Assembly: GCF_001663175.1 (NCBI RefSeq)
Contig: NZ_CP016033.1
Location: 1,550,001 to 1,614,000, forward strand
Direction of reading: 5' to 3'
Origin: Erythrobacter neustonensis
Lineage (GTDB): Bacteria > Pseudomonadota > Alphaproteobacteria > Sphingomonadales > Sphingomonadaceae
Length of the DNA stretch: 64,000 nt
In this document: positions 1 through 64,000 of the stretch, piece after piece
How the letters are laid out: every line of letters begins with the position of its first letter
Position numbering within the stretch: the stretch's first letter is position 1
Translations under genes and position numbers: made by a program
The notes under the pieces: model-generated
What the model was told of the DNA's origin: nothing
What the model saw: only the letters and a program-made list of their open reading frames with translations
Databases searched by the model: none

Positions 1-38
1 TGCCGCTGGGCGCGCAATATTGCCTCGTCGCGCGCTGA
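1..38 (+). CDS. C-terminal end of an upstream gene (partial)
   Basis: The first bases read in frame as PLGAQYCLVAR followed by TGA at 36-38. The gtrA-like gene starts only 4 bases later, so this looks like the last codons of a gene in the same operon. A glycosyltransferase or methyltransferase would suit the neighbourhood, but eleven residues cannot decide it. Confidence 0.45.
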   Translation, partial: PLGAQYCLVAR

Positions 39-42
39 ACCC

Positions 43-426
43 ATGGTTTCGCGGCTGCTGCGCTTCGGGCTGACCGGCCTTGCCAATTCCGCCGTGGGAT
101 GGGCGGTGATTTTCGGCGGGCTGTGGGCCGGCCTTTCCGGCCTTGTCGCCAATGCCGCAGGTTATGCAGTGGGTCTGATGCTGTCGTTCACGCTCAACCG
201 GCGGTTCGTGTTCGGGATGACGGGAGCGGTCTCGGCGCGCGAGGTGGCACGGTTTCTTTGCGCCTTCGCCATCGCCTACGGCATCAACGTGGCGGTGCTG
301 CTGGGCGCGCAGAGCGTGCTGGGATCGGACGATCCGCTCGCCCAGTTGCCGGCGATCGCTGCCTATATCGTGACCTTTTTCCTGCTTTCGCAATTCTTCG
401 TCTTCAAGCCAGCGACCCCTCGATGA
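43..426 (+). CDS. GtrA family membrane protein
   Basis: This 127-residue protein has four hydrophobic segments separated by short loops, the size and layout of GtrA-type proteins. It carries the family-like stretch FTLNRRFVF after the second membrane segment. GtrA proteins are thought to help move lipid-linked sugars across the inner membrane for glycosylation of surface polymers. The gene lies 4 bases after the preceding partial gene, and its stop overlaps the ATG of the next gene (ATGA), so the three are probably translated together. The exact substrate cannot be read from the sequence. Confidence 0.8.
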   Translation: MVSRLLRFGLTGLANSAVGWAVIFGGLWAGLSGLVANAAGYAVGLMLSFTLNRRFVFGMTGAVSAREVARFLCAFAIAYGINVAVLLGAQSVLGSDDPLAQLPAIAAYIVTFFLLSQFFVFKPATPR

Positions 427-2006
427 CCCAAGCACCCCCTCTTTCGCCCGCGCCGCAACCGGGCGCGCGGATCCCGTTCGGCTGGCTCGACCGGTGGCCT
501 GTCATCGTGCTGGTTCTGATCGCGTCGATCGCACCGCTGCTGGTGGTGGGGATCGCCCCGCTGACCGATCTTTACGGGCACCTCGGCCGGTTCGCGGTGC
601 AGACCGAACTTGCGCAGCGGCCCGGGTTGCAGCCCTATTTCACCTACGAATGGAAGCTGATCGGCAATCTCGGTGGGGATATTCTGGTCGAGCTGCTGCA
701 TCCCCTGCTGGGTCTCGAAGGCGCGGTCCGCGCGACGGTGATGATCACGCAAGGTCTGGGCGCACTGGGCTTACTGCTGGTCAGCCGCGAGGTACATGGC
801 CGGGTCACGCCCTTTGCGCTCGCGGCGATCCCGATGATCTACGGCTTTCCATTCAACTACGGGTTCATCAATTATGCGCTGAGCATGGCGCTCGCGCTGC
901 TGGCCTTTGCCGCGTGGCTGCGACTGCGCAAGACCGGGCGCCATCGCGCGGCGCAGGTGTGGCTTGCGGTGGCGGGCGCGGCGATCTGGATCGCGCACAC
1001 CTATGGCTGGGCGTTCCTCGGCCTGCTCGCCGGATCGACGATGCTGGCCGAGGTCTGGACCCAGCGCACCCGGCCGGTGCAGGCGGTGATCCGCATTCTT
1101 GCCGCCTGCTGGCCGCTGCTCTTGCCGGTGATCCCGATGGTGATCTGGCGGGCCGAAAGCGCAGGCGCGGCGATGTCGGGGTGGGCGTGGCAATACAAGC
1201 TGATCTGGCTGATGTCGCCGCTGCGCACCTATTGGCGCGATTTCGACATGGCCTCGCTGGGGTTCGTGCTGATGCTGCTGGGCTGGGCGCTGGCGAGCAG
1301 AAACGTGCGCTTCGAACGCGGCGTGGGCATTGCCGCTGCGCTGTGCATGGTGTTCTTCCTTGCCTTGCCGTTCCGCGTGTTCGGTTCGGCCTTTGCCGAC
1401 ATGCGGCTGCTGCCTTACGCGCTGGCGGTCGCCTTTGTCGCGATTGCGCCTGCCTCCACGCGCAAGCGGGCGCTGATGATCGGCGGCGGATTGGCGATCG
1501 CCTTCTTCGGAGTGCGGATGGCCACCACCACCGCCGCCTATATGGCATTGGACCGGCAGGTGCAGGCGGCGATCCCGGCGATCGACAAGCTGCCCGAAGG
1601 CGCGCGGGTGGTGTTCTTCTCGGTCAAGCCATGCCGCACGCGCTGGGCGCTGGCTCCGCTCGATCACCTCTCGGGCGCGGCAATGGCGCGCAAGAGCGCG
1701 TTCGTGAACGACCAGTGGCAGCAGCCCGGCGTCAACCCGCTCAAGGTCCATTTTCCCGCGGCCGAGCCGTTCGTGCGCGACCCCTCGCACCTCGTCCTGC
1801 GCGAGGAATGCGCCGAAGCGCCCTCGCGCCCCCGGCTGTCGCGCTCGCTAAGTCGCCTGCCGCGCGGGGTGTTCACGCATATCTGGATCGTCGGTGAAAT
1901 CGACAGGGCTATGCCCGCGCCAACAGGCTATGTCGCCGTGCCCGGTGCGGGCAGCGGGTTGCTGTTCGAAGCGGTGTCCGGCGCGGATCAGGCTGCAGCC
2001 CGGTAG
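423..2006 (+). CDS. Polytopic membrane protein, unknown function (glycosyltransferase-like context)
   Basis: The protein has 527 residues. A proline-rich N-terminus is followed by about ten hydrophobic segments up to roughly residue 385, then a soluble C-terminal domain of about 140 residues beginning near LPEGARVVFF. This layout (multi-spanning core plus periplasmic tail) is seen in membrane glycosyltransferases of the GT-C type and in related uncharacterised proteins. No clear catalytic motif such as a DD or ED pair in the first loop was recognised. The start ATG at 423 overlaps the stop of the GtrA gene. The same frame is open from position 99, but an upstream start would overlap gtrA completely. 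The last 19 bases overlap the end of the convergent D-aminoacylase gene. Confidence 0.6.
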   Translation: MTQAPPLSPAPQPGARIPFGWLDRWPVIVLVLIASIAPLLVVGIAPLTDLYGHLGRFAVQTELAQRPGLQPYFTYEWKLIGNLGGDILVELLHPLLGLEGAVRATVMITQGLGALGLLLVSREVHGRVTPFALAAIPMIYGFPFNYGFINYALSMALALLAFAAWLRLRKTGRHRAAQVWLAVAGAAIWIAHTYGWAFLGLLAGSTMLAEVWTQRTRPVQAVIRILAACWPLLLPVIPMVIWRAESAGAAMSGWAWQYKLIWLMSPLRTYWRDFDMASLGFVLMLLGWALASRNVRFERGVGIAAALCMVFFLALPFRVFGSAFADMRLLPYALAVAFVAIAPASTRKRALMIGGGLAIAFFGVRMATTTAAYMALDRQVQAAIPAIDKLPEGARVVFFSVKPCRTRWALAPLDHLSGAAMARKSAFVNDQWQQPGVNPLKVHFPAAEPFVRDPSHLVLREECAEAPSRPRLSRSLSRLPRGVFTHIWIVGEIDRAMPAPTGYVAVPGAGSGLLFEAVSGADQAAAR

Positions 2007-3712
2007 GCCGCGCCGCGCACCAGCCTGCCCGGCCGCGCGCCGGTGGGCTGGTCGAAGCGGCGGATAAGCTCGCCCGCCACAAGCGTTGCCTCGTAGCCGG
2101 TGGCGCGCTGGTGCAGCCGCCGTCCGCCCGCAGGCAGATCGCGCACCACCTCGGGCAGATGCAGCGTCAGCCCATCAAGATCGATGACGTTCAGATCCGC
2201 GCGCCCGCCGACCGCCAGCGTGCCCCTGTCGGTGAGGCCCACCGCACGGGCAGCCTTGGCGCCCAGCATATGCGCCGCCTCCGCCAGACCGATGGCGAGC
2301 GCCCCGCCGCCCTTGACGAACTGGGTGAGCAGATAAGTCGAATAGCTCGCATCGCAGATCGCGCCGTAATGCGCGCCGCCATCGCCAAGTCCGGGGACGC
2401 AATAGGGATGCCGCAGCATCTCGTGCGCGCTGGCCAGCGATGCGTTCTCGTAATTGCCGAGCGCGGCGAGGAATAGCCCGCGTCCTTCGGTCTCCAGCAA
2501 CCGGTCATAGGCGACTTCCTGCGGGGTGCAGCCGCGTGCTTCGGCCTGGCCTGCCATGCTCATGTGGGCAGGCGGCGCATAATCGGGCGGATTGTCGAGC
2601 GGGAACAGCCAGCGCCAGTTGCGCGCAAGCTCGTTGAAGGGGTGGCCCGGGGCGAAATCCTCGGTCAGCAAGGCGGCACGCAGTGCGGGATCGCGCATTG
2701 CGGCAACCTGTTCGGGGATCGAAAGGTGCGCGATTTTTGCCCATGACGGGCACAGCACGAAGGGGTGGACGGTAAGCTCGAGCCCCGCGATCAATCCGAT
2801 CGGACGCGGCATCACCTGCGCATGCGCGGTGCCGCCTGCTGCATTGGTCGCCTCGAGCATGTCGAGCACGCGCCGCCAGCGCGGCGGGCCTTCGTTGCCC
2901 GAGGCGAGCGTAAAGGTCGCCGGGCGTCCGCTGGCGGCGATCACCCGCTCGATCACCGGATATTCCTTGTCCCAGCCGCGAAACGCGTCGAGCACCACCT
3001 GGAACGTGCCAGCTCCGGCATCCTTCATCCCGCCGGTGATCGCTTCGAGTTCGGCGATGTCGGTGTCGAATGTGGGGATTGCGTCCCCGCTGGCGGTCTT
3101 GTGGATCGAGAGCCGCGAGGTCGCAAACCCCAGCGCTCCGGCGCGCATTGCCTCGGCGGTCAGGCGGCGCATCAGCGCCAGATCATCCGGCGTGGCGACT
3201 TCGCGTGCCGCGCCGCGAGCGCCCATCGCGTACACCCGCAAGGGGGAGTGCGGGAGATAGGCGGCGATGTCGATGTCGCGCTTTCCGGCGGCGACCTTGT
3301 CGAGATATTCGGGAAAGGTTTCCCAATCCCAGTCGAGCCCTTCGGTCATCACCACGCCGGGGATGTCCTCGACCCCTTCCATGACATTGACCAGCATCTC
3401 GCGGTCGCTCTTGCGGCAGGGGGCAAAGCCGACCCCGCAATTGCCCATCACCGCAGTCGTCACCCCGTGCGAGGAGGAGGGGGACAGTTCCTCGGCCCAG
3501 ATGCATTGGCCATCGTAATGCGTGTGCACGTCGATGAACCCGGGGGTGACAAATTTCCCTTGCGCGTCAATCTCTTGCGTGCCGCGCGCAAGGTTCTTGC
3601 CGATCGCGGCGATCCGTCCTCCGGTGATCGCGATGTCGCCTTCGATCAGATCGCCGCCCATCCCATCGGCAATCGTGCCGCCGCGGATCACCATGTCGTA
3701 GTCGGCTGCCAT
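1988..3712 (-). CDS. N-acyl-D-amino-acid deacylase family amidohydrolase
   Basis: This 574-residue metal-dependent amidohydrolase hydrolyses N-acyl-D-amino acids or related amides. The N-terminus (MAADYDMVIRGGTIADGMGG) is typical of the family. The metal-binding FIDVHTHYDGQ motif lies near residue 65, followed by VMGNCGVGFAPC with the conserved cysteine, and GDGGAHYG near the C-terminus. The reading frame stays open about 165 codons further upstream but lacks family similarity there and would run over bciA. The ATG at 3712 is therefore chosen. It is divergent from bciA with about 97 bases between. No signal peptide is seen, so a cytoplasmic enzyme is likely. The true substrate in this organism is not known. 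Confidence 0.88.
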   Translation of the reverse strand: MAADYDMVIRGGTIADGMGGDLIEGDIAITGGRIAAIGKNLARGTQEIDAQGKFVTPGFIDVHTHYDGQCIWAEELSPSSSHGVTTAVMGNCGVGFAPCRKSDREMLVNVMEGVEDIPGVVMTEGLDWDWETFPEYLDKVAAGKRDIDIAAYLPHSPLRVYAMGARGAAREVATPDDLALMRRLTAEAMRAGALGFATSRLSIHKTASGDAIPTFDTDIAELEAITGGMKDAGAGTFQVVLDAFRGWDKEYPVIERVIAASGRPATFTLASGNEGPPRWRRVLDMLEATNAAGGTAHAQVMPRPIGLIAGLELTVHPFVLCPSWAKIAHLSIPEQVAAMRDPALRAALLTEDFAPGHPFNELARNWRWLFPLDNPPDYAPPAHMSMAGQAEARGCTPQEVAYDRLLETEGRGLFLAALGNYENASLASAHEMLRHPYCVPGLGDGGAHYGAICDASYSTYLLTQFVKGGGALAIGLAEAAHMLGAKAARAVGLTDRGTLAVGGRADLNVIDLDGLTLHLPEVVRDLPAGGRRLHQRATGYEATLVAGELIRRFDQPTGARPGRLVRGAAYRAAA

Positions 3713-3809
3713 CGCTGCGCTCTCCTGTCCCGCCGCAATGATGCGCAACCCAGGCTCTTCGCGCAACGCACAGATTTGCGGGGCGGTGCGGCGCGGGGTA
3801 GAGGGGGGA

Positions 3810-4694
3810 ATGACCCTCGCCAATCCAACGCCGCGCCGCGTGGCGCTTGCCGGAGCATCGGGAACGATCGGGTCGGCGGTGCTGCGGCGGCTCGAAGCGG
3901 ACGGGCACTGCGTGACGGTGCTGGCACGGGGTGACCTTACTGATCCGGCGGTGCTGGCGCGGGCGAGGGCGGAGGTCGTAATCTCGTGCATCGCCTCGCG
4001 TTCAGGCGCACCGGATGATGCGCAGGCGGTTGATTGCAATGCCAATTGTGCACTGCTCGCGGCGGCAGAAGCGGCGGGCGCCGGGCACTTCATCCTGCTG
4101 TCGGCGATCTGCGTCCAGAAACCGCGCCTCGCGTTCCAGCATGCCAAGCTGGCGTTCGAGAAACGGCTTGGCGAGAGCGCGATTGCGCACACCATCATCC
4201 GCCCCACCGCTTACTTCAAGTCCTTGTCTGGACAGGCAAAAAGGGTGAAGGGGGGCAAGCCTTTCCTGATTTTCGGGGATGGCCACCTGACCTGCTGCAA
4301 GCCGATCAGCGATGATGATCTGGCGCGGTTCATCGCCGCGGCGATCGACAATCCGGCAATGCGAGGAAAAACGCTGCCGATCGGTGGGCCTGGGCCGGCG
4401 ATCTCGTTGAAAGAGCAGGGCGAATTGCTGTTCCGCGCGGCAGGCAGGCCCGCCAGATTCACGTCGATCTCGCCCCGGATTTTCACCATCGCCGAGCGGA
4501 TCTTGCGACTTGGTGCGCCGTTTTCCTCGTGGTTTGCCGCGAAGGCCGAATATGCCCGGATCGCGCGATACTATGCCACCGAATCGATGCTGGTGATCGA
4601 CCCTGCGACCGGTGAATATTCCGCCGATCTGACCCCCGAATATGGCTCCGAAACGCTGGAGTCGCATTATTCGCGATTGTTCTCGGGGGTCTGA
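3810..4694 (+). CDS. bciA: Divinyl (bacterio)chlorophyllide a 8-vinyl reductase, BciA type
   Basis: This 294-residue NAD(P)-binding protein of the atypical short-chain dehydrogenase / NmrA-like fold reduces the 8-vinyl group of divinyl chlorophyllide in bacteriochlorophyll synthesis. It has a Rossmann GASGTIG motif near the N-terminus. It also has stretches recognised from BciA proteins: LLSAICVQKP, FQHAKLAFE, RPTAYFKSLSGQ, KPISDDDL, LPIGGPGPAI and RYYATESMLV. The ATG at 3810 is preceded by a strong GAGGGGGG ribosome-binding site; an upstream in-frame ATG at 3738 lacks one. No other photosynthesis gene lies in the window, so this gene is separate from a photosynthesis cluster. Its presence implies, but does not prove, that the host makes bacteriochlorophyll a. 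Confidence 0.88.
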   Translation: MTLANPTPRRVALAGASGTIGSAVLRRLEADGHCVTVLARGDLTDPAVLARARAEVVISCIASRSGAPDDAQAVDCNANCALLAAAEAAGAGHFILLSAICVQKPRLAFQHAKLAFEKRLGESAIAHTIIRPTAYFKSLSGQAKRVKGGKPFLIFGDGHLTCCKPISDDDLARFIAAAIDNPAMRGKTLPIGGPGPAISLKEQGELLFRAAGRPARFTSISPRIFTIAERILRLGAPFSSWFAAKAEYARIARYYATESMLVIDPATGEYSADLTPEYGSETLESHYSRLFSGV

Positions 4695-4711
4695 GGGAGG
4701 GCAGGACGGGG

Positions 4712-6625
4712 CTAGAGGGGGGCTAGATGCCAGCTGGCGGGGGGCAAGGGGGCATCAAAACCGGGCAAGGAAACGCTTTGGCCCGAATAATTGAACGTAA
4801 AAACATGGGTTTGCGTGCGCCGGACGCGAATTCCGGCGGGCAGATCGCATAGTTCCACACCCGCTTCGTGCGCCATTCTTTCGACCAGCAGCGCGAGCAG
4901 ATCGCGGTCGGGCCAGACCGCGCAATACCGCACCCCATCCTTGTAGTAAACGACCCCGCGCGCGGCCGCATCGGTGATTTCCGGGGCGTGATCGGCCACC
5001 ACATCCTCGCGCCAGCGGGTGACGGCAAAGCCATCGGCAGGCTCGCTCACGCCATCGCGCAGGCTTTCCACGCGGTTGACGGTCACACCCGTCAGGTCGC
5101 GCAAGTTCCCGGGCGCAAGGCCATCGGGAATGCAGAAGCTGTCCGTCTTGCTCCCCGACCGGGGGCCGAGCAGCACCGGACAGGATAGCGCAGCGAGCTT
5201 TTCGGCAAAGCCATCGGGCACGATCGGCAAGGTCGGCACCACCACCATGCGATAGGCCGACAGGTCGGCATCGGGCGAAACGATGTCGACATCGAGCCCG
5301 CGGATGCGCAGCGCCGAATAGGCCTCGAACACCAGTTCGAGATAGCGGAACGACTGGCCCTGCGGCTGGATGCCGATCACCCACGCCGCTTCGTAGGAGA
5401 ATACCAATGCGGCCGGTGCCTGCGCGCAGGCCTGCGGGCCGATCGCATCCAGCACCGCGGCGGCCGCGCGTACCTCGTCCGCGGCTTCGGCTTCGGTGCT
5501 GTCGGGGCGCAGCAGGCCGGCGTGCATCTGTTCTTGCGCGAACGGCGCCTGCCGCCAGCGAAAATAGCTGGTCAGTTCGGCCCCGTGTGCGCAGGCTTCG
5601 AGCGTCCACAGCGCCACCATCCCCGGCAGCGGCGCCGGGTTGAACCGCGCCCAGTTCACCGGGCCGGGCTGCTGTTCCATCACGCCCCAGCGCGAGCCAG
5701 CTTCCTTTGGCGAACAGCCGCGATAAAGATCGTGGTGGAAGGCGGCGATATCGGGGTGGCCTTGCCTGAGGTAATCGCGTTTCTCTGCCTGCGAGAACCA
5801 GAACTGTTCGAGGAACCCCAGCGGATAGGAATCCCACGTCGCCACATCGATATCGCGGCCCACATCGTGGTGATCGAATTCGGTGAAGAACCCCATGAAA
5901 TTGTGCGTGATCGGCGTGCCGGGGGCAGCTTCGCGCAGGATCGCCACCTGTTCGCGGTTGAAGCTTGCCACCTGATCGGAGGCAAAGCGGCGGTAATCGA
6001 GCCAGTGCGTGGGGTTCGCCTCGGTCACGGTTAGATGCGGCGGGTCGATCTCGGCAAAGGAGCGGTATTCCATGCTCCAGAAGACATTGCCCCATGCGGC
6101 ATTGAGCGCGGCAATCGTGCCGTAACGCGCGGCGCACCAGCCGCGGAATGCGGCAGCGGCGGCGTGGGAAAACGACAGCACGGTATCATGGCAGCCATAT
6201 TCGTTGTCGGTCTGCCACATGTGCAGCGCCGGGTGCTTTGCGTATCGTGCCGCCAGCACGGTGACGATCCGGCGGCATTCGGCGCGATAACCTTCGTGGC
6301 TGAAGCAGTAATGCCGCCGCGATCCGAAGCCGCGCGGGCGGCCCTGTTCGTCGATCGCGACCATATCGGGCATCCGGTCGACCAGCCATTTGGGCGGGGT
6401 GGCGGTGGGCGTGCCGAGGATCACCTTGAGGCCCGCTGCGTGCAGCGTTTCAATCGCGCGGTCGAGCCAGCCCCAGTCGTAATGCCCGGGTTCGGGCTCG
6501 ATCCGGCTCCACGCGAATTCGCCGATGCGCACGAGGCTGAGCCCCATGGCGCGCATCCGCCGTGCGTCCTCTGCCCAGATGTCTTCGGGCCAATGTTCGG
6601 GATAGTAGCAGCAGCCGAGTTTCAC
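4712..6625 (-). CDS. Beta-galactosidase, glycoside hydrolase family 42
   Basis: The protein has 637 residues, the usual length of GH42 enzymes, which cleave terminal beta-galactosides. It opens with LGCCYYPEHWPEDIW, the conserved start of the family's TIM barrel. The acid/base glutamate is in WQTDNEYGCHD and the nucleophile glutamate in VMEQQPGPVNW. The C-terminal part matches the trimerisation and beta domains in length. Translation probably starts at GTG 6625, which overlaps the TGA of the upstream alpha-galactosidase (GTGA), so the two are translationally coupled. No signal peptide is seen, which suggests hydrolysis of imported oligosaccharides in the cytoplasm. The symbol bga or lacZ would be arbitrary and is left blank. 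Confidence 0.92.
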   Translation of the reverse strand: MKLGCCYYPEHWPEDIWAEDARRMRAMGLSLVRIGEFAWSRIEPEPGHYDWGWLDRAIETLHAAGLKVILGTPTATPPKWLVDRMPDMVAIDEQGRPRGFGSRRHYCFSHEGYRAECRRIVTVLAARYAKHPALHMWQTDNEYGCHDTVLSFSHAAAAAFRGWCAARYGTIAALNAAWGNVFWSMEYRSFAEIDPPHLTVTEANPTHWLDYRRFASDQVASFNREQVAILREAAPGTPITHNFMGFFTEFDHHDVGRDIDVATWDSYPLGFLEQFWFSQAEKRDYLRQGHPDIAAFHHDLYRGCSPKEAGSRWGVMEQQPGPVNWARFNPAPLPGMVALWTLEACAHGAELTSYFRWRQAPFAQEQMHAGLLRPDSTEAEAADEVRAAAAVLDAIGPQACAQAPAALVFSYEAAWVIGIQPQGQSFRYLELVFEAYSALRIRGLDVDIVSPDADLSAYRMVVVPTLPIVPDGFAEKLAALSCPVLLGPRSGSKTDSFCIPDGLAPGNLRDLTGVTVNRVESLRDGVSEPADGFAVTRWREDVVADHAPEITDAAARGVVYYKDGVRYCAVWPDRDLLALLVERMAHEAGVELCDLPAGIRVRRTQTHVFTFNYSGQSVSLPGFDAPLPPASWHLAPL

Positions 6626-8736
6626 GCGATGGCCTCCAGCGCGATGATCCACGCGGTTTCGGGGTGGGTAAGGGGGAGGGCGAGGCCGTGGGTCATCAGC
6701 GCCGCGCCCGAAAGCGTCAATCCCGCTGCCCATGTTTCCCGATTGGCGAGGTAGTGTTTCGCGCGCGGCGGCCATGGTTCGGGCAGCGTGACGCGGTAAC
6801 GCGCTTGCGGGTCGAGCCCGGCGAGCCGCAGCGGGGCGGCATCGAAGACGGGCGAAAAGGCGGTCTGCGCCGCGAGCGCGAGCGCCTTGCCTTCATGCGT
6901 CACCATCATGCCGGTGATGTCGGGATCGGGGTGCGACAAGCGGTGAAGCGCGCCCGAATGCAGCACCCCGCGCCATTGCTTGTAGAGCGCGATATGCACG
7001 GCAAGGATTTCGCGCTCCTTGTCGGTCATGCGCGCCGGATCGGCCTCCACCCCCATGTGGCCGAACACCGCGACCTTGGCGCGGAAATCCATGGCGAGGC
7101 GGCGCCCGGTGATCGGATTGGGCGAGGGGCCGACATGGCTGCCGAGCACTTCCAATGGCAGGAACTGGCTCCATGCAGGCGTGATCCTGAGGCGCTCGAC
7201 CGCGTCGTTGTTGTCCGACGGCCAGACGCGGTTGACGCGCGCAAGGACGCCGAAATCGATCCGCCCGCCGCCGCTTGCACAGCTTTCGATTTCGACATGC
7301 GGGTGGGCTTCGCGCAGGCTGTCGACCACATGATAGAATCCGATCGCCTGCCACAGCGCCTTGCCCGGATCGGGGAACAGGTCGCGGTTGTGGTCCCACT
7401 TGAGGTAGGCGATCGTGTTCTCGGTCAGCAGCGCATCCAGCCGCTCGATCAGATATTCGCGCACCTCTGGCCGCGACAGGTCGAGCGCGAGCTGTCCGCG
7501 CATGGTGGGGCGGTCGCGGGCTTCGACATGCAGGCACCAGTCGGGATGCGCGCGGTAAAGGTCGCTGTCGGGCGAGATCATTTCGGGCTCGACCCACAGG
7601 CCGAAATCCATGCCGAGTTCGTGGACACGGGCGATCAGCGGGGCGAGGCCGTTGGGAAAGACATCGCGCGAGACGGTCCAATCGCCGAGGCTGGTGCGAT
7701 CGTCCCTGCGCCTTTGTTCTTGGCCGCCGAACCAGCCATCGTCGAGCACGAAGCGTTCGATGCCGAGGCTGGCCGCATCCTCGGCAAGGCGCATCAGCGC
7801 ATCCTCGGACAGCTTGAACCCCAGCGCTTCCCACGAATTGAGGTGGACTTTGCGCGGGCCCCATGCGGCGCGCTGTGGCAGAACGTTCCCTCGCAGATAG
7901 GCATGGAAAGCCTGCGCCAGCGCCGAACGGTCGGGGGCGCGCGCGAACACCAGCTTCGGGGTCGCGGCGACCGACCCGGGCGCGAGGCGGGCGAGCGCGT
8001 GGGGCTGGCCCGCGGCCATCTGCAACACCGCGCGCCCATCCCCGCTGCCCTGCATGTCGCATTCGATCCGCGTGTCGTGGTCGCCGCTGAAGGCAAGGTG
8101 CGCGCCCAGCGCTTCATCGCCGGCGGAATCGTGAAGGATCAGCCAGTTCCCGCCGCCGAACCCCGGCTTGCCCGCCGCAGAGCTGCGCATGAAGCCATCG
8201 GGGGCAAGGTCGCGGGCGGCCTCGCGCATCTCGCCTGCCCAGCGGCCAGCAAGGGTGGTGATCCGCGTGAACCGGCGCGGCAGCGGCAGCGCGGGCGCGG
8301 CCAAGCGTTCGAATTCGAACATGTGTTCGCCCTGATTGGCAAGCGTGGCATGGGCTTCGACAACATCGCTCGCCGCGATCTGCCAGCCTTGCGAAAGAGC
8401 GATCCCCAGCCTCGCGTCGGTAAAGGTCAGCGCCAGACTGCCCGGCTGCGCCTGCCAGGTGTCCAGCCGAAAATCGGTGGGAACGGCTTCTCCGCTCTGC
8501 CGCAGCACCACCGCCGGCGTTCCGCCCCATCCGCCTTTCCGTTCGGGCAGCAGCCCCGGCACCGGGGGCACATCGGGCTGGCTTTCGTGCCGCCCGCGCG
8601 CGCCTGCGGCAGCGAGCGCGGCCAGATCCTCGCCATCCGGCAGCGCCGCGCCCAGATAGATGCAATCGGCCGCGCCGCCCACCTCCAGCGCGAACACCAG
8701 CGTCAGCCGCTCGCCGTCGATCCTGACGAATTCCAC
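6622..8736 (-). CDS. Alpha-galactosidase, glycoside hydrolase family 36
   Basis: This 704-residue enzyme removes terminal alpha-galactose, for example from raffinose-family sugars. An N-terminal beta-sandwich domain is followed by the barrel with FVLDDGWFGG, the nucleophile aspartate in YLKWDHNRD, the CASGGGRID substrate loop and the acid/base region PSDNNDAVERL. The frame remains open far upstream over the symporter gene, so the start has to be chosen. GTG at 8736, preceded by GGGAGGGAA on the minus strand, gives a normal N-terminus. The end overlaps the beta-galactosidase start by 4 bases. It is divergent from the SSS symporter-galT-galK operon across about 111 bases, which probably hold promoters for both directions. 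Confidence 0.92.
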   Translation of the reverse strand: MEFVRIDGERLTLVFALEVGGAADCIYLGAALPDGEDLAALAAAGARGRHESQPDVPPVPGLLPERKGGWGGTPAVVLRQSGEAVPTDFRLDTWQAQPGSLALTFTDARLGIALSQGWQIAASDVVEAHATLANQGEHMFEFERLAAPALPLPRRFTRITTLAGRWAGEMREAARDLAPDGFMRSSAAGKPGFGGGNWLILHDSAGDEALGAHLAFSGDHDTRIECDMQGSGDGRAVLQMAAGQPHALARLAPGSVAATPKLVFARAPDRSALAQAFHAYLRGNVLPQRAAWGPRKVHLNSWEALGFKLSEDALMRLAEDAASLGIERFVLDDGWFGGQEQRRRDDRTSLGDWTVSRDVFPNGLAPLIARVHELGMDFGLWVEPEMISPDSDLYRAHPDWCLHVEARDRPTMRGQLALDLSRPEVREYLIERLDALLTENTIAYLKWDHNRDLFPDPGKALWQAIGFYHVVDSLREAHPHVEIESCASGGGRIDFGVLARVNRVWPSDNNDAVERLRITPAWSQFLPLEVLGSHVGPSPNPITGRRLAMDFRAKVAVFGHMGVEADPARMTDKEREILAVHIALYKQWRGVLHSGALHRLSHPDPDITGMMVTHEGKALALAAQTAFSPVFDAAPLRLAGLDPQARYRVTLPEPWPPRAKHYLANRETWAAGLTLSGAALMTHGLALPLTHPETAWIIALEAIA

Positions 8737-8847
8737 GCGCGTTCCCTCCCGTTTGCGCAGACGCCGGTGACGATTGTCCCGCCAAGGCTTGTCGGCAACC
8801 CGCCAATGCGCTGTAACCGCCGCAAGAGAGAGGGGAAAGCGGGGAAA

Positions 8848-10341
8848 ATGGGACAGGGCTTTACGGGAGCGGGCATGACCCAGCTGGCGGTGTTCGCCTC
8901 GCTGACGCTGGCCATCGCGCTGGCGACGTGGGCGACGCTGCGGCGCGAGGATCCGGGCGCCACCCGCAAGGACGTCTATCTGGCGGGGGGCAAACTGAAC
9001 TGGCTGTTCGTCGCGGGCGCGATCACGCTGACCAATCTGTCGACCGATCAGCTTGTGGGCATGAACGGCAACCAGATGCTGCTGCTCGCCTGGTGGGAGA
9101 TCAGCGGCTTTGTGGGCCTCCTGATCCTCGCCTTCGTGTTCGTGCCGATCTATTACCGCGCGGGCGTGACGACGGTGACCGAACTGCTCGAGCAACGCTA
9201 TGGCGGGGGCGGAATCCGGACGCTGGTGTCGGCGCTGTTCCTGTTCGGCATGGTGCTGATCTATCTTCCTGCCGGGCTCTATTCGGGGGCATTGTTCCTG
9301 AAAACCGCGGGCATCGATTTTCCGCTCATGGCTCTGGCGGGCTTTCTGGGGGTGATTGCCGCCGCCTACACGATGGCGGGCGGCCTGCGCGCGGTGGCGG
9401 TGATGGAGACCTATTCGGGGATTGGCGTGCTGGCAATCGCGGTGCTGATCGTGATCCTTGCGCTGAACGCGGTCGACTGGGACCTCGCGCGCGGGGTTCC
9501 GGCCGAACGGCTGACGATGGTGGGCGCGGCCGACAGTCCGATCCCGTTCCACACCCTGTTTACCGGCATGATCTTCATCCAGATCTATTACTGGTCGACC
9601 AACCAGCCGATCACGCAAAAGGCGATGGCGGCCCCCAACGTGAAGGAGGCGCGCAAAGGCGTGCTGGCGGCGGCGGTTGTGCGGATCCTGATCATCCCCG
9701 CTATCGTGGTGATCCCGGGCGTGGCCGCGTTCCAGCTGTTCGGCGATATCGACGATGCCGCCTATGGCCGGCTGGTGGGCGAGGTCCTGCCGCCGTGGCT
9801 GTCGGGGGTGTTTGCCGCCGCGATCGCGGCTGCCGTGATCGCGCACACCGCCGCGGTGATGAACGCTGCGGTCGGGCTTTACGCGGTCGATTTTCACGAG
9901 AAGTTCGTGGGCAAGGTGGCCAACCACTGGCGCTTGTCGGCGATCATCACCGCGCTGCTGACCGTCATCTCCATCGCGCTGGTGCCGGTGTTTGCCAGCG
10001 CGACCAGCATCATCAACCTCCTCCAGCAATTGAACGGGCTGTCGTCGATGCCGATCCTGTCGGCCTTCATCGTCGGGTTGCTGTTCAAAGGCGTCGAAAG
10101 CCGCGCGGCGATTGTCGGGGTCATCTGGGGCTTTGCGACCTATGCCCTGTTCAGCTTCGTCGCCGAGCCTGCGGGCATGATCGGGCTGCACTACATCGAC
10201 TTCATGGTGGTGACGCTGGTGACCAGCGTGATCGCGGCGCTCGCCTTCAACCGCTTTGTGCTGGGCGGGCGGGCACGGTTCGCGCCGCGCGAAGTGTTCG
10301 CCGGGCTGGCGAAGCGGTCAGCTGACGAGACGTTTGGATGA
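8848..10341 (+). CDS. Sodium:solute symporter (SSS family), probable galactose or galactoside transporter
   Basis: This 497-residue membrane protein has about 13-14 hydrophobic helices, as in the SSS (SLC5) family that couples sugar uptake to sodium. It has the family-like AGAITLTNLSTDQLVGMNG in the first helices and FIQIYYWSTNQPITQKAMAA in the middle, both resembling the SGLT/vSGLT group. The ATG at 8848 follows GAGAGAGGGGAAAGCGGGG; a second ATG at 8875 is possible. Its stop overlaps the galT start (ATGA). Its place between two galactosidases and galT-galK suggests galactose or galactosides as substrate. That part is inference. Confidence 0.87.
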   Translation: MGQGFTGAGMTQLAVFASLTLAIALATWATLRREDPGATRKDVYLAGGKLNWLFVAGAITLTNLSTDQLVGMNGNQMLLLAWWEISGFVGLLILAFVFVPIYYRAGVTTVTELLEQRYGGGGIRTLVSALFLFGMVLIYLPAGLYSGALFLKTAGIDFPLMALAGFLGVIAAAYTMAGGLRAVAVMETYSGIGVLAIAVLIVILALNAVDWDLARGVPAERLTMVGAADSPIPFHTLFTGMIFIQIYYWSTNQPITQKAMAAPNVKEARKGVLAAAVVRILIIPAIVVIPGVAAFQLFGDIDDAAYGRLVGEVLPPWLSGVFAAAIAAAVIAHTAAVMNAAVGLYAVDFHEKFVGKVANHWRLSAIITALLTVISIALVPVFASATSIINLLQQLNGLSSMPILSAFIVGLLFKGVESRAAIVGVIWGFATYALFSFVAEPAGMIGLHYIDFMVVTLVTSVIAALAFNRFVLGGRARFAPREVFAGLAKRSADETFG

Positions 10342-11384
10342 GCGCCGATACCGCCCGCCCCCACCGCCGGCACAATCCGCTCAACGGCGGGTGGGTGCAG
10401 GTCTCGCCCCAGCGCATGGGCCGGCCCTGGCAGGGCGAGGTTTCGCCCCCCGACCCGCTGCCGCCGGCCTATGATCCGGCCTGTTACCTGTGCCCCGGCA
10501 ACACCCGCATCGGCGGCGCGGTGAACCCCGAGTACACGGGCGTCCACGTGTTCGATAACGACTTTCCCGCGCTCGAGGACACGCCGGGCAGCCCGCCCGG
10601 TGACGATCCACTGCTGCGTGCCGAGCCTTCGCCCGGCGTGTGCCGCGTGATCTGCTTCTCCCCCGATCACGCCAGGTCGCTCCCCCTGTTGACCCACGAT
10701 CAACTGCGCAGCGTGGTCGACACCTGGGCGGCGCAATCCGCCGAACTTGGCGCGCGCTTCGCCAATGTGCAGGTGTTCGAGAACAAGGGCGCGATGATGG
10801 GCTGTTCCAACCCGCACCCGCACGGACAGGTCTGGGCAAGCGCGCATGTGCCGCACGAGGTCGCCACCGAGGATGCGCGCCAGCGCGACTGGCTGGCACG
10901 GCACGGCAGCGCGCTGCTGACCGATCTGGCCGAGCGCGAGGCGGCGAGCGAGCGCGTGGTCGAGATCAACGACGATTGGCTCGCGATCGTGCCTTTCTGG
11001 GCGGCGTGGCCGTTCGAGGTGCTGCTGTTGCCGCGTTTCGGGGTTGCGCGCCTGCCCGAACTTGCCGATGCGCAGCGCGCCAGCCTCGCGCAGATTTTGA
11101 AAGCGCTGACCACGCGTTACGACAACCTGTTTCAGACCAGCTTTCCCTATTCCTTCGGCTGGCATCAGGCGCCTTTCGGGATGCCGGATACGCGCCATTG
11201 GCAGCTTCACGCGCATTTCTACCCGCCGCTGCTGCGCTCGGCGAGCGTGCGCAAATTCATGGTCGGCTACGAAATGCTGGGCGAGCCGCAGCGCGACCTC
11301 ACCCCCGAACGCGCCGCGCAGATGTTGCGCAGCGTCAGCGGCGCGGTGCATTATCGGCCCCAACACGAACAGGACACGCCATGA
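10338..11384 (+). CDS. galT: UDP-glucose--hexose-1-phosphate (galactose-1-phosphate) uridylyltransferase
   Basis: This 348-residue Leloir-pathway enzyme exchanges UMP between UDP-glucose and galactose-1-phosphate. Visible features are the metal-site pair C49/C52 in ACYLCPGN, the active-site histidine triad region SNPHPHGQVWA (catalytic His about residue 162), and the C-terminal SFGWHQAPFG and WQLHAHFYPPLLRS motifs. It is translationally coupled at both ends: its ATG overlaps the stop of the symporter and its stop overlaps the ATG of galK. Confidence 0.96.
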   Translation: MSADTARPHRRHNPLNGGWVQVSPQRMGRPWQGEVSPPDPLPPAYDPACYLCPGNTRIGGAVNPEYTGVHVFDNDFPALEDTPGSPPGDDPLLRAEPSPGVCRVICFSPDHARSLPLLTHDQLRSVVDTWAAQSAELGARFANVQVFENKGAMMGCSNPHPHGQVWASAHVPHEVATEDARQRDWLARHGSALLTDLAEREAASERVVEINDDWLAIVPFWAAWPFEVLLLPRFGVARLPELADAQRASLAQILKALTTRYDNLFQTSFPYSFGWHQAPFGMPDTRHWQLHAHFYPPLLRSASVRKFMVGYEMLGEPQRDLTPERAAQMLRSVSGAVHYRPQHEQDTP

Positions 11385-12568
11385 ACCGCCGCGACAAACT
11401 GATCGCCCGCGCAGCAAGGGGCTTCCGCGCCGCATACGGCACCGATCCGGTGCGCTTTTACGCTGCGCCCGGGCGGGTGAACCTGATCGGCGAACATGTC
11501 GATTACAACGACGGCTTTGTCCTGCCCTGCGCGATCGACCGCGAAACCATCGTCGCCGCCGGCCCCGCGGCGCGCAGCAGCGGCGGGCCTCCAATGTTCG
11601 AGACGGTGGCGCTCGACATGGGCGAGGCGGCAAGCGCGCGCGACAGTTTCGATCCCGCCGCGCCGATCCGTCCGGGCCAGAACAACTGGCAGAACCACGT
11701 GCGCGGGGTGGTGCAGGCGCTGATCGATGCCGGCCACGCACCTGCGCCGATGCGGATCGCGGTCGCGGGCGATGTGCCGATCGGGGCTGGGCTGTCCTCG
11801 TCCGCGGCTTTCGGAGTGGCGACCGCGCTCGCCTGTTCGGACTGGTCGGGGCTGGGGCTTGCGCCCGAAACGCTCGCCCGCGCGGCGCAATGGGCCGAGA
11901 ACGAATTCGTCGGCTGCGCATGCGGAATCATGGACCAGATGGCCTCGGCCGCGAGCATCGCAGGCCATGCGCTGCTGCTCGATTGCCGCACGCTCGAACA
12001 CATGCCGATCCCGGTGCACCCTGCGCTCGCCATCACGATCATCGACACCGGCATCCGCCGCAATCTGACCGAAAGCGCCTTCAACCAGCGCCGCGCCGAA
12101 TGCGAAGCGGCCGCCGCGCATTTCGGGGTCGACGCGCTGCGCGATCTCGATCCGGACGGGCTGGCGGCGGGCGAGGGCGGGCTCGACCCCGTGCTCTATC
12201 GCCGCGCGCGTCACGTGGTGGGCGAAATCGCGCGGGTCGAACCGGTCGCGGTGGCGCTGGCCCGCGGCGACACCGCGCAGCTCGCCCGCGTGATGCGCGA
12301 GGCGCACCTGTCGCTGTCGCAGGATTTTGCCGTCTCGCTCCCGCCGATCGACCGGCTGGCGCAGATGGTGTCCGAACATCTGGGCGATGCGGGCGGGGTG
12401 CGTTTGACAGGGGCAGGCTTTGGCGGCTGTCTGGTCGCGGTCAGCACGCCCGATGCTGCAGGCGCGATCGATGATGCGGTCGCGCGCTACAACGTCGATG
12501 CCGATCTGCCCGCACGCGCGGAAACCTATCGCGCGGCCAGCGGCGCAGGCGCGATCGCCGCGCCCTGA
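11381..12568 (+). CDS. galK: Galactokinase
   Basis: This 395-residue GHMP-family kinase phosphorylates galactose to galactose-1-phosphate for GalT. The galactokinase signature is PGRVNLIGEHVDYNDGFVLP near residue 30. The GHMP ATP-binding loop is PIGAGLSSSAAFG, and the C-terminal GHMP motif is VRLTGAGFGGCLVAV. The ATG at 11381 overlaps the galT stop. GalE (epimerase) and GalM are not in the window, so completion of the Leloir pathway depends on genes elsewhere. Confidence 0.96.
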   Translation: MNRRDKLIARAARGFRAAYGTDPVRFYAAPGRVNLIGEHVDYNDGFVLPCAIDRETIVAAGPAARSSGGPPMFETVALDMGEAASARDSFDPAAPIRPGQNNWQNHVRGVVQALIDAGHAPAPMRIAVAGDVPIGAGLSSSAAFGVATALACSDWSGLGLAPETLARAAQWAENEFVGCACGIMDQMASAASIAGHALLLDCRTLEHMPIPVHPALAITIIDTGIRRNLTESAFNQRRAECEAAAAHFGVDALRDLDPDGLAAGEGGLDPVLYRRARHVVGEIARVEPVAVALARGDTAQLARVMREAHLSLSQDFAVSLPPIDRLAQMVSEHLGDAGGVRLTGAGFGGCLVAVSTPDAAGAIDDAVARYNVDADLPARAETYRAASGAGAIAAP

Positions 12569-12616
12569 CATGACTCGGCCACCGGCAAGCGGGGACGGCG
12601 ATCTTGGGTGATTTAC

Positions 12617-12638
12617 AGATATAAAAATATCTTTATAT
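12617..12638. promoter_or_regulatory. AT-rich inverted-repeat operator upstream of the sahR-like/metF/metH operon
   Basis: In otherwise GC-rich DNA, two interleaved inverted repeats occur: AGATAT-AAAA-ATATCT (12617-12632) and ATATAAA-6 bases-TTTATAT (12619-12638). Both are perfect in the arms. The element touches the first possible ATG of the regulator gene (12637) and lies just before the second (12649). That placement fits autoregulation by an ArsR-type dimer. Resemblance to SahR operators of methionine-cycle genes is from memory of that family. Confidence 0.65.
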
Positions 12639-13644
12639 GATCCCGGTCATGCTGATCGAGGACATCTTCAAGGCGTTGGGCGATCCCACCCGGCTGCGCA
12701 TCGCGCGGTTGCTCGGCGCGATGGAACTGGCGGTGGGCGAACTTGCGCAGGTGCTCGGCCAGAGCCAGCCGCGCGTGTCGCGCCATGTCGGTATCCTGTG
12801 CGATGCGGGGCTGGCCGAAAGGCGGCGCGAAGGCAGCTGGGTGTTCCTGCGGCAGAGCGAACAGCGCGGAGCCCTGATCGACGCGGTGCAGCAATTGCTT
12901 GGCCTTGCCGAACACGAGGAACCCGGCTTTGCCGCGCTGTGCGAGGCCGACCGCAGGAAACTCGCCGCGATCCGCGACGCGCGCGAGGCGGCGGCGGAAA
13001 CCTATTTTGCGCGCCATGCGGGCGAATGGGACGATCTGCGCGCGCTGCACAGCGCCGATGCCGAGGTCGAAACGCGCCTCGCCGATGCGCTTGGCGATGC
13101 GCCGCTGGGCCACCTGCTCGACATCGGCACGGGCACGGGCCGGATCGCCGAATTGTTCGCGCAAGCGGCCGAGCGTGTGGTGGCGCTCGACAAGAACCTT
13201 GAAATGCTGCGCGTCGCGCGCGCCAAGCTCCAGCATCTGCCCGCCAGCAGTGTCGAGCTGGTGCAGGGCGATTTTGCCGATCTGCCCTTTGCCGATGCCA
13301 GTTTCGACACCGTGATCCTGCACCAGGTGCTGCATTTTGCCGCCGATCCCGCACCTGCGCTCGCCGAAGCGGCGCGCGTGCTGCGCGGCGGCGGGCGGAT
13401 CGGAATCGTCGACTTCGCCAGCCACGATCACGAGGAATTGCGCACCCGCCACCAGCACGTGCGGCTGGGCTTTTCCGACCGGCAGATGGCCGACATGCTG
13501 AAAGCCGCAGGCTTTGCCGCGCGCCCACCGCAGGCGCTCGATGGGGGCAAGCTGGTGGTCAAGATCTGGACCGCCACCCGCCGCCCCGGCGCCGCTCCTA
13601 CCCCCGCTTCCACCAAGACCACCGCTCTGGAATCCGCGACATGA
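12637..13644 (+). CDS. ArsR-family regulator fused to a SAM-dependent methyltransferase domain (SahR-like)
   Basis: The 335-residue fusion begins with a winged-helix ArsR domain (about residues 5-85; IFKALGDPTRLRIARLL and LGQSQPRVSRHVGIL, the recognition helix). After a linker comes a class I methyltransferase domain (LLDIGTGTGRIAELF as motif I, GDFADLPFADASFDTV, and LRGGGRIGIVDF). This architecture is widespread in alphaproteobacteria next to methionine-cycle genes. It is thought to sense S-adenosylhomocysteine or SAM rather than metals, and the usual ArsR metal cysteines are absent. The gene overlaps metF by 4 bases (ATGA). The true start may be ATG 12649 (331 residues), because the first ATG sits inside the operator. 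Confidence 0.85.
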   Translation: MIPVMLIEDIFKALGDPTRLRIARLLGAMELAVGELAQVLGQSQPRVSRHVGILCDAGLAERRREGSWVFLRQSEQRGALIDAVQQLLGLAEHEEPGFAALCEADRRKLAAIRDAREAAAETYFARHAGEWDDLRALHSADAEVETRLADALGDAPLGHLLDIGTGTGRIAELFAQAAERVVALDKNLEMLRVARAKLQHLPASSVELVQGDFADLPFADASFDTVILHQVLHFAADPAPALAEAARVLRGGGRIGIVDFASHDHEELRTRHQHVRLGFSDRQMADMLKAAGFAARPPQALDGGKLVVKIWTATRRPGAAPTPASTKTTALESAT

Positions 13645-14585
13645 CCCCGACGCTCGACCAACTCAACGAATACCGCACCGCCACCGACACGCCGCTGTTT
13701 TCAGGCCTGCCGGGCGATGTCGCGGTGAGCTTCGAATTCTTCCCGCCCAAGAGCGCGAAGATGGAAGAACAGTTGTGGGACGCGGTGACGCAGCTGAAGC
13801 CGCTGGGCCCCAGCTTCGTCTCTGTCACCTATGGCGCGGGCGGATCGACGCGCGAGCGCACCCATGCCACCGTGGCGCGGATCATTGCCGAGGCTAAGCT
13901 CCCGGCGGCGGCGCACCTGACCTGCGTTGCGGCGAGCAAGGACGAGATCCGCGAGGTTGCCGAACAATATTGGGACGCGGGCGTGCGGCACATCGTCGCG
14001 CTGCGCGGCGATGCGGGCGAACCGGGCGCGCCCTTCGTGCCGCACCCGGAAGGCTATGCCAGCGCGGCTGAACTCGTCGCAGGGCTGAAAGCCATCGCGC
14101 CGTTCGAGATTTCGGTCGCCGCCTATCCCGAGACCCACCCCGATGCGGCCTCGGCGGAGGCGGATATCGACAATTTGAAGCGCAAGCTCGATGCCGGCGC
14201 GACCCGCGCGATCAGCCAGTTCTTCTTCTCGCCCGAAGCCTTCTTCGCCTTCCGCGACAAGTGCGCTGCGGCAGGGATCGATGCGCCGATCCTGCCCGGC
14301 ATCCTGCCTGTCACCAACGTGGCGCAGGCGAGAAAGTTCGCCTCTGCCTGCGGTGCGGCGATCCCGGCGTGGATGGATGGCCTCTTCGAAGGGCTCGACG
14401 AAAAGCCCGCCGCACGCCAGCTGGTCGCGGCCACAGTCGCCGCCGAACTGTGCCGCCGGCTTTACGCGGGCGGGGTGCGCGATTTCCACTTCTACACCCT
14501 CAACCGGCCCGAGCTCGCCTATGCGATCTGCCACATGCTCGGCAAACGCCCCCAAGAAACCGGAAGCGTCGGAGACAACGCATGA
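13641..14585 (+). CDS. metF: 5,10-methylenetetrahydrofolate reductase
   Basis: This 314-residue FAD-dependent enzyme makes 5-methyltetrahydrofolate for methionine synthase. The characteristic start of the barrel, VSFEFFPPKS, is present near residue 30. VSVTYGAGGSTRERT, HLTCVAASKDEI and the C-terminal DFHFYTLNRPELAYAI are also present. It overlaps the regulator gene upstream and the first methionine synthase gene downstream, each by 4 bases, so the whole set is one operon. It supplies the substrate for the MetH pair that follows. Confidence 0.96.
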   Translation: MTPTLDQLNEYRTATDTPLFSGLPGDVAVSFEFFPPKSAKMEEQLWDAVTQLKPLGPSFVSVTYGAGGSTRERTHATVARIIAEAKLPAAAHLTCVAASKDEIREVAEQYWDAGVRHIVALRGDAGEPGAPFVPHPEGYASAAELVAGLKAIAPFEISVAAYPETHPDAASAEADIDNLKRKLDAGATRAISQFFFSPEAFFAFRDKCAAAGIDAPILPGILPVTNVAQARKFASACGAAIPAWMDGLFEGLDEKPAARQLVAATVAAELCRRLYAGGVRDFHFYTLNRPELAYAICHMLGKRPQETGSVGDNA

Positions 14586-15625
14586 ACGCCCGCGCACAAC
14601 TCCAGGCCGCCGCTGCGAGCCGCGTGCTGATTTTCGACGGCGCCTTCGGGACGCAGATCCAGAACCGCAAGCTGTCCGAGGCGGATTATGCGGGCGATCT
14701 TGGCCTCAGCGCCGACCAGAAGGGCAACAACGACATTCTCGCGCTGACGCGGCCCGATGTGATCGCGGACATTACCCGCGCCTATCTCGATGCCGGCTCG
14801 GACGTGGTCTCGACCAACACCTTCTCGGCCAACCGCATCAGCCAGGCCGATTACGCCGCCGAAGGTCTGGTGCGCGAAATCAACGTCGCCAGCGGGCAGA
14901 TCGCGCGCGAACTGGCCGATGAATACGCCGCGAAGGATGGCCGCCCGCGCTTTGTCGCAGGCGCGATCGGGCCGACCAACAAGACGCTTTCGCTCAGCCC
15001 CGATGTCGAAGACCCGGGTTTCCGCGAGATCGACTTCGACGAACTGGTCGCGGTCTACAAGGAACAGGCCGAAGCATTGATCGAAGGGGGATGCGATTTC
15101 ATCCTGATCGAAACCGTGTTCGATACCCTGAACGCCAAGGCCGGGATCATGGCAGTCAAGCATCTCGAGCGCGATCTGGGCCGGGAAGTGCCGGTGATGA
15201 TCTCGATGACGCTGACCGACCTGTCGGGCCGCAACCTCTCGGGCCACACGGTCGAGGCCTTCTGGTATGCGGTGCGCCATGCGAACCCCGTCACCATCGG
15301 GCTGAATTGCAGCTTCGGCGCGGATCAGCTGCGCCCGCACGTCAAGGTGCTCTCGCAGATCGCGGACACGCTGCTGATGATCTATCCCAACGCCGGCCTG
15401 CCCAACGAGCTTGGCGAATATGACGAGATGCCCGAGACGACCGCAGGGCTGGTCAAGGACTGGGCCGATCACGGACAGGTCAATATCCTTGGCGGATGCT
15501 GCGGATCTTCGCCGGCGCACATCGCCGCGATCGCCCGCGCAGTCGCCAACAGCGAACCGCGCACGGTGCCTTCGCCCGCGCCGCAGATGCGGCTCGCCGG
15601 GCTCGAAGCGTTCATCGCCGCCTGA
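14582..15625 (+). CDS. metH: Methionine synthase, homocysteine-binding (S-methyltransferase) part of split MetH
   Basis: The 347-residue protein corresponds to the N-terminal homocysteine S-methyltransferase module of MetH. It has the [10 protein letters not shown] start, [15 protein letters not shown] with the first zinc-ligand cysteine, and [14 protein letters not shown] with the two others. It ends where the pterin domain would begin in single-chain MetH. The rest of the enzyme is encoded by the next gene. The split form is known in sphingomonads and other alphaproteobacteria. The start ATG overlaps the metF stop. Confidence 0.93.
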
Positions 15626-15645
15626 TCCGAAGTGAAAGTTTGCAA

Positions 15646-18276
<2,631 letters not shown>

Positions 18277-18486
18277 CCTTTGGGGCGGCACGGCCGGGGC
18301 GGGCTTTCCTACTCGCCTTCCGGCGCGCAGGATCGACGGCATGACCCTGCGCGCCGCCCATTATGTTCCGCCATCCGACCGCACACCTGCGGGCGGCGAC
18401 TTTTCGCTTTCAGGACAGTGTCTCAAGCGTCTCATGCTTCAGCTTCGGCAAGTCCAAGCTGAACGAAAGCAGGCGGCGGCGGCGAA

Positions 18487-19686
18487 TCAGGCCTCGGCCT
18501 TCACCCGTTCGCCCAGCTTCGCGATCAGCGGGGTGGCGAAGGGCTTGGTCAGCATCGTGCTGCCCACCGCCATCAGCAGCAGCGCGGTGAAGGTGGTGGG
18601 GGTTATCACCGCCTTGTCGAGCAGGATGTTGGCGAAGATGATCATGATCAGCGCCTTGGTCTGGAGCAGCCAGCCGATCAGGCTCGCCTCGGTGCGGCTC
18701 CAGCCCAGCAGCCGTCCGGCGATGTGGACGCCCAGGAGCTTACCCCCCACCGCTGCCGCCAGCAGCAGCGCAGCGACGCCGAACACGGCAAGCCCGCCGC
18801 CTTCCCACTGCGTGCGCAGGCCGGTCGAGAGGAAGAACACCGGCATGATCGTCAGCAGGACGGTGTTGCGGAACCGGTCCATCGCCTCGTGGCCGAACCA
18901 CTTCGCATCGAGCACAACGCCCGCCAGAAACGCGCCGACCATGTAATGCAGCCCCGACCAGTCGCCCGCAAAGCCGCACACCGCGAGCCAGATCAGCCCC
19001 ACCGCCCAGCGGTCGGCCTCGTTGATCCGCGCCATCAGGCGGCGGATCAGGAAGGCGGCGACCGCAAAGCCGGCAATGAAGATCGCCTGCCGCGCCAGCC
19101 GGTCGAAATCGAGCAGGATCAGCGCGAGCACACCCCAGATCGCGATGTCATCCAAGCTGGCATAGCGCAGGATCCGCTGGCCCAGCGCTTCGCGCAGGAT
19201 AGCCAGCTTCTCCATCAGCAGCACGAGGATGGGCAGGGCGGTAACCGCGCAGGCCATCCCGATGCCGAGCAGCGCCTGCCAGTATTCGCCGTTCGCGCCG
19301 CGCCAGCCGGGAAATTGCAGGATCACCGCCGCCGCCGCAGTGCCCGCGAGCAGCGGCACGCCGAGCGCGAGGCCGGCGGTCAGCCCCGTCTCGCCGCGGT
19401 GTTTCCAGGCCTGCGACAGGTCAAGTTCGATCCCGGCGATCCACACGAACAGCATCACCGCCCACCACGCGACGCCGTTCAAGGCGGTGATCACGTCTGG
19501 GCGGAAGACGAAGGCGTAATAATCGGGGAACACCGCGCCCAGCACCCCGGGGCCAAGCAGGATGCCGCCGACGATCTGCACCACCACCAGCGGCGCCCAG
19601 TGATCGGTGCGCGCCACGCGCCATACCAGCCAGGGGACGGCGAAGATGATCGTCAGCGCGATCAGGTAGACTTCGGTGAGGTTCAT
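18487..19686 (-). CDS. Cation:proton antiporter (CPA2/Kef type)
   Basis: This 399-residue protein has about 12 hydrophobic helices and the Na+/H+ exchanger fold. It has QIVGGILLGPGVLG in the second helix, YASLDDIAIWGVLALILLD with the acidic residues of the ion site, and MVGAFLAGVVLDAK. It ends without the cytoplasmic TrkA-N or TrkA-C domains present in KefB/KefC, so regulation differs from those. The frame is open to 19971, but the ATG at 19686 begins with a normal membrane segment. A longer version would run into the glycine riboswitch of the opposite strand. About 210 bases separate it from the convergent metH end; nothing clear was recognised there. Confidence 0.85.
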   Translation of the reverse strand: MNLTEVYLIALTIIFAVPWLVWRVARTDHWAPLVVVQIVGGILLGPGVLGAVFPDYYAFVFRPDVITALNGVAWWAVMLFVWIAGIELDLSQAWKHRGETGLTAGLALGVPLLAGTAAAAVILQFPGWRGANGEYWQALLGIGMACAVTALPILVLLMEKLAILREALGQRILRYASLDDIAIWGVLALILLDFDRLARQAIFIAGFAVAAFLIRRLMARINEADRWAVGLIWLAVCGFAGDWSGLHYMVGAFLAGVVLDAKWFGHEAMDRFRNTVLLTIMPVFFLSTGLRTQWEGGGLAVFGVAALLLAAAVGGKLLGVHIAGRLLGWSRTEASLIGWLLQTKALIMIIFANILLDKAVITPTTFTALLLMAVGSTMLTKPFATPLIAKLGERVKAEA

Positions 19687-19829
19687 CGCGGCCGCCTGTC
19701 TATTCAGCCGCCCTGCCTTGCGCAAACGGGTTTTCACCGGAGAAAGCTGCGCCTCGCCGATTGACGCGATGCAGCAATATGGGCAGGGCGAAATCGTCTT
19801 CCGCGCCGGGAGTGATTCTGGCGCGGGCA

Positions 19830-20036
19830 GGCGAGCGGGAGAGCCCGATGCACCCTTGATCGGGGGCAAAGGCGCCGAAGGAGCAACCGCCCCGGAAACT
19901 CTCAGGCCAACGGACCGCTCGGCTGCGTGACACTCTGGAAAGCGTCTTTTGCCGGTATGGCAAAAGGCCACCGAAGGGGAGGTTGGTCGTCTTTGCGGCC
20001 TGCCGAAGCTCTCAGGTCACCCGACAGAGGGGGCAG
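19830..20036 (+). ncRNA. Tandem glycine riboswitch (gcvT RNA)
   Basis: Two glycine aptamers lie in tandem before gcvT. In the first, the closing helix CGAGCGG (19832-19838) pairs with CCGCTCG (19915-19921). It encloses GCGCCGAAGGAGCAACCGCC and AACTCTCAGGCCAA, the conserved glycine aptamer core. In the second, CTCTG (19933-19937) pairs with CAGAG (20025-20029) around GGCCACCGAAGGGGAGG and AGCTCTCAGGTCACC. Glycine binding normally switches the glycine cleavage operon on. No strong poly-U terminator was seen between the second aptamer and the GTG start at 20098, so control of translation is plausible. Confidence 0.93.
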
Positions 20037-20097
20037 TTATTGTGGCGGCGCTTCGCGCGCTGCCGGACTGCCGTATTCTGTTCCCGGGGACACCCAC

Positions 20098-21249
20098 GTG
20101 ACCGATCAAGACACCGAAGATTTCGTCGAAGACATCGCGCTTGAGCCGCTGCCGCTCGATGCGTGGCACCGTGCGCGCGGGGCGCGGATGGTGCCCTTCG
20201 CCGGTTACGACATGCCGATCCAGTATGCCGGGCCGCACGGCGGGATCGTCGCCGAACACAACTGGACGCGGCAGAACGCGGGCCTGTTCGATGTGTCGCA
20301 CATGGGCCAGCTGCTATTGTCCGGCCCGGGTCTCGATGCCGCGGTCGAAGCCGTGCTGCCGATCGACCTGTCGACGCTGAAAGTCGGTCAGCAACGCTAT
20401 TCGCTGCTGCTCGATGAAGAGGGCGGGGTGCTTGACGACCTGATGGTCTCGCGCTGGCCCGATGCGCTTCACCTTGTCGTCAACGGCGCGACCAAGTGGG
20501 ACGACATGGGGACGCTGCGTGAGGCGCTGCCTGACGACATCACGATGAACTACCTCGATGACCGCGCCTTGCTGGCACTGCAGGGCCCCAAGGCCGCCGA
20601 AGCGCTGGCCCGCCACGCGACCGGCGAGCATCCGCTGTCGGCGCTGACCTTCATGAAGTTCGGCCGGTTCCAGCTTGCAGGCCACGATGTCACCATTGCG
20701 CGCGCGGGCTATACCGGCGAGGACGGGTTCGAGATCTCGCTGCCCGCCGAAGCTGCCGCCGAAATCGCGGATCTGCTCTGCGCCGAACCCGAAGTCGAGC
20801 CGATCGGGCTCGGCGCGCGCGATTCGCTGCGGCTTGAGGCAGGCCTGCCGCTTTACGGCCACGACATGACCCCCGAAACTTCGCCGATCGAGGCGGGGCT
20901 CACCTTCGGAATCAACAAGCGCCGCCGCAGTGAAGGCGGCTTCCCCGGTGCCGCGCGGATCAACCGCGAGATCGCCGAAGGCACGGGCCGCAAGTGGGTC
21001 GGCCTCCGGATCGAAGGCCGCCTGCCCGCGCGCGAAGGCGCCGAAGTCTTCAACGGCGCCGAGAAGATCGGGATCGTCACCAGCGGCGGCTTTTCGCCCA
21101 CGCTGCAAGCGCCGATCGCAATGGCCTATGTCGCTGCCGAACATGCGGCCATCGGCACCGCGCTCGAAGTGGAAGTGCGCGGCAAGCGCCTTGCCGCCAC
21201 CGTTTCGCCCACACCATTTGTCCCGCACCGCTACTACAGGGGGAATTGA
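20098..21249 (+). CDS. gcvT: Glycine cleavage system T protein (aminomethyltransferase)
   Basis: The 383-residue T protein transfers the aminomethyl carbon from lipoyl-GcvH to tetrahydrofolate. Family features are MVPFAGYDMPIQY near the N-terminus, QNAGLFDVSHMGQ, ARAGYTGEDGFEI, LGARDSLRLEAGLPLYGHD and a C-terminal barrel with GIVTSGGFSPTL. Start GTG 20098 is about 60 bases after the glycine riboswitch; the open frame upstream runs through the riboswitch and is not coding. The gene is first in gcvT-gcvH-gcvPA-gcvPB. Confidence 0.96.
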   Translation: MTDQDTEDFVEDIALEPLPLDAWHRARGARMVPFAGYDMPIQYAGPHGGIVAEHNWTRQNAGLFDVSHMGQLLLSGPGLDAAVEAVLPIDLSTLKVGQQRYSLLLDEEGGVLDDLMVSRWPDALHLVVNGATKWDDMGTLREALPDDITMNYLDDRALLALQGPKAAEALARHATGEHPLSALTFMKFGRFQLAGHDVTIARAGYTGEDGFEISLPAEAAAEIADLLCAEPEVEPIGLGARDSLRLEAGLPLYGHDMTPETSPIEAGLTFGINKRRRSEGGFPGAARINREIAEGTGRKWVGLRIEGRLPAREGAEVFNGAEKIGIVTSGGFSPTLQAPIAMAYVAAEHAAIGTALEVEVRGKRLAATVSPTPFVPHRYYRGN

Positions 21250-21252
21250 CCC

Positions 21253-21621
21253 ATGCGTTACTACACCGATGAACACGAATGGATCGACGTTGAAGGCGAT
21301 ATCGCCACGGTCGGCATCACCGAATATGCGCAAGGCCAGCTGGGCGACATCGTGTTCGTCGAACTGCCCGAAGTCGGCGCGATGATCGAACAGGGCAAGG
21401 ATGCCGCCGTGGTCGAAAGCGTCAAGGCCGCGAGCGACGTCTACGCCCCGATCACGGGCGAGATCACCGAAGTGAACCCCGCGCTTGAGGAAGACCCTTC
21501 GCTGGTCAACACCTCGCCCGAAGACGGCGGCTGGTTCTTCAAGATGACCATCGCCGCCGAAGCCGAGCTTGACGCGTTGATGGACGAAGACGGCTACAAG
21601 GCCTTCATCGAGGATCTCTAG
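21253..21621 (+). CDS. gcvH: Glycine cleavage system H protein
   Basis: The 122-residue lipoyl carrier shuttles the aminomethyl group between the P and T proteins. It has the usual length. YTDEHEWI begins the domain, and [15 protein letters not shown] contains the lipoylated lysine (about K58). The gene starts three bases after the gcvT stop. About 110 bases without clear features separate it from gcvPA. Confidence 0.97.
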
Positions 21622-21731
21622 AGACGGCGCGGGCGGGGGCGCAGGTTTCCCCGCCGGCACGTCCACCGATCGGCCCGCAAGACCCGGCCACGCGCCTTCC
21701 TGACCTTCCCAGCCACGGACACCCCTCTCCC

Positions 21732-23108
21732 ATGCGCTACCTTCCTTTGACCGATACCGACCGGCAAGCGATGCTGGCAAAAATCGGCGCTTCGGCGATC
21801 GACGACCTGTTCGTCGATGTGCCCGAGGTCGCCCGGCTCGACGGCCCGATCCAGGGGTTGCCGATGCATGCGAGCGAGATGGCGGTCGAGCGCCACATGA
21901 AGGCGCTGGCGGCAAAGAACTTGGTCGCGGGCGACGTGCCCTTCTTCATCGGCGCGGGCGCATACCGCCACCATGTCCCGGCCAGCGTCGACACCATCAT
22001 CCAGCGCGGCGAGTTTCTGACCGCCTACACGCCCTACCAGCCCGAAATCGCGCAGGGCACGCTGCAGATGCTGTTCGAGTTCCAGACGCAGGTTGCGCGC
22101 CTCTATGGCTGCGCGGTGGCGAATGCCTCGCTCTATGACGGCTCGACCGCGTGCTGGGAGGCCGTCGCGATGGCGACCCGCGTGACCAAGCGCAAGCGCG
22201 CGGTGCTTTCGGGCGCGCTGCACCCGCATTATGCGCAGGTGGTGAAGACCATGGCGCACTTCACCGGCGACGAAATCGCCGACGCGCTGCCCGCGATCAC
22301 CGCGGAGCCCGATTTCGACGGGCTGATCGCGCGGATCGACGATCAGACCGCCTGCGTCGTGGTGCAATATCCCGATATCCTGGGGCGGATCAGCGATCTG
22401 ACCCCGCTGGCCGAAGCCGCGCATGCCAAGGGCGCGCTGCTGGTGGTGGTCAACACCGAGCCTGTCGCTTTGGGCGCTTGTCGGAGCCCTGGCGAAATGG
22501 GCGCCGACATCGTGGTGGGCGAAGGCCAGTCGCTGGGCGTCGGCCTGCAATTCGGCGGGCCTTACCTCGGCCTGTTCGCCGTGCGCGATCCCAAGCATGT
22601 GCGCCAGATGCCGGGCCGGCTGTGCGGCGAGACGACCGATGCGGAAGGCAAACGCGGCTTCGTGCTGACGCTCTCGACCCGCGAACAGCACATTCGCCGC
22701 GAAAAGGCGACCAGCAACATCTGCACCAATTCCGGCCTCTGTGCGCTCGCCTTCAGCGTCCATATGACGCTGCTGGGTGAGACGGGCCTGAGGCAGCTTG
22801 CGGCGGAAAACCACCGCCTCGCCTGCCTTGCCGCCGACCGATTGGCACGCGTGCCGGGGGTCGAGGTGCTGAACCGCGCCTTCTTCAACGAATTTACTGT
22901 GATGCTCGGCGGCAAGCCCGCGCGCGCAATCGTGCGCGATCTGGCGGATCGCGGCGTGCTTGGCGGCGTGTCGCTCGGGCGGCTCTATCCGGGCGTCGAA
23001 GCGCTCGAACACGGGCTGCTGGTCGCGGTGACCGAAACCACCACCGAAGAGGACATCGAGCGTCTCGCCGCCGAACTTGAAGCCGCCATCAAGGAGACTG
23101 CACAGTGA
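21732..23108 (+). CDS. gcvPA: Glycine dehydrogenase (decarboxylating) subunit 1
   Basis: The 458-residue protein is the N-terminal half of the P protein in organisms with a two-gene version. It has [35 protein letters not shown] and [10 protein letters not shown], all conserved in this subunit. It works as an alpha2beta2 enzyme with GcvPB, decarboxylating glycine and loading the methylamine on GcvH. Its stop overlaps the gcvPB ATG by 4 bases. Confidence 0.96.
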
Positions 23109-24661
23109 ACGCCCCCAACAAGAGCGGCTGGAAGCCCGAGATGCAGGCCGCCGCCGACGGGTTCCACGGCGGCCCGGTCACCACCACCGGCAATCGCGGG
23201 CTGATGCTCGAAGAACCTTTGTTGTTCGAAATCGGCCGCGCGGACGTGACCGGCGTCGATCTGCCTGAGGTCGATGCAAGCGCACCGACCCGGCTGGGCG
23301 GCCTTGCCCGCAGCGCCGCGATCGGCCTCGTCGGTCTGACCGAACCCGAGACCGTGCGCCACTACACGCGGCTGTCGCGGCAGAACTACGGCATCGACCT
23401 CGGCTTCTTCCCGCTCGGAAGCTGCACGATGAAGCACAACCCGCGGCTCAACGAGAAGATGGCGCGGCTTCCCGGCTTTGCCGACATCCACCCGCTCGCC
23501 CCGCAGTCGAGCGTGCAGGGCGCGCTAGAAGTCGTGCATCAGCTGGGCCACTGGCTGTGCACGCTGACCGGGATGCCCGCGGTCGCGATGAGCCCCAAGG
23601 CGGGCGCGCATGGCGAATTGTGCGGCATCCTCGCGATCCGCGCGGCGCACGAAGCCCGCGGCGATGCGCGCGAGGTCGTGCTGGTGCCCGAAAGCGCGCA
23701 CGGCACCAACCCTGCGACCGCAGCTTTCGCGGGTTACCGGGTGGAAGATATCCCCGCGACGCCCGAAGGCCGCGTCGATGTCGCCGCCTTGAAGGCCCGT
23801 CTGGGGCCGGATGTTGCCGGCGTGATGATCACCAACCCCAACACCTGCGGATTGTTCGAAAAGGACTTCCGCGAAATCGCCGATGCGGTTCACGCAGCTG
23901 GTGGCTACGTCTATTGCGACGGGGCGAATTTCAACGCCATCGTCGGCAAGGTGCGCCCCGGCGACCTTGGCGTCGATGCGATGCACATCAACCTCCACAA
24001 GACCTTCTCCACCCCGCACGGCGGCGGCGGACCGGGTTCGGGGCCGGTGGTGCTGTCCGAAGCGCTCGCGCCCTATGCCCCGCTGCCCTTTGTCCGCAAG
24101 GACGATGCGGGCGCGTTCTATCTGGTCGAGGAAGAGCATGGCGATGAATGCGGCCCGACCTTTGGCCGGATGACCGCGTTCCACGGCCAGATGGGGATGT
24201 TCACCCGCGCGCTGACCTATATCCTCAGCCACGGGGCCGATGGCTTGAAGCAGGTCGCCGAAGACGCGGTGCTCAACGCCAATTACATCCTGCGCAGCAT
24301 GGAGGACATTCTCCACGCGCCGTTCGGTGCCAGCGGGCCGTGCATGCACGAGGCGCTGTTTGGCGACAAGGATTTCGCCAACGGGCTTTCCACGCTGGAT
24401 GTCGCCAAGGGACTGATCGATGAGGGCTATCACCCGATGACGGTCTATTTCCCGCTGGTGGTGCACGGCGCGATGCTGGTCGAGCCGACCGAGACCGAGA
24501 GCAAGGCCGCGATCGACCAGTTCATCACCGCGTTCCGCGCCGTGGTGGAGCGTGCGCTCGGCGGGGACGAGGCACTGAAGCAGGCGCCTTACTATTCGCC
24601 GCGTCGCCGGCTCGACGAAACCGGCGCGGCGCGCAAGCCGAAGCTGGCTTACGAGGGGTAA
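23105..24661 (+). CDS. gcvPB: Glycine dehydrogenase (decarboxylating) subunit 2
   Basis: The 518-residue C-terminal half of the P protein carries the pyridoxal phosphate site, lysine in [20 protein letters not shown] (about K299). Upstream are [15 protein letters not shown] and [13 protein letters not shown]. It is the last gene of the riboswitch-controlled glycine cleavage operon and is followed by a probable terminator inside the end of the convergent flippase gene. Confidence 0.97.
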
Positions 24662-24677
24662 GCGGCAACCGGAAGGT

Positions 24678-25988
24678 TTACGGCAAGGGAGGGGCGGGCG
24701 GTGTGTCCGCCCCTTTGTCTTCGGGTTCGACCACCAGCCTGAACTGCTTCAGGTTGACGATCGCGACATAGAAGCCGACCACCGCGAGCAGGCTTGACCC
24801 CAGCACCGCAAAGCCTGCGCCCTGCGCGCCTTTCCACTCGATCGCCATTTGCAGCATGACCAGCGCAAGGATCGTGGGGAACAGCCGGACGAGGAAGGCG
24901 ACATGCGCCTTGCCCGCCGAAATCAGCAGGCTCTCAAGGCTCGCCCCCACCAACTCGACCGCGCCGGCGATGGAGAGAATGATCATCGCCCAGTAAAACC
25001 CGGTGAATTCCGGCCCGGCAATCAGCGCAAGGCCCGGACGGCCGAACAGGATCGCGGTGATCACCGCAGTCACCCCGGCAATCGCGGCGATGTTGGCCAT
25101 GCGCCGCGCCATCTCGACCGCGCCGTCGCGCGACTGCACCAGTTCGGGCAGGATCGCCTTGGAGATCGTCTGCGCCAGCGCGATCAGCGCCACGCCGAGC
25201 TGGTTGGCGATCCGGAAACCGCCCGCCAGATAGGCCCCGCCAAACGTGCCGACGAGCAGGATCATCACCTGCTTGCCCGCGACCGCAAGGCTGCCCGACA
25301 GGTTGGTCGAAAGCACGAACCGCCACACCCCGTCATACCGCGCCGGGATCGCCTTCAAACTGACCGAGGCGAGGCTGACGGGCTGCACCCGCGCGGCCAC
25401 CCACCACAGCGAAACCGCAGTGCCGATTTCCGACGCGGCAAAGGCGAGGATGAAGCCGGTCACATCGGGCATCAGCCACCATGCAAGGCCCGCACCGCCC
25501 GCGCGGATGATCGGCTGCACCGCCTCGGCCCCGGTCGCGCGGCCATATTCGTTATGCAGCCGCAGCATGCCGGTTGGCGTGGTGCGGATCGTCATCACCG
25601 AAATCACGCAATACCAGAAGGTCAGCCACATGAGATCGGGCGGCACGTCGAGCCACAGCGGCGCGCTGAGCACCAGTGCCGCCGACGCGATCGTGCCGCC
25701 GATCATTGACACGAGATCGAGCGCGACCGCGAACCCCGTTGCCTCGCGTGCGCGGGCGATATCGACCCCGGGATTGTCGGGATCAGCGCCCCAACGCACG
25801 ATGAACTGCCAGGTCTGGAAGCTCGAAAAACCCGTGACCGCTTGGCCCAGCGCGATGATCAGCGCCATCTGGCCAAAGCCGACCGTTCCCAGCGTGCGCG
25901 CGGCAATCGCGAGGTAGACGAGGCTGAGCACCGCGTTGAACCCGCGCCCGCCCAAGAGCCAGCCCATATTGGCGAAAACCCGCTGCAT
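24678..25988 (-). CDS. Oligosaccharide flippase / polysaccharide biosynthesis membrane protein
   Basis: The 436-residue protein has 12-14 hydrophobic helices in the MOP/Wzx arrangement. The N-terminal MGWLLGGRGFNAVLSLVYLAIAARTLG is typical of Wzx-like flippases, which turn lipid-linked sugar units to the outer face of the inner membrane. It stands alone here with no glycosyltransferase neighbours, so the polymer served is unknown. Its short proline-rich tail overlaps the terminator of the convergent gcv operon. Confidence 0.8.
   Translation of the reverse strand: MQRVFANMGWLLGGRGFNAVLSLVYLAIAARTLGTVGFGQMALIIALGQAVTGFSSFQTWQFIVRWGADPDNPGVDIARAREATGFAVALDLVSMIGGTIASAALVLSAPLWLDVPPDLMWLTFWYCVISVMTIRTTPTGMLRLHNEYGRATGAEAVQPIIRAGGAGLAWWLMPDVTGFILAFAASEIGTAVSLWWVAARVQPVSLASVSLKAIPARYDGVWRFVLSTNLSGSLAVAGKQVMILLVGTFGGAYLAGGFRIANQLGVALIALAQTISKAILPELVQSRDGAVEMARRMANIAAIAGVTAVITAILFGRPGLALIAGPEFTGFYWAMIILSIAGAVELVGASLESLLISAGKAHVAFLVRLFPTILALVMLQMAIEWKGAQGAGFAVLGSSLLAVVGFYVAIVNLKQFRLVVEPEDKGADTPPAPPLP
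24690..24718 (+). terminator. Probable rho-independent terminator of the gcv operon
   Basis: AGGGGCGG (24690-24697) and CCGCCCCT (24707-24714) form a perfect 8-bp GC-rich stem with a 9-base loop, followed by TTGTCTT. It lies 29 bases after the gcvPB stop and overlaps the last codons of the convergent flippase gene. The T-tract is imperfect. Confidence 0.5.
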
Positions 25989-26131
25989 CGCGTGTCAGGC
26001 GCAGGCCCAGCGATGCGCCGAGGCGGGCAGGGGCGAGGTAAGCATGATCGCGCCCTTAACCGCAAATTGCGGGTTTAGCCAAGCGGGATCGCGCGCGGCG
26101 GTCCGCCGCCGCACGCGATGCAGCTCTGCGA

Positions 26132-26611
26132 TCAGGCAGGGCAGGGCTTCAGCGTGCGTGCCTCGCTCGTCCCTGCGCCGGTGTCGCGAACGGTGAGGCG
26201 GCGGCCATCGCCGTCGCCGCGCACGCTCAGCACCATGCCCATGTTCCAGCTTTCGCCTTCGCCCGTCATCGCGAGGTCGACCGCCGCGCTGCCATCGGCC
26301 TGCGGGGTGACTGTGGTGACCTTGCCCTCGCTTTCATAGAAGCCGATCGTGCCTGTGGCGATTTCCAGCCGCATATCCGATGCCGGCTCGCAACTGCCGC
26401 TTTCGGCATCCCATACGCCGTGGAATGCCGCCGGGATCGCGGTCAGCGTCGCTGCGGGCGGGGCGGCCGGGGCCATATCGCCCGGCGTGCCTTCGGTATC
26501 CGCGGTGACGACCTCGGCGGTCGCCGGGGCTGCGGGCGGCTCGGCGGTTTCGCTGCCGCATGCAGCCAGCATGAGCGTGAGCGCAGGGGCGAGAAGGGTA
26601 AGCCGGTTCAT
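26132..26611 (-). CDS. Small lipoprotein of unknown function
   Basis: The 159-residue protein has a lipoprotein signal: MNRLTLLAPALTLMLAAC with the lipobox cysteine at about residue 18. An Ala/Pro/Thr-rich linker follows to about residue 55, then a small beta-rich domain containing FHGVWDAESGSCEPASDMRL. It has two cysteines that may pair (SGSCEP and the C-terminal KPCPA). The start ATG at 26611 is just 6 bases from the mmsA stop, so the two genes may be cotranscribed. Its role is not recognised. Confidence 0.75.
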   Translation of the reverse strand: MNRLTLLAPALTLMLAACGSETAEPPAAPATAEVVTADTEGTPGDMAPAAPPAATLTAIPAAFHGVWDAESGSCEPASDMRLEIATGTIGFYESEGKVTTVTPQADGSAAVDLAMTGEGESWNMGMVLSVRGDGDGRRLTVRDTGAGTSEARTLKPCPA

Positions 26612-26616
26612 ATCGT

Positions 26617-28122
26617 TTATCCCATCGTCGGAATGATGAAGGCGTTCGATCCGTCCTGCGCGCCATCGGGCCAGCGCTGGGTGATCTTCTTGTTCTTGGT
26701 CCAGAACCTGAGGCCCTCGGTGCCGTATTGGTCGATGTCGCCAAAGCCCGAACGCTTCCACCCGCCGAAGCTGTGATAGGCGACCGGCACCGGGATCGGC
26801 ACGTTGATGCCGACCATGCCCACGTTCACCCGCGCGGCGAATTCGCGCGCGGCGTGGCCGTTGCGGGTGAAGATCGCGACACCGTTGCCATACTGGTGTT
26901 CAGACGGCAGGCGCACCGCTTCCTCGAAATCGGCCGCGCGCACGATCTGCAGCACGGGGCCGAAGATTTCTTCCTGATACGAGCGCATCTGCGGGGTGAC
27001 GTGGTCGATCAGCGTGGGGCCGACGAAGAAACCCTTTTCATGGCCCTGAAGGCTGAACCCGCGCCCGTCGACGACGATCTCCGCGCCTTCTTCTTCAGCA
27101 GTGGTAATCCACTGTTCGATCCGCGCCTTGTGTTCGGGCGTGACGACAGGGCCATAATCGGCTTCGGGATCGTTCGAGACGCCGATGCGCAGGGCCGCGA
27201 TCGATTTCAGCAGCTTTTCCTTCAATCGCTCGGCGGTTTCCTCGCCCACCGGCACCACCACGGGCAGCGCCATGCAGCGTTCACCCGCCGAGCCGAAGGC
27301 GGCTCCCGTCAGATCGGTGACGACCTGATCGAGATCGGCATCGGGCAGCACGATCCCGTGGTTCTTGGCGCCGCCGAAGGCCTGCACGCGCTTGTTGTTC
27401 GCAGCGCCGCGGCCGTAGATATATTGCGCGATGTCCGAGCTGCCGACGAAGCTGATCGCGGCGATATCGGGGTGGTCGATGATCGCATCGACCATTTCCT
27501 TGTCGCCGTGAACGACCTGAAGCAGCCCTTCGGGCGCGCCGGCTTCGAGGAACAGTTCGGCAAGCCGCACCGGCACGCTGGGATCACGCTCGGAAGGCTT
27601 GAGGATGAAGGCATTGCCCGCCGCGCAGGCCATGCCGAACATCCACATCGGGATCATCGCGGGGAAATTGAATGGGGTGATGCCGGCGCCGATGCCGAGC
27701 GGCTGGCGCAGCGAATAGACATCGATCCCCGGCCCGGCGCCGTGGGTGTATTCGCCTTTCATGATCTGCGGCAGCCCGCAGGCATACTCGATCACCTCGA
27801 GGCCGCGCTGGATATCGCCCTTGGCATCGGGAACGGTCTTGCCATGCTCGCTCGAAAGCAGTTCGGCGAGCGATTGCATTTCCGCTTCGACCAGCGCCTT
27901 GAAGGCGAACATCACCCGCGCACGGCGCTGGGGGTTGGTCGCGGCCCACGCGGGCTGGACGCGCTTGGCGGTTTCCACCGCGCGGGCGAGCAGCGCGGCA
28001 TCCCCGAGGGCAACTTCGGCCTGCACTTCGCCGGTCGAGGGGTTCCAGATAGCGTGCTTGCGCGTGGGCGCGGGGGACTGGCCGACGATGAAGTGATCGA
28101 TATGCCGCAGGGCCTGGGTCAT
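26617..28122 (-). CDS. mmsA: Methylmalonate-semialdehyde dehydrogenase (CoA-acylating)
   Basis: The 501-residue aldehyde dehydrogenase converts (methyl)malonate semialdehyde to propionyl- or acetyl-CoA in valine and pyrimidine breakdown. Diagnostic stretches are ITPFNFPAMIPMWMFGMA, AFGGAKNHGIVLPDAD, the catalytic cysteine in GSAGERCMALPV, and VGINVPIPVPVAYHSFGGWK. Start ATG 28122 is chosen over the longer frame because MTQALRHIDHFI aligns with the usual N-terminus and is preceded by GGAGATACCCCCC on the minus strand. Confidence 0.94.
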   Translation of the reverse strand: MTQALRHIDHFIVGQSPAPTRKHAIWNPSTGEVQAEVALGDAALLARAVETAKRVQPAWAATNPQRRARVMFAFKALVEAEMQSLAELLSSEHGKTVPDAKGDIQRGLEVIEYACGLPQIMKGEYTHGAGPGIDVYSLRQPLGIGAGITPFNFPAMIPMWMFGMACAAGNAFILKPSERDPSVPVRLAELFLEAGAPEGLLQVVHGDKEMVDAIIDHPDIAAISFVGSSDIAQYIYGRGAANNKRVQAFGGAKNHGIVLPDADLDQVVTDLTGAAFGSAGERCMALPVVVPVGEETAERLKEKLLKSIAALRIGVSNDPEADYGPVVTPEHKARIEQWITTAEEEGAEIVVDGRGFSLQGHEKGFFVGPTLIDHVTPQMRSYQEEIFGPVLQIVRAADFEEAVRLPSEHQYGNGVAIFTRNGHAAREFAARVNVGMVGINVPIPVPVAYHSFGGWKRSGFGDIDQYGTEGLRFWTKNKKITQRWPDGAQDGSNAFIIPTMG

Positions 28123-28249
28123 GTGGGGGGTATCTCCTGTCTCTGCCGCCCCAATGCCCCCCGCGCGGCAGGCTTGCAAGCCTTGCCGCTCCCCTCAAAA
28201 GTGCTGGCCTTGGGGGCTGAGCGCGAGGCTGCGCGGCACCGCTGCGCGA

Positions 28250-28579
28250 TCAATCGAAAATGTCGAAAATCGAACTGCGCTTGCGGCGATGACCATATTC
28301 CCCGCGCTCGCCATATTCTCCGCGCTCGCCGTATTCACCCGCCTCGCCATAGCCGCGATAGCCGCCGTGCGGCTGGTGGGGCGGGGGCGGGGGCGGGGCA
28401 ACGGGGCGCTGCGGCGCTGCCGGCGGCGGGGCATTGTCCTGCGCCGCCGACATCAGCTTTTCCAGCTCGCCGCGGTCGAGCCACACCCCGCGGCAGGTCG
28501 GGCACATGTCGAATTGCACCCCGTCACGGTCGACGGTCTGCATCGAACTGTTGTCGTTGGGGCACAGCAGAAGCGGCAT
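28250..28579 (-). CDS. TFIIB-type zinc ribbon protein
   Basis: The 109-residue protein has an N-terminal zinc ribbon with CPNDN and CPTCRGVWLDRGELEKL, the pattern of the zf-TFIIB (COG3809) family. A proline-rich linker follows, then a low-complexity Gly/Tyr/Arg tail with a repeated GEYGERGEYGERGEYG segment. The tail suggests a flexible or RNA-interacting region. The biological role of this family is unknown. Confidence 0.85.
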   Translation of the reverse strand: MPLLLCPNDNSSMQTVDRDGVQFDMCPTCRGVWLDRGELEKLMSAAQDNAPPPAAPQRPVAPPPPPPHQPHGGYRGYGEAGEYGERGEYGERGEYGHRRKRSSIFDIFD

Positions 28580-28651
28580 GGGTCATCCTTTGATTGCAGC
28601 CTATTCTGCGGGCCTAAGCCGACAATCGGGCGATTGTGCGGCGGCCGCTGC

Positions 28652-30004
28652 CTATTGTCCGGACGGGATGAGCGTGATCGCGGTCTGCCGCCCGTCGATG
28701 AAACGCACGGTCTTGCCATCGAAGAACGCGTCCTCCTCGGTGCGGAAGTCGACTTTCTGCCCGCCCCATTCGGGAACCGCGGCATAGGAGGTCAGCTCGA
28801 TCGACCACGCGGTGTTCGGCCGGATCGGCCCGCTGCCGCGCGGGTCGGGGTTCTGGTTGTCCCAGAACCCGATCGCAGGCCCTGCGCCGTGGCCGTGATA
28901 ACCGATGGGGTGCGAATAGATCGACGGGTCGAGCCCGGCGGCAATCGCCTTGGCGCGCGCCTCGGCCAGCGCTTCGTTGCCCGAACGTCCCGGCTTGAAC
29001 GCCGCGCGCAGGAAATCCTGCACCTTGTTGCTGTTAGCGAGACCCGCGCGCAGCCCCGCAGGCGCCTCGGTCTCGCCGGGCTTCAGGACATAGGCAAGGT
29101 GCTGGGTATCGGTGTTGAGCCGCAGATAGGTGATGCCGAAATCGGTCCAGAGCAGATCGCCGGGCTGGATCACCTCGTCGCCTTCCAGCATGCCCTTTGC
29201 ACCCTGCCGCTGGATCGCCACCGAAGGGTGGAACCACGGGTCAAGGCCAAGCTGCATCAACCGGTCGCGATACCACCATTGCACCTGTTCGGCGGTGGTG
29301 ACCCCGGGGGTGATGACGCGGCGCGAAAACGCCTCGCCGATCACCGCGTGGGCGATCCGCACGATTGTGGGGTAGATTTCCGTTTCCGCAGGCGTGCGGG
29401 TTTCGAGCCAGCGGATCGCCAGCCCTTCGCCGCTGGTGACCCGTTCGTGCAGCGCAGCGGGCAGCGCCGCCATCATGCGGTCATACTGGCTCAGCGTCAT
29501 GCCGTCGGCGAACTGGTAGAGATCGGAGGAATTGATCGCGATCCTGCGCGGGTCGCGCGCCGCGATGATCTCGGCCACCGCGGCCCATTGGTCGGGTTGC
29601 GTGTCGGGGTCCCACGCCGGTGCGAAAAATCCGCCAAGCCCGTAGCGGCTGACCGTCAAGCGTTCGACCGGCTTGCCGTTCCCGGGATCGAAGAAGATCA
29701 GGATGGTGCGGCGGCGCGCATGCATGTTTTCGGCATCGAGCATGGTGGCGACCACCGGTTCCTCGAAATATTCGCGCGCCACCAGCAACCACATGTCCAC
29801 GCCTTCGGCTTGCATGATCTGCGGCATCAGCGTGTCGAGCCGTTCGGCAAGGATCCGGTTTTCGAGCGTCGCACGTTCGCGCGGCGACTGGATTTCAGGC
29901 AGCGTGGGGGCCGCGGTTTCCGTATCGGTCAAGGCTGGCGGCGCATCGGCAAGCGCGGGGTGGGCCACAAGGGCTGCTGCCAAAGCAAAGAAATGCCGTT
30001 TCAT
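28652..30004 (-). CDS. Secreted M24 family metallopeptidase (Xaa-Pro peptidase-like)
   Basis: The 450-residue protein has a signal peptide (MKRHFFALAAALVAHPALA), so it is exported. The pita-bread fold carries likely metal ligands: aspartates in WTDFGITYLRLNTDTQH, a histidine in GYHGHGAGPAIGF, and glutamates in WSIELTS and FRTEEDAFF. The family cleaves peptides next to proline or related bonds. The export signal points to periplasmic peptide use. It is divergent from zntB across about 230 bases that probably hold both promoters. Confidence 0.85.
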   Translation of the reverse strand: MKRHFFALAAALVAHPALADAPPALTDTETAAPTLPEIQSPRERATLENRILAERLDTLMPQIMQAEGVDMWLLVAREYFEEPVVATMLDAENMHARRRTILIFFDPGNGKPVERLTVSRYGLGGFFAPAWDPDTQPDQWAAVAEIIAARDPRRIAINSSDLYQFADGMTLSQYDRMMAALPAALHERVTSGEGLAIRWLETRTPAETEIYPTIVRIAHAVIGEAFSRRVITPGVTTAEQVQWWYRDRLMQLGLDPWFHPSVAIQRQGAKGMLEGDEVIQPGDLLWTDFGITYLRLNTDTQHLAYVLKPGETEAPAGLRAGLANSNKVQDFLRAAFKPGRSGNEALAEARAKAIAAGLDPSIYSHPIGYHGHGAGPAIGFWDNQNPDPRGSGPIRPNTAWSIELTSYAAVPEWGGQKVDFRTEEDAFFDGKTVRFIDGRQTAITLIPSGQ

Positions 30005-30236
30005 ATTCCCATACCCCTTTCCGAACCCGAGGGCGCAGAGTGGCGGGGACTTGCGCCGGTATCAAGCGGTTCGCTATGTTTTGCCCCCGGGCCGACCGGT
30101 GCCTGATCGCAGCGTTGCAGGGGCATCCGGGTAGGCGTGCGATGATCCGGGCGTGCCAACGGCTGCATCGTGCAACGCGGATATGCATGTCCCGCGGCTT
30201 GCCGCACCGGCGCGCGCGCGGCTAACACCTGCACCG

Positions 30237-31208
30237 ATGGACGATCAAACCCACCCGCTCGCCGTGCGCGCCTTGCTGGTCGATGCCGGCACCGTCACTG
30301 AAATCGGCCCCGAAACCGTCGCGGACTTTGCCGGGCCTGGGTTCGTCTGGCTGCATGTCGATGGCGCGGGCAAGCGGCAGGAGATGGACGTTCCCGATTA
30401 CGTGCCGCACATGGCGGCCAATGCGTTGGTCGCAAGCGAGACGCGCCCGCGCTGCGATGCGGTCGATGCCGGCGTGCTGATCAACCTGCGCGGCACGGCC
30501 GCCGACACCATGCAAGACAGCGACGGGCTGGTTTCGATCCGGGTGTGGGTCGAAAACCACCGGGTCACCTCGGTCAGCCGTCACAGCATGGCGGCGCTGG
30601 GCAAAGTCGAGGCCGCGGCGCGCAGCGGAAGGATCGTCGACGGAGGCGATTTCGTTGCCGCGCTGGCGCATGCGATTTCGGTCGAGCTCGATCCCAAGGT
30701 TGCCGATCTGGGTGACCAGCTCGACGATTGCGAAGGCATGCTCGACGGGGGCAACATCTATGAACTGCGCCGGAATATCGCATGGATCCGCAGTCAGGCG
30801 ATCGTGCTGCGCCGGTTCGTCGCGCCCGATCGCGATGCGCTGGGCCAGATGGCGCAGCTCGAATTCGCCTGGATCAGCAAGGACGACCGCCTGCACCTGC
30901 GCGAAGCGGCGGACCGGTTTGCGCGGATGGCCGAGGAACTGGAGGCGGTGCGCGAACGCGCCGCGCTGCTCCACGAACAATTGACCGATCTGCGCGCCGA
31001 AATGATCGATCAGCGCAGCCTGGGCATCGCGGTGACCGCCTTCATCTTCCTGCCGCTGACCTTTGTCACCGGCCTCTTGGGAATGAATGTGCAGGGCATT
31101 CCCTTTGCCGATCACCCGCAGGCGTTCTGGGGCGTGGTCGCATTCTGCGCGGTAATCGGCGCGGCGGTTCTGGCGTGGTTCAGCGTGCGCCACTGGCTGA
31201 GCGACTAG
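30237..31208 (+). CDS. zntB: Zinc transporter ZntB-like (CorA family)
   Basis: The 323-residue protein has a large soluble N-terminal funnel domain and two C-terminal helices. The conserved CorA-family GMN motif is in LLGMNVQGIPFAD. The N-terminus with WLHVDG and the sequence IRVWVENHRVTSVSR fit the ZntB branch. ZntB moves zinc across the inner membrane with a proton gradient. The exact metal cannot be decided from sequence alone. Start ATG 30237 is preferred to an upstream in-frame ATG that lies in low-similarity sequence. Confidence 0.85.
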   Translation: MDDQTHPLAVRALLVDAGTVTEIGPETVADFAGPGFVWLHVDGAGKRQEMDVPDYVPHMAANALVASETRPRCDAVDAGVLINLRGTAADTMQDSDGLVSIRVWVENHRVTSVSRHSMAALGKVEAAARSGRIVDGGDFVAALAHAISVELDPKVADLGDQLDDCEGMLDGGNIYELRRNIAWIRSQAIVLRRFVAPDRDALGQMAQLEFAWISKDDRLHLREAADRFARMAEELEAVRERAALLHEQLTDLRAEMIDQRSLGIAVTAFIFLPLTFVTGLLGMNVQGIPFADHPQAFWGVVAFCAVIGAAVLAWFSVRHWLSD

Positions 31209-31221
31209 CGCGCTGAGCCGG

Positions 31222-32055
31222 TCAGGGGTTCAGCCATGCGGCGGTCATCGTCCCGCGGTGCCCTTCGGGTGCCAGCGCGGTGCGCAAGGCTTCGAGCAGC
31301 GGCGGCAGGCCCTGGGCAAAGGCATAGGGCGGGTTGACGACGAACAGCCCCGCGCCGTTGTAGATCCCCGGCTGATCGGCATCGTAAAGCCAGTGTTCGA
31401 TATTCAGGAACTTGGGGATGCCAAGCTGGCGCAGCTTGTCCTTCCAGCGCTGGTGCGCGGCGCGGTCTTTCAGCGGATACCAGATCACGGTTACGCCGTG
31501 CGACCATTTGCGCTGCGCGGCGGCAAGGGTTGCAGTAATCCGCGCGCGTTCGTCGGTCTGCTCGTAAGGCGGGTCGACCACTACTACCCCGCGCGGGGTG
31601 CGCGTCGGCAGCATCGCAAGCCACAGCTCATAGGCGTCGCGTTCATGCACCGCAGCATTGCTCCCGCGCATCGCCCGGCGCAGCGCCTGCGCATCCTCGG
31701 GGTGCTTTTCGTTGAGGATCAGCACGTCCTGTTCGCGCAAAAGCTGCGCCAGGATGCGCGGGCTGCCCGGATAGAGCCGCAGTTCCTCCGGGCCTTCATT
31801 GACGCTCGCAACCGCCGCGCGGTAATCGCCGAGCAGGGGGTCGGCATCGGCCAGGGCGCGCAGCACGCCCTGCGCCGCCTCGCCGGTGCGCAGCGCGTCC
31901 GGCCCGCCCAGATCGTACAATCCGCAGCCCGCGTGGGTATCGATCAGCGTCAGCGCCGAGGGTTTGCGCTGGAGCGCCTTGACCAGCGCGATCAGCACCG
32001 CGTGCTTGACCACATCGGCGCTGTTGCCCGCGTGGAACGAATGGCGATAGTTCAT
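31222..32055 (-). CDS. rlmJ: 23S rRNA (adenine(2030)-N6)-methyltransferase
   Basis: The 277-residue protein has the RlmJ start [21 protein letters not shown], the motif [11 protein letters not shown] and the catalytic VVVDPPYEQ. It methylates A2030 of 23S rRNA in the cytoplasm. The ATG overlaps the stop of the upstream pseudouridine synthase gene (ATGA), so the two rRNA-modifying enzymes are translationally coupled. Confidence 0.95.
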
Positions 32056-32600
32056 ACGGCGATTTCCATGAAGGTTCCCGGGGCCAGCCCCTCCAGCGTC
32101 CAGTCGCCGATCGACCAGCGCACCAGCCGCAAGGTCGGCAAGCCGACCGCGGCGGTCATCCGCCGCACCTGCCGGTTGCGCCCTTCGCGGATGGTCAGGC
32201 TGATCCACGCGTCGGGCACCGATTTGCGCACGCGGATCGGCGGATCGCGCAGCCACAGATCGGGCGCGTCGATCCGCAACGCTTCAGCAGGCAGCGTCAT
32301 TCCATCGTTGAGCGCGACACCTTGGCGCAACTGCGTAAGCGCAGCGTCATCGGGCGTGCCTTCGACCTGCACCAGATAGGTCTTGGGCAGCTTGAAACGC
32401 GGCTCGGAAATGCGCGCCTGAAGCCGGCCATCGTCGGTCAGCAGCAGCAGACCCTCGCTGTCACGGTCGAGCCGTCCGGCGGGATAGACGCCCTTGGCAG
32501 TGATGAAATCCGACAGCGTCGCGCGCGTGGTCGGCGATCCGCGATCGGTGAACTGCGACAGCACGCCGAAAGGTTTGTTGAACAGAAGCAGCCGGGCCAT
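32052..32600 (-). CDS. 23S rRNA pseudouridine synthase, RluE-like (RsuA family)
   Basis: The 182-residue protein lacks the S4 domain, as RluE does, and starts [16 protein letters not shown]. The catalytic aspartate is in [17 protein letters not shown]; the C-terminal motif is [12 protein letters not shown]. RluE modifies U2457 of 23S rRNA. The frame is open to 32777, but sequence before ATG 32600 has no family similarity. It is the first gene of a two-gene unit with rlmJ. Confidence 0.88.
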
Positions 32601-32700
32601 CGCGCGCCCATATCGCGCGATGGCGTTCGTGTCTGCCCGTGATGTGCGATGGCGCGCCCGGACAGGGGGCAGCGGCCGCACCCCTCCAAGGATCATGCCG

Positions 32701-33552
32701 TCAGAACCGCGCCGAGATCCCGGCGTAGATCTGCACATCGGGGGTCGCCTGATTAAGGCCGAAATTGCCCCCGACATCGAGCTGGAGCTCGTCCGTCAGC
32801 AGATAGGCCAAGGCGGCGTCGGCAGAATACTGGCGCACGGTTCCGGCGGGGTCCCAGTTCTGCGATGTCCACAATTCGGCCGCGATCGTGGTGCGCGGCG
32901 CGATCGGGTGGGCAAGGTTGACCACGCCCTGGAACTCCGGATGGCGATCGTCCGGCGCGAGGACATCGGCGAGCAGATTCAGTTGCGGCACGAGCGTCAG
33001 CGTGGCCTTGCCGACCGGCATCTGCACCGGCACGATCAGGCCGCCCTCCCACGCGCCATTGCCGATCCCGGTCGCGGCGGTGGGGGCCTTGACGAAGGGC
33101 AGCAGGGCGGCCTGCACCGCGCTTTCCGGGCCGGTCAGGCGCTGCTTGAAACGCACCGTCAGATCGCCCACCCCGGTCTGGCTGACGGTCTGCCCGCCCG
33201 CACGGGTGCGAACCTCGACCAGCGGTGCGAGGTTCAGCTGGATGTCGCTGTCGGGGCCAAGACCATATTTGAGCGTCGGATTGGTATAAAGCAGCACATC
33301 GGTTCGCCCAGCCGCGCCAGCGGCGATCCGGGTCCAGCTGAACAGATCGGCCTCGACCTGCACCATGCCTTCGGGAACGGTGCATACGGCGTTGCCTTTG
33401 GCCGGGCGATCGGTGCAGATCGGGCCGGGGCCGGATGCGGCCATGTCCTCCCCGACCGCCACTTGCGCGTCCTCTGCGGCGACCGGCATCGCCGCCGCGA
33501 GGCAGGCCGTCAGCGCGGTTGCGGTGAGCGTCAGGTTCGATTTTCTCATCAT
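32701..33552 (-). CDS. Outer-membrane beta-barrel type protein (phenol-degradation MetA-like transporter)
   Basis: The 283-residue protein has a signal peptide ([28 protein letters not shown]) and then alternating hydrophobic beta-strand patterns. It ends in an aromatic residue ([11 protein letters not shown]), as expected of an outer-membrane barrel. [15 protein letters not shown] and [14 protein letters not shown] resemble the family called 'transporter / meta-pathway of phenol degradation'. Its substrate is unknown. It is divergent from the kdp operon. Confidence 0.65.
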
Positions 33553-33617
33553 TCAGACCCTTAAGAAATTGCGGCGATCTCGATGCCGCCGAAGCGACGC
33601 CAATGGTCCCGGGCGCC

Positions 33618-33756
33618 GTGAAATCGCGATGCGGAAAAGCGGCGCGGGCCGTGAAATCTGCGTGAAGCGGCACCCGGCTGGCCCGCAGCGGCGCGCGCAT
33701 TTCACGCAGATTTAATGCGCAAGGCCCGTTTGGAGCGGCGATATTTCACGCGGATC
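33618..33756. promoter_or_regulatory. Repeated GTGAAATC-type motifs in the kdp promoter region
   Basis: The 247-base gap before kdpF contains a perfect 13-bp inverted repeat: AAATCTGCGTGAA (33654-33666) and TTCACGCAGATTT (33701-33713). A further TTCACGCGGATC lies at 33745-33756, and GTGAAATCG at 33618-33626. Two copies face each way. They are candidate binding sites for KdpE, or for the regulator of the divergent barrel gene. The link to KdpE is inference. Confidence 0.45.
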
Positions 33757-33799
33757 GGCGGCATCGGCAGCCCGTTGTGACTGCGCATTGGGAGTCCCC

Positions 33800-33889
33800 A
33801 TGACCTTCGATCTACTTCTGGCCGCGCTGGTGGCGCTTGGCCTGCTGGCTTACCTGACATTCGCCCTCTTGCGGCCGGAGCGGTTCTGA
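33800..33889 (+). CDS. kdpF: KdpF, small subunit of the potassium-transporting ATPase
   Basis: This is a 29-residue single-span peptide ([20 protein letters not shown] then FALLRPERF), the size and pattern of KdpF, which stabilises the KdpABC complex in the inner membrane. It is too short for ordinary gene finding. It follows GGGAG, and its TGA overlaps the ATG of kdpB (TGATG). Confidence 0.85.
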
Positions 33890-35898
33890 TGGCGCGTTCC
33901 GGTATGTTCGACCCCGCGCTGATGGCGCCCGCGGCGCGTGACGCCTTCGTCAAGCTCGATCCGCGGACGCTGGCCCGCAACCCCGTGATGTTCGCGACCG
34001 CCGTGGTCGCCGCGGCGGCGACGCTGATCCTGTTCCACCACCTGGCGACGGGCACGGGCGACCTGCTGTTCGAGGGGCAGCTGGTGATCTGGTTGTGGGT
34101 CACCGTATTGTTCGGCAACTTCGCCGAGGCGCTGGCCGAAGGGCGCGGCAAGGCGCAGGCCGCTTCGCTCAGGGCGACGAAGGACCAGCTTGTCGCTTTG
34201 CGTATCGGCAAGGGCGGGACGGCCGAGGAAATCCCAGCAACGCAGCTGAAGCGCGGCGACGTGGTCGTCGTTGTCGCTGGCCAGCAGATCCCCGCCGATG
34301 GCGAGGTCGTCTCCGGGGTCGCCTCGGTCAACGAGGCCGCGATCACCGGCGAAAGCGCGCCAGTCATCCGCGAGGCTGGCGGCGACCGTTCGGCGGTGAC
34401 GGCGGGGACCACGGTGATTTCGGATCAGCTCCACATCAAGGTGACGGCCGAGCCCGGTAGCGGCTTCCTCGACCGCATGATCGCGCTGGTCGAGGGGGCG
34501 AGCCGCCAGAAGACCCCCAACGAGATCGCGCTGACAGTGCTGCTGACGGGACTGACGCTGGTGTTCCTGATCGCGGTCGGCACGCTTCCCGCCTTTGCCG
34601 TCTATGCGGGCGGCAGCATTGCCGTGCCGGTGCTGATCGCGCTGTTCGTGGCGCTGATCCCGACCACGATATCGGGGCTGCTGTCTGCCATCGGCATTGC
34701 CGGGATGGACCGGTTGATCCGCTTCAACGTGCTCGCCAAATCGGGCCGCGCGGTCGAGGCTGCGGGCGACATTGGCACGCTGCTGCTCGACAAGACCGGC
34801 ACGATTACCATCGGCGACCGGCAGGCGAGCGAGTTTGTGGCACTGACCGGGGTTGCCGAAAGCGATCTGATTTCAGCCGCCCGCCTCGCCAGCCTTGCGG
34901 ACGAAACGCCCGAGGGGCGCTCCATCGTGATGCTGGCGGGCGCGGGCGATCCGCTTGCGGCGGATGCCGAGGTGGTGGGCTTCACCGCCCAGACCCGCGT
35001 GAGCGGCATCGACCAGCAGGGTCGCAGCATCCGCAAGGGTGCGGTCGATGCCGTGCTCCGGCTCGGGGCGTTTCCCGATGGCGCGGTAAGCGAACTGCGC
35101 CAGATCACCGACCGCATCGCGCAGGCCGGCGGCACGCCGCTGGCGGTGACCGAAAACGGGCGGCTGCTCGGCGCGGTGCATCTGAAAGACATCGTCAAGG
35201 CGGGCATCCGAGAAAGGTTCGTCGAGCTGCGCCGGATGGGTATCCGCACGGTGATGATCACCGGCGACAACCCATTGACCGCCGCCGCGATCGCAGCCGA
35301 AGCCGGGGTCGACGATTTTCTCGCCGAAGCCACGCCCGAAGACAAGCTTGCCTACATCCGCAAGGAACAGGCCGAGGGCAAGCTCGTCGCGATGTGCGGC
35401 GACGGCACCAACGATGCCCCCGCGCTCGCGCAGTCGGACGTTGGCGTTGCGATGAACACCGGCACCCAGGCCGCGCGCGAGGCGGGCAACATGGTCGATC
35501 TCGACAGCGATCCGACCAAGCTTATCGAGGTGGTCGGCATCGGCAAGCAATTGCTGATGACGCGCGGGGCGTTGACCACCTTCTCGATCGCCAACGATGT
35601 CGCGAAGTATTTCGCGATCCTGCCGGCGATCTTCGTGGTGCTCTATCCCGGGCTCGGCGCGCTCAACGTCATGGGGCTGGCAAGCCCGAACAGCGCGATC
35701 CTTTCGGCGATCATCTTCAACGCGCTGATCATCCCGGTGCTGGTGCCGCTGGCGCTGAAGGGCGTCGCCTATCGCCCGATGCCCGCAGCCAGCCAGTTGC
35801 TGCGCAACCTTGCAATCTACGGGCTTGGCGGCGTGATCGCACCCTTCATCGGCATCAAGCTCATCGATCTCGCCGTCGCCGGCCTCGGCCTCGCGTAA
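33889..35898 (+). CDS. kdpB: Potassium-transporting P-type ATPase, ATP-binding subunit KdpB
   Basis: The 669-residue P-type ATPase subunit energises potassium uptake through KdpA. It has the actuator motif ITGESAPV, the phosphorylation motif [13 protein letters not shown], and the hinge [21 protein letters not shown]. About seven membrane helices are seen. The serine of the TGES motif, phosphorylated for inhibition in Escherichia coli, is present. The gene lies directly after kdpF and before kdpA; most bacteria have kdpA in this place. Confidence 0.97.
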
Positions 35899-35919
35899 GC
35901 CGCGAAAGGACTTAATTTC

Positions 35920-37578
35920 ATGCTTTCCAGCATTCTCACCATCACCATCGTCGTCGGGGGCACGGCGCTGTTGTCCTGGCCGCTCGGCAAATACATGGCC
36001 GCGCTATTTTCGGGCCGCTTCGCTGCTGCCGACCGGCTGTTCACCGCCGCCTCCGGAGGCGCGGGAGAGCAGGACTGGAAGTCCTATGCGCTCGCGCTGG
36101 CCGCCTTCAACGTGGTGATGTTCGCCTTCGTCTTCGCACTGCTGGCGACCCAGCACCTGCTGCCGCTCAATCCCGATGGGCAGGGTGCAACGAGCCTCCA
36201 CCTGATCTTCAACACGGCGGCGAGCTTCGTCACCAACACCAACCTCCAGCACTATTCGGGCGAGAGCACATTTAGCTACCTTGCCCAGCTTGGCGGGCTG
36301 ATGTGGCTGCAATTCGTCTCTGCCGCGACCGGGATTGCCGCGCTTGCCGCGCTGGCGCGGGGGATCGGTGGACAGGCCAGCATGGGGAACTTCTTTCTCG
36401 ACGTGCAGCGGGCGAGCTTCCTGATCCTGCTGCCGCTGGCGATCATCGTGGCGGCCTGGCTGGCATTGTCAGGTGTGCCGATGACGCTCGAGGGCGCTGC
36501 GCAGGTGACGACGCTGGAAGGCGCGGCGCAAACCATCGCGCGTGGGCCGGTCGCCGCTTTCGTCGCGATCAAGCAGCTTGGCACCAACGGCGGCGGCTTC
36601 TTCGGGCCGAACTCCACCCATCCGCTCGAAAACCCCTCTTTCTGGTCGAACCTCGTCGAGATGGCCTCGCTGATCCTCGTGCCGATGGCCTGTGTCTGGA
36701 TGTTCGGCCGGATGATCGGCCGTCCCCGCCACGCGGCCGTAATCTTCGCGGTGATGGCCGGGCTGCTGGCGATCAAGCTGACCGCCGCGGTCACCTTCGA
36801 AAGCGCGCCGACCATGGCCTTTGCCGACCTTCCGGTCCAGCAGGACATCGGCAATCTCGAAGGCAAGGAACTGCGTCTGGGCGCGATCACCGGACCGCTC
36901 TGGGCCGTGCTGACCACCGCCACCAGCAATGGTTCGGTCGGCGCGATGCACGACAGTCTCAACCCGCTCACCGGGCTCGTGCCGATGGCGGGGATGTGGC
37001 TCAACGAGACGTTCGGCGGCGCGGGCGTCGGGATGATCAACATGTTCCTCTACATCGCGCTTGCGGTATTCGTGGCGGGCATGATGGTGGGCCGCACGCC
37101 CGAATATCTCGGGCACAGGATCGAGGGGCGCGAGATGCGGCTGGTCGTGCTCGCGCTGATCAGCCACCCGCTGCTGATCCTTGGCGGCACCGCGCTGTTC
37201 GCCGCGACCCCGTGGGGGACGGACACCCTCAACAACACCGGCGCACACGGCTTTTCCGAGATTCTCTACGAATTCAGCTCTGCGGCCGCCAACAACGGTT
37301 CTGGGTTCGAAGGGTTGGGTGACAACACCCCGGCCTGGAACATTGCCACCGGCATCGTCATGCTGATCGCGCGCTTCCTGCCGATCATCGTGCCGCTCGC
37401 AATTGCCGGGTCGCTGATGGCCAAGCGTCGCAGCGCCGAAAGTGCAGGCACGCTCAGCGTCGAAGGGCCGACCTTTGGGGTGATGCTGTTCATCGTCATC
37501 CTGATTTTCGGCGCGCTGACTTTCTTCCCCGCCGCCGCGCTTGGCCCGATTGCCGAGCATGTGCAGCTGATGCGTTAA
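35920..37578 (+). CDS. kdpA: Potassium-transporting ATPase, potassium-binding subunit KdpA
   Basis: The 552-residue channel-like subunit has about ten membrane helices. Its four selectivity-filter repeats are visible as NTNLQHYSG, GTNGGGFFGPNSTHP, TTATSNGSVGAM and AANNGSGFEGLG. It binds potassium on the periplasmic side and passes it to KdpB. The ribosome-binding site AAAGGA lies before ATG 35920. It is encoded after kdpB, which reverses the usual order. Confidence 0.97.
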   Translation: MLSSILTITIVVGGTALLSWPLGKYMAALFSGRFAAADRLFTAASGGAGEQDWKSYALALAAFNVVMFAFVFALLATQHLLPLNPDGQGATSLHLIFNTAASFVTNTNLQHYSGESTFSYLAQLGGLMWLQFVSAATGIAALAALARGIGGQASMGNFFLDVQRASFLILLPLAIIVAAWLALSGVPMTLEGAAQVTTLEGAAQTIARGPVAAFVAIKQLGTNGGGFFGPNSTHPLENPSFWSNLVEMASLILVPMACVWMFGRMIGRPRHAAVIFAVMAGLLAIKLTAAVTFESAPTMAFADLPVQQDIGNLEGKELRLGAITGPLWAVLTTATSNGSVGAMHDSLNPLTGLVPMAGMWLNETFGGAGVGMINMFLYIALAVFVAGMMVGRTPEYLGHRIEGREMRLVVLALISHPLLILGGTALFAATPWGTDTLNNTGAHGFSEILYEFSSAAANNGSGFEGLGDNTPAWNIATGIVMLIARFLPIIVPLAIAGSLMAKRRSAESAGTLSVEGPTFGVMLFIVILIFGALTFFPAAALGPIAEHVQLMR

Positions 37579-37593
37579 AGGAGCACCCTTGCG

Positions 37594-38151
37594 ATGCGAT
37601 ACATCCTTCCTTCGATCCGGCTGTGGCTGGTCACCTTCCTCGTCTGCGTCGTGCTCTATACGGCGCTGATCCTCGGCTTTGCGCAAAGCCTTGCGCCCTT
37701 CAGCGCCAATGGTTCGATCATCATGTCCGGCACCACCCCGGTCGGCAGCGCGCTGGTCGCGCAGAAGTTTACCAGCGCGGGTTATTTCTGGCCACGGCCG
37801 TCCGCGCCCGATTACAATGCGATGGGCGCGGCCGGCAGCAACAAGTCGCCGACCAGCCCCGATCTGACCGCAAGGGCACGCGAAACGATCGCAGCCTATG
37901 GCGGTGCGACCGCAGCCAATCCCATCCCCGCCGATCTGGTGGCAGCCTCGGGCGGCGGGCTGGATCCCCACATCACGCTGGCCGGCGCGCGTTACCAGGT
38001 CGAGCGGGTGGCCGCCGCGCGCGGCCTTTCCCGGGGTGCGGTAAGCCGGCTGGTTGAAACACAGGCCGTCCGCACCGCCGGCCCGCTCGCGCCTGAGAAG
38101 ATCGTCAATGTCCTCGCGCTCAATCTGGCGCTGGACCGGCTGGAACGGTAG
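37594..38151 (+). CDS. kdpC: Potassium-transporting ATPase subunit KdpC
   Basis: The 185-residue protein has one N-terminal membrane helix (LWLVTFLVCVVLYTALILGF) and a periplasmic domain. Conserved features are the GYFWPRPSA segment, NPIPADLVAASGGGLDPHI and ALNLALDRL. It assembles with KdpA and KdpB and increases potassium or ATP affinity. AAGGAG precedes the start. Confidence 0.96.
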   Translation: MRYILPSIRLWLVTFLVCVVLYTALILGFAQSLAPFSANGSIIMSGTTPVGSALVAQKFTSAGYFWPRPSAPDYNAMGAAGSNKSPTSPDLTARARETIAAYGGATAANPIPADLVAASGGGLDPHITLAGARYQVERVAAARGLSRGAVSRLVETQAVRTAGPLAPEKIVNVLALNLALDRLER

Positions 38152-38159
38152 AGGGCAGC

Positions 38160-40799
38160 ATGATCGACCCGCGCCCTGCCACCAATGCCGATCGCTTCCT
38201 GCGGCTGGCCCAGCGCGGCGAGCGCGGGAAGCTGACGGTCTATCTCGGCATGGCACCGGGGGTCGGCAAGACTTACCGGATGCTACAGGAAGCCGCGCGC
38301 AAGCGGGCCGAGGGCACCGACGTGGTGGTCGGCATCGCCGAAACCCACGGGCGCAGCGAAACCGCCGCGCTGCTCGAACCGTTCGAAGTGATGGCGCGCA
38401 AGAGCATCGCCTACGAAGGCCATGTTCTCGAAGAATTCGACATCGACACCGCGCTCGATCGAAGGCCCGGCCTCATTCTGGTCGACGAGCTTGCGCACAG
38501 CAATGCGCCGGGCAGCCGCCATCCGAAACGCTGGCAGGATGTCGCCGAACTGCTGGTTTCCGGGATCGACGTGGCGACCACGCTCAACATCCAGCACATC
38601 GAAAGCCTCAACGATGTCATCGCCGGCTTTACGCATGTGCGGGTGCATGAAACGGTGCCCGACAGCATCCTCGCGGCTGCCGAGATCATTCTCGTCGATC
38701 TTCCACCCGACGCGCTGATCGCGCGGCTGATGGCAGGCAAGGTCTACCTGCCCGAGACCGCCGACCGCGCGCTGGCGAACTTCTTCACGCTTCCCAAACT
38801 TGCAGCCTTGCGCGAACTGGCGCTGCGCTTTGCCGCCGGATCGGTCGATCGCCACCTGCGCGACGAGCTCGAACTGAGCGGGGCCGACGGCGACTTTGCC
38901 GTAGGCGAACGGCTGCTGGTGGCGATCAGCACGGGCAAGGGCGGGGCGCAGGTGGTGCGCCATGCCAAGCGGCTTGCCGATCTTGCCCATGCCCCCTGGA
39001 CCGCAGTGGTGGTCGAAAGCGGCAGCGCGCGCAGCATCGCCGGGCGGCAGCGCGAGCAGCTGGCTGAGAACTTGGCGCTGGCATCCTCGCTCGGGGCATC
39101 GCTGCTGACCGTGGCGGCGACCGATGTCGCGCAGGCGCTGGTGGACGAGGCGCGCAATCTGCGAGCCAGCCAGATCGTGATCGGCAAGAGCCGCCGCAGC
39201 CGCTGGTTCGAATGGCGTCACGGGTCGGTCGCGCAGGACGTGATCCGCAAGGCGCGCGGTGCAGCGGTGCATGTGATCCCGCTCGACGAGGCCGACGACA
39301 AGCCTGCCCAAACCGGCGAGGCCAATCCGTGGCAGGCGCCCCTCTTGGCGCTGTTGCCGGTCGCGCTAGCGGTCGCGCTGCTGTGGGTCTTCGAAGGTCT
39401 GGTGCCCGCCCCCGTGATCGACATGGCGTTGCTGGTGCCCGTGGTCGCGGCGGCCGGCCTCCTGCGGACTTCGGCGGGCCTTTGGGCGGCACTTTGGGCT
39501 GCGCTTGCCTACAATTACTTCTTCACCGCCCCCCGCTTCAGCCTTCTCATCAGCGACAGCGCCAACGTTGTGACTTTTGTCCTGCTGGCACTGGTGGCGA
39601 CGGTCATCGGCGCGCTGGCCAGCCGCGTCCGGCGGCAGGCGGAAACCAGCGCCGGGGTGGCGCGGCTCAATGGCTCGCTGGCGCGGTATGCCGGCCTGCT
39701 CGGCGGGATTTCGGATCGCGATGAAACCGCGCGCGTTGCCTGCCGCGAGATCGGCGCGCTGCTCGATGTCGAAGCGGTGATCGTCACGCGCGAAGGCGAT
39801 CGGCTCGTCCTGCGCGGCAACGACAATTACACCGTGCTGGACACGGTCAGCGATGCCGCCGCGCGCTGGACGCTCGAACAGGCCGTTCCCGCGGGGCGCG
39901 ACACCGGCACGCTCAATGCCTCCGACTGGCAGTTCCATCCTTTGCAGACCTCGCTCGGCCTGATGGGCGCGCTGGGTCTGGCTCGCAGCGCACGGGGGAG
40001 GGTGATCCGCGCCGACGATGCGACGCTGCTGGCCTCGCTGATCGATCAGACCGCGCTCGCTCACGAACGGCTGGTGCTGGAGGAGGACGCGCGGCAGGTC
40101 GGCACGCTGCGCGAACGTGACCGGCTGCGCGGGGCGTTGCTCGGCAGCATCGCGCATGATCTGAAGACGCCGCTGACGGCGGTGATCGCCGCGACCGAGG
40201 TCATCCCCGATCATGGCGATTACGGCGAGGAAGTGCGCATCGCGCGCAGCGAGGCCCGCCGGCTCCAGCGGTTTCTCGGCGATCTGCTCGAAGCCTCGCG
40301 GATCGAGGATGGTGGCATCGAACCCCGTCCCGAAACCGTCGACCTCACCGACATCGTCGCCGCGGTGCTGCGCGACCTGCGCCAGACCGATAGCAGCAGC
40401 AGGGTCGTCACCCGCGTCGATCCTGACTGCCCGCTGATTGCGACCGATCCCGTGCTGCTGCGTCATGCGCTGATCAATGTGATCGACAACGCGCTCAAGT
40501 TCTCGTCGGAACGGGACCGGGTCGAAGTGGTGATCGCCTGCGAGGAAGACCGCGCGATCTGCCGCGTGCTCGACCGCGGACCGGGTCTGCCGGCCGATCA
40601 CCGGGCGCTGTTCGAGCGGTTCAAACGCCTCGAAGGCAGCGACCGGGTGGGCGGTTCGGGCCTCGGCCTTTGGATTGCCAAGAACCTCGTCGAGGCGCTC
40701 GGCGGAACGATCGACGCGGGCAACCGCGAAGGGGGCGGCGCGGCTTTTGCCATTGCCCTGCCGCTCGGTTCCGCGGCACGGAGGCCCGAAGATGCGTAA
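38160..40799 (+). CDS. kdpD: Osmosensitive potassium channel sensor histidine kinase KdpD
   Basis: The 879-residue sensor kinase begins with a KdpD domain whose Walker A is GVGKT (residues 34-38), with VDELAHSNAPGSRH following. A USP-like domain comes next, to about residue 370. Four close membrane helices (about 395-500) and a GAF-like region follow. Then come the phosphoacceptor histidine in SIAHDLKTPL (about residue 665) and the ATPase domain with NALKF and GSGLGLWIAKNL. It senses low potassium and phosphorylates KdpE. It lies 8 bases after kdpC. Confidence 0.95.
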   Translation: MIDPRPATNADRFLRLAQRGERGKLTVYLGMAPGVGKTYRMLQEAARKRAEGTDVVVGIAETHGRSETAALLEPFEVMARKSIAYEGHVLEEFDIDTALDRRPGLILVDELAHSNAPGSRHPKRWQDVAELLVSGIDVATTLNIQHIESLNDVIAGFTHVRVHETVPDSILAAAEIILVDLPPDALIARLMAGKVYLPETADRALANFFTLPKLAALRELALRFAAGSVDRHLRDELELSGADGDFAVGERLLVAISTGKGGAQVVRHAKRLADLAHAPWTAVVVESGSARSIAGRQREQLAENLALASSLGASLLTVAATDVAQALVDEARNLRASQIVIGKSRRSRWFEWRHGSVAQDVIRKARGAAVHVIPLDEADDKPAQTGEANPWQAPLLALLPVALAVALLWVFEGLVPAPVIDMALLVPVVAAAGLLRTSAGLWAALWAALAYNYFFTAPRFSLLISDSANVVTFVLLALVATVIGALASRVRRQAETSAGVARLNGSLARYAGLLGGISDRDETARVACREIGALLDVEAVIVTREGDRLVLRGNDNYTVLDTVSDAAARWTLEQAVPAGRDTGTLNASDWQFHPLQTSLGLMGALGLARSARGRVIRADDATLLASLIDQTALAHERLVLEEDARQVGTLRERDRLRGALLGSIAHDLKTPLTAVIAATEVIPDHGDYGEEVRIARSEARRLQRFLGDLLEASRIEDGGIEPRPETVDLTDIVAAVLRDLRQTDSSSRVVTRVDPDCPLIATDPVLLRHALINVIDNALKFSSERDRVEVVIACEEDRAICRVLDRGPGLPADHRALFERFKRLEGSDRVGGSGLGLWIAKNLVEALGGTIDAGNREGGGAAFAIALPLGSAARRPEDA

Positions 40800-41478
40800 G
40801 GACGTTCTCATCGTCGATGACGAGCCCGCGATCCGCCGCCTGCTAGTCGGCGCGCTCGACCGTGCGGCCATCACCCATGCCGAAGCGGCGACCGCCGCCG
40901 ATGCCTTGCGCCTCGCGCAGGCTGTGCCCGCGCCGCTCGTCGTGCTGCTCGATCTCGGTTTGCCCGATCGCGATGGGCTAGAAGTCGTGCCCCAACTTGC
41001 CGCACTGGGGCTGTCGGTGATCGTTCTCACTGCGCGCGATGCCACGGAGGAAAAGGTCACCGCGCTCGACCTTGGTGCCGATGATTTCGTTACCAAGCCG
41101 TTCGACAGCGAGGAACTGCTGGCGCGCATCCGTTCGGCGTTGCGGCGCAAGGCCGGGCCGCTCGCCGCCAGTGCATCGCGGGATTTCGCGGACGGGCACA
41201 TCGACCGCGAAACGCACACGGTGACGGTGCGCGGGAGCCTTGCCGAACTGACCCCGCGCGAATTCGACCTGCTCTGGACGCTCGCCGACAAGCCGGGGCG
41301 CGTGGTCACGCACGAACGGCTGCTGGAGACGGTCTGGGGCCCGGCCCACCGCCACGATCTCAACTACCTGCGCGTCGCCGTGCGCGCGCTCAGGCGAAAG
41401 CTCGAAGTCGATCCCGCCACCCCCCGGCTGATCGTCAACGAGCCGGGCGTGGGCTACCGGCTTGCTGCTGGCCGCTAG
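40792..41478 (+). CDS. kdpE: Two-component response regulator KdpE
   Basis: The 228-residue OmpR-type regulator has a receiver domain with the acidic pair DDE (residues 9-11), phosphoacceptor D54 in LLDLGLPD, and lysine in DFVTKPF. A winged-helix DNA-binding domain follows (LTPREFDLLWTLADKPGRVVTH and the NEPGVGYRL end). It activates kdp transcription when phosphorylated by KdpD. Its ATG lies inside the last codons of kdpD. It is the last core-genome gene before the tRNA and the integrase. Confidence 0.95.
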   Translation: MRKDVLIVDDEPAIRRLLVGALDRAAITHAEAATAADALRLAQAVPAPLVVLLDLGLPDRDGLEVVPQLAALGLSVIVLTARDATEEKVTALDLGADDFVTKPFDSEELLARIRSALRRKAGPLAASASRDFADGHIDRETHTVTVRGSLAELTPREFDLLWTLADKPGRVVTHERLLETVWGPAHRHDLNYLRVAVRALRRKLEVDPATPRLIVNEPGVGYRLAAGR

Positions 41479-41662
41479 GTCGGTTGGGGAGCGAAATCAG
41501 GATCGCAGACACCGATGCGCCTTGCCTGCGCGGCCCACAGGGAATTCGCCAAACCTGTGTTGACCAATCCCATGTCGTCGTGGCAATGGGCGAGCGCTTG
41601 TTGCGGACACGGTAAAAACCGTCGCGGCGCGGGAAAATCCATCCCGCCCCTTTCTGCGCGAT

Positions 41663-41736
41663 GCGGGTGTAGCTCAATGGTAGAGCAGAAGCTTCCCAAG
41701 CTTACGACGAGGGTTCGATTCCCTTCACCCGCTCCA
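41663..41736 (+). tRNA. tRNA-Gly (anticodon CCC)
   Basis: The 74-base gene folds as a full cloverleaf. The acceptor GCGGGTG pairs with CACCCGC, and the CCA end is encoded. The D arm is GCTC/GAGC. The anticodon loop TTCCCAA gives anticodon CCC. The T arm is GAGGG-TTCGATT-CCCTT. The integrase gene begins 141 bases downstream, so the tRNA 3' end (about 41711-41736) is a likely attachment site of the following island. Confidence 0.95.
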
Positions 41737-41877
41737 CAATCGTGAAATAGCCGCAGAAAACCGCCAATCCGGAGGCGGTAATGCGTTCACCTTCACCCAT
41801 AGCTTCTCACACGGCTTCTCACAGGCCGGGCGAGGGAGCCCTCCGGCCGAACGCGTTCGGTCCGCTGGTGCGCTGAC

Positions 41878-43950
41878 ATGGGCCAGCACAGCTATCTCGT
41901 GCGCCGCGGAGCCCGATACCACTTTCGGCGGAGACCACCTTCCGTCTACAAATGTAGTCGTCCTATAAGCATTGCGCTGGGCACATCCGACCCTGTCGAG
42001 GCACGTCGCCTCGTTCGGCGGTTGGCCGTGAAATGGGACGATTTGAACGTGTTAATGGCGCCGAATTTTGAGCGAGGTCATCTGACCATCCACGAACAGG
42101 AGGCCCTCTTTCGCAAGGGGCTGGAGGATGAACTCGCGCGGGCAACTGCGCATGTGAGGGCTCCGATGGGTTCCGCACAGCCGCACGCCGGGCTGCACCG
42201 GATCATGGAGGCGGCCTATCGTATCGTTGCCCGCGTGCCACATGATGCTGCCACGATCCAGTTCGAGACGATCGAAGCGGAAACCGACGAGACGTGGACG
42301 GGTGAAGAAACCCTTCTGCTCTGGAAGACGCTCAAACTGCTCGTGACGCCGATGAGCGTCAGTCAGAACGAGGCGAAAGAGGCCATAGAGCAACTCGGCG
42401 GCCCATTGAATGAGGGAGCCATCCGAGAGGCGCGTTCGCAGATATTGCACGGATATGCCGAGGCACATCGCCGCTCCACGTTCCTCGACAGCGAGGAGGT
42501 TAATGCGTCAGGGCGAGGCGTTATGGCCCTTCTGGATGACGCCATCATCGGCCGGGCTTGCGCAGCGCATAATAAGCCCCAAGCTCCTTCTCCGCCGGTG
42601 CCGGAGACCGCTGCGGCAACGATTTCACCTGGAAATCACCCGATGCCAGAGAGCATCTACGCGTTCCCGAGCGATCTGCGTTTCAGCGAGGTGATGCACA
42701 AGGTTCTGGCTGAGCTGGCTGAAGAAAAGGGGTGGGCAAAAGACAACGGCCAGCGTGAGGCGGTATGTGAACGTGCGGCCTGGATTTGTGGTGACAAGCC
42801 GCTGCGGGATTGGAGTGCGGCCGACGCGAAGTATTTCGCCAAGACCGTTGCCAAGTTCCCCAATGATTTCAAATGGGGGAAGCTCGGCGTGAGCGGAGCA
42901 ATGGCAGTGCCGTTCGACGAGAAAGACATCCCTTCGAACGAGGGTAAAGAGCGAAACGCTCGCACCATCAATCGCGACCTGAGCATCCTCCAGAACGTAT
43001 CTAGGCGGCTGGCCAAGACCCACTGGCGCCTGAAATACAGCAAGGATATCGAGGTCGACTTCCTTGCATACACCATCACGGTTGTAGACGATCAGGAAGA
43101 TCCCGATCGCATGCCGTGGACGCCGAAGCACCTGAAAGTCCTGTATTCGCTGCCGCTCTGGCAGGGCGGTGGGGGAAACATCGCGCGTCTCAAGCCTAGC
43201 AAGCGACCGATAATCTATATGGACGCCGCCTACTGGCTCCCCCTTATCGCGACCTACACGGGCCTCTGTCGCGAGGAAGGGGCTGGGCTTGAAGTCGATG
43301 ACTTCAATTTCGACTGCGAGGTGCCCTACCTGGTGGTGAAAAAGAACGAGCTACGCCGATTGAAGAACAATTCGCGCGCGCGGGTGATGCCTCTCCATCC
43401 CGAGCTTCTCGAGCTGGGCCTGCAGAGGTATGTCGAGGCGATCGCCAGGGAGCAAAAACACGTGCCCGGGTTGTGCACTCCCGTTTTCCCGGAGCTTTGG
43501 TGCGACGATGCCAAGTATCATGGTGGTGGTGAGAAGGTTCCGTCGTTCGGCGGCAGGCGCTTCTATGCTATCGCGTGGCGTTACATCGCCGACGCCACTC
43601 ATGGCGTGATGCCGCTGCCGGAAACGCGTGACGGAAAAAAGGCCGACTTTCATTCGCAGCGGACCTATAATCAAAGCGTTCTCGCTGCTCCAGACGTCGC
43701 GGACAAGCTTCTAGCCATGCACATGGGGCACGCGCGTGAGGGCACTGGGCCCAAAAAATATGACCGTAGGGCGCTGGCACTCGGTGAAGTCAAAGAGCTG
43801 CGTGAGCGGCTCGTTATCATGGTGCGCGAAATGCCGATCGTGACTGCGCACATCCCGCGACAAAAGAAAGTGCAGCTGCTGCACATCCGGCATCGTTCCC
43901 GCGTCGGATCGGCGCCTGGTCGCGACGCGCAGCGTAAATTCTGCGAATGA
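41878..43950 (+). CDS. Site-specific tyrosine integrase of a genomic island
   Basis: The 690-residue protein starts with a short DUF6538-like segment (MGQHSYLVRRGARYHFRRR). The C-terminal catalytic domain keeps the tyrosine recombinase residues: arginine in YTGLCREEGAGLEVDD, histidine and arginine in FHSQRTYNQ, histidine in MHMGHAREGTG, and the nucleophile tyrosine in KKYDRRAL. It is longer than most phage integrases because of a large middle region. The tRNA-Gly immediately upstream is the probable integration target. Composition is less GC-rich than the kdp genes, in line with transfer. Confidence 0.88.
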   Translation: MGQHSYLVRRGARYHFRRRPPSVYKCSRPISIALGTSDPVEARRLVRRLAVKWDDLNVLMAPNFERGHLTIHEQEALFRKGLEDELARATAHVRAPMGSAQPHAGLHRIMEAAYRIVARVPHDAATIQFETIEAETDETWTGEETLLLWKTLKLLVTPMSVSQNEAKEAIEQLGGPLNEGAIREARSQILHGYAEAHRRSTFLDSEEVNASGRGVMALLDDAIIGRACAAHNKPQAPSPPVPETAAATISPGNHPMPESIYAFPSDLRFSEVMHKVLAELAEEKGWAKDNGQREAVCERAAWICGDKPLRDWSAADAKYFAKTVAKFPNDFKWGKLGVSGAMAVPFDEKDIPSNEGKERNARTINRDLSILQNVSRRLAKTHWRLKYSKDIEVDFLAYTITVVDDQEDPDRMPWTPKHLKVLYSLPLWQGGGGNIARLKPSKRPIIYMDAAYWLPLIATYTGLCREEGAGLEVDDFNFDCEVPYLVVKKNELRRLKNNSRARVMPLHPELLELGLQRYVEAIAREQKHVPGLCTPVFPELWCDDAKYHGGGEKVPSFGGRRFYAIAWRYIADATHGVMPLPETRDGKKADFHSQRTYNQSVLAAPDVADKLLAMHMGHAREGTGPKKYDRRALALGEVKELRERLVIMVREMPIVTAHIPRQKKVQLLHIRHRSRVGSAPGRDAQRKFCE

Positions 43951-44065
43951 CGGGCGCGGGCGCGTGCCAAGAAAGCCATGTACAATAATCGTTTGACCTT
44001 GCGGCGCTCCTGATGATCATGCTGATCAATCGACGTTAGCCGTAAGATCGGCATCTCGAGGCTGT

Positions 44066-47000
44066 TTGAGACTGGAGTCCTTCTTGCGGGTAATCGATAC
44101 CACAGGCCGCAACCGACCTATCGACTGGCTCGTCGGCGGTTCTGCCCCTCTCGACGCGATGACCAGTGATTTGTCCATCTTCGGAGCTGCTGCCGTCTTC
44201 GACGTAAAGGGGCAAAGGAAACTGGATAGATTGCTGATCGGAGCAACCCACCCAGTTGCGAACCTGGTTGGAACCGCCAATGATCGCGGGCGGCGTAATC
44301 GCCTTGAAGCAAGGGCGCTCTGCAACAACTTGGCGCGCGTTATCGCTGAGGCTCAGGTCCGGCAGACACGTCTACCGCTCACCCAATCGCTCGTCATTGG
44401 CGGCGATGTTGCGCTGCTAGGGAACTGTCCCCTGACCACCGGCGGGCTGGGCATTGCACCGCAAGATGCGCTCGGACTGGTTCAGGCCGCGGATGGCGCT
44501 GACGAGATCGAGGGTCTGAGACAGTGGTTCCGGGACCTGTGGCGACAGGCAGATCCCGATGGGGACGGCGTGTCTTTCCTGCGCGCGGCTATGAGCGACG
44601 GCGCTAGCCAGCACGAGCCGAATGGCATCTATCTACAGGCCCTGTTCCACCTCTTCGCCGAGATGGAAGAGGGAACCGATGAAAACCGGATCGTTGATCC
44701 GGCAACAGGGATTCGCGACACGACGATCTGGTCGAAGCTCTACCGCTTCCAGCGTGATGGCGTAATAGGTGCCATCGACAAGCTGCAACGCTTTGGGGGG
44801 TGCATTCTCGCTGACAGTGTCGGTCTCGGGAAGACATTCGAGGCGCTGGCGGTCATCAAGTATTTCGAGCTGCGGAACGCCCGCGTGCTCGTTCTGGCTC
44901 CGAAGCGCCTTCGCGAGAATTGGACGCTCTGGACGCAGAACGACGTGCGCAACATGCTCGTCGGCGACCGGTTCTCGTTCGATGTCCTGAACCACACTGA
45001 CCTATCCCGCGAGCAGGGACAGTCCGGTGAAATGGATCTCAGCCACATCAACTGGGGCAATTACGACCTCGTGGTCATCGACGAGAGCCACAATTTCCGG
45101 AACCGCCCTGCCGGGAAAGGCGAGCGCGAGAGCCGCTACGACAAGCTGCTCAACGCCGTGGTGAAAGCCGGTGTCAAAACCAAGGTTCTCATGCTGTCGG
45201 CGACGCCGGTCAACAACCGGCTCAATGACCTCAAGAACCAGATCGCCTTCGCGACCGAGGCCAACGACCAGGCTCTCGCCGGCCATGGAGTGCCGAGCAT
45301 CGCCGGCACGGTGCGTATCGCGCAAGGCCAGTTCAACCGGTGGCAGGAATTGCCGGAGGCACACCGCACACCGGCAAAGCTGCTCGAGATGCTGGGCTTC
45401 GACTATTTCCGTCTGCTCGACCTGCTGACCATCGCGCGGAGCCGGAAGCATATCGAGAAATACTACGGCACCACCGAAACCGGCACCTTCCCGGAGCGGC
45501 TCCAGCCGCAGAACATCTACTCGGACGTGGACCTTGCTCGCGCCTTTCCTCCGATAGGCGAAGTGAACAACGAGATCAGGCGCCTCAAGCTGGCCGCCTT
45601 CGCACCCCTGCGATACGTCATGGAGGATCGGCGCGAGGCCTATGACCGGCGATACAGCCAGCAGACCGGTTCGGGCGCCAGCGTATTCCGCCAGCTCGAC
45701 CGTGAAGAGAGCCTGGTCGCCCTCATGCGGATTAATTTGCTCAAGCGCATGGAGAGTTCCGTCCATGCCTTTGCGCTCACGATCGAGCGGCAGCTCACCG
45801 CGGTTGACGAATTGATCCGGCGTATCGATGCGCATGACGAGAGCGTCGATGCGCCATCGATCGATGACCTTGAAGAAGATGATCCCACCCTCGAGCAATT
45901 GGGGGTCGGCAAGAACATCCGCGTCCTGCTGTCCGATGCCGACCTAGTGCGCTGGCGGCAGGATCTGGCCGAGGACCGCGAACGCCTGCAGCGGCTTCTG
46001 CGTCAGGCCCAGCAGGTTGGCCCGGCACAGGACGCCAAGCTTGCCGACCTGAAGCAGCTGATCGCCCGGAAGCTCTCCGCCCCCTACAATGACAGCAACG
46101 TCAAACTGCTCGTGTTCACCGCCTTCGCGGACACAGCCAAATACCTCTATGCGCAGCTGGCCGAGACCTATCCCCGGCCGATGGCGCTGGTCACCGGGTC
46201 CGGCCGGAACAAGACCACCCACCCGAAGCTGCGCGCCGATCTTGCCTCGATCCTCACCGCGTTCTCCCCGCGATCGCGTTCGCGGCCAGAAGCGCTCGCG
46301 CAGGAGCCGGAAATCGACCTCGTCATCGCCACCGACTGCATCTCCGAGGGCCAGAACCTTCAGGACTGCGACTGCGTGGTGAATTACGACATCCACTGGA
46401 ACCCCGTTCGCATCGTCCAGCGGTTCGGCCGCGTCGATCGGCTCGGGTCGCCGAACAGCGTCATCCAGCTCGTCAATTTCTGGCCGAACATGGACCTCGA
46501 CAGCTACATCGGCCTCCAACGCAGCGTATCCGGCAAGATGATGCTGCTCGACGTGTCGGCTACGGGGGAGGAGAACCTGATCGAGGCGCAGGCAGGCGAT
46601 GCCATGAACGACCTCGAGTATCGCCGCCGCCAGCTCGAATCGCTGCAGGAGCGGGTGATCGATCTGGAGGATCTGTCCTCCGGCGTTTCCATCACCGATC
46701 TGACGCTCAACGACCTCCGGCTCGATCTCGCCCGCCTGTCGCCCGAGGAGCGGGAGGCCATCGCCCGCCGCATGATCGGCACCTATTCGCCCATCCCGGC
46801 GTCCGACGATTTCCCGGCCGGCGCCCTGTTCCTGCTCCGCGCCGCCACACCGAACGCCGAACGTGCGCTGGCCAAGGGCGATCCGCTCTACCCCCATGCG
46901 CTTATCTACATCGGCGAGGACGAGCGCGTGATCCTGCCTCCCAGTCAGCCCAAGCGGATGCTCGACCTGCTGCGGCTCGCGTCCAGCACGCCCGCCGAGG

Positions 47001-47227
47001 TTCAGGCCAAGGCGTGGGAGCAATTCGATGCCGAGACCCGTGAGGGCAGCCGCATGGACAAATACCAGAGCCTGCTCGCCGCCGCGATCCGGGGCGTGAC
47101 TGGCAAGGCCGAGGAACGCGCCGTCGAAAGCCTGTTCACCACCGGCGGCGTTGAGGGCGCGGGCGGGGAAAGCGGGCTTGATGATTGGGAAGTCATCACC
47201 TGGCTCGCCATCCTGCCCCCCCGATAG
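44066..47227 (+). CDS. SNF2/RapA-type DNA helicase of a restriction-like cassette
   Basis: The protein has about 1050 residues. The helicase core has SVGLGKTFEALAVIK (motif I, about residue 250), VVIDESHNFRN (motif II), LMLSATPVNNRL (motif III), and the second lobe TDCISEGQNLQDCDCVV with RIVQRFGRVDRLGS (motif VI). The N-terminal 230 residues contain LLGNCPLTTGGLG, which faintly recalls the GSSNFT-type end of a phospholipase-D-like domain, but no H-x-K pair is visible. No ATG fits; TTG 44066 or TTG 44084 (preceded by GGAG) are possible starts, so the N-terminus may be shortened. It is first of five tightly packed genes with DUF4391, coiled-coil, mod and res. Confidence 0.83.
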   Translation: MRLESFLRVIDTTGRNRPIDWLVGGSAPLDAMTSDLSIFGAAAVFDVKGQRKLDRLLIGATHPVANLVGTANDRGRRNRLEARALCNNLARVIAEAQVRQTRLPLTQSLVIGGDVALLGNCPLTTGGLGIAPQDALGLVQAADGADEIEGLRQWFRDLWRQADPDGDGVSFLRAAMSDGASQHEPNGIYLQALFHLFAEMEEGTDENRIVDPATGIRDTTIWSKLYRFQRDGVIGAIDKLQRFGGCILADSVGLGKTFEALAVIKYFELRNARVLVLAPKRLRENWTLWTQNDVRNMLVGDRFSFDVLNHTDLSREQGQSGEMDLSHINWGNYDLVVIDESHNFRNRPAGKGERESRYDKLLNAVVKAGVKTKVLMLSATPVNNRLNDLKNQIAFATEANDQALAGHGVPSIAGTVRIAQGQFNRWQELPEAHRTPAKLLEMLGFDYFRLLDLLTIARSRKHIEKYYGTTETGTFPERLQPQNIYSDVDLARAFPPIGEVNNEIRRLKLAAFAPLRYVMEDRREAYDRRYSQQTGSGASVFRQLDREESLVALMRINLLKRMESSVHAFALTIERQLTAVDELIRRIDAHDESVDAPSIDDLEEDDPTLEQLGVGKNIRVLLSDADLVRWRQDLAEDRERLQRLLRQAQQVGPAQDAKLADLKQLIARKLSAPYNDSNVKLLVFTAFADTAKYLYAQLAETYPRPMALVTGSGRNKTTHPKLRADLASILTAFSPRSRSRPEALAQEPEIDLVIATDCISEGQNLQDCDCVVNYDIHWNPVRIVQRFGRVDRLGSPNSVIQLVNFWPNMDLDSYIGLQRSVSGKMMLLDVSATGEENLIEAQAGDAMNDLEYRRRQLESLQERVIDLEDLSSGVSITDLTLNDLRLDLARLSPEEREAIARRMIGTYSPIPASDDFPAGALFLLRAATPNAERALAKGDPLYPHALIYIGEDERVILPPSQPKRMLDLLRLASSTPAEVQAKAWEQFDAETREGSRMDKYQSLLAAAIRGVTGKAEERAVESLFTTGGVEGAGGESGLDDWEVITWLAILPPR

Positions 47228-47232
47228 CCCCC

Positions 47233-47997
47233 ATGACCATCACGCCGCACACCATCCGCGAGGCTCTGGCCCTGCCGCCCGGGGGCGATCCGGCCCGGCG
47301 TCTGCCGAAGGACGTTCTGGCCGAGCACGGTGCCGCGCACGCAGCCGACCGCAAGCTGATCGACAAGGCAATCGAGCGGCTGGACTGGTGGGCCACGCTT
47401 TCGCCCACCACCATCGGCGTTGCGGCGGCCGCTGATGACGACCGGCCCGTTCCCGCCATCCAGCTGCTCGCCCTCACTGCGCGGGCCGAGCCGACCCAGC
47501 GGCTGCTCACAATCATTCACCGCGCCATTCCCGTGCCGATCATCCTGCTGACCGCTTTGCCGGGCGGTGCAGGCACGCGCGTTTCATTCGCGCCCCTGCG
47601 CCGGGCCGAGCGGATTGGCGACAAGATGGTGGTCGAGCGGCTGGTCGTCGCCCCTGACTGCACCGATGCGGCAGAACCGGCGACCGCCGCTTTCATTGCC
47701 AGCCTCGCCGTGCCAGCGCTCCCCCGCCTCAACCTGCGGCTCCTCTATGATGGACTGGTCGAGCGGGCCGAGGCGCTGGAGATTGCGCGGCTGACCGGCC
47801 AGCCTTTCCGCCTTGTTGATGATCCCGCCGCCCGCCGCGAGGCGCTCGCCCGCTATCGTGAGGCGGAGGCGGCATGGTTGGCGGCACGGGCGGCGGCCAA
47901 ACGCGAAAAGGCCCTCGCCAAGCAGATTGCATTGGGCGCGGAGGTGCGGCAATTGCGCAGCCAAGTCGATGAAATCTTGCAGCAACTGGAGGATTGA
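47233..47997 (+). CDS. DUF4391 domain protein
   Basis: The 254-residue protein matches the DUF4391 pattern: LPKDVLAEHGA, a following helix with DRKLIDKAIERLDW, then TIGVAA, LLALTARA, IIHRAIPVPIILL and a C-terminal charged helix. The last 60 residues form a likely coiled coil (KREKALAKQIALGAEVRQLRS). This family is usually found beside helicases and type III restriction genes, but its job is not known. It lies 5 bases after the helicase and overlaps the next gene (TGATG type). Confidence 0.85.
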   Translation: MTITPHTIREALALPPGGDPARRLPKDVLAEHGAAHAADRKLIDKAIERLDWWATLSPTTIGVAAAADDDRPVPAIQLLALTARAEPTQRLLTIIHRAIPVPIILLTALPGGAGTRVSFAPLRRAERIGDKMVVERLVVAPDCTDAAEPATAAFIASLAVPALPRLNLRLLYDGLVERAEALEIARLTGQPFRLVDDPAARREALARYREAEAAWLAARAAAKREKALAKQIALGAEVRQLRSQVDEILQQLED

Positions 47998-48404
47998 TGG
48001 GCAAAGGGGGCTATATTGGTGGCGGCACGATCATCGGCCCGCATACGCCCGGATGGTTCGGGAAACCGCGACCCAAAAAGAAGAAGAAGCCCAAGCCGGA
48101 AGTCGGTGAGGCCATGAAGGCCAGTGCGAAGGCCGCCAAGCATGATCACAGCGGCGCAGCGGCCGCCAAGCCTGCCGGAAAGCGGACGCACCGGCGCCGA
48201 TACGCCCCGCAGCCTGTGCTGGCAAAGCCCAAGCGGGAGCTGTCCGCTGCCGACGAACGCCGCATCGGCAAGCTTCGGCTGCACATCAAGGGTCTGGAGC
48301 AATTGCGTGACGGCTACCAGAAGCAGATCGACAGCGCGCTCGCCGAGCTGAACGGCGTGTTGAAAGAATACGGCCTGCCGCTAGAGCGGAGCGGCCAGAA
48401 ATGA
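47997..48404 (+). CDS. Small Lys-rich coiled-coil protein in the restriction cassette
   Basis: The 135-residue protein has a Gly-rich start (MGKGGYIGGGTIIGPHTPGW), a very basic middle (GKPRPKKKKKPKPE and KRTHRRRYAPQ), and a C-terminal coiled coil (about residues 85-128). The basic part could bind DNA or RNA. No family was recognised. It overlaps DUF4391 by one base at its start and mod by four bases at its end, so it belongs to the operon. Confidence 0.7.
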   Translation: MGKGGYIGGGTIIGPHTPGWFGKPRPKKKKKPKPEVGEAMKASAKAAKHDHSGAAAAKPAGKRTHRRRYAPQPVLAKPKRELSAADERRIGKLRLHIKGLEQLRDGYQKQIDSALAELNGVLKEYGLPLERSGQK

Positions 48405-50365
48405 CGGGACCGATAATGAACGACACCACTTCCGATGGCGAGCGCGCCATCCCCAAGATTACCCGCGATGACGAGGCTGCGGGGAGCGGGGATCTGGTGC
48501 GGGAGAATGTGGAGCGGCTGAAGGCGCTGTTCCCGCAGATCGTGACCGACGGGAAGGTCGATTTCGATGTGCTGCGCCAGCTGCTCGGCGACGAGGTGGA
48601 GGAAGGCGAGGAGCGTTACGGGCTGAACTGGAAGGGCAAGCGCCGGGCGCGGGCCTTCGCCATGACCCCGAGCCTCGGCACCCTGCGCCCGGCGCCCGAG
48701 GACAGCGTGGACTGGGACACAACCCAGAACCTGATGATCGAGGGCGACAACCTCGAGGTGCTGAAGCTGCTGCGCCGGTCCTATGCTGGCAAGGTAAAGC
48801 TGATCTACATCGATCCGCCGTATAATACTGGCAATGATTTCGTTTACAGCGACTCCTACAAGAGGCCGCTTCAAAACTACCTTGAGAAAACAGGACAAGT
48901 GGCCATTGAGGGTGGAGTTGCGACATCAAATGCCGACTCTTCAGGCCGCTACCACACGGATTGGTTGAACATGATGTTCACCAGGCTGCTGATTGCAAAA
49001 GAACTTCTTAGAAATGACGGTGTAATATTCATTAATATTGGCGATGAAGAAGTAAGTAATTTGACTTCCATCGGTAAAGAAATATTTGGTGAAGAAAATT
49101 TCCTTGCCACGATAGCGTGGCAGAAAAAATATGGTGTTTCCGCAGACTCGAAGGGCATTCCCCTAATGCAGGACTACATCATAGCGCTTCAAAAATCAGA
49201 TCAATTTTGTCCTGGCCTTCTACCCCGCAGCGAGAAGCAAGAAGCTCTTTACAACAATCCCGACAATGACCCGCGCGGGCCCTGGACTTCGGGCGATCTT
49301 TTACGTAATGAATATAGAGAGCGGGATCAGTTTGAAATAATTGGACCCACAGGCAAATCACATCGGCCGCCAATAGGAACAAGCTGGCGCCATCCTCAAG
49401 AACAAATCGAGCGTATGATTTCCGAGAACCGCATTTGGTTTGGCTCGGATGGTAAAGGGGTTCCGCGCGTCAAACGGTTCCTATCGGAAACCAAGCAGGG
49501 AGTGGTTATTTCAGGATGGTGGCCGCATACAGAGACTGGACATAACGATGAAGCAAAAAAAGAAGTTAAGAGACTTCTTGAGAGTGACGTATTCCAAACT
49601 CCGAAGCCGATAAGATTGCTCAAGCGTATTTTTCAAACCGCTGATGTTTAAGGCGATGACATCATTCTAGATTTCTTCGCAGGGTCGGGCACCACGGCTC
49701 ATGCGCTGATGGATTTCAATAGAGAAACCGGCAACTCTGCTCGGTCAATTATTGTGCAGTTGCCTGAAGTCCTTGACCCAGCGAACAAATCGCAAAGGCT
49801 GGCCGCTGATTTTGCGGATGCTATTCGCCGTCCGAGGAACATCGCCGAGCTGACCAAAGAACGCCTCCGCCGCGCCGGGCAGAAAATCCTCGCCGAGCAT
49901 CCCGATGCGAAGGTCGATACCGGCTTCCGCGTCTACAAGCTCGCCACGTCCAACCTGAAGCCGTGGCAGCCCGATCCGGACAATCTCGAAGCCAGCATCC
50001 TCGATGCGGTCGACAATGTCCTGCCCGACCGCACCGAACACGACCTGCTGGTCGAGCTGCTGCTCAAGACCGGGATCGATCTCATCATGCCCGAAGAACG
50101 GCGCACGATCGCCGGGCAGACCGTCCACGCGCTCGGCGGCGGGGCGCTGATGGTGTGCCTCGGCAATATCGGCCCCGATGATGTCGAAGCGCTGGGACAG
50201 GGCATGGCCGATTGGCTCGACGAACTCGATCCGACCCAGACCACCCTCTATTTCAAGGATGTGGGCCTCGGCACGGAGAACAACCGTTCGGCCACCAAGG
50301 CCAATCTCGCCGCAATCCTGCGCCAGCGTCACGGCGACCGCATCGCCAAGATCGCGAGCATCTAG
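48401..50365 (+). pseudogene. mod: Type III restriction-modification DNA methyltransferase (mod), interrupted by an in-frame stop
   Basis: The reading frame encodes a 654-codon beta-class adenine methyltransferase, broken by TAA at 49649-49651 (codon 417). The first part has the catalytic motif IDPPYNTGNDF (D138-Y141). The SAM-binding motif DFFAGSGTT lies at codons 424-432, just after the stop and in the same frame, so this is a nonsense change and not a frameshift. The next ATG (49709) comes after that motif, so re-initiation would not restore it. The segment from about 48,820 to 49,750 is strikingly AT-richer than both ends. This matches exchange of the target-recognition region. Sequencing error or rare read-through cannot be excluded. 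Confidence 0.85.
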
Positions 50366-50368
50366 GGC

Positions 50369-53300
50369 GTGGCCAGCACCATGAAGTTCGTCTTCGAACC
50401 CGACCTTGCGCACCAGAAGGCCGCGATCGACGCGGTGGTGGACCTGTTCGCCGGACAGCAGGAGCGCCAGTCGCTGTTCACCATCGCCCCCGGCCAGATC
50501 GCGGGCGAGCTCGAATACAACGAGAAGCTGCTCGGCTACGCCAACCGCTTCGACCTGCTGCCCGAACAGGTGCTGGCGAACCTCCACGCGGTGCAGGAGC
50601 GCAACGCCCTGCCGCTCTCGCCCGAGCTCGAGGTGAAGGGCGACAAGCGCAGCGGTGAGGGCGACTATGGCATGGACTTCACCGTCGAAATGGAGACGGG
50701 GACGGGCAAGACCTATGTCTACCTGCGCACGATCTTCGAGCTGAACCGGCGCTATGGCTTCACCAAGTTCGTGATCGTGGTGCCCTCGGTCGCGATCCGC
50801 GAGGGGGTGAAGAAGACGATCCAGCAGACCCGCGACCACTTCCGCCAGCTGTATGACGGGGTGCCGTTCGAAAGCTTCGTCTATGACAGCTCGGACCTGT
50901 CGCGCATCATCGACTTCGCCTCGTCCTCGTCGATCCGGGTGATGATCGCGACGGTGCAATCGCTGGGTTCGAAGGCGGCGGTATTCCAGCAGGCGCGCGA
51001 GCAGACGCGCGACATTCCGGGCGTGGAATGGGTGAAGAGCACGCGCCCGATCCTGATCGTGGACGAACCGCAATCGACGGGGCGGACAGCGGACAGCGCC
51101 GGGCGCAAGATCATGCGGGCAATGGAGCCGCTGGCGACCATCGGTTATTCGGCGACCCATGAATTCGCCTTCCACCCCATCTACCGCCTGGACGCGTTCG
51201 ACGCCCACGACCGGGGACTGGTGAAGTCGATCGAGGTCGACGGTGCCCGAATTCAGGACGCGGAGAACAGCCCCTATGTGAGGCTGCTCGAGGTCGAAGT
51301 GCGCAAGGGCCAGCTCCCGCGCGCGCGAATCGAAATTGCCAGGCAGCAGGCGGGTTCGGTCTCGCGCAGGTCGGTATGGGTCGGCGATAATGACGTGCTG
51401 TCGGACACGCACATCTCCGGCGGGCGCACGATCTATAACGACTACCGCATCGGCATCATCCAGAAGATGGGCCGCAGCGCAGGGACGATGCAGCTGATGG
51501 TGCCAGGCCACGGCGTGGAGACGCTGGCGGTCGGCGAAAGCTGGGGCGATGTCGACCAGGCGTCCCTGGCACGGGCGATGATCCGCCAGACCATTGAGCA
51601 TCATTTCGACAAGGAGCTGCGGAACGGTCCGCTCGGCATCAAGACGCTGAGCCTGTTCTTCGTGGAGGCGGTGAAGGACTACCGCCTGTATGACGAGCAG
51701 GGCAATGCCTCGCCCGGCCCGCTGGCGATCGCATTCGAGGAAGAATACGCGAAGCTCGCTGCCCTGCCGAAATACCAGACCCTGTTCTCCAAGGTGCCCG
51801 CGAACGCCGCAACCGCGCATGGGGGCTACTTCTCACAGGACAAGAACGGGCGCTTCACCGAGCCGTCGTTGAATGAGGCCGGGGAGCTGTCCAACGCGCG
51901 CTCGCGGGAAGAGGCAGAGCGCACCTTCGATCTGATCATGAAGGATAAGGAAAAGCTGCTCGACGAGGCCGAGCCGCTGCGATTCCTGTTCTCCCACTCG
52001 GCCCTGCGGGAAGGCTGGGACAACCCGAACGTGTTCCAGATCTGCAGCCTGCGGGAGATGTCGTCGGAGACCCGGCGCCGGCAATCGATCGGCCGCGGGC
52101 TGCGGCTCTGTGTGGACAAGCACGGGCAACGGCGGCGCGATGAGGGCCTGAATGTCCTGACCGTGGTGGCGCAGGAAAGCTTCTCCGAATACGCCGAGGG
52201 GCTTCAGCGCGAGATGGAGAAGGAGCTGAAGGTCAAGCTGGGGCTGGTGACCGAGGACCTGTTCGCCGGGCTGACCTACCCGATGCCGGGCGGCGAGGTC
52301 GGCACGCTCAAGGTGCGCGACAGCCGCGCCATCTTCGAGGGGCTGCTGAAGGCCGGGCTGATCGAGGACAACGGCAAGGCCAAGGAAGAGCTGCGAACTG
52401 CGCTCGCAACCAATACCGTCCCGCTGCCGGATGATCTGCCGGAAGAAGCTCGCAAGCTGGTCCGTGAACGCCTGACCCGGATCACGCGTAAGCTTCCCGT
52501 CCGCGATGCGCGCGCGAAAGGGCAGGTCAAATTCAATCTCGCCGTGCTGGAGGGGCATGACTTCCAGCAGCTGTGGAAGCGGATCAGCCGGAAGACGACC
52601 TACCGCCTCAAGTTCGACGATGCCGCCCTTGTGGCGCGATGTGCGAATGCGCTTGCGGACATGCCTCGACCGGGTGAGGCCCGGGTGACCTTCGAATTGG
52701 CCGACATGCTGATTGGCCGAGAGGGCGTGACCGGCGAGAAGCGGAGCACGTCGGCACCGCAGCGTCTTGTCACGGCCAAGCTCGACCTGCCCGATCTGCT
52801 CGGCGAGCTGCAGAACCGGACAGAGCTGCCGCGCAAGGTGATCGCGGAAATTCTTGTTCAATCCGGTCGGCTCGAAGACGCGACGATCAATCCGTCGGCC
52901 TTCGTCGACGCCGCGGCTGCGATCATCCAGGCCGGAAAGCGTCTGATGATGACGGACGGGATCGTCTACAAGCCGTTGGACGACTGGTGGGCACAGGACC
53001 TGTTCCGCGAGGAGGAGGAGGTTCCGCTCGACCGCATGGTGCAGGTGGCCCATGCCCCGCTCGACCACATCGTGACTGACTCGAACATCGAAGCAGCGAT
53101 TGCGCAGGCGCTCGACATCAGCGGCGCGATCAAGGTGTTCGCCAAGCTTCCACAGGGCTTCAAGGTTACGACGCCTCTGGGCACATACAACCCCGACTGG
53201 GCGATCGTGCGCGAGTATGAGGACCGGGAAGACGTCTACCTGGTGAGTGAGAGTAAGGGTGACTTGAACACGCTACGAGAGGCTGAGAAGGCGCAAATCG

Positions 53301-53383
53301 CTTGTGGCAAGGCGCATTTCGCCGCACTTGAGGTGCCATTTGTAACGGCGACGAATCTGGACGGCATTCTCAGCCAGGTGTGA
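50369..53383 (+). CDS. res: Type III restriction enzyme helicase-nuclease subunit (Res)
   Basis: The 1004-residue protein has a superfamily 2 helicase with METGTGKTYVYLRTI (Walker A, residues 111-115), ILIVDEPQ (residues 232-235), TIGYSATH, ALREGWDNPNVFQI and QSIGRGLRL. The C-terminal PD-(D/E)xK nuclease has YNPDWAIV followed by VYLVSESKG. Start is GTG 50369 or ATG 50381, 3-15 bases after the mod frame. Res cuts DNA only together with Mod, so the stop in mod probably makes this gene harmless as well. The gene itself looks intact. Confidence 0.92.
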   Translation: MASTMKFVFEPDLAHQKAAIDAVVDLFAGQQERQSLFTIAPGQIAGELEYNEKLLGYANRFDLLPEQVLANLHAVQERNALPLSPELEVKGDKRSGEGDYGMDFTVEMETGTGKTYVYLRTIFELNRRYGFTKFVIVVPSVAIREGVKKTIQQTRDHFRQLYDGVPFESFVYDSSDLSRIIDFASSSSIRVMIATVQSLGSKAAVFQQAREQTRDIPGVEWVKSTRPILIVDEPQSTGRTADSAGRKIMRAMEPLATIGYSATHEFAFHPIYRLDAFDAHDRGLVKSIEVDGARIQDAENSPYVRLLEVEVRKGQLPRARIEIARQQAGSVSRRSVWVGDNDVLSDTHISGGRTIYNDYRIGIIQKMGRSAGTMQLMVPGHGVETLAVGESWGDVDQASLARAMIRQTIEHHFDKELRNGPLGIKTLSLFFVEAVKDYRLYDEQGNASPGPLAIAFEEEYAKLAALPKYQTLFSKVPANAATAHGGYFSQDKNGRFTEPSLNEAGELSNARSREEAERTFDLIMKDKEKLLDEAEPLRFLFSHSALREGWDNPNVFQICSLREMSSETRRRQSIGRGLRLCVDKHGQRRRDEGLNVLTVVAQESFSEYAEGLQREMEKELKVKLGLVTEDLFAGLTYPMPGGEVGTLKVRDSRAIFEGLLKAGLIEDNGKAKEELRTALATNTVPLPDDLPEEARKLVRERLTRITRKLPVRDARAKGQVKFNLAVLEGHDFQQLWKRISRKTTYRLKFDDAALVARCANALADMPRPGEARVTFELADMLIGREGVTGEKRSTSAPQRLVTAKLDLPDLLGELQNRTELPRKVIAEILVQSGRLEDATINPSAFVDAAAAIIQAGKRLMMTDGIVYKPLDDWWAQDLFREEEEVPLDRMVQVAHAPLDHIVTDSNIEAAIAQALDISGAIKVFAKLPQGFKVTTPLGTYNPDWAIVREYEDREDVYLVSESKGDLNTLREAEKAQIACGKAHFAALEVPFVTATNLDGILSQV

Positions 53384-53411
53384 TGTTGTCCGCCAGACGA
53401 GAGGGATTTGG

Positions 53412-53561
53412 TCAATCTCGGCCGAAATGTTCATCGTCGTTCGGCCAGATGCGCTGGATTTCACGCATTAGCACCTTGCGCATGGAAGCACGGGCGTGCT
53501 TGCTGCCCCTATCGAGGCCGTGACGCCTGTGCCCCGGATACGCACCCGCTGGGATAGCCAC
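53412..53561 (-). pseudogene. Possible remnant of a leftward coding sequence
   Basis: The minus strand from GTG 53561 reads 49 residues with coding-like composition, ending RKVLMREIQRIWPNDDEHF and GRD before TGA at 53412. An adjacent minus-strand frame (to about 53785) ends DGIIDPDLLQDFAA just before it. This would be explained by one frameshift in an older gene of about 120 residues. No family was recognised. The stretch 53384-53786 otherwise holds only the hairpin listed separately. Confidence 0.3.
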
Positions 53562-53754
53562 GTGAAAAGACGCTATGCCGCGAAATCCTGAAGCAGGTCA
53601 GGATCAATTATCCCATCAACGCACAGCGGCTTGCACACTGATTGCGCGGTGCACTTGAGGCGGCGGCGTAGCTGCAGGCACGCATACCGTGATAATCCGT
53701 CGGAAGTGGCGCAAGCTGTCGCACACACAACACTCCGCTCTATCCGAGGGGTGT

Positions 53755-53780
53755 GGACCCCGACGCGTTCGCCGGGGTCC
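53755..53780 (-). terminator. Hairpin after the exonuclease gene
   Basis: GGACCCCG (53755-53762) and CGGGGTCC (53773-53780) form a perfect 8-bp stem with a 10-base loop, 6 bases past the stop of the leftward exonuclease gene. No T-tract follows on the minus strand, so it may only protect the mRNA end or act with Rho. Confidence 0.4.
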
Positions 53781-53786
53781 ATCATG

Positions 53787-54614
53787 TCATGCCGCCAATT
53801 GCTTCGGTCTCGTCAGCTTCGAGAGCCAAGCATTGGTCGGAAACCGTTCGGCAAGTGCGGTGACAACCGCTTCGTCACCAGCATCCGGGAAGCCAGGCGC
53901 CGATCCGGTCGCAAGGAAGTAGCGCCATGCGACCTGCGCGATTGTGCAGACGTCGGCCACCACCTGGGTCTCAACATGGTCCCATGCGCCGTGCCGAATC
54001 GCGAGTGAGATGTCCTTGGAAGGCATGGGCTTCGACACCACGCCGATCGCCTCGCAGAACTCCGGCAGGTGGACGTAGTGACCCAGCGAGCGCACAGCGC
54101 TCGCCAGATCCAGTCGCGTGCGTGCAAACGGTGCCGGATCGCGCAGCTGCGGAGGCAGGATCATCCCTCGCTCGATCGCGGCGCGCTTGAGGCAGAGGAA
54201 ATCCTTGGTTTCCCCGCCCCAGCTTACGAGCCGGGCATCCTGGAACGTCGCACACATGGTGAAGAAGGCGCTGACGATGTCCGCTTCGGGGCGGTTCGTG
54301 ATTGCTTCGGCATGGGTGAGGACAGGCCGGTCCATGTCCGGTGAGATCGTCAGCATGCACCATGCGCCTGCCACGATGCGGTGGAACGGCCACCGAACGA
54401 AGCCTTGCGTGGGATCGCTTTCCGCGACCTGATAGCGCTTGAACGCGTCGGTATCGTAGAGATACTCGAAATCGCAGATGATCACGCGCTGCCATGGGCT
54501 GGCACAGGCTCGATGGGCGAGGAACATTGCGGCTTCTTCGCCAAGCGCATTTGTCCGATGGCGAAGGTTTGCATCGTGCTCGGCAGGCAGAGTATCGGAA
54601 GTGTGGTCGGTCAT
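53787..54614 (-). CDS. Predicted 3'-5' exonuclease (PolB-like, DEDD fold)
   Basis: The 275-residue protein resembles the 'predicted 3'-5' exonuclease related to DNA polymerase B' family. VIICDFEYLYD gives the D-x-E of motif I, LVSWGGETKDFLCLKRAAIE the second motif, and later aspartates (RTRLDLASAV, VVADVCTIAQVAWRY) the third. Start ATG 54614 overlaps by one base the TAA of the next upstream gene (TAATG), so the two are coupled. Proteins of this type often sit on plasmids and integrative elements; the substrate here is unknown. Confidence 0.7.
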   Translation of the reverse strand: MTDHTSDTLPAEHDANLRHRTNALGEEAAMFLAHRACASPWQRVIICDFEYLYDTDAFKRYQVAESDPTQGFVRWPFHRIVAGAWCMLTISPDMDRPVLTHAEAITNRPEADIVSAFFTMCATFQDARLVSWGGETKDFLCLKRAAIERGMILPPQLRDPAPFARTRLDLASAVRSLGHYVHLPEFCEAIGVVSKPMPSKDISLAIRHGAWDHVETQVVADVCTIAQVAWRYFLATGSAPGFPDAGDEAVVTALAERFPTNAWLSKLTRPKQLAA

Positions 54615-55213
54615 TAGAACATCTCCGTGGGGCCGAATGCGCCGAGAGGGCGTGCGCGCTGCAATGCGGACCATGCCTGATAAGCTGCGGCGATCCGGGT
54701 TCGCTCGTGCATGTTTGGGCTCGAGAAAAGGTGGACGAGGTAGAGGGCCTGCGCCTCCGCATCGCAGCAGCGGGCCTGCTCCGCCGTGATGTCGTCCCTA
54801 CCCGCGCGCCGGATGCCATATTGCCTCGCCACCGCTGCCATCGCTTCCTCGGGCACCGTGACAGGACGTACGTCGGCATCTGGCCTGATGGCGGCCAGCA
54901 CCTGCGCATCGGTGGGTACCGGCATGGGCCGCCCCCGTGACAGATGGCGAATAAGCCCGCGCGGCAGTCGAGGTGCCCGCATGATGACCCGCGCGCCCGG
55001 CGGGATCATCGCCGCGATGTGCTCGATCGCAGCCTGACGCGAAAGTGCGGGCAGGACGACGGCCGTGCGGACGTCCAAGGTGGTGGCTTCCTCGTCATCG
55101 GTGACGACGAAGGCACCGGCGGCAACGGCTCGGCTGGCGGGCGCCAGTTCTGTGCAGTCGCGGATGATGGACAGCGCGCAGGTGACGGCTGGTGGGAAGT
55201 CAAAGGTATTCAT
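54614..55213 (-). CDS. Accessory protein of unknown function (199 residues)
   Basis: Start ATG 55213 follows TCTGGAGA on the minus strand. The protein has an alternating strand/helix N-terminal half (TAVVLPALSRQAAIEHIAAMIPPGARVIMRAP) that could be a Rossmann-like fold. The C-terminal helical half is ...AEAQALYLVHLFSSPNMHERTRIAAAYQAW. No membrane segment or signal is seen. It is coupled to the exonuclease gene and about 70 bases after the next accessory gene. No family was recognised. Confidence 0.6.
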   Translation of the reverse strand: MNTFDFPPAVTCALSIIRDCTELAPASRAVAAGAFVVTDDEEATTLDVRTAVVLPALSRQAAIEHIAAMIPPGARVIMRAPRLPRGLIRHLSRGRPMPVPTDAQVLAAIRPDADVRPVTVPEEAMAAVARQYGIRRAGRDDITAEQARCCDAEAQALYLVHLFSSPNMHERTRIAAAYQAWSALQRARPLGAFGPTEMF

Positions 55214-55285
55214 GGGTATTCTCCAGATACAAGAACGGCGGCACCCGGAGGGCACCGCCGCAGATTTTCGAAGGTGTGGTTGAGG

Positions 55286-55795
55286 TCAGTGCGCCGCGGA
55301 CGACGGCACTGCTGATGGCAGTGTCACAGCGGAGTATGGTGCCAGCTCGGCGAGAAGGTCATCAACCTCGCCTACCACCGCTTCGATGCCACGCTCGATC
55401 TCGCATTCCTCGGGCAGCGGCGCCGTGATCAGCTTGCCGCTTTCGAGCCGCCAGCCGTGACGGTGATCCGCTGATACGAGGACCACCCCCTGTCCGGGGC
55501 CAAACCGGGCCGGCTCGACCGTCCGTGCAATCGTGACCTTGCCGACGGTCGTGATCAGAGAGAGATAGCGCCGGATCGCACCACTGCGCTGCCGCTCGCT
55601 CACGGCAACGAGATAGTCGACGCCGGCCGCGCCCGCAGCTCGCACTAGGCTATTGAAGGTTCCGTCACCTTCGTCGACCAGCATGGCCGCTATGCGAAAG
55701 TGCGTGCCGACAGGAGCCGGCGGTAGGCCCATCAACTTTGCCAAGGCTGCAGCCAAGGCTCGATGCAGAGCGACCTCAGGGTGGTTCAAATTCAT
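55286..55795 (-). CDS. Accessory protein of unknown function (169 residues)
   Basis: Start ATG 55795 is preceded by AAAGGACAGAAG on the minus strand, a good ribosome-binding site. The N-terminal helix (VALHRALAAALAKLM) is followed by beta-rich segments (VDYLVAVSERQRSG, SLITTVGKVTIARTVEP, GQGVVLVSADHRHGWRL) and an acidic helical C-terminus (EECEIERGIEAVVGEVDDLLAEL). It is probably the first gene of a three-gene leftward unit with the 199-residue protein and the exonuclease. No family was recognised. Confidence 0.6.
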   Translation of the reverse strand: MNLNHPEVALHRALAAALAKLMGLPPAPVGTHFRIAAMLVDEGDGTFNSLVRAAGAAGVDYLVAVSERQRSGAIRRYLSLITTVGKVTIARTVEPARFGPGQGVVLVSADHRHGWRLESGKLITAPLPEECEIERGIEAVVGEVDDLLAELAPYSAVTLPSAVPSSAAH

Positions 55796-55977
55796 CTTCT
55801 GTCCTTTCGATGTGGACCCGCCACGCGAAAGGACCTTTTCCTCTCATCCGGGCGGATCACCCGCCCTGCTTCCCCTGACGACCATACCCTTGCGCGCCGG
55901 AGGTCTCGGTCGCGCGCCTTGCCACGCTGGCTGCTTCGGCAGTCGCGCCGTTATCGGAAGTTTCAGACAACCCTAGC

Positions 55978-56160
55978 GGAGCGTCCAAGGCCTCGCGAAG
56001 GCCGCTCCACGTCCTGGCTCTGCCGGACACTGCCTGGGGCTACACCCCCGGAGCCTGCGAAGGGGCGCCACAAAGGTGTATGCGAGTAGTGCATACACCT
56101 TTGTGGTATTGCGCCTGCAAACACATCTGCCCCTGCGGATGTGTTTGCGGTATTGCGCCT
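55978..56160. repeat. Cluster of perfect hairpins with a repeated GGTATTGCGCCT tag
   Basis: Three inverted repeats occur in 180 bases. (a) GGAGCG/CGCTCC at 55978-55983 and 56003-56008, enclosing GGCCT/AGGCC. (b) CCACAAAGGTGTATGC at 56068-56083 and its exact complement at 56091-56106 (16-bp stem, 7-base loop). (c) GCAAACACATC at 56117-56127 and its complement at 56138-56148. Stems b and c are each followed by the same 12 bases, GGTATTGCGCCT (56105-56116 and 56149-56160). The stretch from 55796 to 55977 shows nothing clear. The structure could be an origin, a recombination site or regulatory RNA. Confidence 0.75.
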
Positions 56161-56214
56161 AAAAATTTTGGGCATTGGAGCCACAAAATGGACGTTTTGG
56201 GCAAAAAATGCCCT

Positions 56215-56792
56215 GCACGTTTTCCGCATCGTATGCAAAATGTGAGGTTTTATAGCCGTAGGCGTGACCGAGCGCGACCGCTTCAGACTTAAGAATGTCG
56301 ATTTCTTGGATCATTCTGAATTCGATGCGTTCGAAATTTGCGCCGGATGCACGCTTTCGGCATCGTTCTTGATAAAGAATCCGAGCCATCAATAGCGGAA
56401 GACACGTTTTCCGCATCATTTTCAGAAAATGCCTCAGACGGCGAGTTTGCACGTTATTGGCATCATTCTCAAACCGCGGCTTGAGCTCAGAATCGCCATA
56501 ACTCCACGCACGTTTCCTGCATCATTCTGTCAAAAATAGCGGTAGGCCAATACCGGGTCAGCACGTTTAACGCGTAATTCCTCAAGGTCGTTTAAGCCGA
56601 AACAGCCCAAAATGTACGTTTCTCGCATCATTCGTCATTTATCGTTGGACTTGTGATGAGAAGCTATGGCAAAATCCGTTTTCAGCATCACATATTTGTG
56701 AGCTGATGCCGTTGCTGGATAACGTAGCCGACCCCGATATTGGTCGCCTTTGCCCCGCACATGGGTCGGATTGCACGTTTCTCGCATCATTC
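56215..56792 (+). repeat. Array of about ten degenerate 20-bp direct repeats (iteron-like)
   Basis: The consensus is GCACGTTTYYNGCATCATTC. Copies begin at 56215, 56297 (weak), 56349, 56402, 56449, 56508, 56561, 56614, 56674 (weak) and 56773. Spacing is mostly 47-60 bases, with 53 the commonest value, about five helical turns. Sequences between copies are unrelated to each other. All copies face the same way and end 56 bases before the ATG of the 584-residue protein gene. This is what a set of binding sites for one protein looks like; repeat divergence argues against a CRISPR array. Confidence 0.75.
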
Positions 56793-56848
56793 ACGTAGGG
56801 GTTCAGGGTATAAGCTGAACTCGGATTTGAGCCTTGGAAAGTCGAGCT

Positions 56849-58603
56849 ATGGAACCTGAGACCACTCCCGAGACACCGGATAGCTCGCACCGCGATGCTG
56901 CCTCGAATTCCGCATCTCCGGTAGATTCGACGAGGGACGATCACGCTTCAGGCTCCGCTGCATCAGCTGACGACATCGATGACGGTTCGCTTTCTGGCTT
57001 GGCCAAGGCGAAGTCCGAGTATGCGAGGGATGCCAGGAAACGTGAGAGGTTCATGGCTTGGCTCGGGCTGGACGATGATGAGGCGATTGAGCTTTATCAT
57101 CGTATGCGAATGTCGCAGATACCATCCGAGCATGCTTTGCTGGGTGCGACTGCGGAAGAGCGCCTCACGCGGATGAAGGAAACGGTTGAGGCCAAGCTTC
57201 GATCGTTACCCCGCTTCACCTACCCTGAGTTTCGCAGCCGGCTCAAAATCAATCAGCGTGTGAAGATAACTTCGGAGCTGTTTGACGTCGTACCGAACGA
57301 TGCTGATGAGCTGGCGAAAATGGCGTTGCTCTCAGGTGAGATGATCACGCGGATGATCGACAAGATCGACGAGCAAATGGCTCTTCACCTGCAGATTGTC
57401 GATCGCCTCGAAGCCGCTCGACGGCTCGAGGAAAAGGCCATTGCATCGCCACCTGAATGGACGCTCGAAATAGCGCGAATGATTGAAAGCACCGGTTTCG
57501 ATCGGCTTTCGATCAGATCGAAGGGTAAGGACATCGTACGTGATATCAGAAAGGTTCTCGAGCAGCACGGAAAGTCGCCCGAAAACGCCAGCGAGATGTT
57601 TGACCGCCTAGGTGACAGGCTGGCAGCGAATATCGACCGCGAGTTCTACGACGGTGACCTAGACGCGAACTCGCAGGTGCCGATTGACGAGGATTCGGAA
57701 ACCGCGGTGATGATCGAGGGCACATCTGACGTTGTGCCTGATGAGTGGTCTCCAAGCGGCGGCTCAGCCGTGAGCGATCTTTCATCAGGACGCATGGCCG
57801 AAGCATTCTTTGCTGGTGACTTTGGGGCAAAGACGGCAACCGACCCCAAGCCTGATGAAGCCCGCCCGGACTGTCTCGCGGTTATCGCCGGTCTCGAAGA
57901 CTTGATTCGATTCGATGCAATGTACAGCCAGTTCGACCGGCGGGAGCCTTCTCCGCTTAATAACTCATACATGGCTCGCATCGAGGAGCGCGACCGTTAC
58001 AGCATGGCAATTGCCACGCTGATCAATGGCGTTCTTCCTGATGCGGCATGGCTGCGATACGAGGCGGTAGCCGGCGATTATGCGCTGGTGCAGATGAGGG
58101 GCCCCTCCAGCATTTTGCCGCGGTTGAATAATGCATTTGACTTAGCAATGCCTGGCACTGGCGCGATATCTGGGATGCTACCGCCTTATGCGTCGATGGC
58201 GCGGTATGGCGAGATCGTGGGAGCCACCGAGGCGGAGCTGCGCAGTTTGGCGGCATGGGATGCTGCGGGCACGGGCCCTGCGCATTTGCGGCCTGCCGTT
58301 CTGAACGGGACTAACGGTGATCCGGTTCAGGCCTATGAGGTCATGAAGCATGCGGTACACGTGCATCTGTCGAAAGTGTTGGGCTACGACGAAGCGGCCC
58401 AGATATCGCCCTTGGCTCGGGAGCACGTGGCACGGTTCTGGCTGTTCCTGGTGCTAGGCCGGATGCGCAACCCGCAACTTGATCGGTTGTGGCCGGACGG
58501 TTTCTTCCATGGTGTGGAAGGACATGATGTCGGTCTCGGCAACCACGGGTATTTGCGATTGCTGCGGATGAACACGGGATCGATTGACGCGTCGATCGTG
58601 TAG
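56849..58603 (+). CDS. Large accessory protein of unknown function next to the repeat array (584 residues)
   Basis: The N-terminal 50 residues are Ser/Asp-rich and probably disordered. Residues about 50-240 are helical and charged (KSEYARDARKRERFMAWLGL, RMKETVEAKLRSL, EMITRMIDKIDEQMALHLQI). An acidic linker follows to about 340. The C-terminal globular part ends with ARFWLFLVLGRMRNPQLDRLWPDG. The end of the C-terminal part superficially resembles antitoxin domains that end in a 'WL..P...L.G..P' pattern, but not convincingly. No membrane span is seen. ATG 56849 is preferred over TTG 56834. It could be the protein that binds the upstream repeats; this is inference from position only. Confidence 0.65.
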   Translation: MEPETTPETPDSSHRDAASNSASPVDSTRDDHASGSAASADDIDDGSLSGLAKAKSEYARDARKRERFMAWLGLDDDEAIELYHRMRMSQIPSEHALLGATAEERLTRMKETVEAKLRSLPRFTYPEFRSRLKINQRVKITSELFDVVPNDADELAKMALLSGEMITRMIDKIDEQMALHLQIVDRLEAARRLEEKAIASPPEWTLEIARMIESTGFDRLSIRSKGKDIVRDIRKVLEQHGKSPENASEMFDRLGDRLAANIDREFYDGDLDANSQVPIDEDSETAVMIEGTSDVVPDEWSPSGGSAVSDLSSGRMAEAFFAGDFGAKTATDPKPDEARPDCLAVIAGLEDLIRFDAMYSQFDRREPSPLNNSYMARIEERDRYSMAIATLINGVLPDAAWLRYEAVAGDYALVQMRGPSSILPRLNNAFDLAMPGTGAISGMLPPYASMARYGEIVGATEAELRSLAAWDAAGTGPAHLRPAVLNGTNGDPVQAYEVMKHAVHVHLSKVLGYDEAAQISPLAREHVARFWLFLVLGRMRNPQLDRLWPDGFFHGVEGHDVGLGNHGYLRLLRMNTGSIDASIV

Positions 58604-58833
58604 ATGATTGTCCGCTTTTGGTCCGAGCGATAGCGCCGCTTATGACGGGAGTTGGGTGGAAAGCTATCAAGAACGCGGAAGCTCGGATCCGTCCAGCGAT
58701 CAAGCCTTCCGAATCTTGCCAGAGGGGCGCTGCCAAGGCCTCGTCGCGTGCCAGCGCAGAAGGGTCGGGACGATGTAGGGGCGCACGGCCGTATGCGGCC
58801 CCGCGCTTGTTCCTCAAGCGCTTGGACAGATGG

Positions 58834-59850
58834 TCACCCCACCCGGACAACATGTCGTCCACGCTCGTCTTGCACGAAGATCGTCGTGCGGCCGGTGAAC
58901 CGCTCGATGAGCGTCGCCGCAGTGCGCGTGTGATCGCTGATCTTCACGCTGGTGAACGCGCCCCCTCCGGCGATCGCCATGGGCAGCAGGAGCTGGTCCT
59001 GGAGGTAGGGGCCGGCGAAGGCCCCTGATGCCTCGTAGCCCGCCATGCGCTTGCCTGCGGTCGCCCCGATCTTCTCGGCGGACAGGCCAAGCTTGCCGAA
59101 GCCCGAGACCACCTCGGTGACGTGCTCGAAGGGAGCCTCGAGCAGCATCGCCACCCCAGGCCCCTGATCGGCAGGAAGCTGGCGCAGCGTGATGCTGTCG
59201 GGCTCCCAGCCGGGCAGCGCCTTCATCGCCGCCTTGCGGATGCGCTGAGCGATACCTTCGTCGAGCGAGGCGAACAGCACGGTGCCGGACTGCGCGAGCG
59301 GTGCCCCGCGTTCATGGCATTCGATGCGACGAAGCGGTGCGGGTTCGATCTCGATCTCGATGCGGCCGCCCCCGCGCGGGAAGAAGCCGTGGCGCTTGAT
59401 GGTCGCGGAGACGCGCGGCCCCATCCGCTCGAACACCGGCAGGAAGCAGCGCGCCATGAACTCGAACGGCGGTGCCATGGCCGCATGAGTGCCGCCCTCG
59501 ATCACGAGATGCGAGGGGGCGCCAGCGAGAGCCAAGGGCACCAGCAGCGTCTGAAGGACGAGCGCGGTCGATCCCGCCGTGCCCACGGCAAAGCGGTATT
59601 CGCCGGGCTGCACCGAGCCGGGACGGAAGGTGATCCGGTTTGAGCCGAGCTCCAGCCCCTCGCACTGCGCACCGCCGACCGCGCACGCGGCCTCGATCGC
59701 GGTCATGTGCTGGCGCATCAGCCCCGGCTGATCGCGGCCCGCGCGGATCTTCTCGATGGTGAAAGGCTCTCCGGTGAGGAGCGAAAGCGCGCAGGCATAG
59801 CGCAGCACCTGCCCGCCGCCTTCGCCCTCGGAGCCGTCGATGATGATCAT
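58834..59850 (-). CDS. rtcA: RNA 3'-terminal phosphate cyclase
   Basis: The 338-residue enzyme converts RNA 3'-phosphate ends to 2',3'-cyclic phosphates with ATP. It opens with IIIDGSEGEGGGQVLRYACALS, the RtcA signature. It continues with KIRAGRDQPGLMRQH and FFPRGGGRIEIEI, and has the probable adenylation histidine in VKISDHTRTAATL near the C-terminus. It lies 37 bases after rtcB in the same transcription unit. The 230 bases between its end and the convergent 584-residue protein gene show nothing recognisable. Confidence 0.95.
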   Translation of the reverse strand: MIIIDGSEGEGGGQVLRYACALSLLTGEPFTIEKIRAGRDQPGLMRQHMTAIEAACAVGGAQCEGLELGSNRITFRPGSVQPGEYRFAVGTAGSTALVLQTLLVPLALAGAPSHLVIEGGTHAAMAPPFEFMARCFLPVFERMGPRVSATIKRHGFFPRGGGRIEIEIEPAPLRRIECHERGAPLAQSGTVLFASLDEGIAQRIRKAAMKALPGWEPDSITLRQLPADQGPGVAMLLEAPFEHVTEVVSGFGKLGLSAEKIGATAGKRMAGYEASGAFAGPYLQDQLLLPMAIAGGGAFTSVKISDHTRTAATLIERFTGRTTIFVQDERGRHVVRVG

Positions 59851-59887
59851 TTTCGTTCTTCTTGGTCTGGCGCATGCGTCAAGGGGA

Positions 59888-61108
59888 TCACCCCTTCACG
59901 CACACCACCTGCTTCAGCATATGCACGATTTCGACCAGATCGGCCTGTGCGGCCATCACTTTCTCGATCGGCTTGTAGGCGCGCGGTGTTTCGTCGATCA
60001 CGCCTTCGTCCTTGCGGCAGGCGATGCCCGCCGTGTCGGCGATGTGCTCGTCGAGCGTGACCAGCTTCTTGGCTTCGGTGCGCGACATGATGCGTCCCGC
60101 CCCGTGCGAGCAGCTGTCGAAGCTGTCGGGGTTGCCCAGCCCGCGCACGATGAAGCTTTTCGCCCCCATCGAGCCCGGGATGATCCCCAGCGTGCCCTTG
60201 GCCGCACGCACCGCCCCTTTGCGGGTAACGAGCACGTTCTCTCCGAAGTGGTTCTCGCGCGTCACGTAGTTGTGGTGGCAGTTCACCGCCTCGCACGCCG
60301 CCTCGAAGGGCTTGGCGATCTGCGACCGCAGGGCGGCTATGACGTGGGTCATCATCACCTGGCGGTTCAGCCGCGCGAAGTCTTGCGCCCACTCGACCGC
60401 CTCAACATAGTCGTCGAAGTGGTCGGTCCCTTCCGGGAAGTAGGCGAGGTCCGCGTCGGGCAGGTTGATGTGCCACTTGCGCATGTCCTGCTTGGCAAGC
60501 TCGATGAAGAACGTCCCGATGGCGTTCCCCACCCCGCGGCTGCCGGAATGGAGCATCACCCACACAGCTTGCGCCTCGTCGAGGCACAGTTCGATGAAGT
60601 GGTTGCCCGTCCCGAGCGTGCCCAAATGCACCAGATGGTTGGTGCGTTCGAGCCGCGGATATTTCGCCACGATGCGGTCGAACCGGCGCACCAGCGTTGC
60701 CCAGGCTTCGATCACCTCGGACGGCGGATCGCCCCAGGCACCCTTGTCACGTCCACCGCGCCCCGAGGAGCGCCCATGCGGCACCGCGCGCTCGATCGCC
60801 GAGCGGATACCTTCGAGGTTGTCCGGCAGGTCGCTCGCCATAAGCGAGGTGCGCGCGGCCATCATCCCGCAGCCGATGTCGACACCGACGGCGGCGGGGA
60901 TCACGGCGCCCTTGGTGGGGATCACCGATCCGACGGTCGCCCCGATCCCGACATGCACGTCCGGCATGGCCGCGACGTGCTTGAAGATGAAGGGCATTTG
61001 CGCCGCCCGGGCGAGCTGGGCGCGCGCCTTGTCGTCAACCGGAACGCCGCGAGTCCACGCCTTGATCGGCGCGCCGCCTTCGACTTCGTGCAGTTCGTAT
61101 CCGGTCAT
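59888..61108 (-). CDS. rtcB: tRNA-splicing / RNA-repair ligase RtcB
   Basis: The 406-residue ligase joins 2',3'-cyclic or 3'-phosphate RNA ends to 5'-OH ends using GTP and manganese. It shows the metal-site cysteine in VGVDIGCGMMAA and histidines in GTGNHFIEL, HSGSRGVGN and CHHNYVTREN. The nucleotide-bound histidine is in SCSHGAGRIMSRTEAKK. It is preceded by a sigma-54 promoter and a structured leader, and is cotranscribed with rtcA. The Rtc pair heals RNAs cut by stress or toxin nucleases. Confidence 0.96.
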   Translation of the reverse strand: MTGYELHEVEGGAPIKAWTRGVPVDDKARAQLARAAQMPFIFKHVAAMPDVHVGIGATVGSVIPTKGAVIPAAVGVDIGCGMMAARTSLMASDLPDNLEGIRSAIERAVPHGRSSGRGGRDKGAWGDPPSEVIEAWATLVRRFDRIVAKYPRLERTNHLVHLGTLGTGNHFIELCLDEAQAVWVMLHSGSRGVGNAIGTFFIELAKQDMRKWHINLPDADLAYFPEGTDHFDDYVEAVEWAQDFARLNRQVMMTHVIAALRSQIAKPFEAACEAVNCHHNYVTRENHFGENVLVTRKGAVRAAKGTLGIIPGSMGAKSFIVRGLGNPDSFDSCSHGAGRIMSRTEAKKLVTLDEHIADTAGIACRKDEGVIDETPRAYKPIEKVMAAQADLVEIVHMLKQVVCVKG

Positions 61109-61135
61109 TGTTCCAATCCTTGTGGCAGAGGTCTT

Positions 61136-61163
61136 GGGGTGGCCGGCCCATTCCGGCCACCCC
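61136..61163 (-). ncRNA. Strong hairpin in the rtcBA leader RNA
   Basis: GGGGTGGCCGG (61136-61146) and CCGGCCACCCC (61153-61163) form a perfect 11-bp stem with loop CCCATT, ending 28 bases before the rtcB ATG. A second small stem, GCCGGG/CCCGGC, lies at about 61176-61199. Both fall inside the predicted transcript from the sigma-54 promoter. A control role is possible but unproven. Confidence 0.6.
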
Positions 61164-61211
61164 GGCCTCGTCGCTGCCGGGCTGTTCGACCGACCCGGCG
61201 CTCATGACATA

Positions 61212-61226
61212 GCAGCGCGCGTGCCA
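61212..61226 (-). promoter_or_regulatory. Sigma-54 promoter of rtcBA
   Basis: The minus strand reads TGGCACGCGCGCTGC, with the invariant GG and GC elements 10 bases apart as required for -24/-12 promoters. Transcription should start near 61200, giving a leader of about 92 bases. RtcR, encoded divergently, is the expected activator. Confidence 0.85.
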
Positions 61227-61346
61227 AACCACTGAGTGGCTGCAAATTGTCGTCTATATCTCTGACATAGAACATTTTTTAGCGAAATTCCCGATGCGGA
61301 CTTCTTTCCGGCCTGTCGCGAATTCCTATCGCATTCTATCAGCATT

Positions 61347-61360
61347 TATCCTATAGGATA
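61347..61360. promoter_or_regulatory. Perfect palindrome next to the rtcR start
   Basis: TATCCTATAGGATA is a perfect 14-bp palindrome ending 3 bases before the rtcR ATG. Related CTATC units occur just upstream (61326-61330 and 61336-61340). It could be an enhancer site for RtcR or an autoregulatory operator; its place over the ribosome-binding region favours repression of rtcR. Confidence 0.5.
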
Positions 61361-61363
61361 GCA

Positions 61364-62974
61364 ATGGCACGCACCACAGTGATCGGCTTCCTCGGCAGCA
61401 CGCTTGACGCCAGCAAGCGCGATTCCTCGCGCTGGCACAAGTGGCGCCCCACCGTGGGCCTGTGCATGCATCAGGATTTGAGGGTCGATCGCCTCGTGCT
61501 GCTGCACGGTGCGAAACACTCAGACCTCGCCCGCTTTATCACCGCCGACATCGCCTCGGTTTCGCCCGAGACGAAGGTCGAACCGCACCTCGTCCACTTC
61601 GACGACGCATGGGACTTCGAGGAGGTCTACACTGGGCTTCTCGATTTCGCGCAAGGCTTTGCCTTCGACCCGGAGGCGGAGGATTACCTCGTTCACATCA
61701 CCACCGGCACACACGTCGCGCAGATCTGCCTGTTCCTGCTGGCCGAAGCGCGCTTCATCCCCGGCAAGCTGCTCCAAACCCAGCCGACGCGCGGAATGCC
61801 CGATCCGGTGGGGACTTGGAACGCTATCGACCTAAACCTGTCGCGCTACGACAGCATCGCGCGCCGCTTTGCCGAAGCCCAGCAGGACAGCGCCTCCCTG
61901 CTAAAGAGCGGGATCGCGACGCGCAACGCCGCCTTCAACAGTATGATTGCCGAGATCGAACAGGTCGCCTCGCGCAGCGCCGCGCCCATGCTGCTGATGG
62001 GGCCGACCGGCGCGGGCAAGAGCCAGCTCGCGCGGCGCATCTACGAATTGAAGGCCAGCCGCCATCGCCTGTCCGGCCCGTTCGTGGAGGTGAACTGCGC
62101 AACGCTCAAAGGCGACAGCGCGATGTCGGCGCTGTTCGGGCACCGCAAGGGCGCTTTCACCGGCGCAATGGCCGATCGCCCAGGGCTGCTGCGCAGCGCG
62201 GACGGCGGAATGCTGTTCCTCGACGAGATCGGCGAGCTCGGCCTCGACGAACAGGCGATGATCCTGCGCGCGGTCGAGGAGGGGCGCTTCCTGCCCCTGG
62301 GCGCCGACAAGGAGGTGACGAGCCGCTTCCAACTTATCGCCGGGACCAACCGCGAGGTGCTCGCCGAGGTCACGGCGGGGCGTTTTCGCGAGGACCTCTT
62401 CGCGCGCCTCAACCTCTGGACCTTCCGCCTGCCCAGCTTGGCCGAACGGCCCGAGGATATCGAACCCAACCTCGAATACGAGATGGAGCGCTTCGCCGCG
62501 GCGCAGGACCTGCGGGTTACCTTCAACAAGGAGGCGCGCGAAGCCTATCTCGCCTTCGCCACCAGCCCTGCCGCCCTTTGGCGGGGCAATTTCCGTGACC
62601 TGTCAGCGAGCGTCACGCGCATGGCGACTCTCGCGCCTGCAGGACGGATCGACATGGCGACCGTCGATCAGGAAATCGCGCGGCTCAGGCTGCTGTGGTC
62701 GAAGGGCGCATCGGGCGAGCCCGACGTCCTTGCTGACGTCCTCGGCACTGCGGAACTGGCGAGCCTCGATCCATTCGACCGCGCGCAGCTCCTGGCGGTC
62801 GTGCGCGTTTGCCGCCGGAGCGCGAGCCTGTCGGAGGCAGGACGCACTTTGTTCGCCGCCTCGCGCCAGCGCCGCAGCTCGACCAACGACGCCGATCGCC
62901 TGCGCAAGTATCTCGCGCGGTTCGGGCTCAGCTTCGACAGTGTGCAGGTTCTGCAGCGTTCCTCTGAAGTGTAG
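61364..62974 (+). CDS. rtcR: Sigma-54-dependent activator RtcR with N-terminal CARF domain
   Basis: The 536-residue protein has three parts. An RtcR/CARF-type sensor domain (about residues 1-185; VIGFLGSTLD, LVLLHG, DYLVHITTGTHVAQICLFLL) is thought to bind RNA ends or cyclic oligonucleotides. An AAA+ domain has MGPTGAGKSQLARRI, the sigma-54 contact loop GAFTGA in HRKGAFTGAMADR, and MLFLDEIGEL. A short C-terminal DNA-binding region has LSEAGRTLFAASRQRR. It should activate rtcBA when RNA damage is sensed. It is divergent from rtcB with 255 bases between. Confidence 0.93.
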   Translation: MARTTVIGFLGSTLDASKRDSSRWHKWRPTVGLCMHQDLRVDRLVLLHGAKHSDLARFITADIASVSPETKVEPHLVHFDDAWDFEEVYTGLLDFAQGFAFDPEAEDYLVHITTGTHVAQICLFLLAEARFIPGKLLQTQPTRGMPDPVGTWNAIDLNLSRYDSIARRFAEAQQDSASLLKSGIATRNAAFNSMIAEIEQVASRSAAPMLLMGPTGAGKSQLARRIYELKASRHRLSGPFVEVNCATLKGDSAMSALFGHRKGAFTGAMADRPGLLRSADGGMLFLDEIGELGLDEQAMILRAVEEGRFLPLGADKEVTSRFQLIAGTNREVLAEVTAGRFREDLFARLNLWTFRLPSLAERPEDIEPNLEYEMERFAAAQDLRVTFNKEAREAYLAFATSPAALWRGNFRDLSASVTRMATLAPAGRIDMATVDQEIARLRLLWSKGASGEPDVLADVLGTAELASLDPFDRAQLLAVVRVCRRSASLSEAGRTLFAASRQRRSSTNDADRLRKYLARFGLSFDSVQVLQRSSEV

Positions 62975-63280
62975 GCCAACTTAGGGAGCGGCGCCTCCCG
63001 ACCCAACATACGCCGTTCCGACGACGTAATCGGAACGACAGCTCACGCCGCAAGCGGACTATGGGCAGCTGCGCAAATGCTCATTACTCGCCACGACCAT
63101 CAAGGCTGATGCCCGCTACGTCAGTCCGCATCGGCGTTGATCGCAGCCGCGTTGATACCCGAGACGATCAAGGACGCCCTCGAGCGCGAGCTGAAGCGTC
63201 AGGGCGTTGGGCGTTGGGATCAGCTAGTCGAGATCAGCGATATACCTCTACGGCGTTGATCGTCAAAAGCGCAACGGTGA
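62975..63280. other. Intergenic region after rtcR
   Basis: The 306 bases hold a hairpin (CGTTCCGA at 63014-63021 pairing with TCGGAACG at 63030-63037) that may end the rtcR transcript, though no T-tract follows. A short coding-like plus-strand segment at about 63155-63259 reads IPETIKDALERELKRQG and ends at TGA. It looks like the tail of a decayed gene; nothing complete is present. Confidence 0.4.
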
Positions 63281-64000
63281 TCAGTTGCCGCGGCGCCGAT
63301 GCAGGGGCTCCAGCAGGCTGACCATTTGATCGAGCATGTCTGGTCCAGTCCGGCGTGGCATAGGTTCGTCGGCATAGTCTTGGTGCGGGCGCACACCGTT
63401 GTGCGTAAGTTCACCGGCGCCGAGCTGGATCAGCTCCATCACGAACGGGTCCTTGCCGCGCTCGTCGAAAGACAGCGCCGCCTTTGCGCCGAGACCGGCG
63501 ATTACGTCACACAGCTGAACCGCCGCAGAGTCATGCGACCGCACGGCGGTGGTGGAGCGCACGCGGAGCGGGAATTCGACACTCGTCCCGTCGCCCATTA
63601 TCACGGGGCCGGGTTCGCATTCGTCGCGCAGGATCGTCTCCCACACATCGCGTTGCCGAAGGAAGTTGCTGGATTCGTCATGCACGACGTGGAAGTCTTC
63701 GGGCCTCTGCTGCCGCCAGTGCACGACGGTTGACACGACTGCGGTGAGTTGGATTTCGCTGCTGTCCTTGAACGTCTCCAGGTCGGGATTGGAGATCTCG
63801 AACGTCCTAGCGGCCTCAGCGAGCATAGTGAAGACCGTCGATATCGGGTGCTTGGTACTGTTCGCAGTCTGCGTGAGGTGCGTGCGCAGTGCATTCATGG
63901 TATCTCGCTTGGGCGCGCGAGCGAACGCATCCCAGCGGCTGGCTGTCTCGTCGTATAGCGACTCCCCGCCGAAGCGGCGGAGATCGCGGTGGATCGTGTT
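63281..64000 (-). CDS. DUF3800-type protein (partial, runs off the window end)
   Basis: The minus-strand frame is open from the window edge to TGA at 63281, giving at least 239 residues. An internal ATG at 63898 is probably not the start. The C-terminal part has SHDSAAVQLCDVIAGLGAKAA, the typical end motif of DUF3800 proteins, and FHVVHDESSNFLRQRDVWE. DUF3800 proteins have an RNase H-like fold with likely acidic metal residues and are common on mobile DNA and in defence islands. Function is unknown. Confidence 0.65.
   Translation of the reverse strand, partial: NTIHRDLRRFGGESLYDETASRWDAFARAPKRDTMNALRTHLTQTANSTKHPISTVFTMLAEAARTFEISNPDLETFKDSSEIQLTAVVSTVVHWRQQRPEDFHVVHDESSNFLRQRDVWETILRDECEPGPVIMGDGTSVEFPLRVRSTTAVRSHDSAAVQLCDVIAGLGAKAALSFDERGKDPFVMELIQLGAGELTHNGVRPHQDYADEPMPRRTGPDMLDQMVSLLEPLHRRRGN

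Follow-up and report, generated by a model that had tools for sequence, protein, structure and literature searches.

Type III restriction-modification (R-M) systems are usually described as consisting of two proteins, Mod, dimers of which recognise the site, and Res, which cuts. Characteristically they methylate one strand and cut about 25 bp away from inverted pairs of sites. In Erythrobacter neustonensis a mod and a res gene stand at the end of a longer cassette, which raises the question of what the genes upstream of them contribute. The cassette lies in the window, the stretch of 64,000 nucleotides that was analysed (NZ_CP016033.1, positions 1,550,001 to 1,614,000), and its features are given in window coordinates in Table 1. 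Five plus-strand genes, for an SNF2-type helicase, a DUF4391 protein, a small basic protein, Mod and Res, follow one another in that order with intergenic gaps of +5, −1, −4 and +3 bp, just as a sequence-only reading of this DNA had described them, packed with overlaps or gaps of a few bases.

Table 1. Features of the cassette and its surroundings.
Feature	Position	Strand	Remarks
tRNA-Gly(CCC)	41663..41736	+	tRNA call
Probable tyrosine integrase, 690 aa	41878..43950	+	PF20172 at residues 6-55; adjoins tRNA-Gly
SNF2-type helicase	44084..47227	+	TTG start at 44084 from alignment with relatives; listed ORF starts at TTG 44066
DUF4391 protein, 254 aa	47233..47997	+	ATG start; PF14335 E 3.3e-33
Small basic protein, 135 aa	47997..48404	+	ATG start; N-terminal MGKGGYIGGGTIIGP stretch
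Type III Mod gene, interrupted	48401..50365	+	PF01555 and PADLOC MTase_III in both pieces
Mod N-terminal frame	48401-49651	+	DPPY motif, target-recognition region; PADLOC MTase_III 463 bits
Low-GC middle of mod (target-recognition region)	about 48761..49840	+	GC per 120 bp
In-frame TAA interrupting mod	49649..49651	+	Between target-recognition region and FAGSGTT motif
Mod C-terminal frame	49652-50365	+	FAGSGTT motif; PADLOC MTase_III 199 bits
Type III Res, SF2 motor and C-terminal endonuclease domain	50369..53383	+	GTG start; PF04851, PF19778

The helicase carries the motifs SVGLGKT, DESH, SATP, SEGQNLQ and QRFGRVDR and matches the PADLOC model C3a139 'HKD+Snf2' (PDLC01075) with 348 bits. The DUF4391 protein is a member of its family, with a PF14335 score of 116 bits (cut-off 29.9). 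Both the Mod profile and the SF2 ATPase and endonuclease domain of Res that mark a type III R-M system were identified with PADLOC and Pfam; Res scores 910 bits against REase_III and contains the motifs TGTGKT, DEPQ and PD..ESK.

The TAA within mod divides Mod into two open frames, in the second of which the match to PF01555 is slightly below the Pfam cut-off. A stop between DPPYN and FxGSGTT was seen in two of 50 in-frame mods (those with the motifs found, not deduplicated), that of the window and that of L021, at differing positions. The stop in the window gene would deprive Res of the partner that recognises the site, and restriction is therefore probably off in this genome; the helicase, DUF4391 and Res frames remain open. 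An intact relative had already been suggested as the subject for tests, and the Mod of the window is indeed broken. The GC content is 0.35-0.54 per 120 bp in the middle of mod and 0.61-0.72 on its flanks, and identity to the Mod of L020 is 55% for the N-terminal piece and 82% for the C-terminal piece. The low-GC middle is probably a horizontally exchanged target-recognition region.

The sequence-only reading placed the cassette in an integrase-linked island. A protein with a PF20172 domain, which we take to be an integrase marker, is indeed encoded beside the tRNA-Gly gene, but an attachment repeat was not found and the link is positional only. There is no exact repeat of the tRNA-Gly of at least 14 bp downstream within the window, an 18-base pattern from the 3′ end of the tRNA has a single copy in the genome when up to one mismatch is allowed, and no second copy was found at the tRNA-Gly loci of relatives.

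Beyond this genome, the helicase and DUF4391 are linked to mod and res. Starting from DUF4391, in a sample with some redundancy (G907 contributes several contigs, and L025 and L102 are apparently one locus), the helicase lies upstream in 41 of the 42 loci with at least 3.3 kb of upstream sequence; downstream, Mod is found in 40 of the 41 loci that extend for 2.5 kb and Res in 34 of the 36 that extend for 7 kb. Among the 50 genome regions fetched, three fell under the 60-bit limit for DUF4391: L075, with a weak DUF4391, Mod and Res but no helicase found, is counted as the upstream exception; L107, which is clipped by a contig end and has Mod and Res, and L108, a sub-cut-off match with none of the cassette genes, are uncounted; the downstream counts omit all three. 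At L090 DUF4391 is at a contig end with neither Mod nor Res. A scan of genome contigs yielded 6 loci only. When viral contigs were searched starting from the helicase, a DUF4391-like sequence followed in 63 of 65, with Mod in 52 of 58 and Res in 45 of 54; five of these 63 are weak matches of 21-30 bits (L252, L254, L257, L265 and L276), four of them type IIG-like proteins. In a phylum sample of 35 strong PF19778 matches (E ≤2.1e-20, weaker ones being dropped) taken from Res, DUF4391 was present at 14 loci, lacking at 7 and unassessable at 14.

The cassettes share gene content, order and tight spacing, and the four genes diverge together. The identical order is found in Alpha-, Beta- and Gammaproteobacteria, Actinomycetota and Bacillota, and also on a methanogen plasmid and in the Erysipelothrix phage phi1605. 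Across 45 loci, with kinship ignored, pairwise distances correlate at 0.907 for helicase and Res, 0.847 for helicase and DUF4391 and 0.852 for Mod and Res, the maximum after permutation being 0.241 (500 permutations per pair). Defence genes cluster in islands, which could bring such genes together by chance, an explanation that the sequence-only reading had allowed for. However, order and tight spacing are kept across phyla, and the counts started from Res and from the helicase, like those started from DUF4391, refute a chance neighbourhood, which we consider hardly credible. It follows from the three sets of counts that the core consists of four genes, helicase, DUF4391, Mod and Res, and the five-gene system originally proposed is not borne out. 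In the open full-text literature searched (supplements, subscription papers and REBASE being outside the scope) no published description of exactly this gene set was found; DUF4391 turned up there in one paper, as a single table line with no bearing on the question.

The small basic protein is a gene of the slot between DUF4391 and Mod, outside the core. It has 31 K+R and 12 D+E, matches no Pfam family and over 33 residues weakly resembles PADLOC SP_VI (E 1.2e-5). A protein search gave 20 relatives at E 0.001, itself included, and small proteins that resemble it at the N-terminus are also encoded outside this cassette. The slots flanking mod hold varied genes, among them GmrSD, Fic, RhuM, Schlafen AlbA_2, OLD-type AAA_15, Abi_C and zeta-toxin-like genes, while no recognisable gene was seen in the opened slots of L085, L095 and L100. 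Of 42 helicase–DUF4391 junctions, 28 measure −4 bp and one exceeds 240 bp; the corresponding distance exceeds 240 bp in 14 of 43 loci between DUF4391 and Mod and in 12 of 38 between Mod and Res. As the ORF finder picks the first start codon, the larger negative gaps are artefacts of start choice.

That the helicase–DUF4391 junction is rarely opened, and those flanking mod often, would also suit a pair that shares only the operon with Mod and Res and acts as a separate effector against phages that block or evade them, as PrrC guards the type I system EcoprrI. Several genes in the slots flanking mod (GmrSD, Fic, RhuM, Abi_C and others) are candidates for such a backup, and the frames of the pair remain open at loci with a damaged Mod or Res, namely the window, L020 (Res truncated) and L073 (Mod cut, no Res), although this intactness is partly ascertainment because the loci were found via DUF4391 or the helicase. 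The helicase is, in addition, found with type IIG-like enzymes. A free module would, however, be expected alone more often than the nearly complete association with Mod and Res allows, and it is with Res that the helicase distances correlate most. We regard a backup role as possible but doubtful.

The type IIG-like loci came from the viral contigs, where four of the 11 loci with 6.5 kb downstream but an incomplete set have a type IIG-like methyltransferase after the helicase, in L254 with one extra gene between. At these Eco57I-type loci (L252, L254, L257 and L276) the helicase is 39-42% identical to that of the window (~1000 aa), and at a further such locus on a Planktothrix plasmid (L292) it is 30% identical. 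They differ from the window cassette in having an Eco57I/N6_Mtase methylase (PF07669, PF02384) in one long polypeptide and no Mod or Res. Residues ~105-230 of the four viral proteins, which are those the scan covered, show a DUF4391-like region that matches PF14335 weakly (E 8.6e-5, 9.7e-5, 1e-3 and 0.028), under the Pfam cut-off in all four. Aligning the profiles of DUF4391 and this N-terminal region by hhalign supports the match, with a probability of 76 and E 2.2e-5 over 91 columns, from these four sequences only. Because of this resemblance DUF4391, whether separate or fused, may be the link of the helicase to the methyltransferase. A bolder version, which we think unlikely, would make DUF4391 a nuclease-like domain that has diverged from a common ancestor with the type IIG N-terminal part and forms with the helicase an exchangeable motor-effector module, paired with type III and type IIG enzymes alike; in this version many 'two-gene' type III systems would really be four-gene machines.

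Two AF2 models of DUF4391 have mean pLDDT values of 86.1 (the window protein) and 86.5. Neither gave a Foldseek match in the PDB at E ≤0.001, whether to PD-(D/E)XK proteins, with their restriction-endonuclease-like fold, or to others; SPARDA chains recur for both as weak fold matches at E 0.1-1, and the VIA matches listed are nearly all confined to the C-terminal helices. No sequence relatives were found in the PDB (best E 1.1). The missing fold match is not proof of a new fold. Two DUF4391 residues are conserved elsewhere, E74 (60 of 68 sequences) and K121 (56 of 68), and in the window these are A and L.

Compared with the classical EcoP1I/EcoP15I type, the window cassette has in common a Mod with DPPY and FAGSGTT, a Res with SF2 motor and endonuclease, and mod before res, whereas it differs in the two tightly spaced extra core genes upstream and in the accessory slots flanking mod. 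With Eco86II and BspHIV, m4C type III systems that have an additional helicase (Murray 2021, PMC8259958), the window cassette shares an SF2 helicase gene located 5′ of mod and res. From its layout we infer that the locus in E. coli NCTC86 (5046030-5055447) is Eco86II, the text of PMC8259958 giving no coordinates. There 20 bp separate a DrmD-like helicase from the methyltransferase and no DUF4391 intervenes; this helicase shares 46% identity with the DrmD-like helicase of L152 (969 columns), but aligns with that of the window only in two main stretches (220 and 166 columns), at ~30% identity. If this locus is Eco86II, the window has no helicase of that family directly 5′ of mod, and the idea that its cassette is simply the published m4C system is refuted; overall we hold this identity to be very unlikely. 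Queries from the Salmonella locus L176 for the Murray type in E. coli did not return NCTC86 among the matches listed (60 of 248 and 45 of 4,483).

The same paper bears on whether the helicase and DUF4391 instead aid Mod on host DNA, or restrain Res from it, at replication forks for instance. Methylation depends on Res in two type III systems that have been characterised, so the subunits do not always share the work in the same way (PMC8259958). Against such a role, in the Eco86II/BspHIV kind Mod alone methylated fully and the helicase was unneeded for methylation (PMC8259958), and no sequence feature suggests control; we find it improbable. In the Eco86II/BspHIV kind the helicase was also missing from the active enzyme preparation (PMC8259958), so a helicase may be dispensable for cutting.

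Helicases from E. coli pLAO18, CFT073 and Listeria score 405, 421 and 394 bits against C3a139, a comparison with the protein model and its label. The HxKx4D motif implied by the HKD label occurs in the first 260 residues of one of 62 helicases, at residue 232, and HxK alone in 10 of 62; as the N-terminal alignment has no conserved HxK either, HKD nuclease activity was rejected. HKD-helicase fusions are described in BREX-related systems (PMC12839542). DISARM likewise has an SNF2 helicase near a methyltransferase, but membership was rejected: the DrmD match reaches 152 bits where the NCBIfam cut-off is 610, and no other DISARM member scored comparably among the cassette proteins scanned.

The reading we put forward, with roughly even confidence, is that the window locus is a member, now in decay, of a widespread type III R-M variant with four genes, in which the helicase and DUF4391 are a second motor docked on the modification-restriction complex. 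Mod dimers would recognise the site and Res would cut, as in other type III systems. The helicase and DUF4391 would function jointly as a second motor that is driven along DNA by ATP and that DUF4391 would dock onto the methyltransferase-containing complex. Unmodified DNA would then be cut at paired sites and also translocated, stripped of proteins or unwound, giving fuller destruction. Docking is a guess from co-location, because DUF4391 gave no significant fold match, and the 7 of 21 assessable Res loci without DUF4391, the A and L at the positions of E74 and K121 in the window, and the helicase-free active preparation of the Eco86II/BspHIV kind count against this reading. If 14 of the 21 assessable Res loci are indeed coupled to two further genes, a large part of the type III family would have a half that is uncharacterised. 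DUF4391 gains a first testable role, and the two settings in which the helicase occurs, beside type III and beside type IIG-like enzymes, could be compared directly to learn what restriction gains from a second motor.

The sequence-only reading had proposed five tightly packed genes, and the coordinates and spacings bear this out: in gene order the junctions measure +5, -1, -4 and +3 bp, all on one strand. To this they add an interruption of mod, of which both pieces match type III Mod profiles.

Features of the Erythrobacter cassette (positions within the window)
Feature	Position	Strand	Remark
SNF2-type helicase	44084 (or 44066)-47227	+	frame open, searched motifs present
DUF4391 gene	47233-47997	+	
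Small basic protein gene	47997-48404	+	occupies the DUF4391-Mod slot
Type III Mod gene	48401-50365	+	two pieces, because of the in-frame TAA
TAA, in-frame within mod	49649-49651	+	lies after the target-recognition region and before the FAGSGTT motif
Type III Res gene	50369-53383	+	frame open, searched motifs present

Since the interrupted Mod would leave Res without its recognition partner, the system in the window is probably silent. Decay on the Mod-Res side was also seen among the fetched comparison loci (L-numbers): Res diverges after about 60 residues in L020, mod in L021 carries a stop different from that of the window, and in L073 Mod is cut and Res absent. This asymmetry may be an ascertainment effect, because DUF4391 or the helicase served as the search anchor for these loci. 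The genome is a single contig of 3.09 Mb in which the cassette neighbours a tRNA-Gly and a probable integrase; a search for an attachment repeat, in the window and with an 18-base tRNA pattern across the genome, found none. On the opposite strand 3' of the cassette, 53787-54674 (-) gives a weak match to a PolB-related 3'-5' exonuclease (PF10108, E 1.6e-5).

The association of the genes, examined from three starting points, is not a chance one. PF14335, the DUF4391 profile, matched at E 0.001 or better in 19 of 397 family genomes, 11 of 385 class genomes (nine above the curated cut-off) and 23 of 398 phylum genomes, each slightly overlapping sample including the window's own genome. Among 50 regions fetched on DUF4391, the helicase lies upstream in 41 of the 42 with at least 3.3 kb of upstream sequence, the sole exception (L075) having Mod and Res and no helicase, while Mod lies downstream in 40/41 with at least 2.5 kb and Res in 34/36 with at least 7 kb. 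The helicase-anchored set comprised 77 viral-contig loci from the best 80 of 102 matches; in these a DUF4391-like sequence follows the helicase in 63 of 65 with at least 900 bp downstream, and Mod was found in 52/58, Res in 45/54 and all four genes in 43/54. Starting from 35 strong Res matches (PF19778) among 299 phylum genomes, DUF4391 was within 15 kb on the same contig in 14 and absent in seven, contig ends intervening in the other 14. Across 45 four-gene loci the pairwise protein distances correlate at 0.787-0.907 for the six protein pairs, against a permuted maximum of 0.241, as calculated without a species-tree control.

The same four genes occur in the same order in Paraburkholderia pOLGA2, E. 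coli pLAO18, CFT073, H6 and MB64, Shewanella, Acinetobacter, Raoultella, Mycolicibacterium, Listeria (its Mod annotated as two pieces), Methanomethylovorans hollandica and Erysipelothrix phage phi1605. PF14335 matched neighbours annotated under other names in Listeria (E 1.5e-8) and phi1605 (E 1.7e-36). Acetobacter and Desulforapulum plasmids keep the first three genes only, with Res interrupted or a fragment, and in an Enterococcus plasmid a transposase separates the helicase from the DUF4391 homologue. The pLAO18 cassette was present at a coverage of at least 80% in nine of 5,426 E. coli genomes. Its surroundings on this 112-kb plasmid include repA and a homing-endonuclease gene, and pLAO18 may be a phage-plasmid.

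Within the genome sample, the helicase and DUF4391 genes overlap by 4 bp in 28 of 42 loci and are more than 240 bp apart in one of 42; gaps of that size occur between DUF4391 and Mod in 14/43 and between Mod and Res in 12/38. The conserved core is four genes: helicase, DUF4391, Mod and Res. The larger defence system that had been suggested is partly supported, as a conserved four-gene type III variant, the fifth gene being a local slot gene. L289 (10728-15210) is one of few loci interrupted between helicase and DUF4391, by two genes resembling an OLD-type ATPase and a UvrD-like helicase, as judged by their first residues only.

The small basic protein is an add-on outside the core, as it sits in a slot and matches to its family model occur also in other contexts. 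It has 20 relatives at E 0.001, itself counted, and the family model matched at E 0.01 in 9 of 298 family genomes. One such match (L196) shares its operon with a BPTD_3080 restriction endonuclease and a Hhe/ProA-like protein, the latter below the cut-offs of those models. Otherwise unlike small proteins of the family (the window protein, P0140 and L191-L197) share an N-terminal motif resembling G(K/R)GGYxGGSTxIGPxxxWF; proteins bearing it lie near recombinases, identified by reading only, and in L194 one is near an MzaB-like ATPase (below cut-off).

Twenty neighbouring proteins from the genome sample and named loci were scanned, 18 from slots, one behind res (L175) and one upstream (L173). The families found were GmrSD (L092, L115), Schlafen AlbA_2 (L082, L098), Fic (L101, L084), RhuM (L086), a zeta-toxin-like ATPase (L084), Abi_C (L078), DUF2130 (L094 and, from annotation, E. 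coli H6), OLD-type AAA_15 (E. coli H6), a UvrD-like helicase (Raoultella L173), a GGACT protein (L059) and DUF2442 (L093). Three matched no family, and L103 gave a sub-cut-off match only. The slots of the four-gene operon hold known defence or toxin-like genes, for example in L092, L098, L101, L118 and L173, as do internal slots of type I operons. Directly 5' of the helicase, L173 (8096-9001) encodes a WYL-domain regulator (PF13280), and in the corresponding place E. coli CFT073 (L117, 8096-9001) and H6 (L118, 8021-8926) carry an equally long gene annotated as a helix-turn-helix regulator.

Eleven viral loci had 6.5 kb downstream of the helicase without the full four-gene set. In four of these (L252, L254, L257, L276) a type IIG-like methyltransferase (1200-1560 aa) comes after the helicase, which is 39-42% identical to that of the window; in L254 one further gene stands between them. 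Residues of about 105-230 of these methyltransferases match PF14335 below cut-off, and a profile comparison with DUF4391 supports a relation (probability 76, E 2.2e-5). So a DUF4391-like partner may stay with the helicase even with a changed class of methyltransferase. A Planktothrix plasmid (L292) holds a more distant helicase/type IIG-like pair. The methyltransferase is followed by a RecF/ABC-type ATPase, identified with Pfam in L276 and judged from the first residues alone in L254 and L257.

A further helicase-like ATPase, encoded 5' of mod, has been reported for Eco86II, for BspHIV and from over 500 genomes; it is dispensable for methylation and was not seen in the active preparation (Murray 2021, PMC8259958). 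One such layout, helicase, methyltransferase and DEAD-box protein, was found in E. coli NCTC86 (5046030-5055447), which we infer from that layout to be Eco86II. Its helicase is DrmD-like, 46% identical to that of L152, which scores 705 bits with the DrmD model (PDLC02619), whereas its likeness to the window helicase is confined to the motif regions. No DUF4391 intervenes between helicase and methyltransferase at NCTC86, in contrast to the window. On these sequence comparisons the window cassette is a second, distinct helicase-linked type III kind. L152, one of the seven Res loci without DUF4391, is of the other kind, its different, DrmD-like helicase (7457-10306, -) adjoining type III mod and res. 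In the literature searched, DUF4391 was mentioned in one paper, in a table.

The SNF2-type motifs of the window helicase are intact. PADLOC labels its N-terminal region HKD, and since the catalytic pattern lacks conservation, being present in one of 62 helicases, we would not expect nuclease activity there. Confident AF2 models of DUF4391 combine a small alpha-beta domain with a long helical hairpin at the C-terminus. Foldseek gave no significant match to the PDB; the SPARDA effector and tRNA-splicing endonuclease chains, which we take to be restriction-endonuclease-like, recur among the insignificant rows (E 0.1-1.2) amid many unrelated ones, a hint only that DUF4391 may have such kinship. 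Conserved residues among 68 DUF4391 proteins include K25 (64), W51 (67), E74 (60), K121 (56) and R122 (62), from which the window protein departs with A74 and L121. The main rival reading is that the helicase and DUF4391 would form a backup effector. On the simplest reading DUF4391 would link the helicase motor to the methyltransferase, and so the arrangement would best be explained by a second motor that docks onto the modification-restriction complex.
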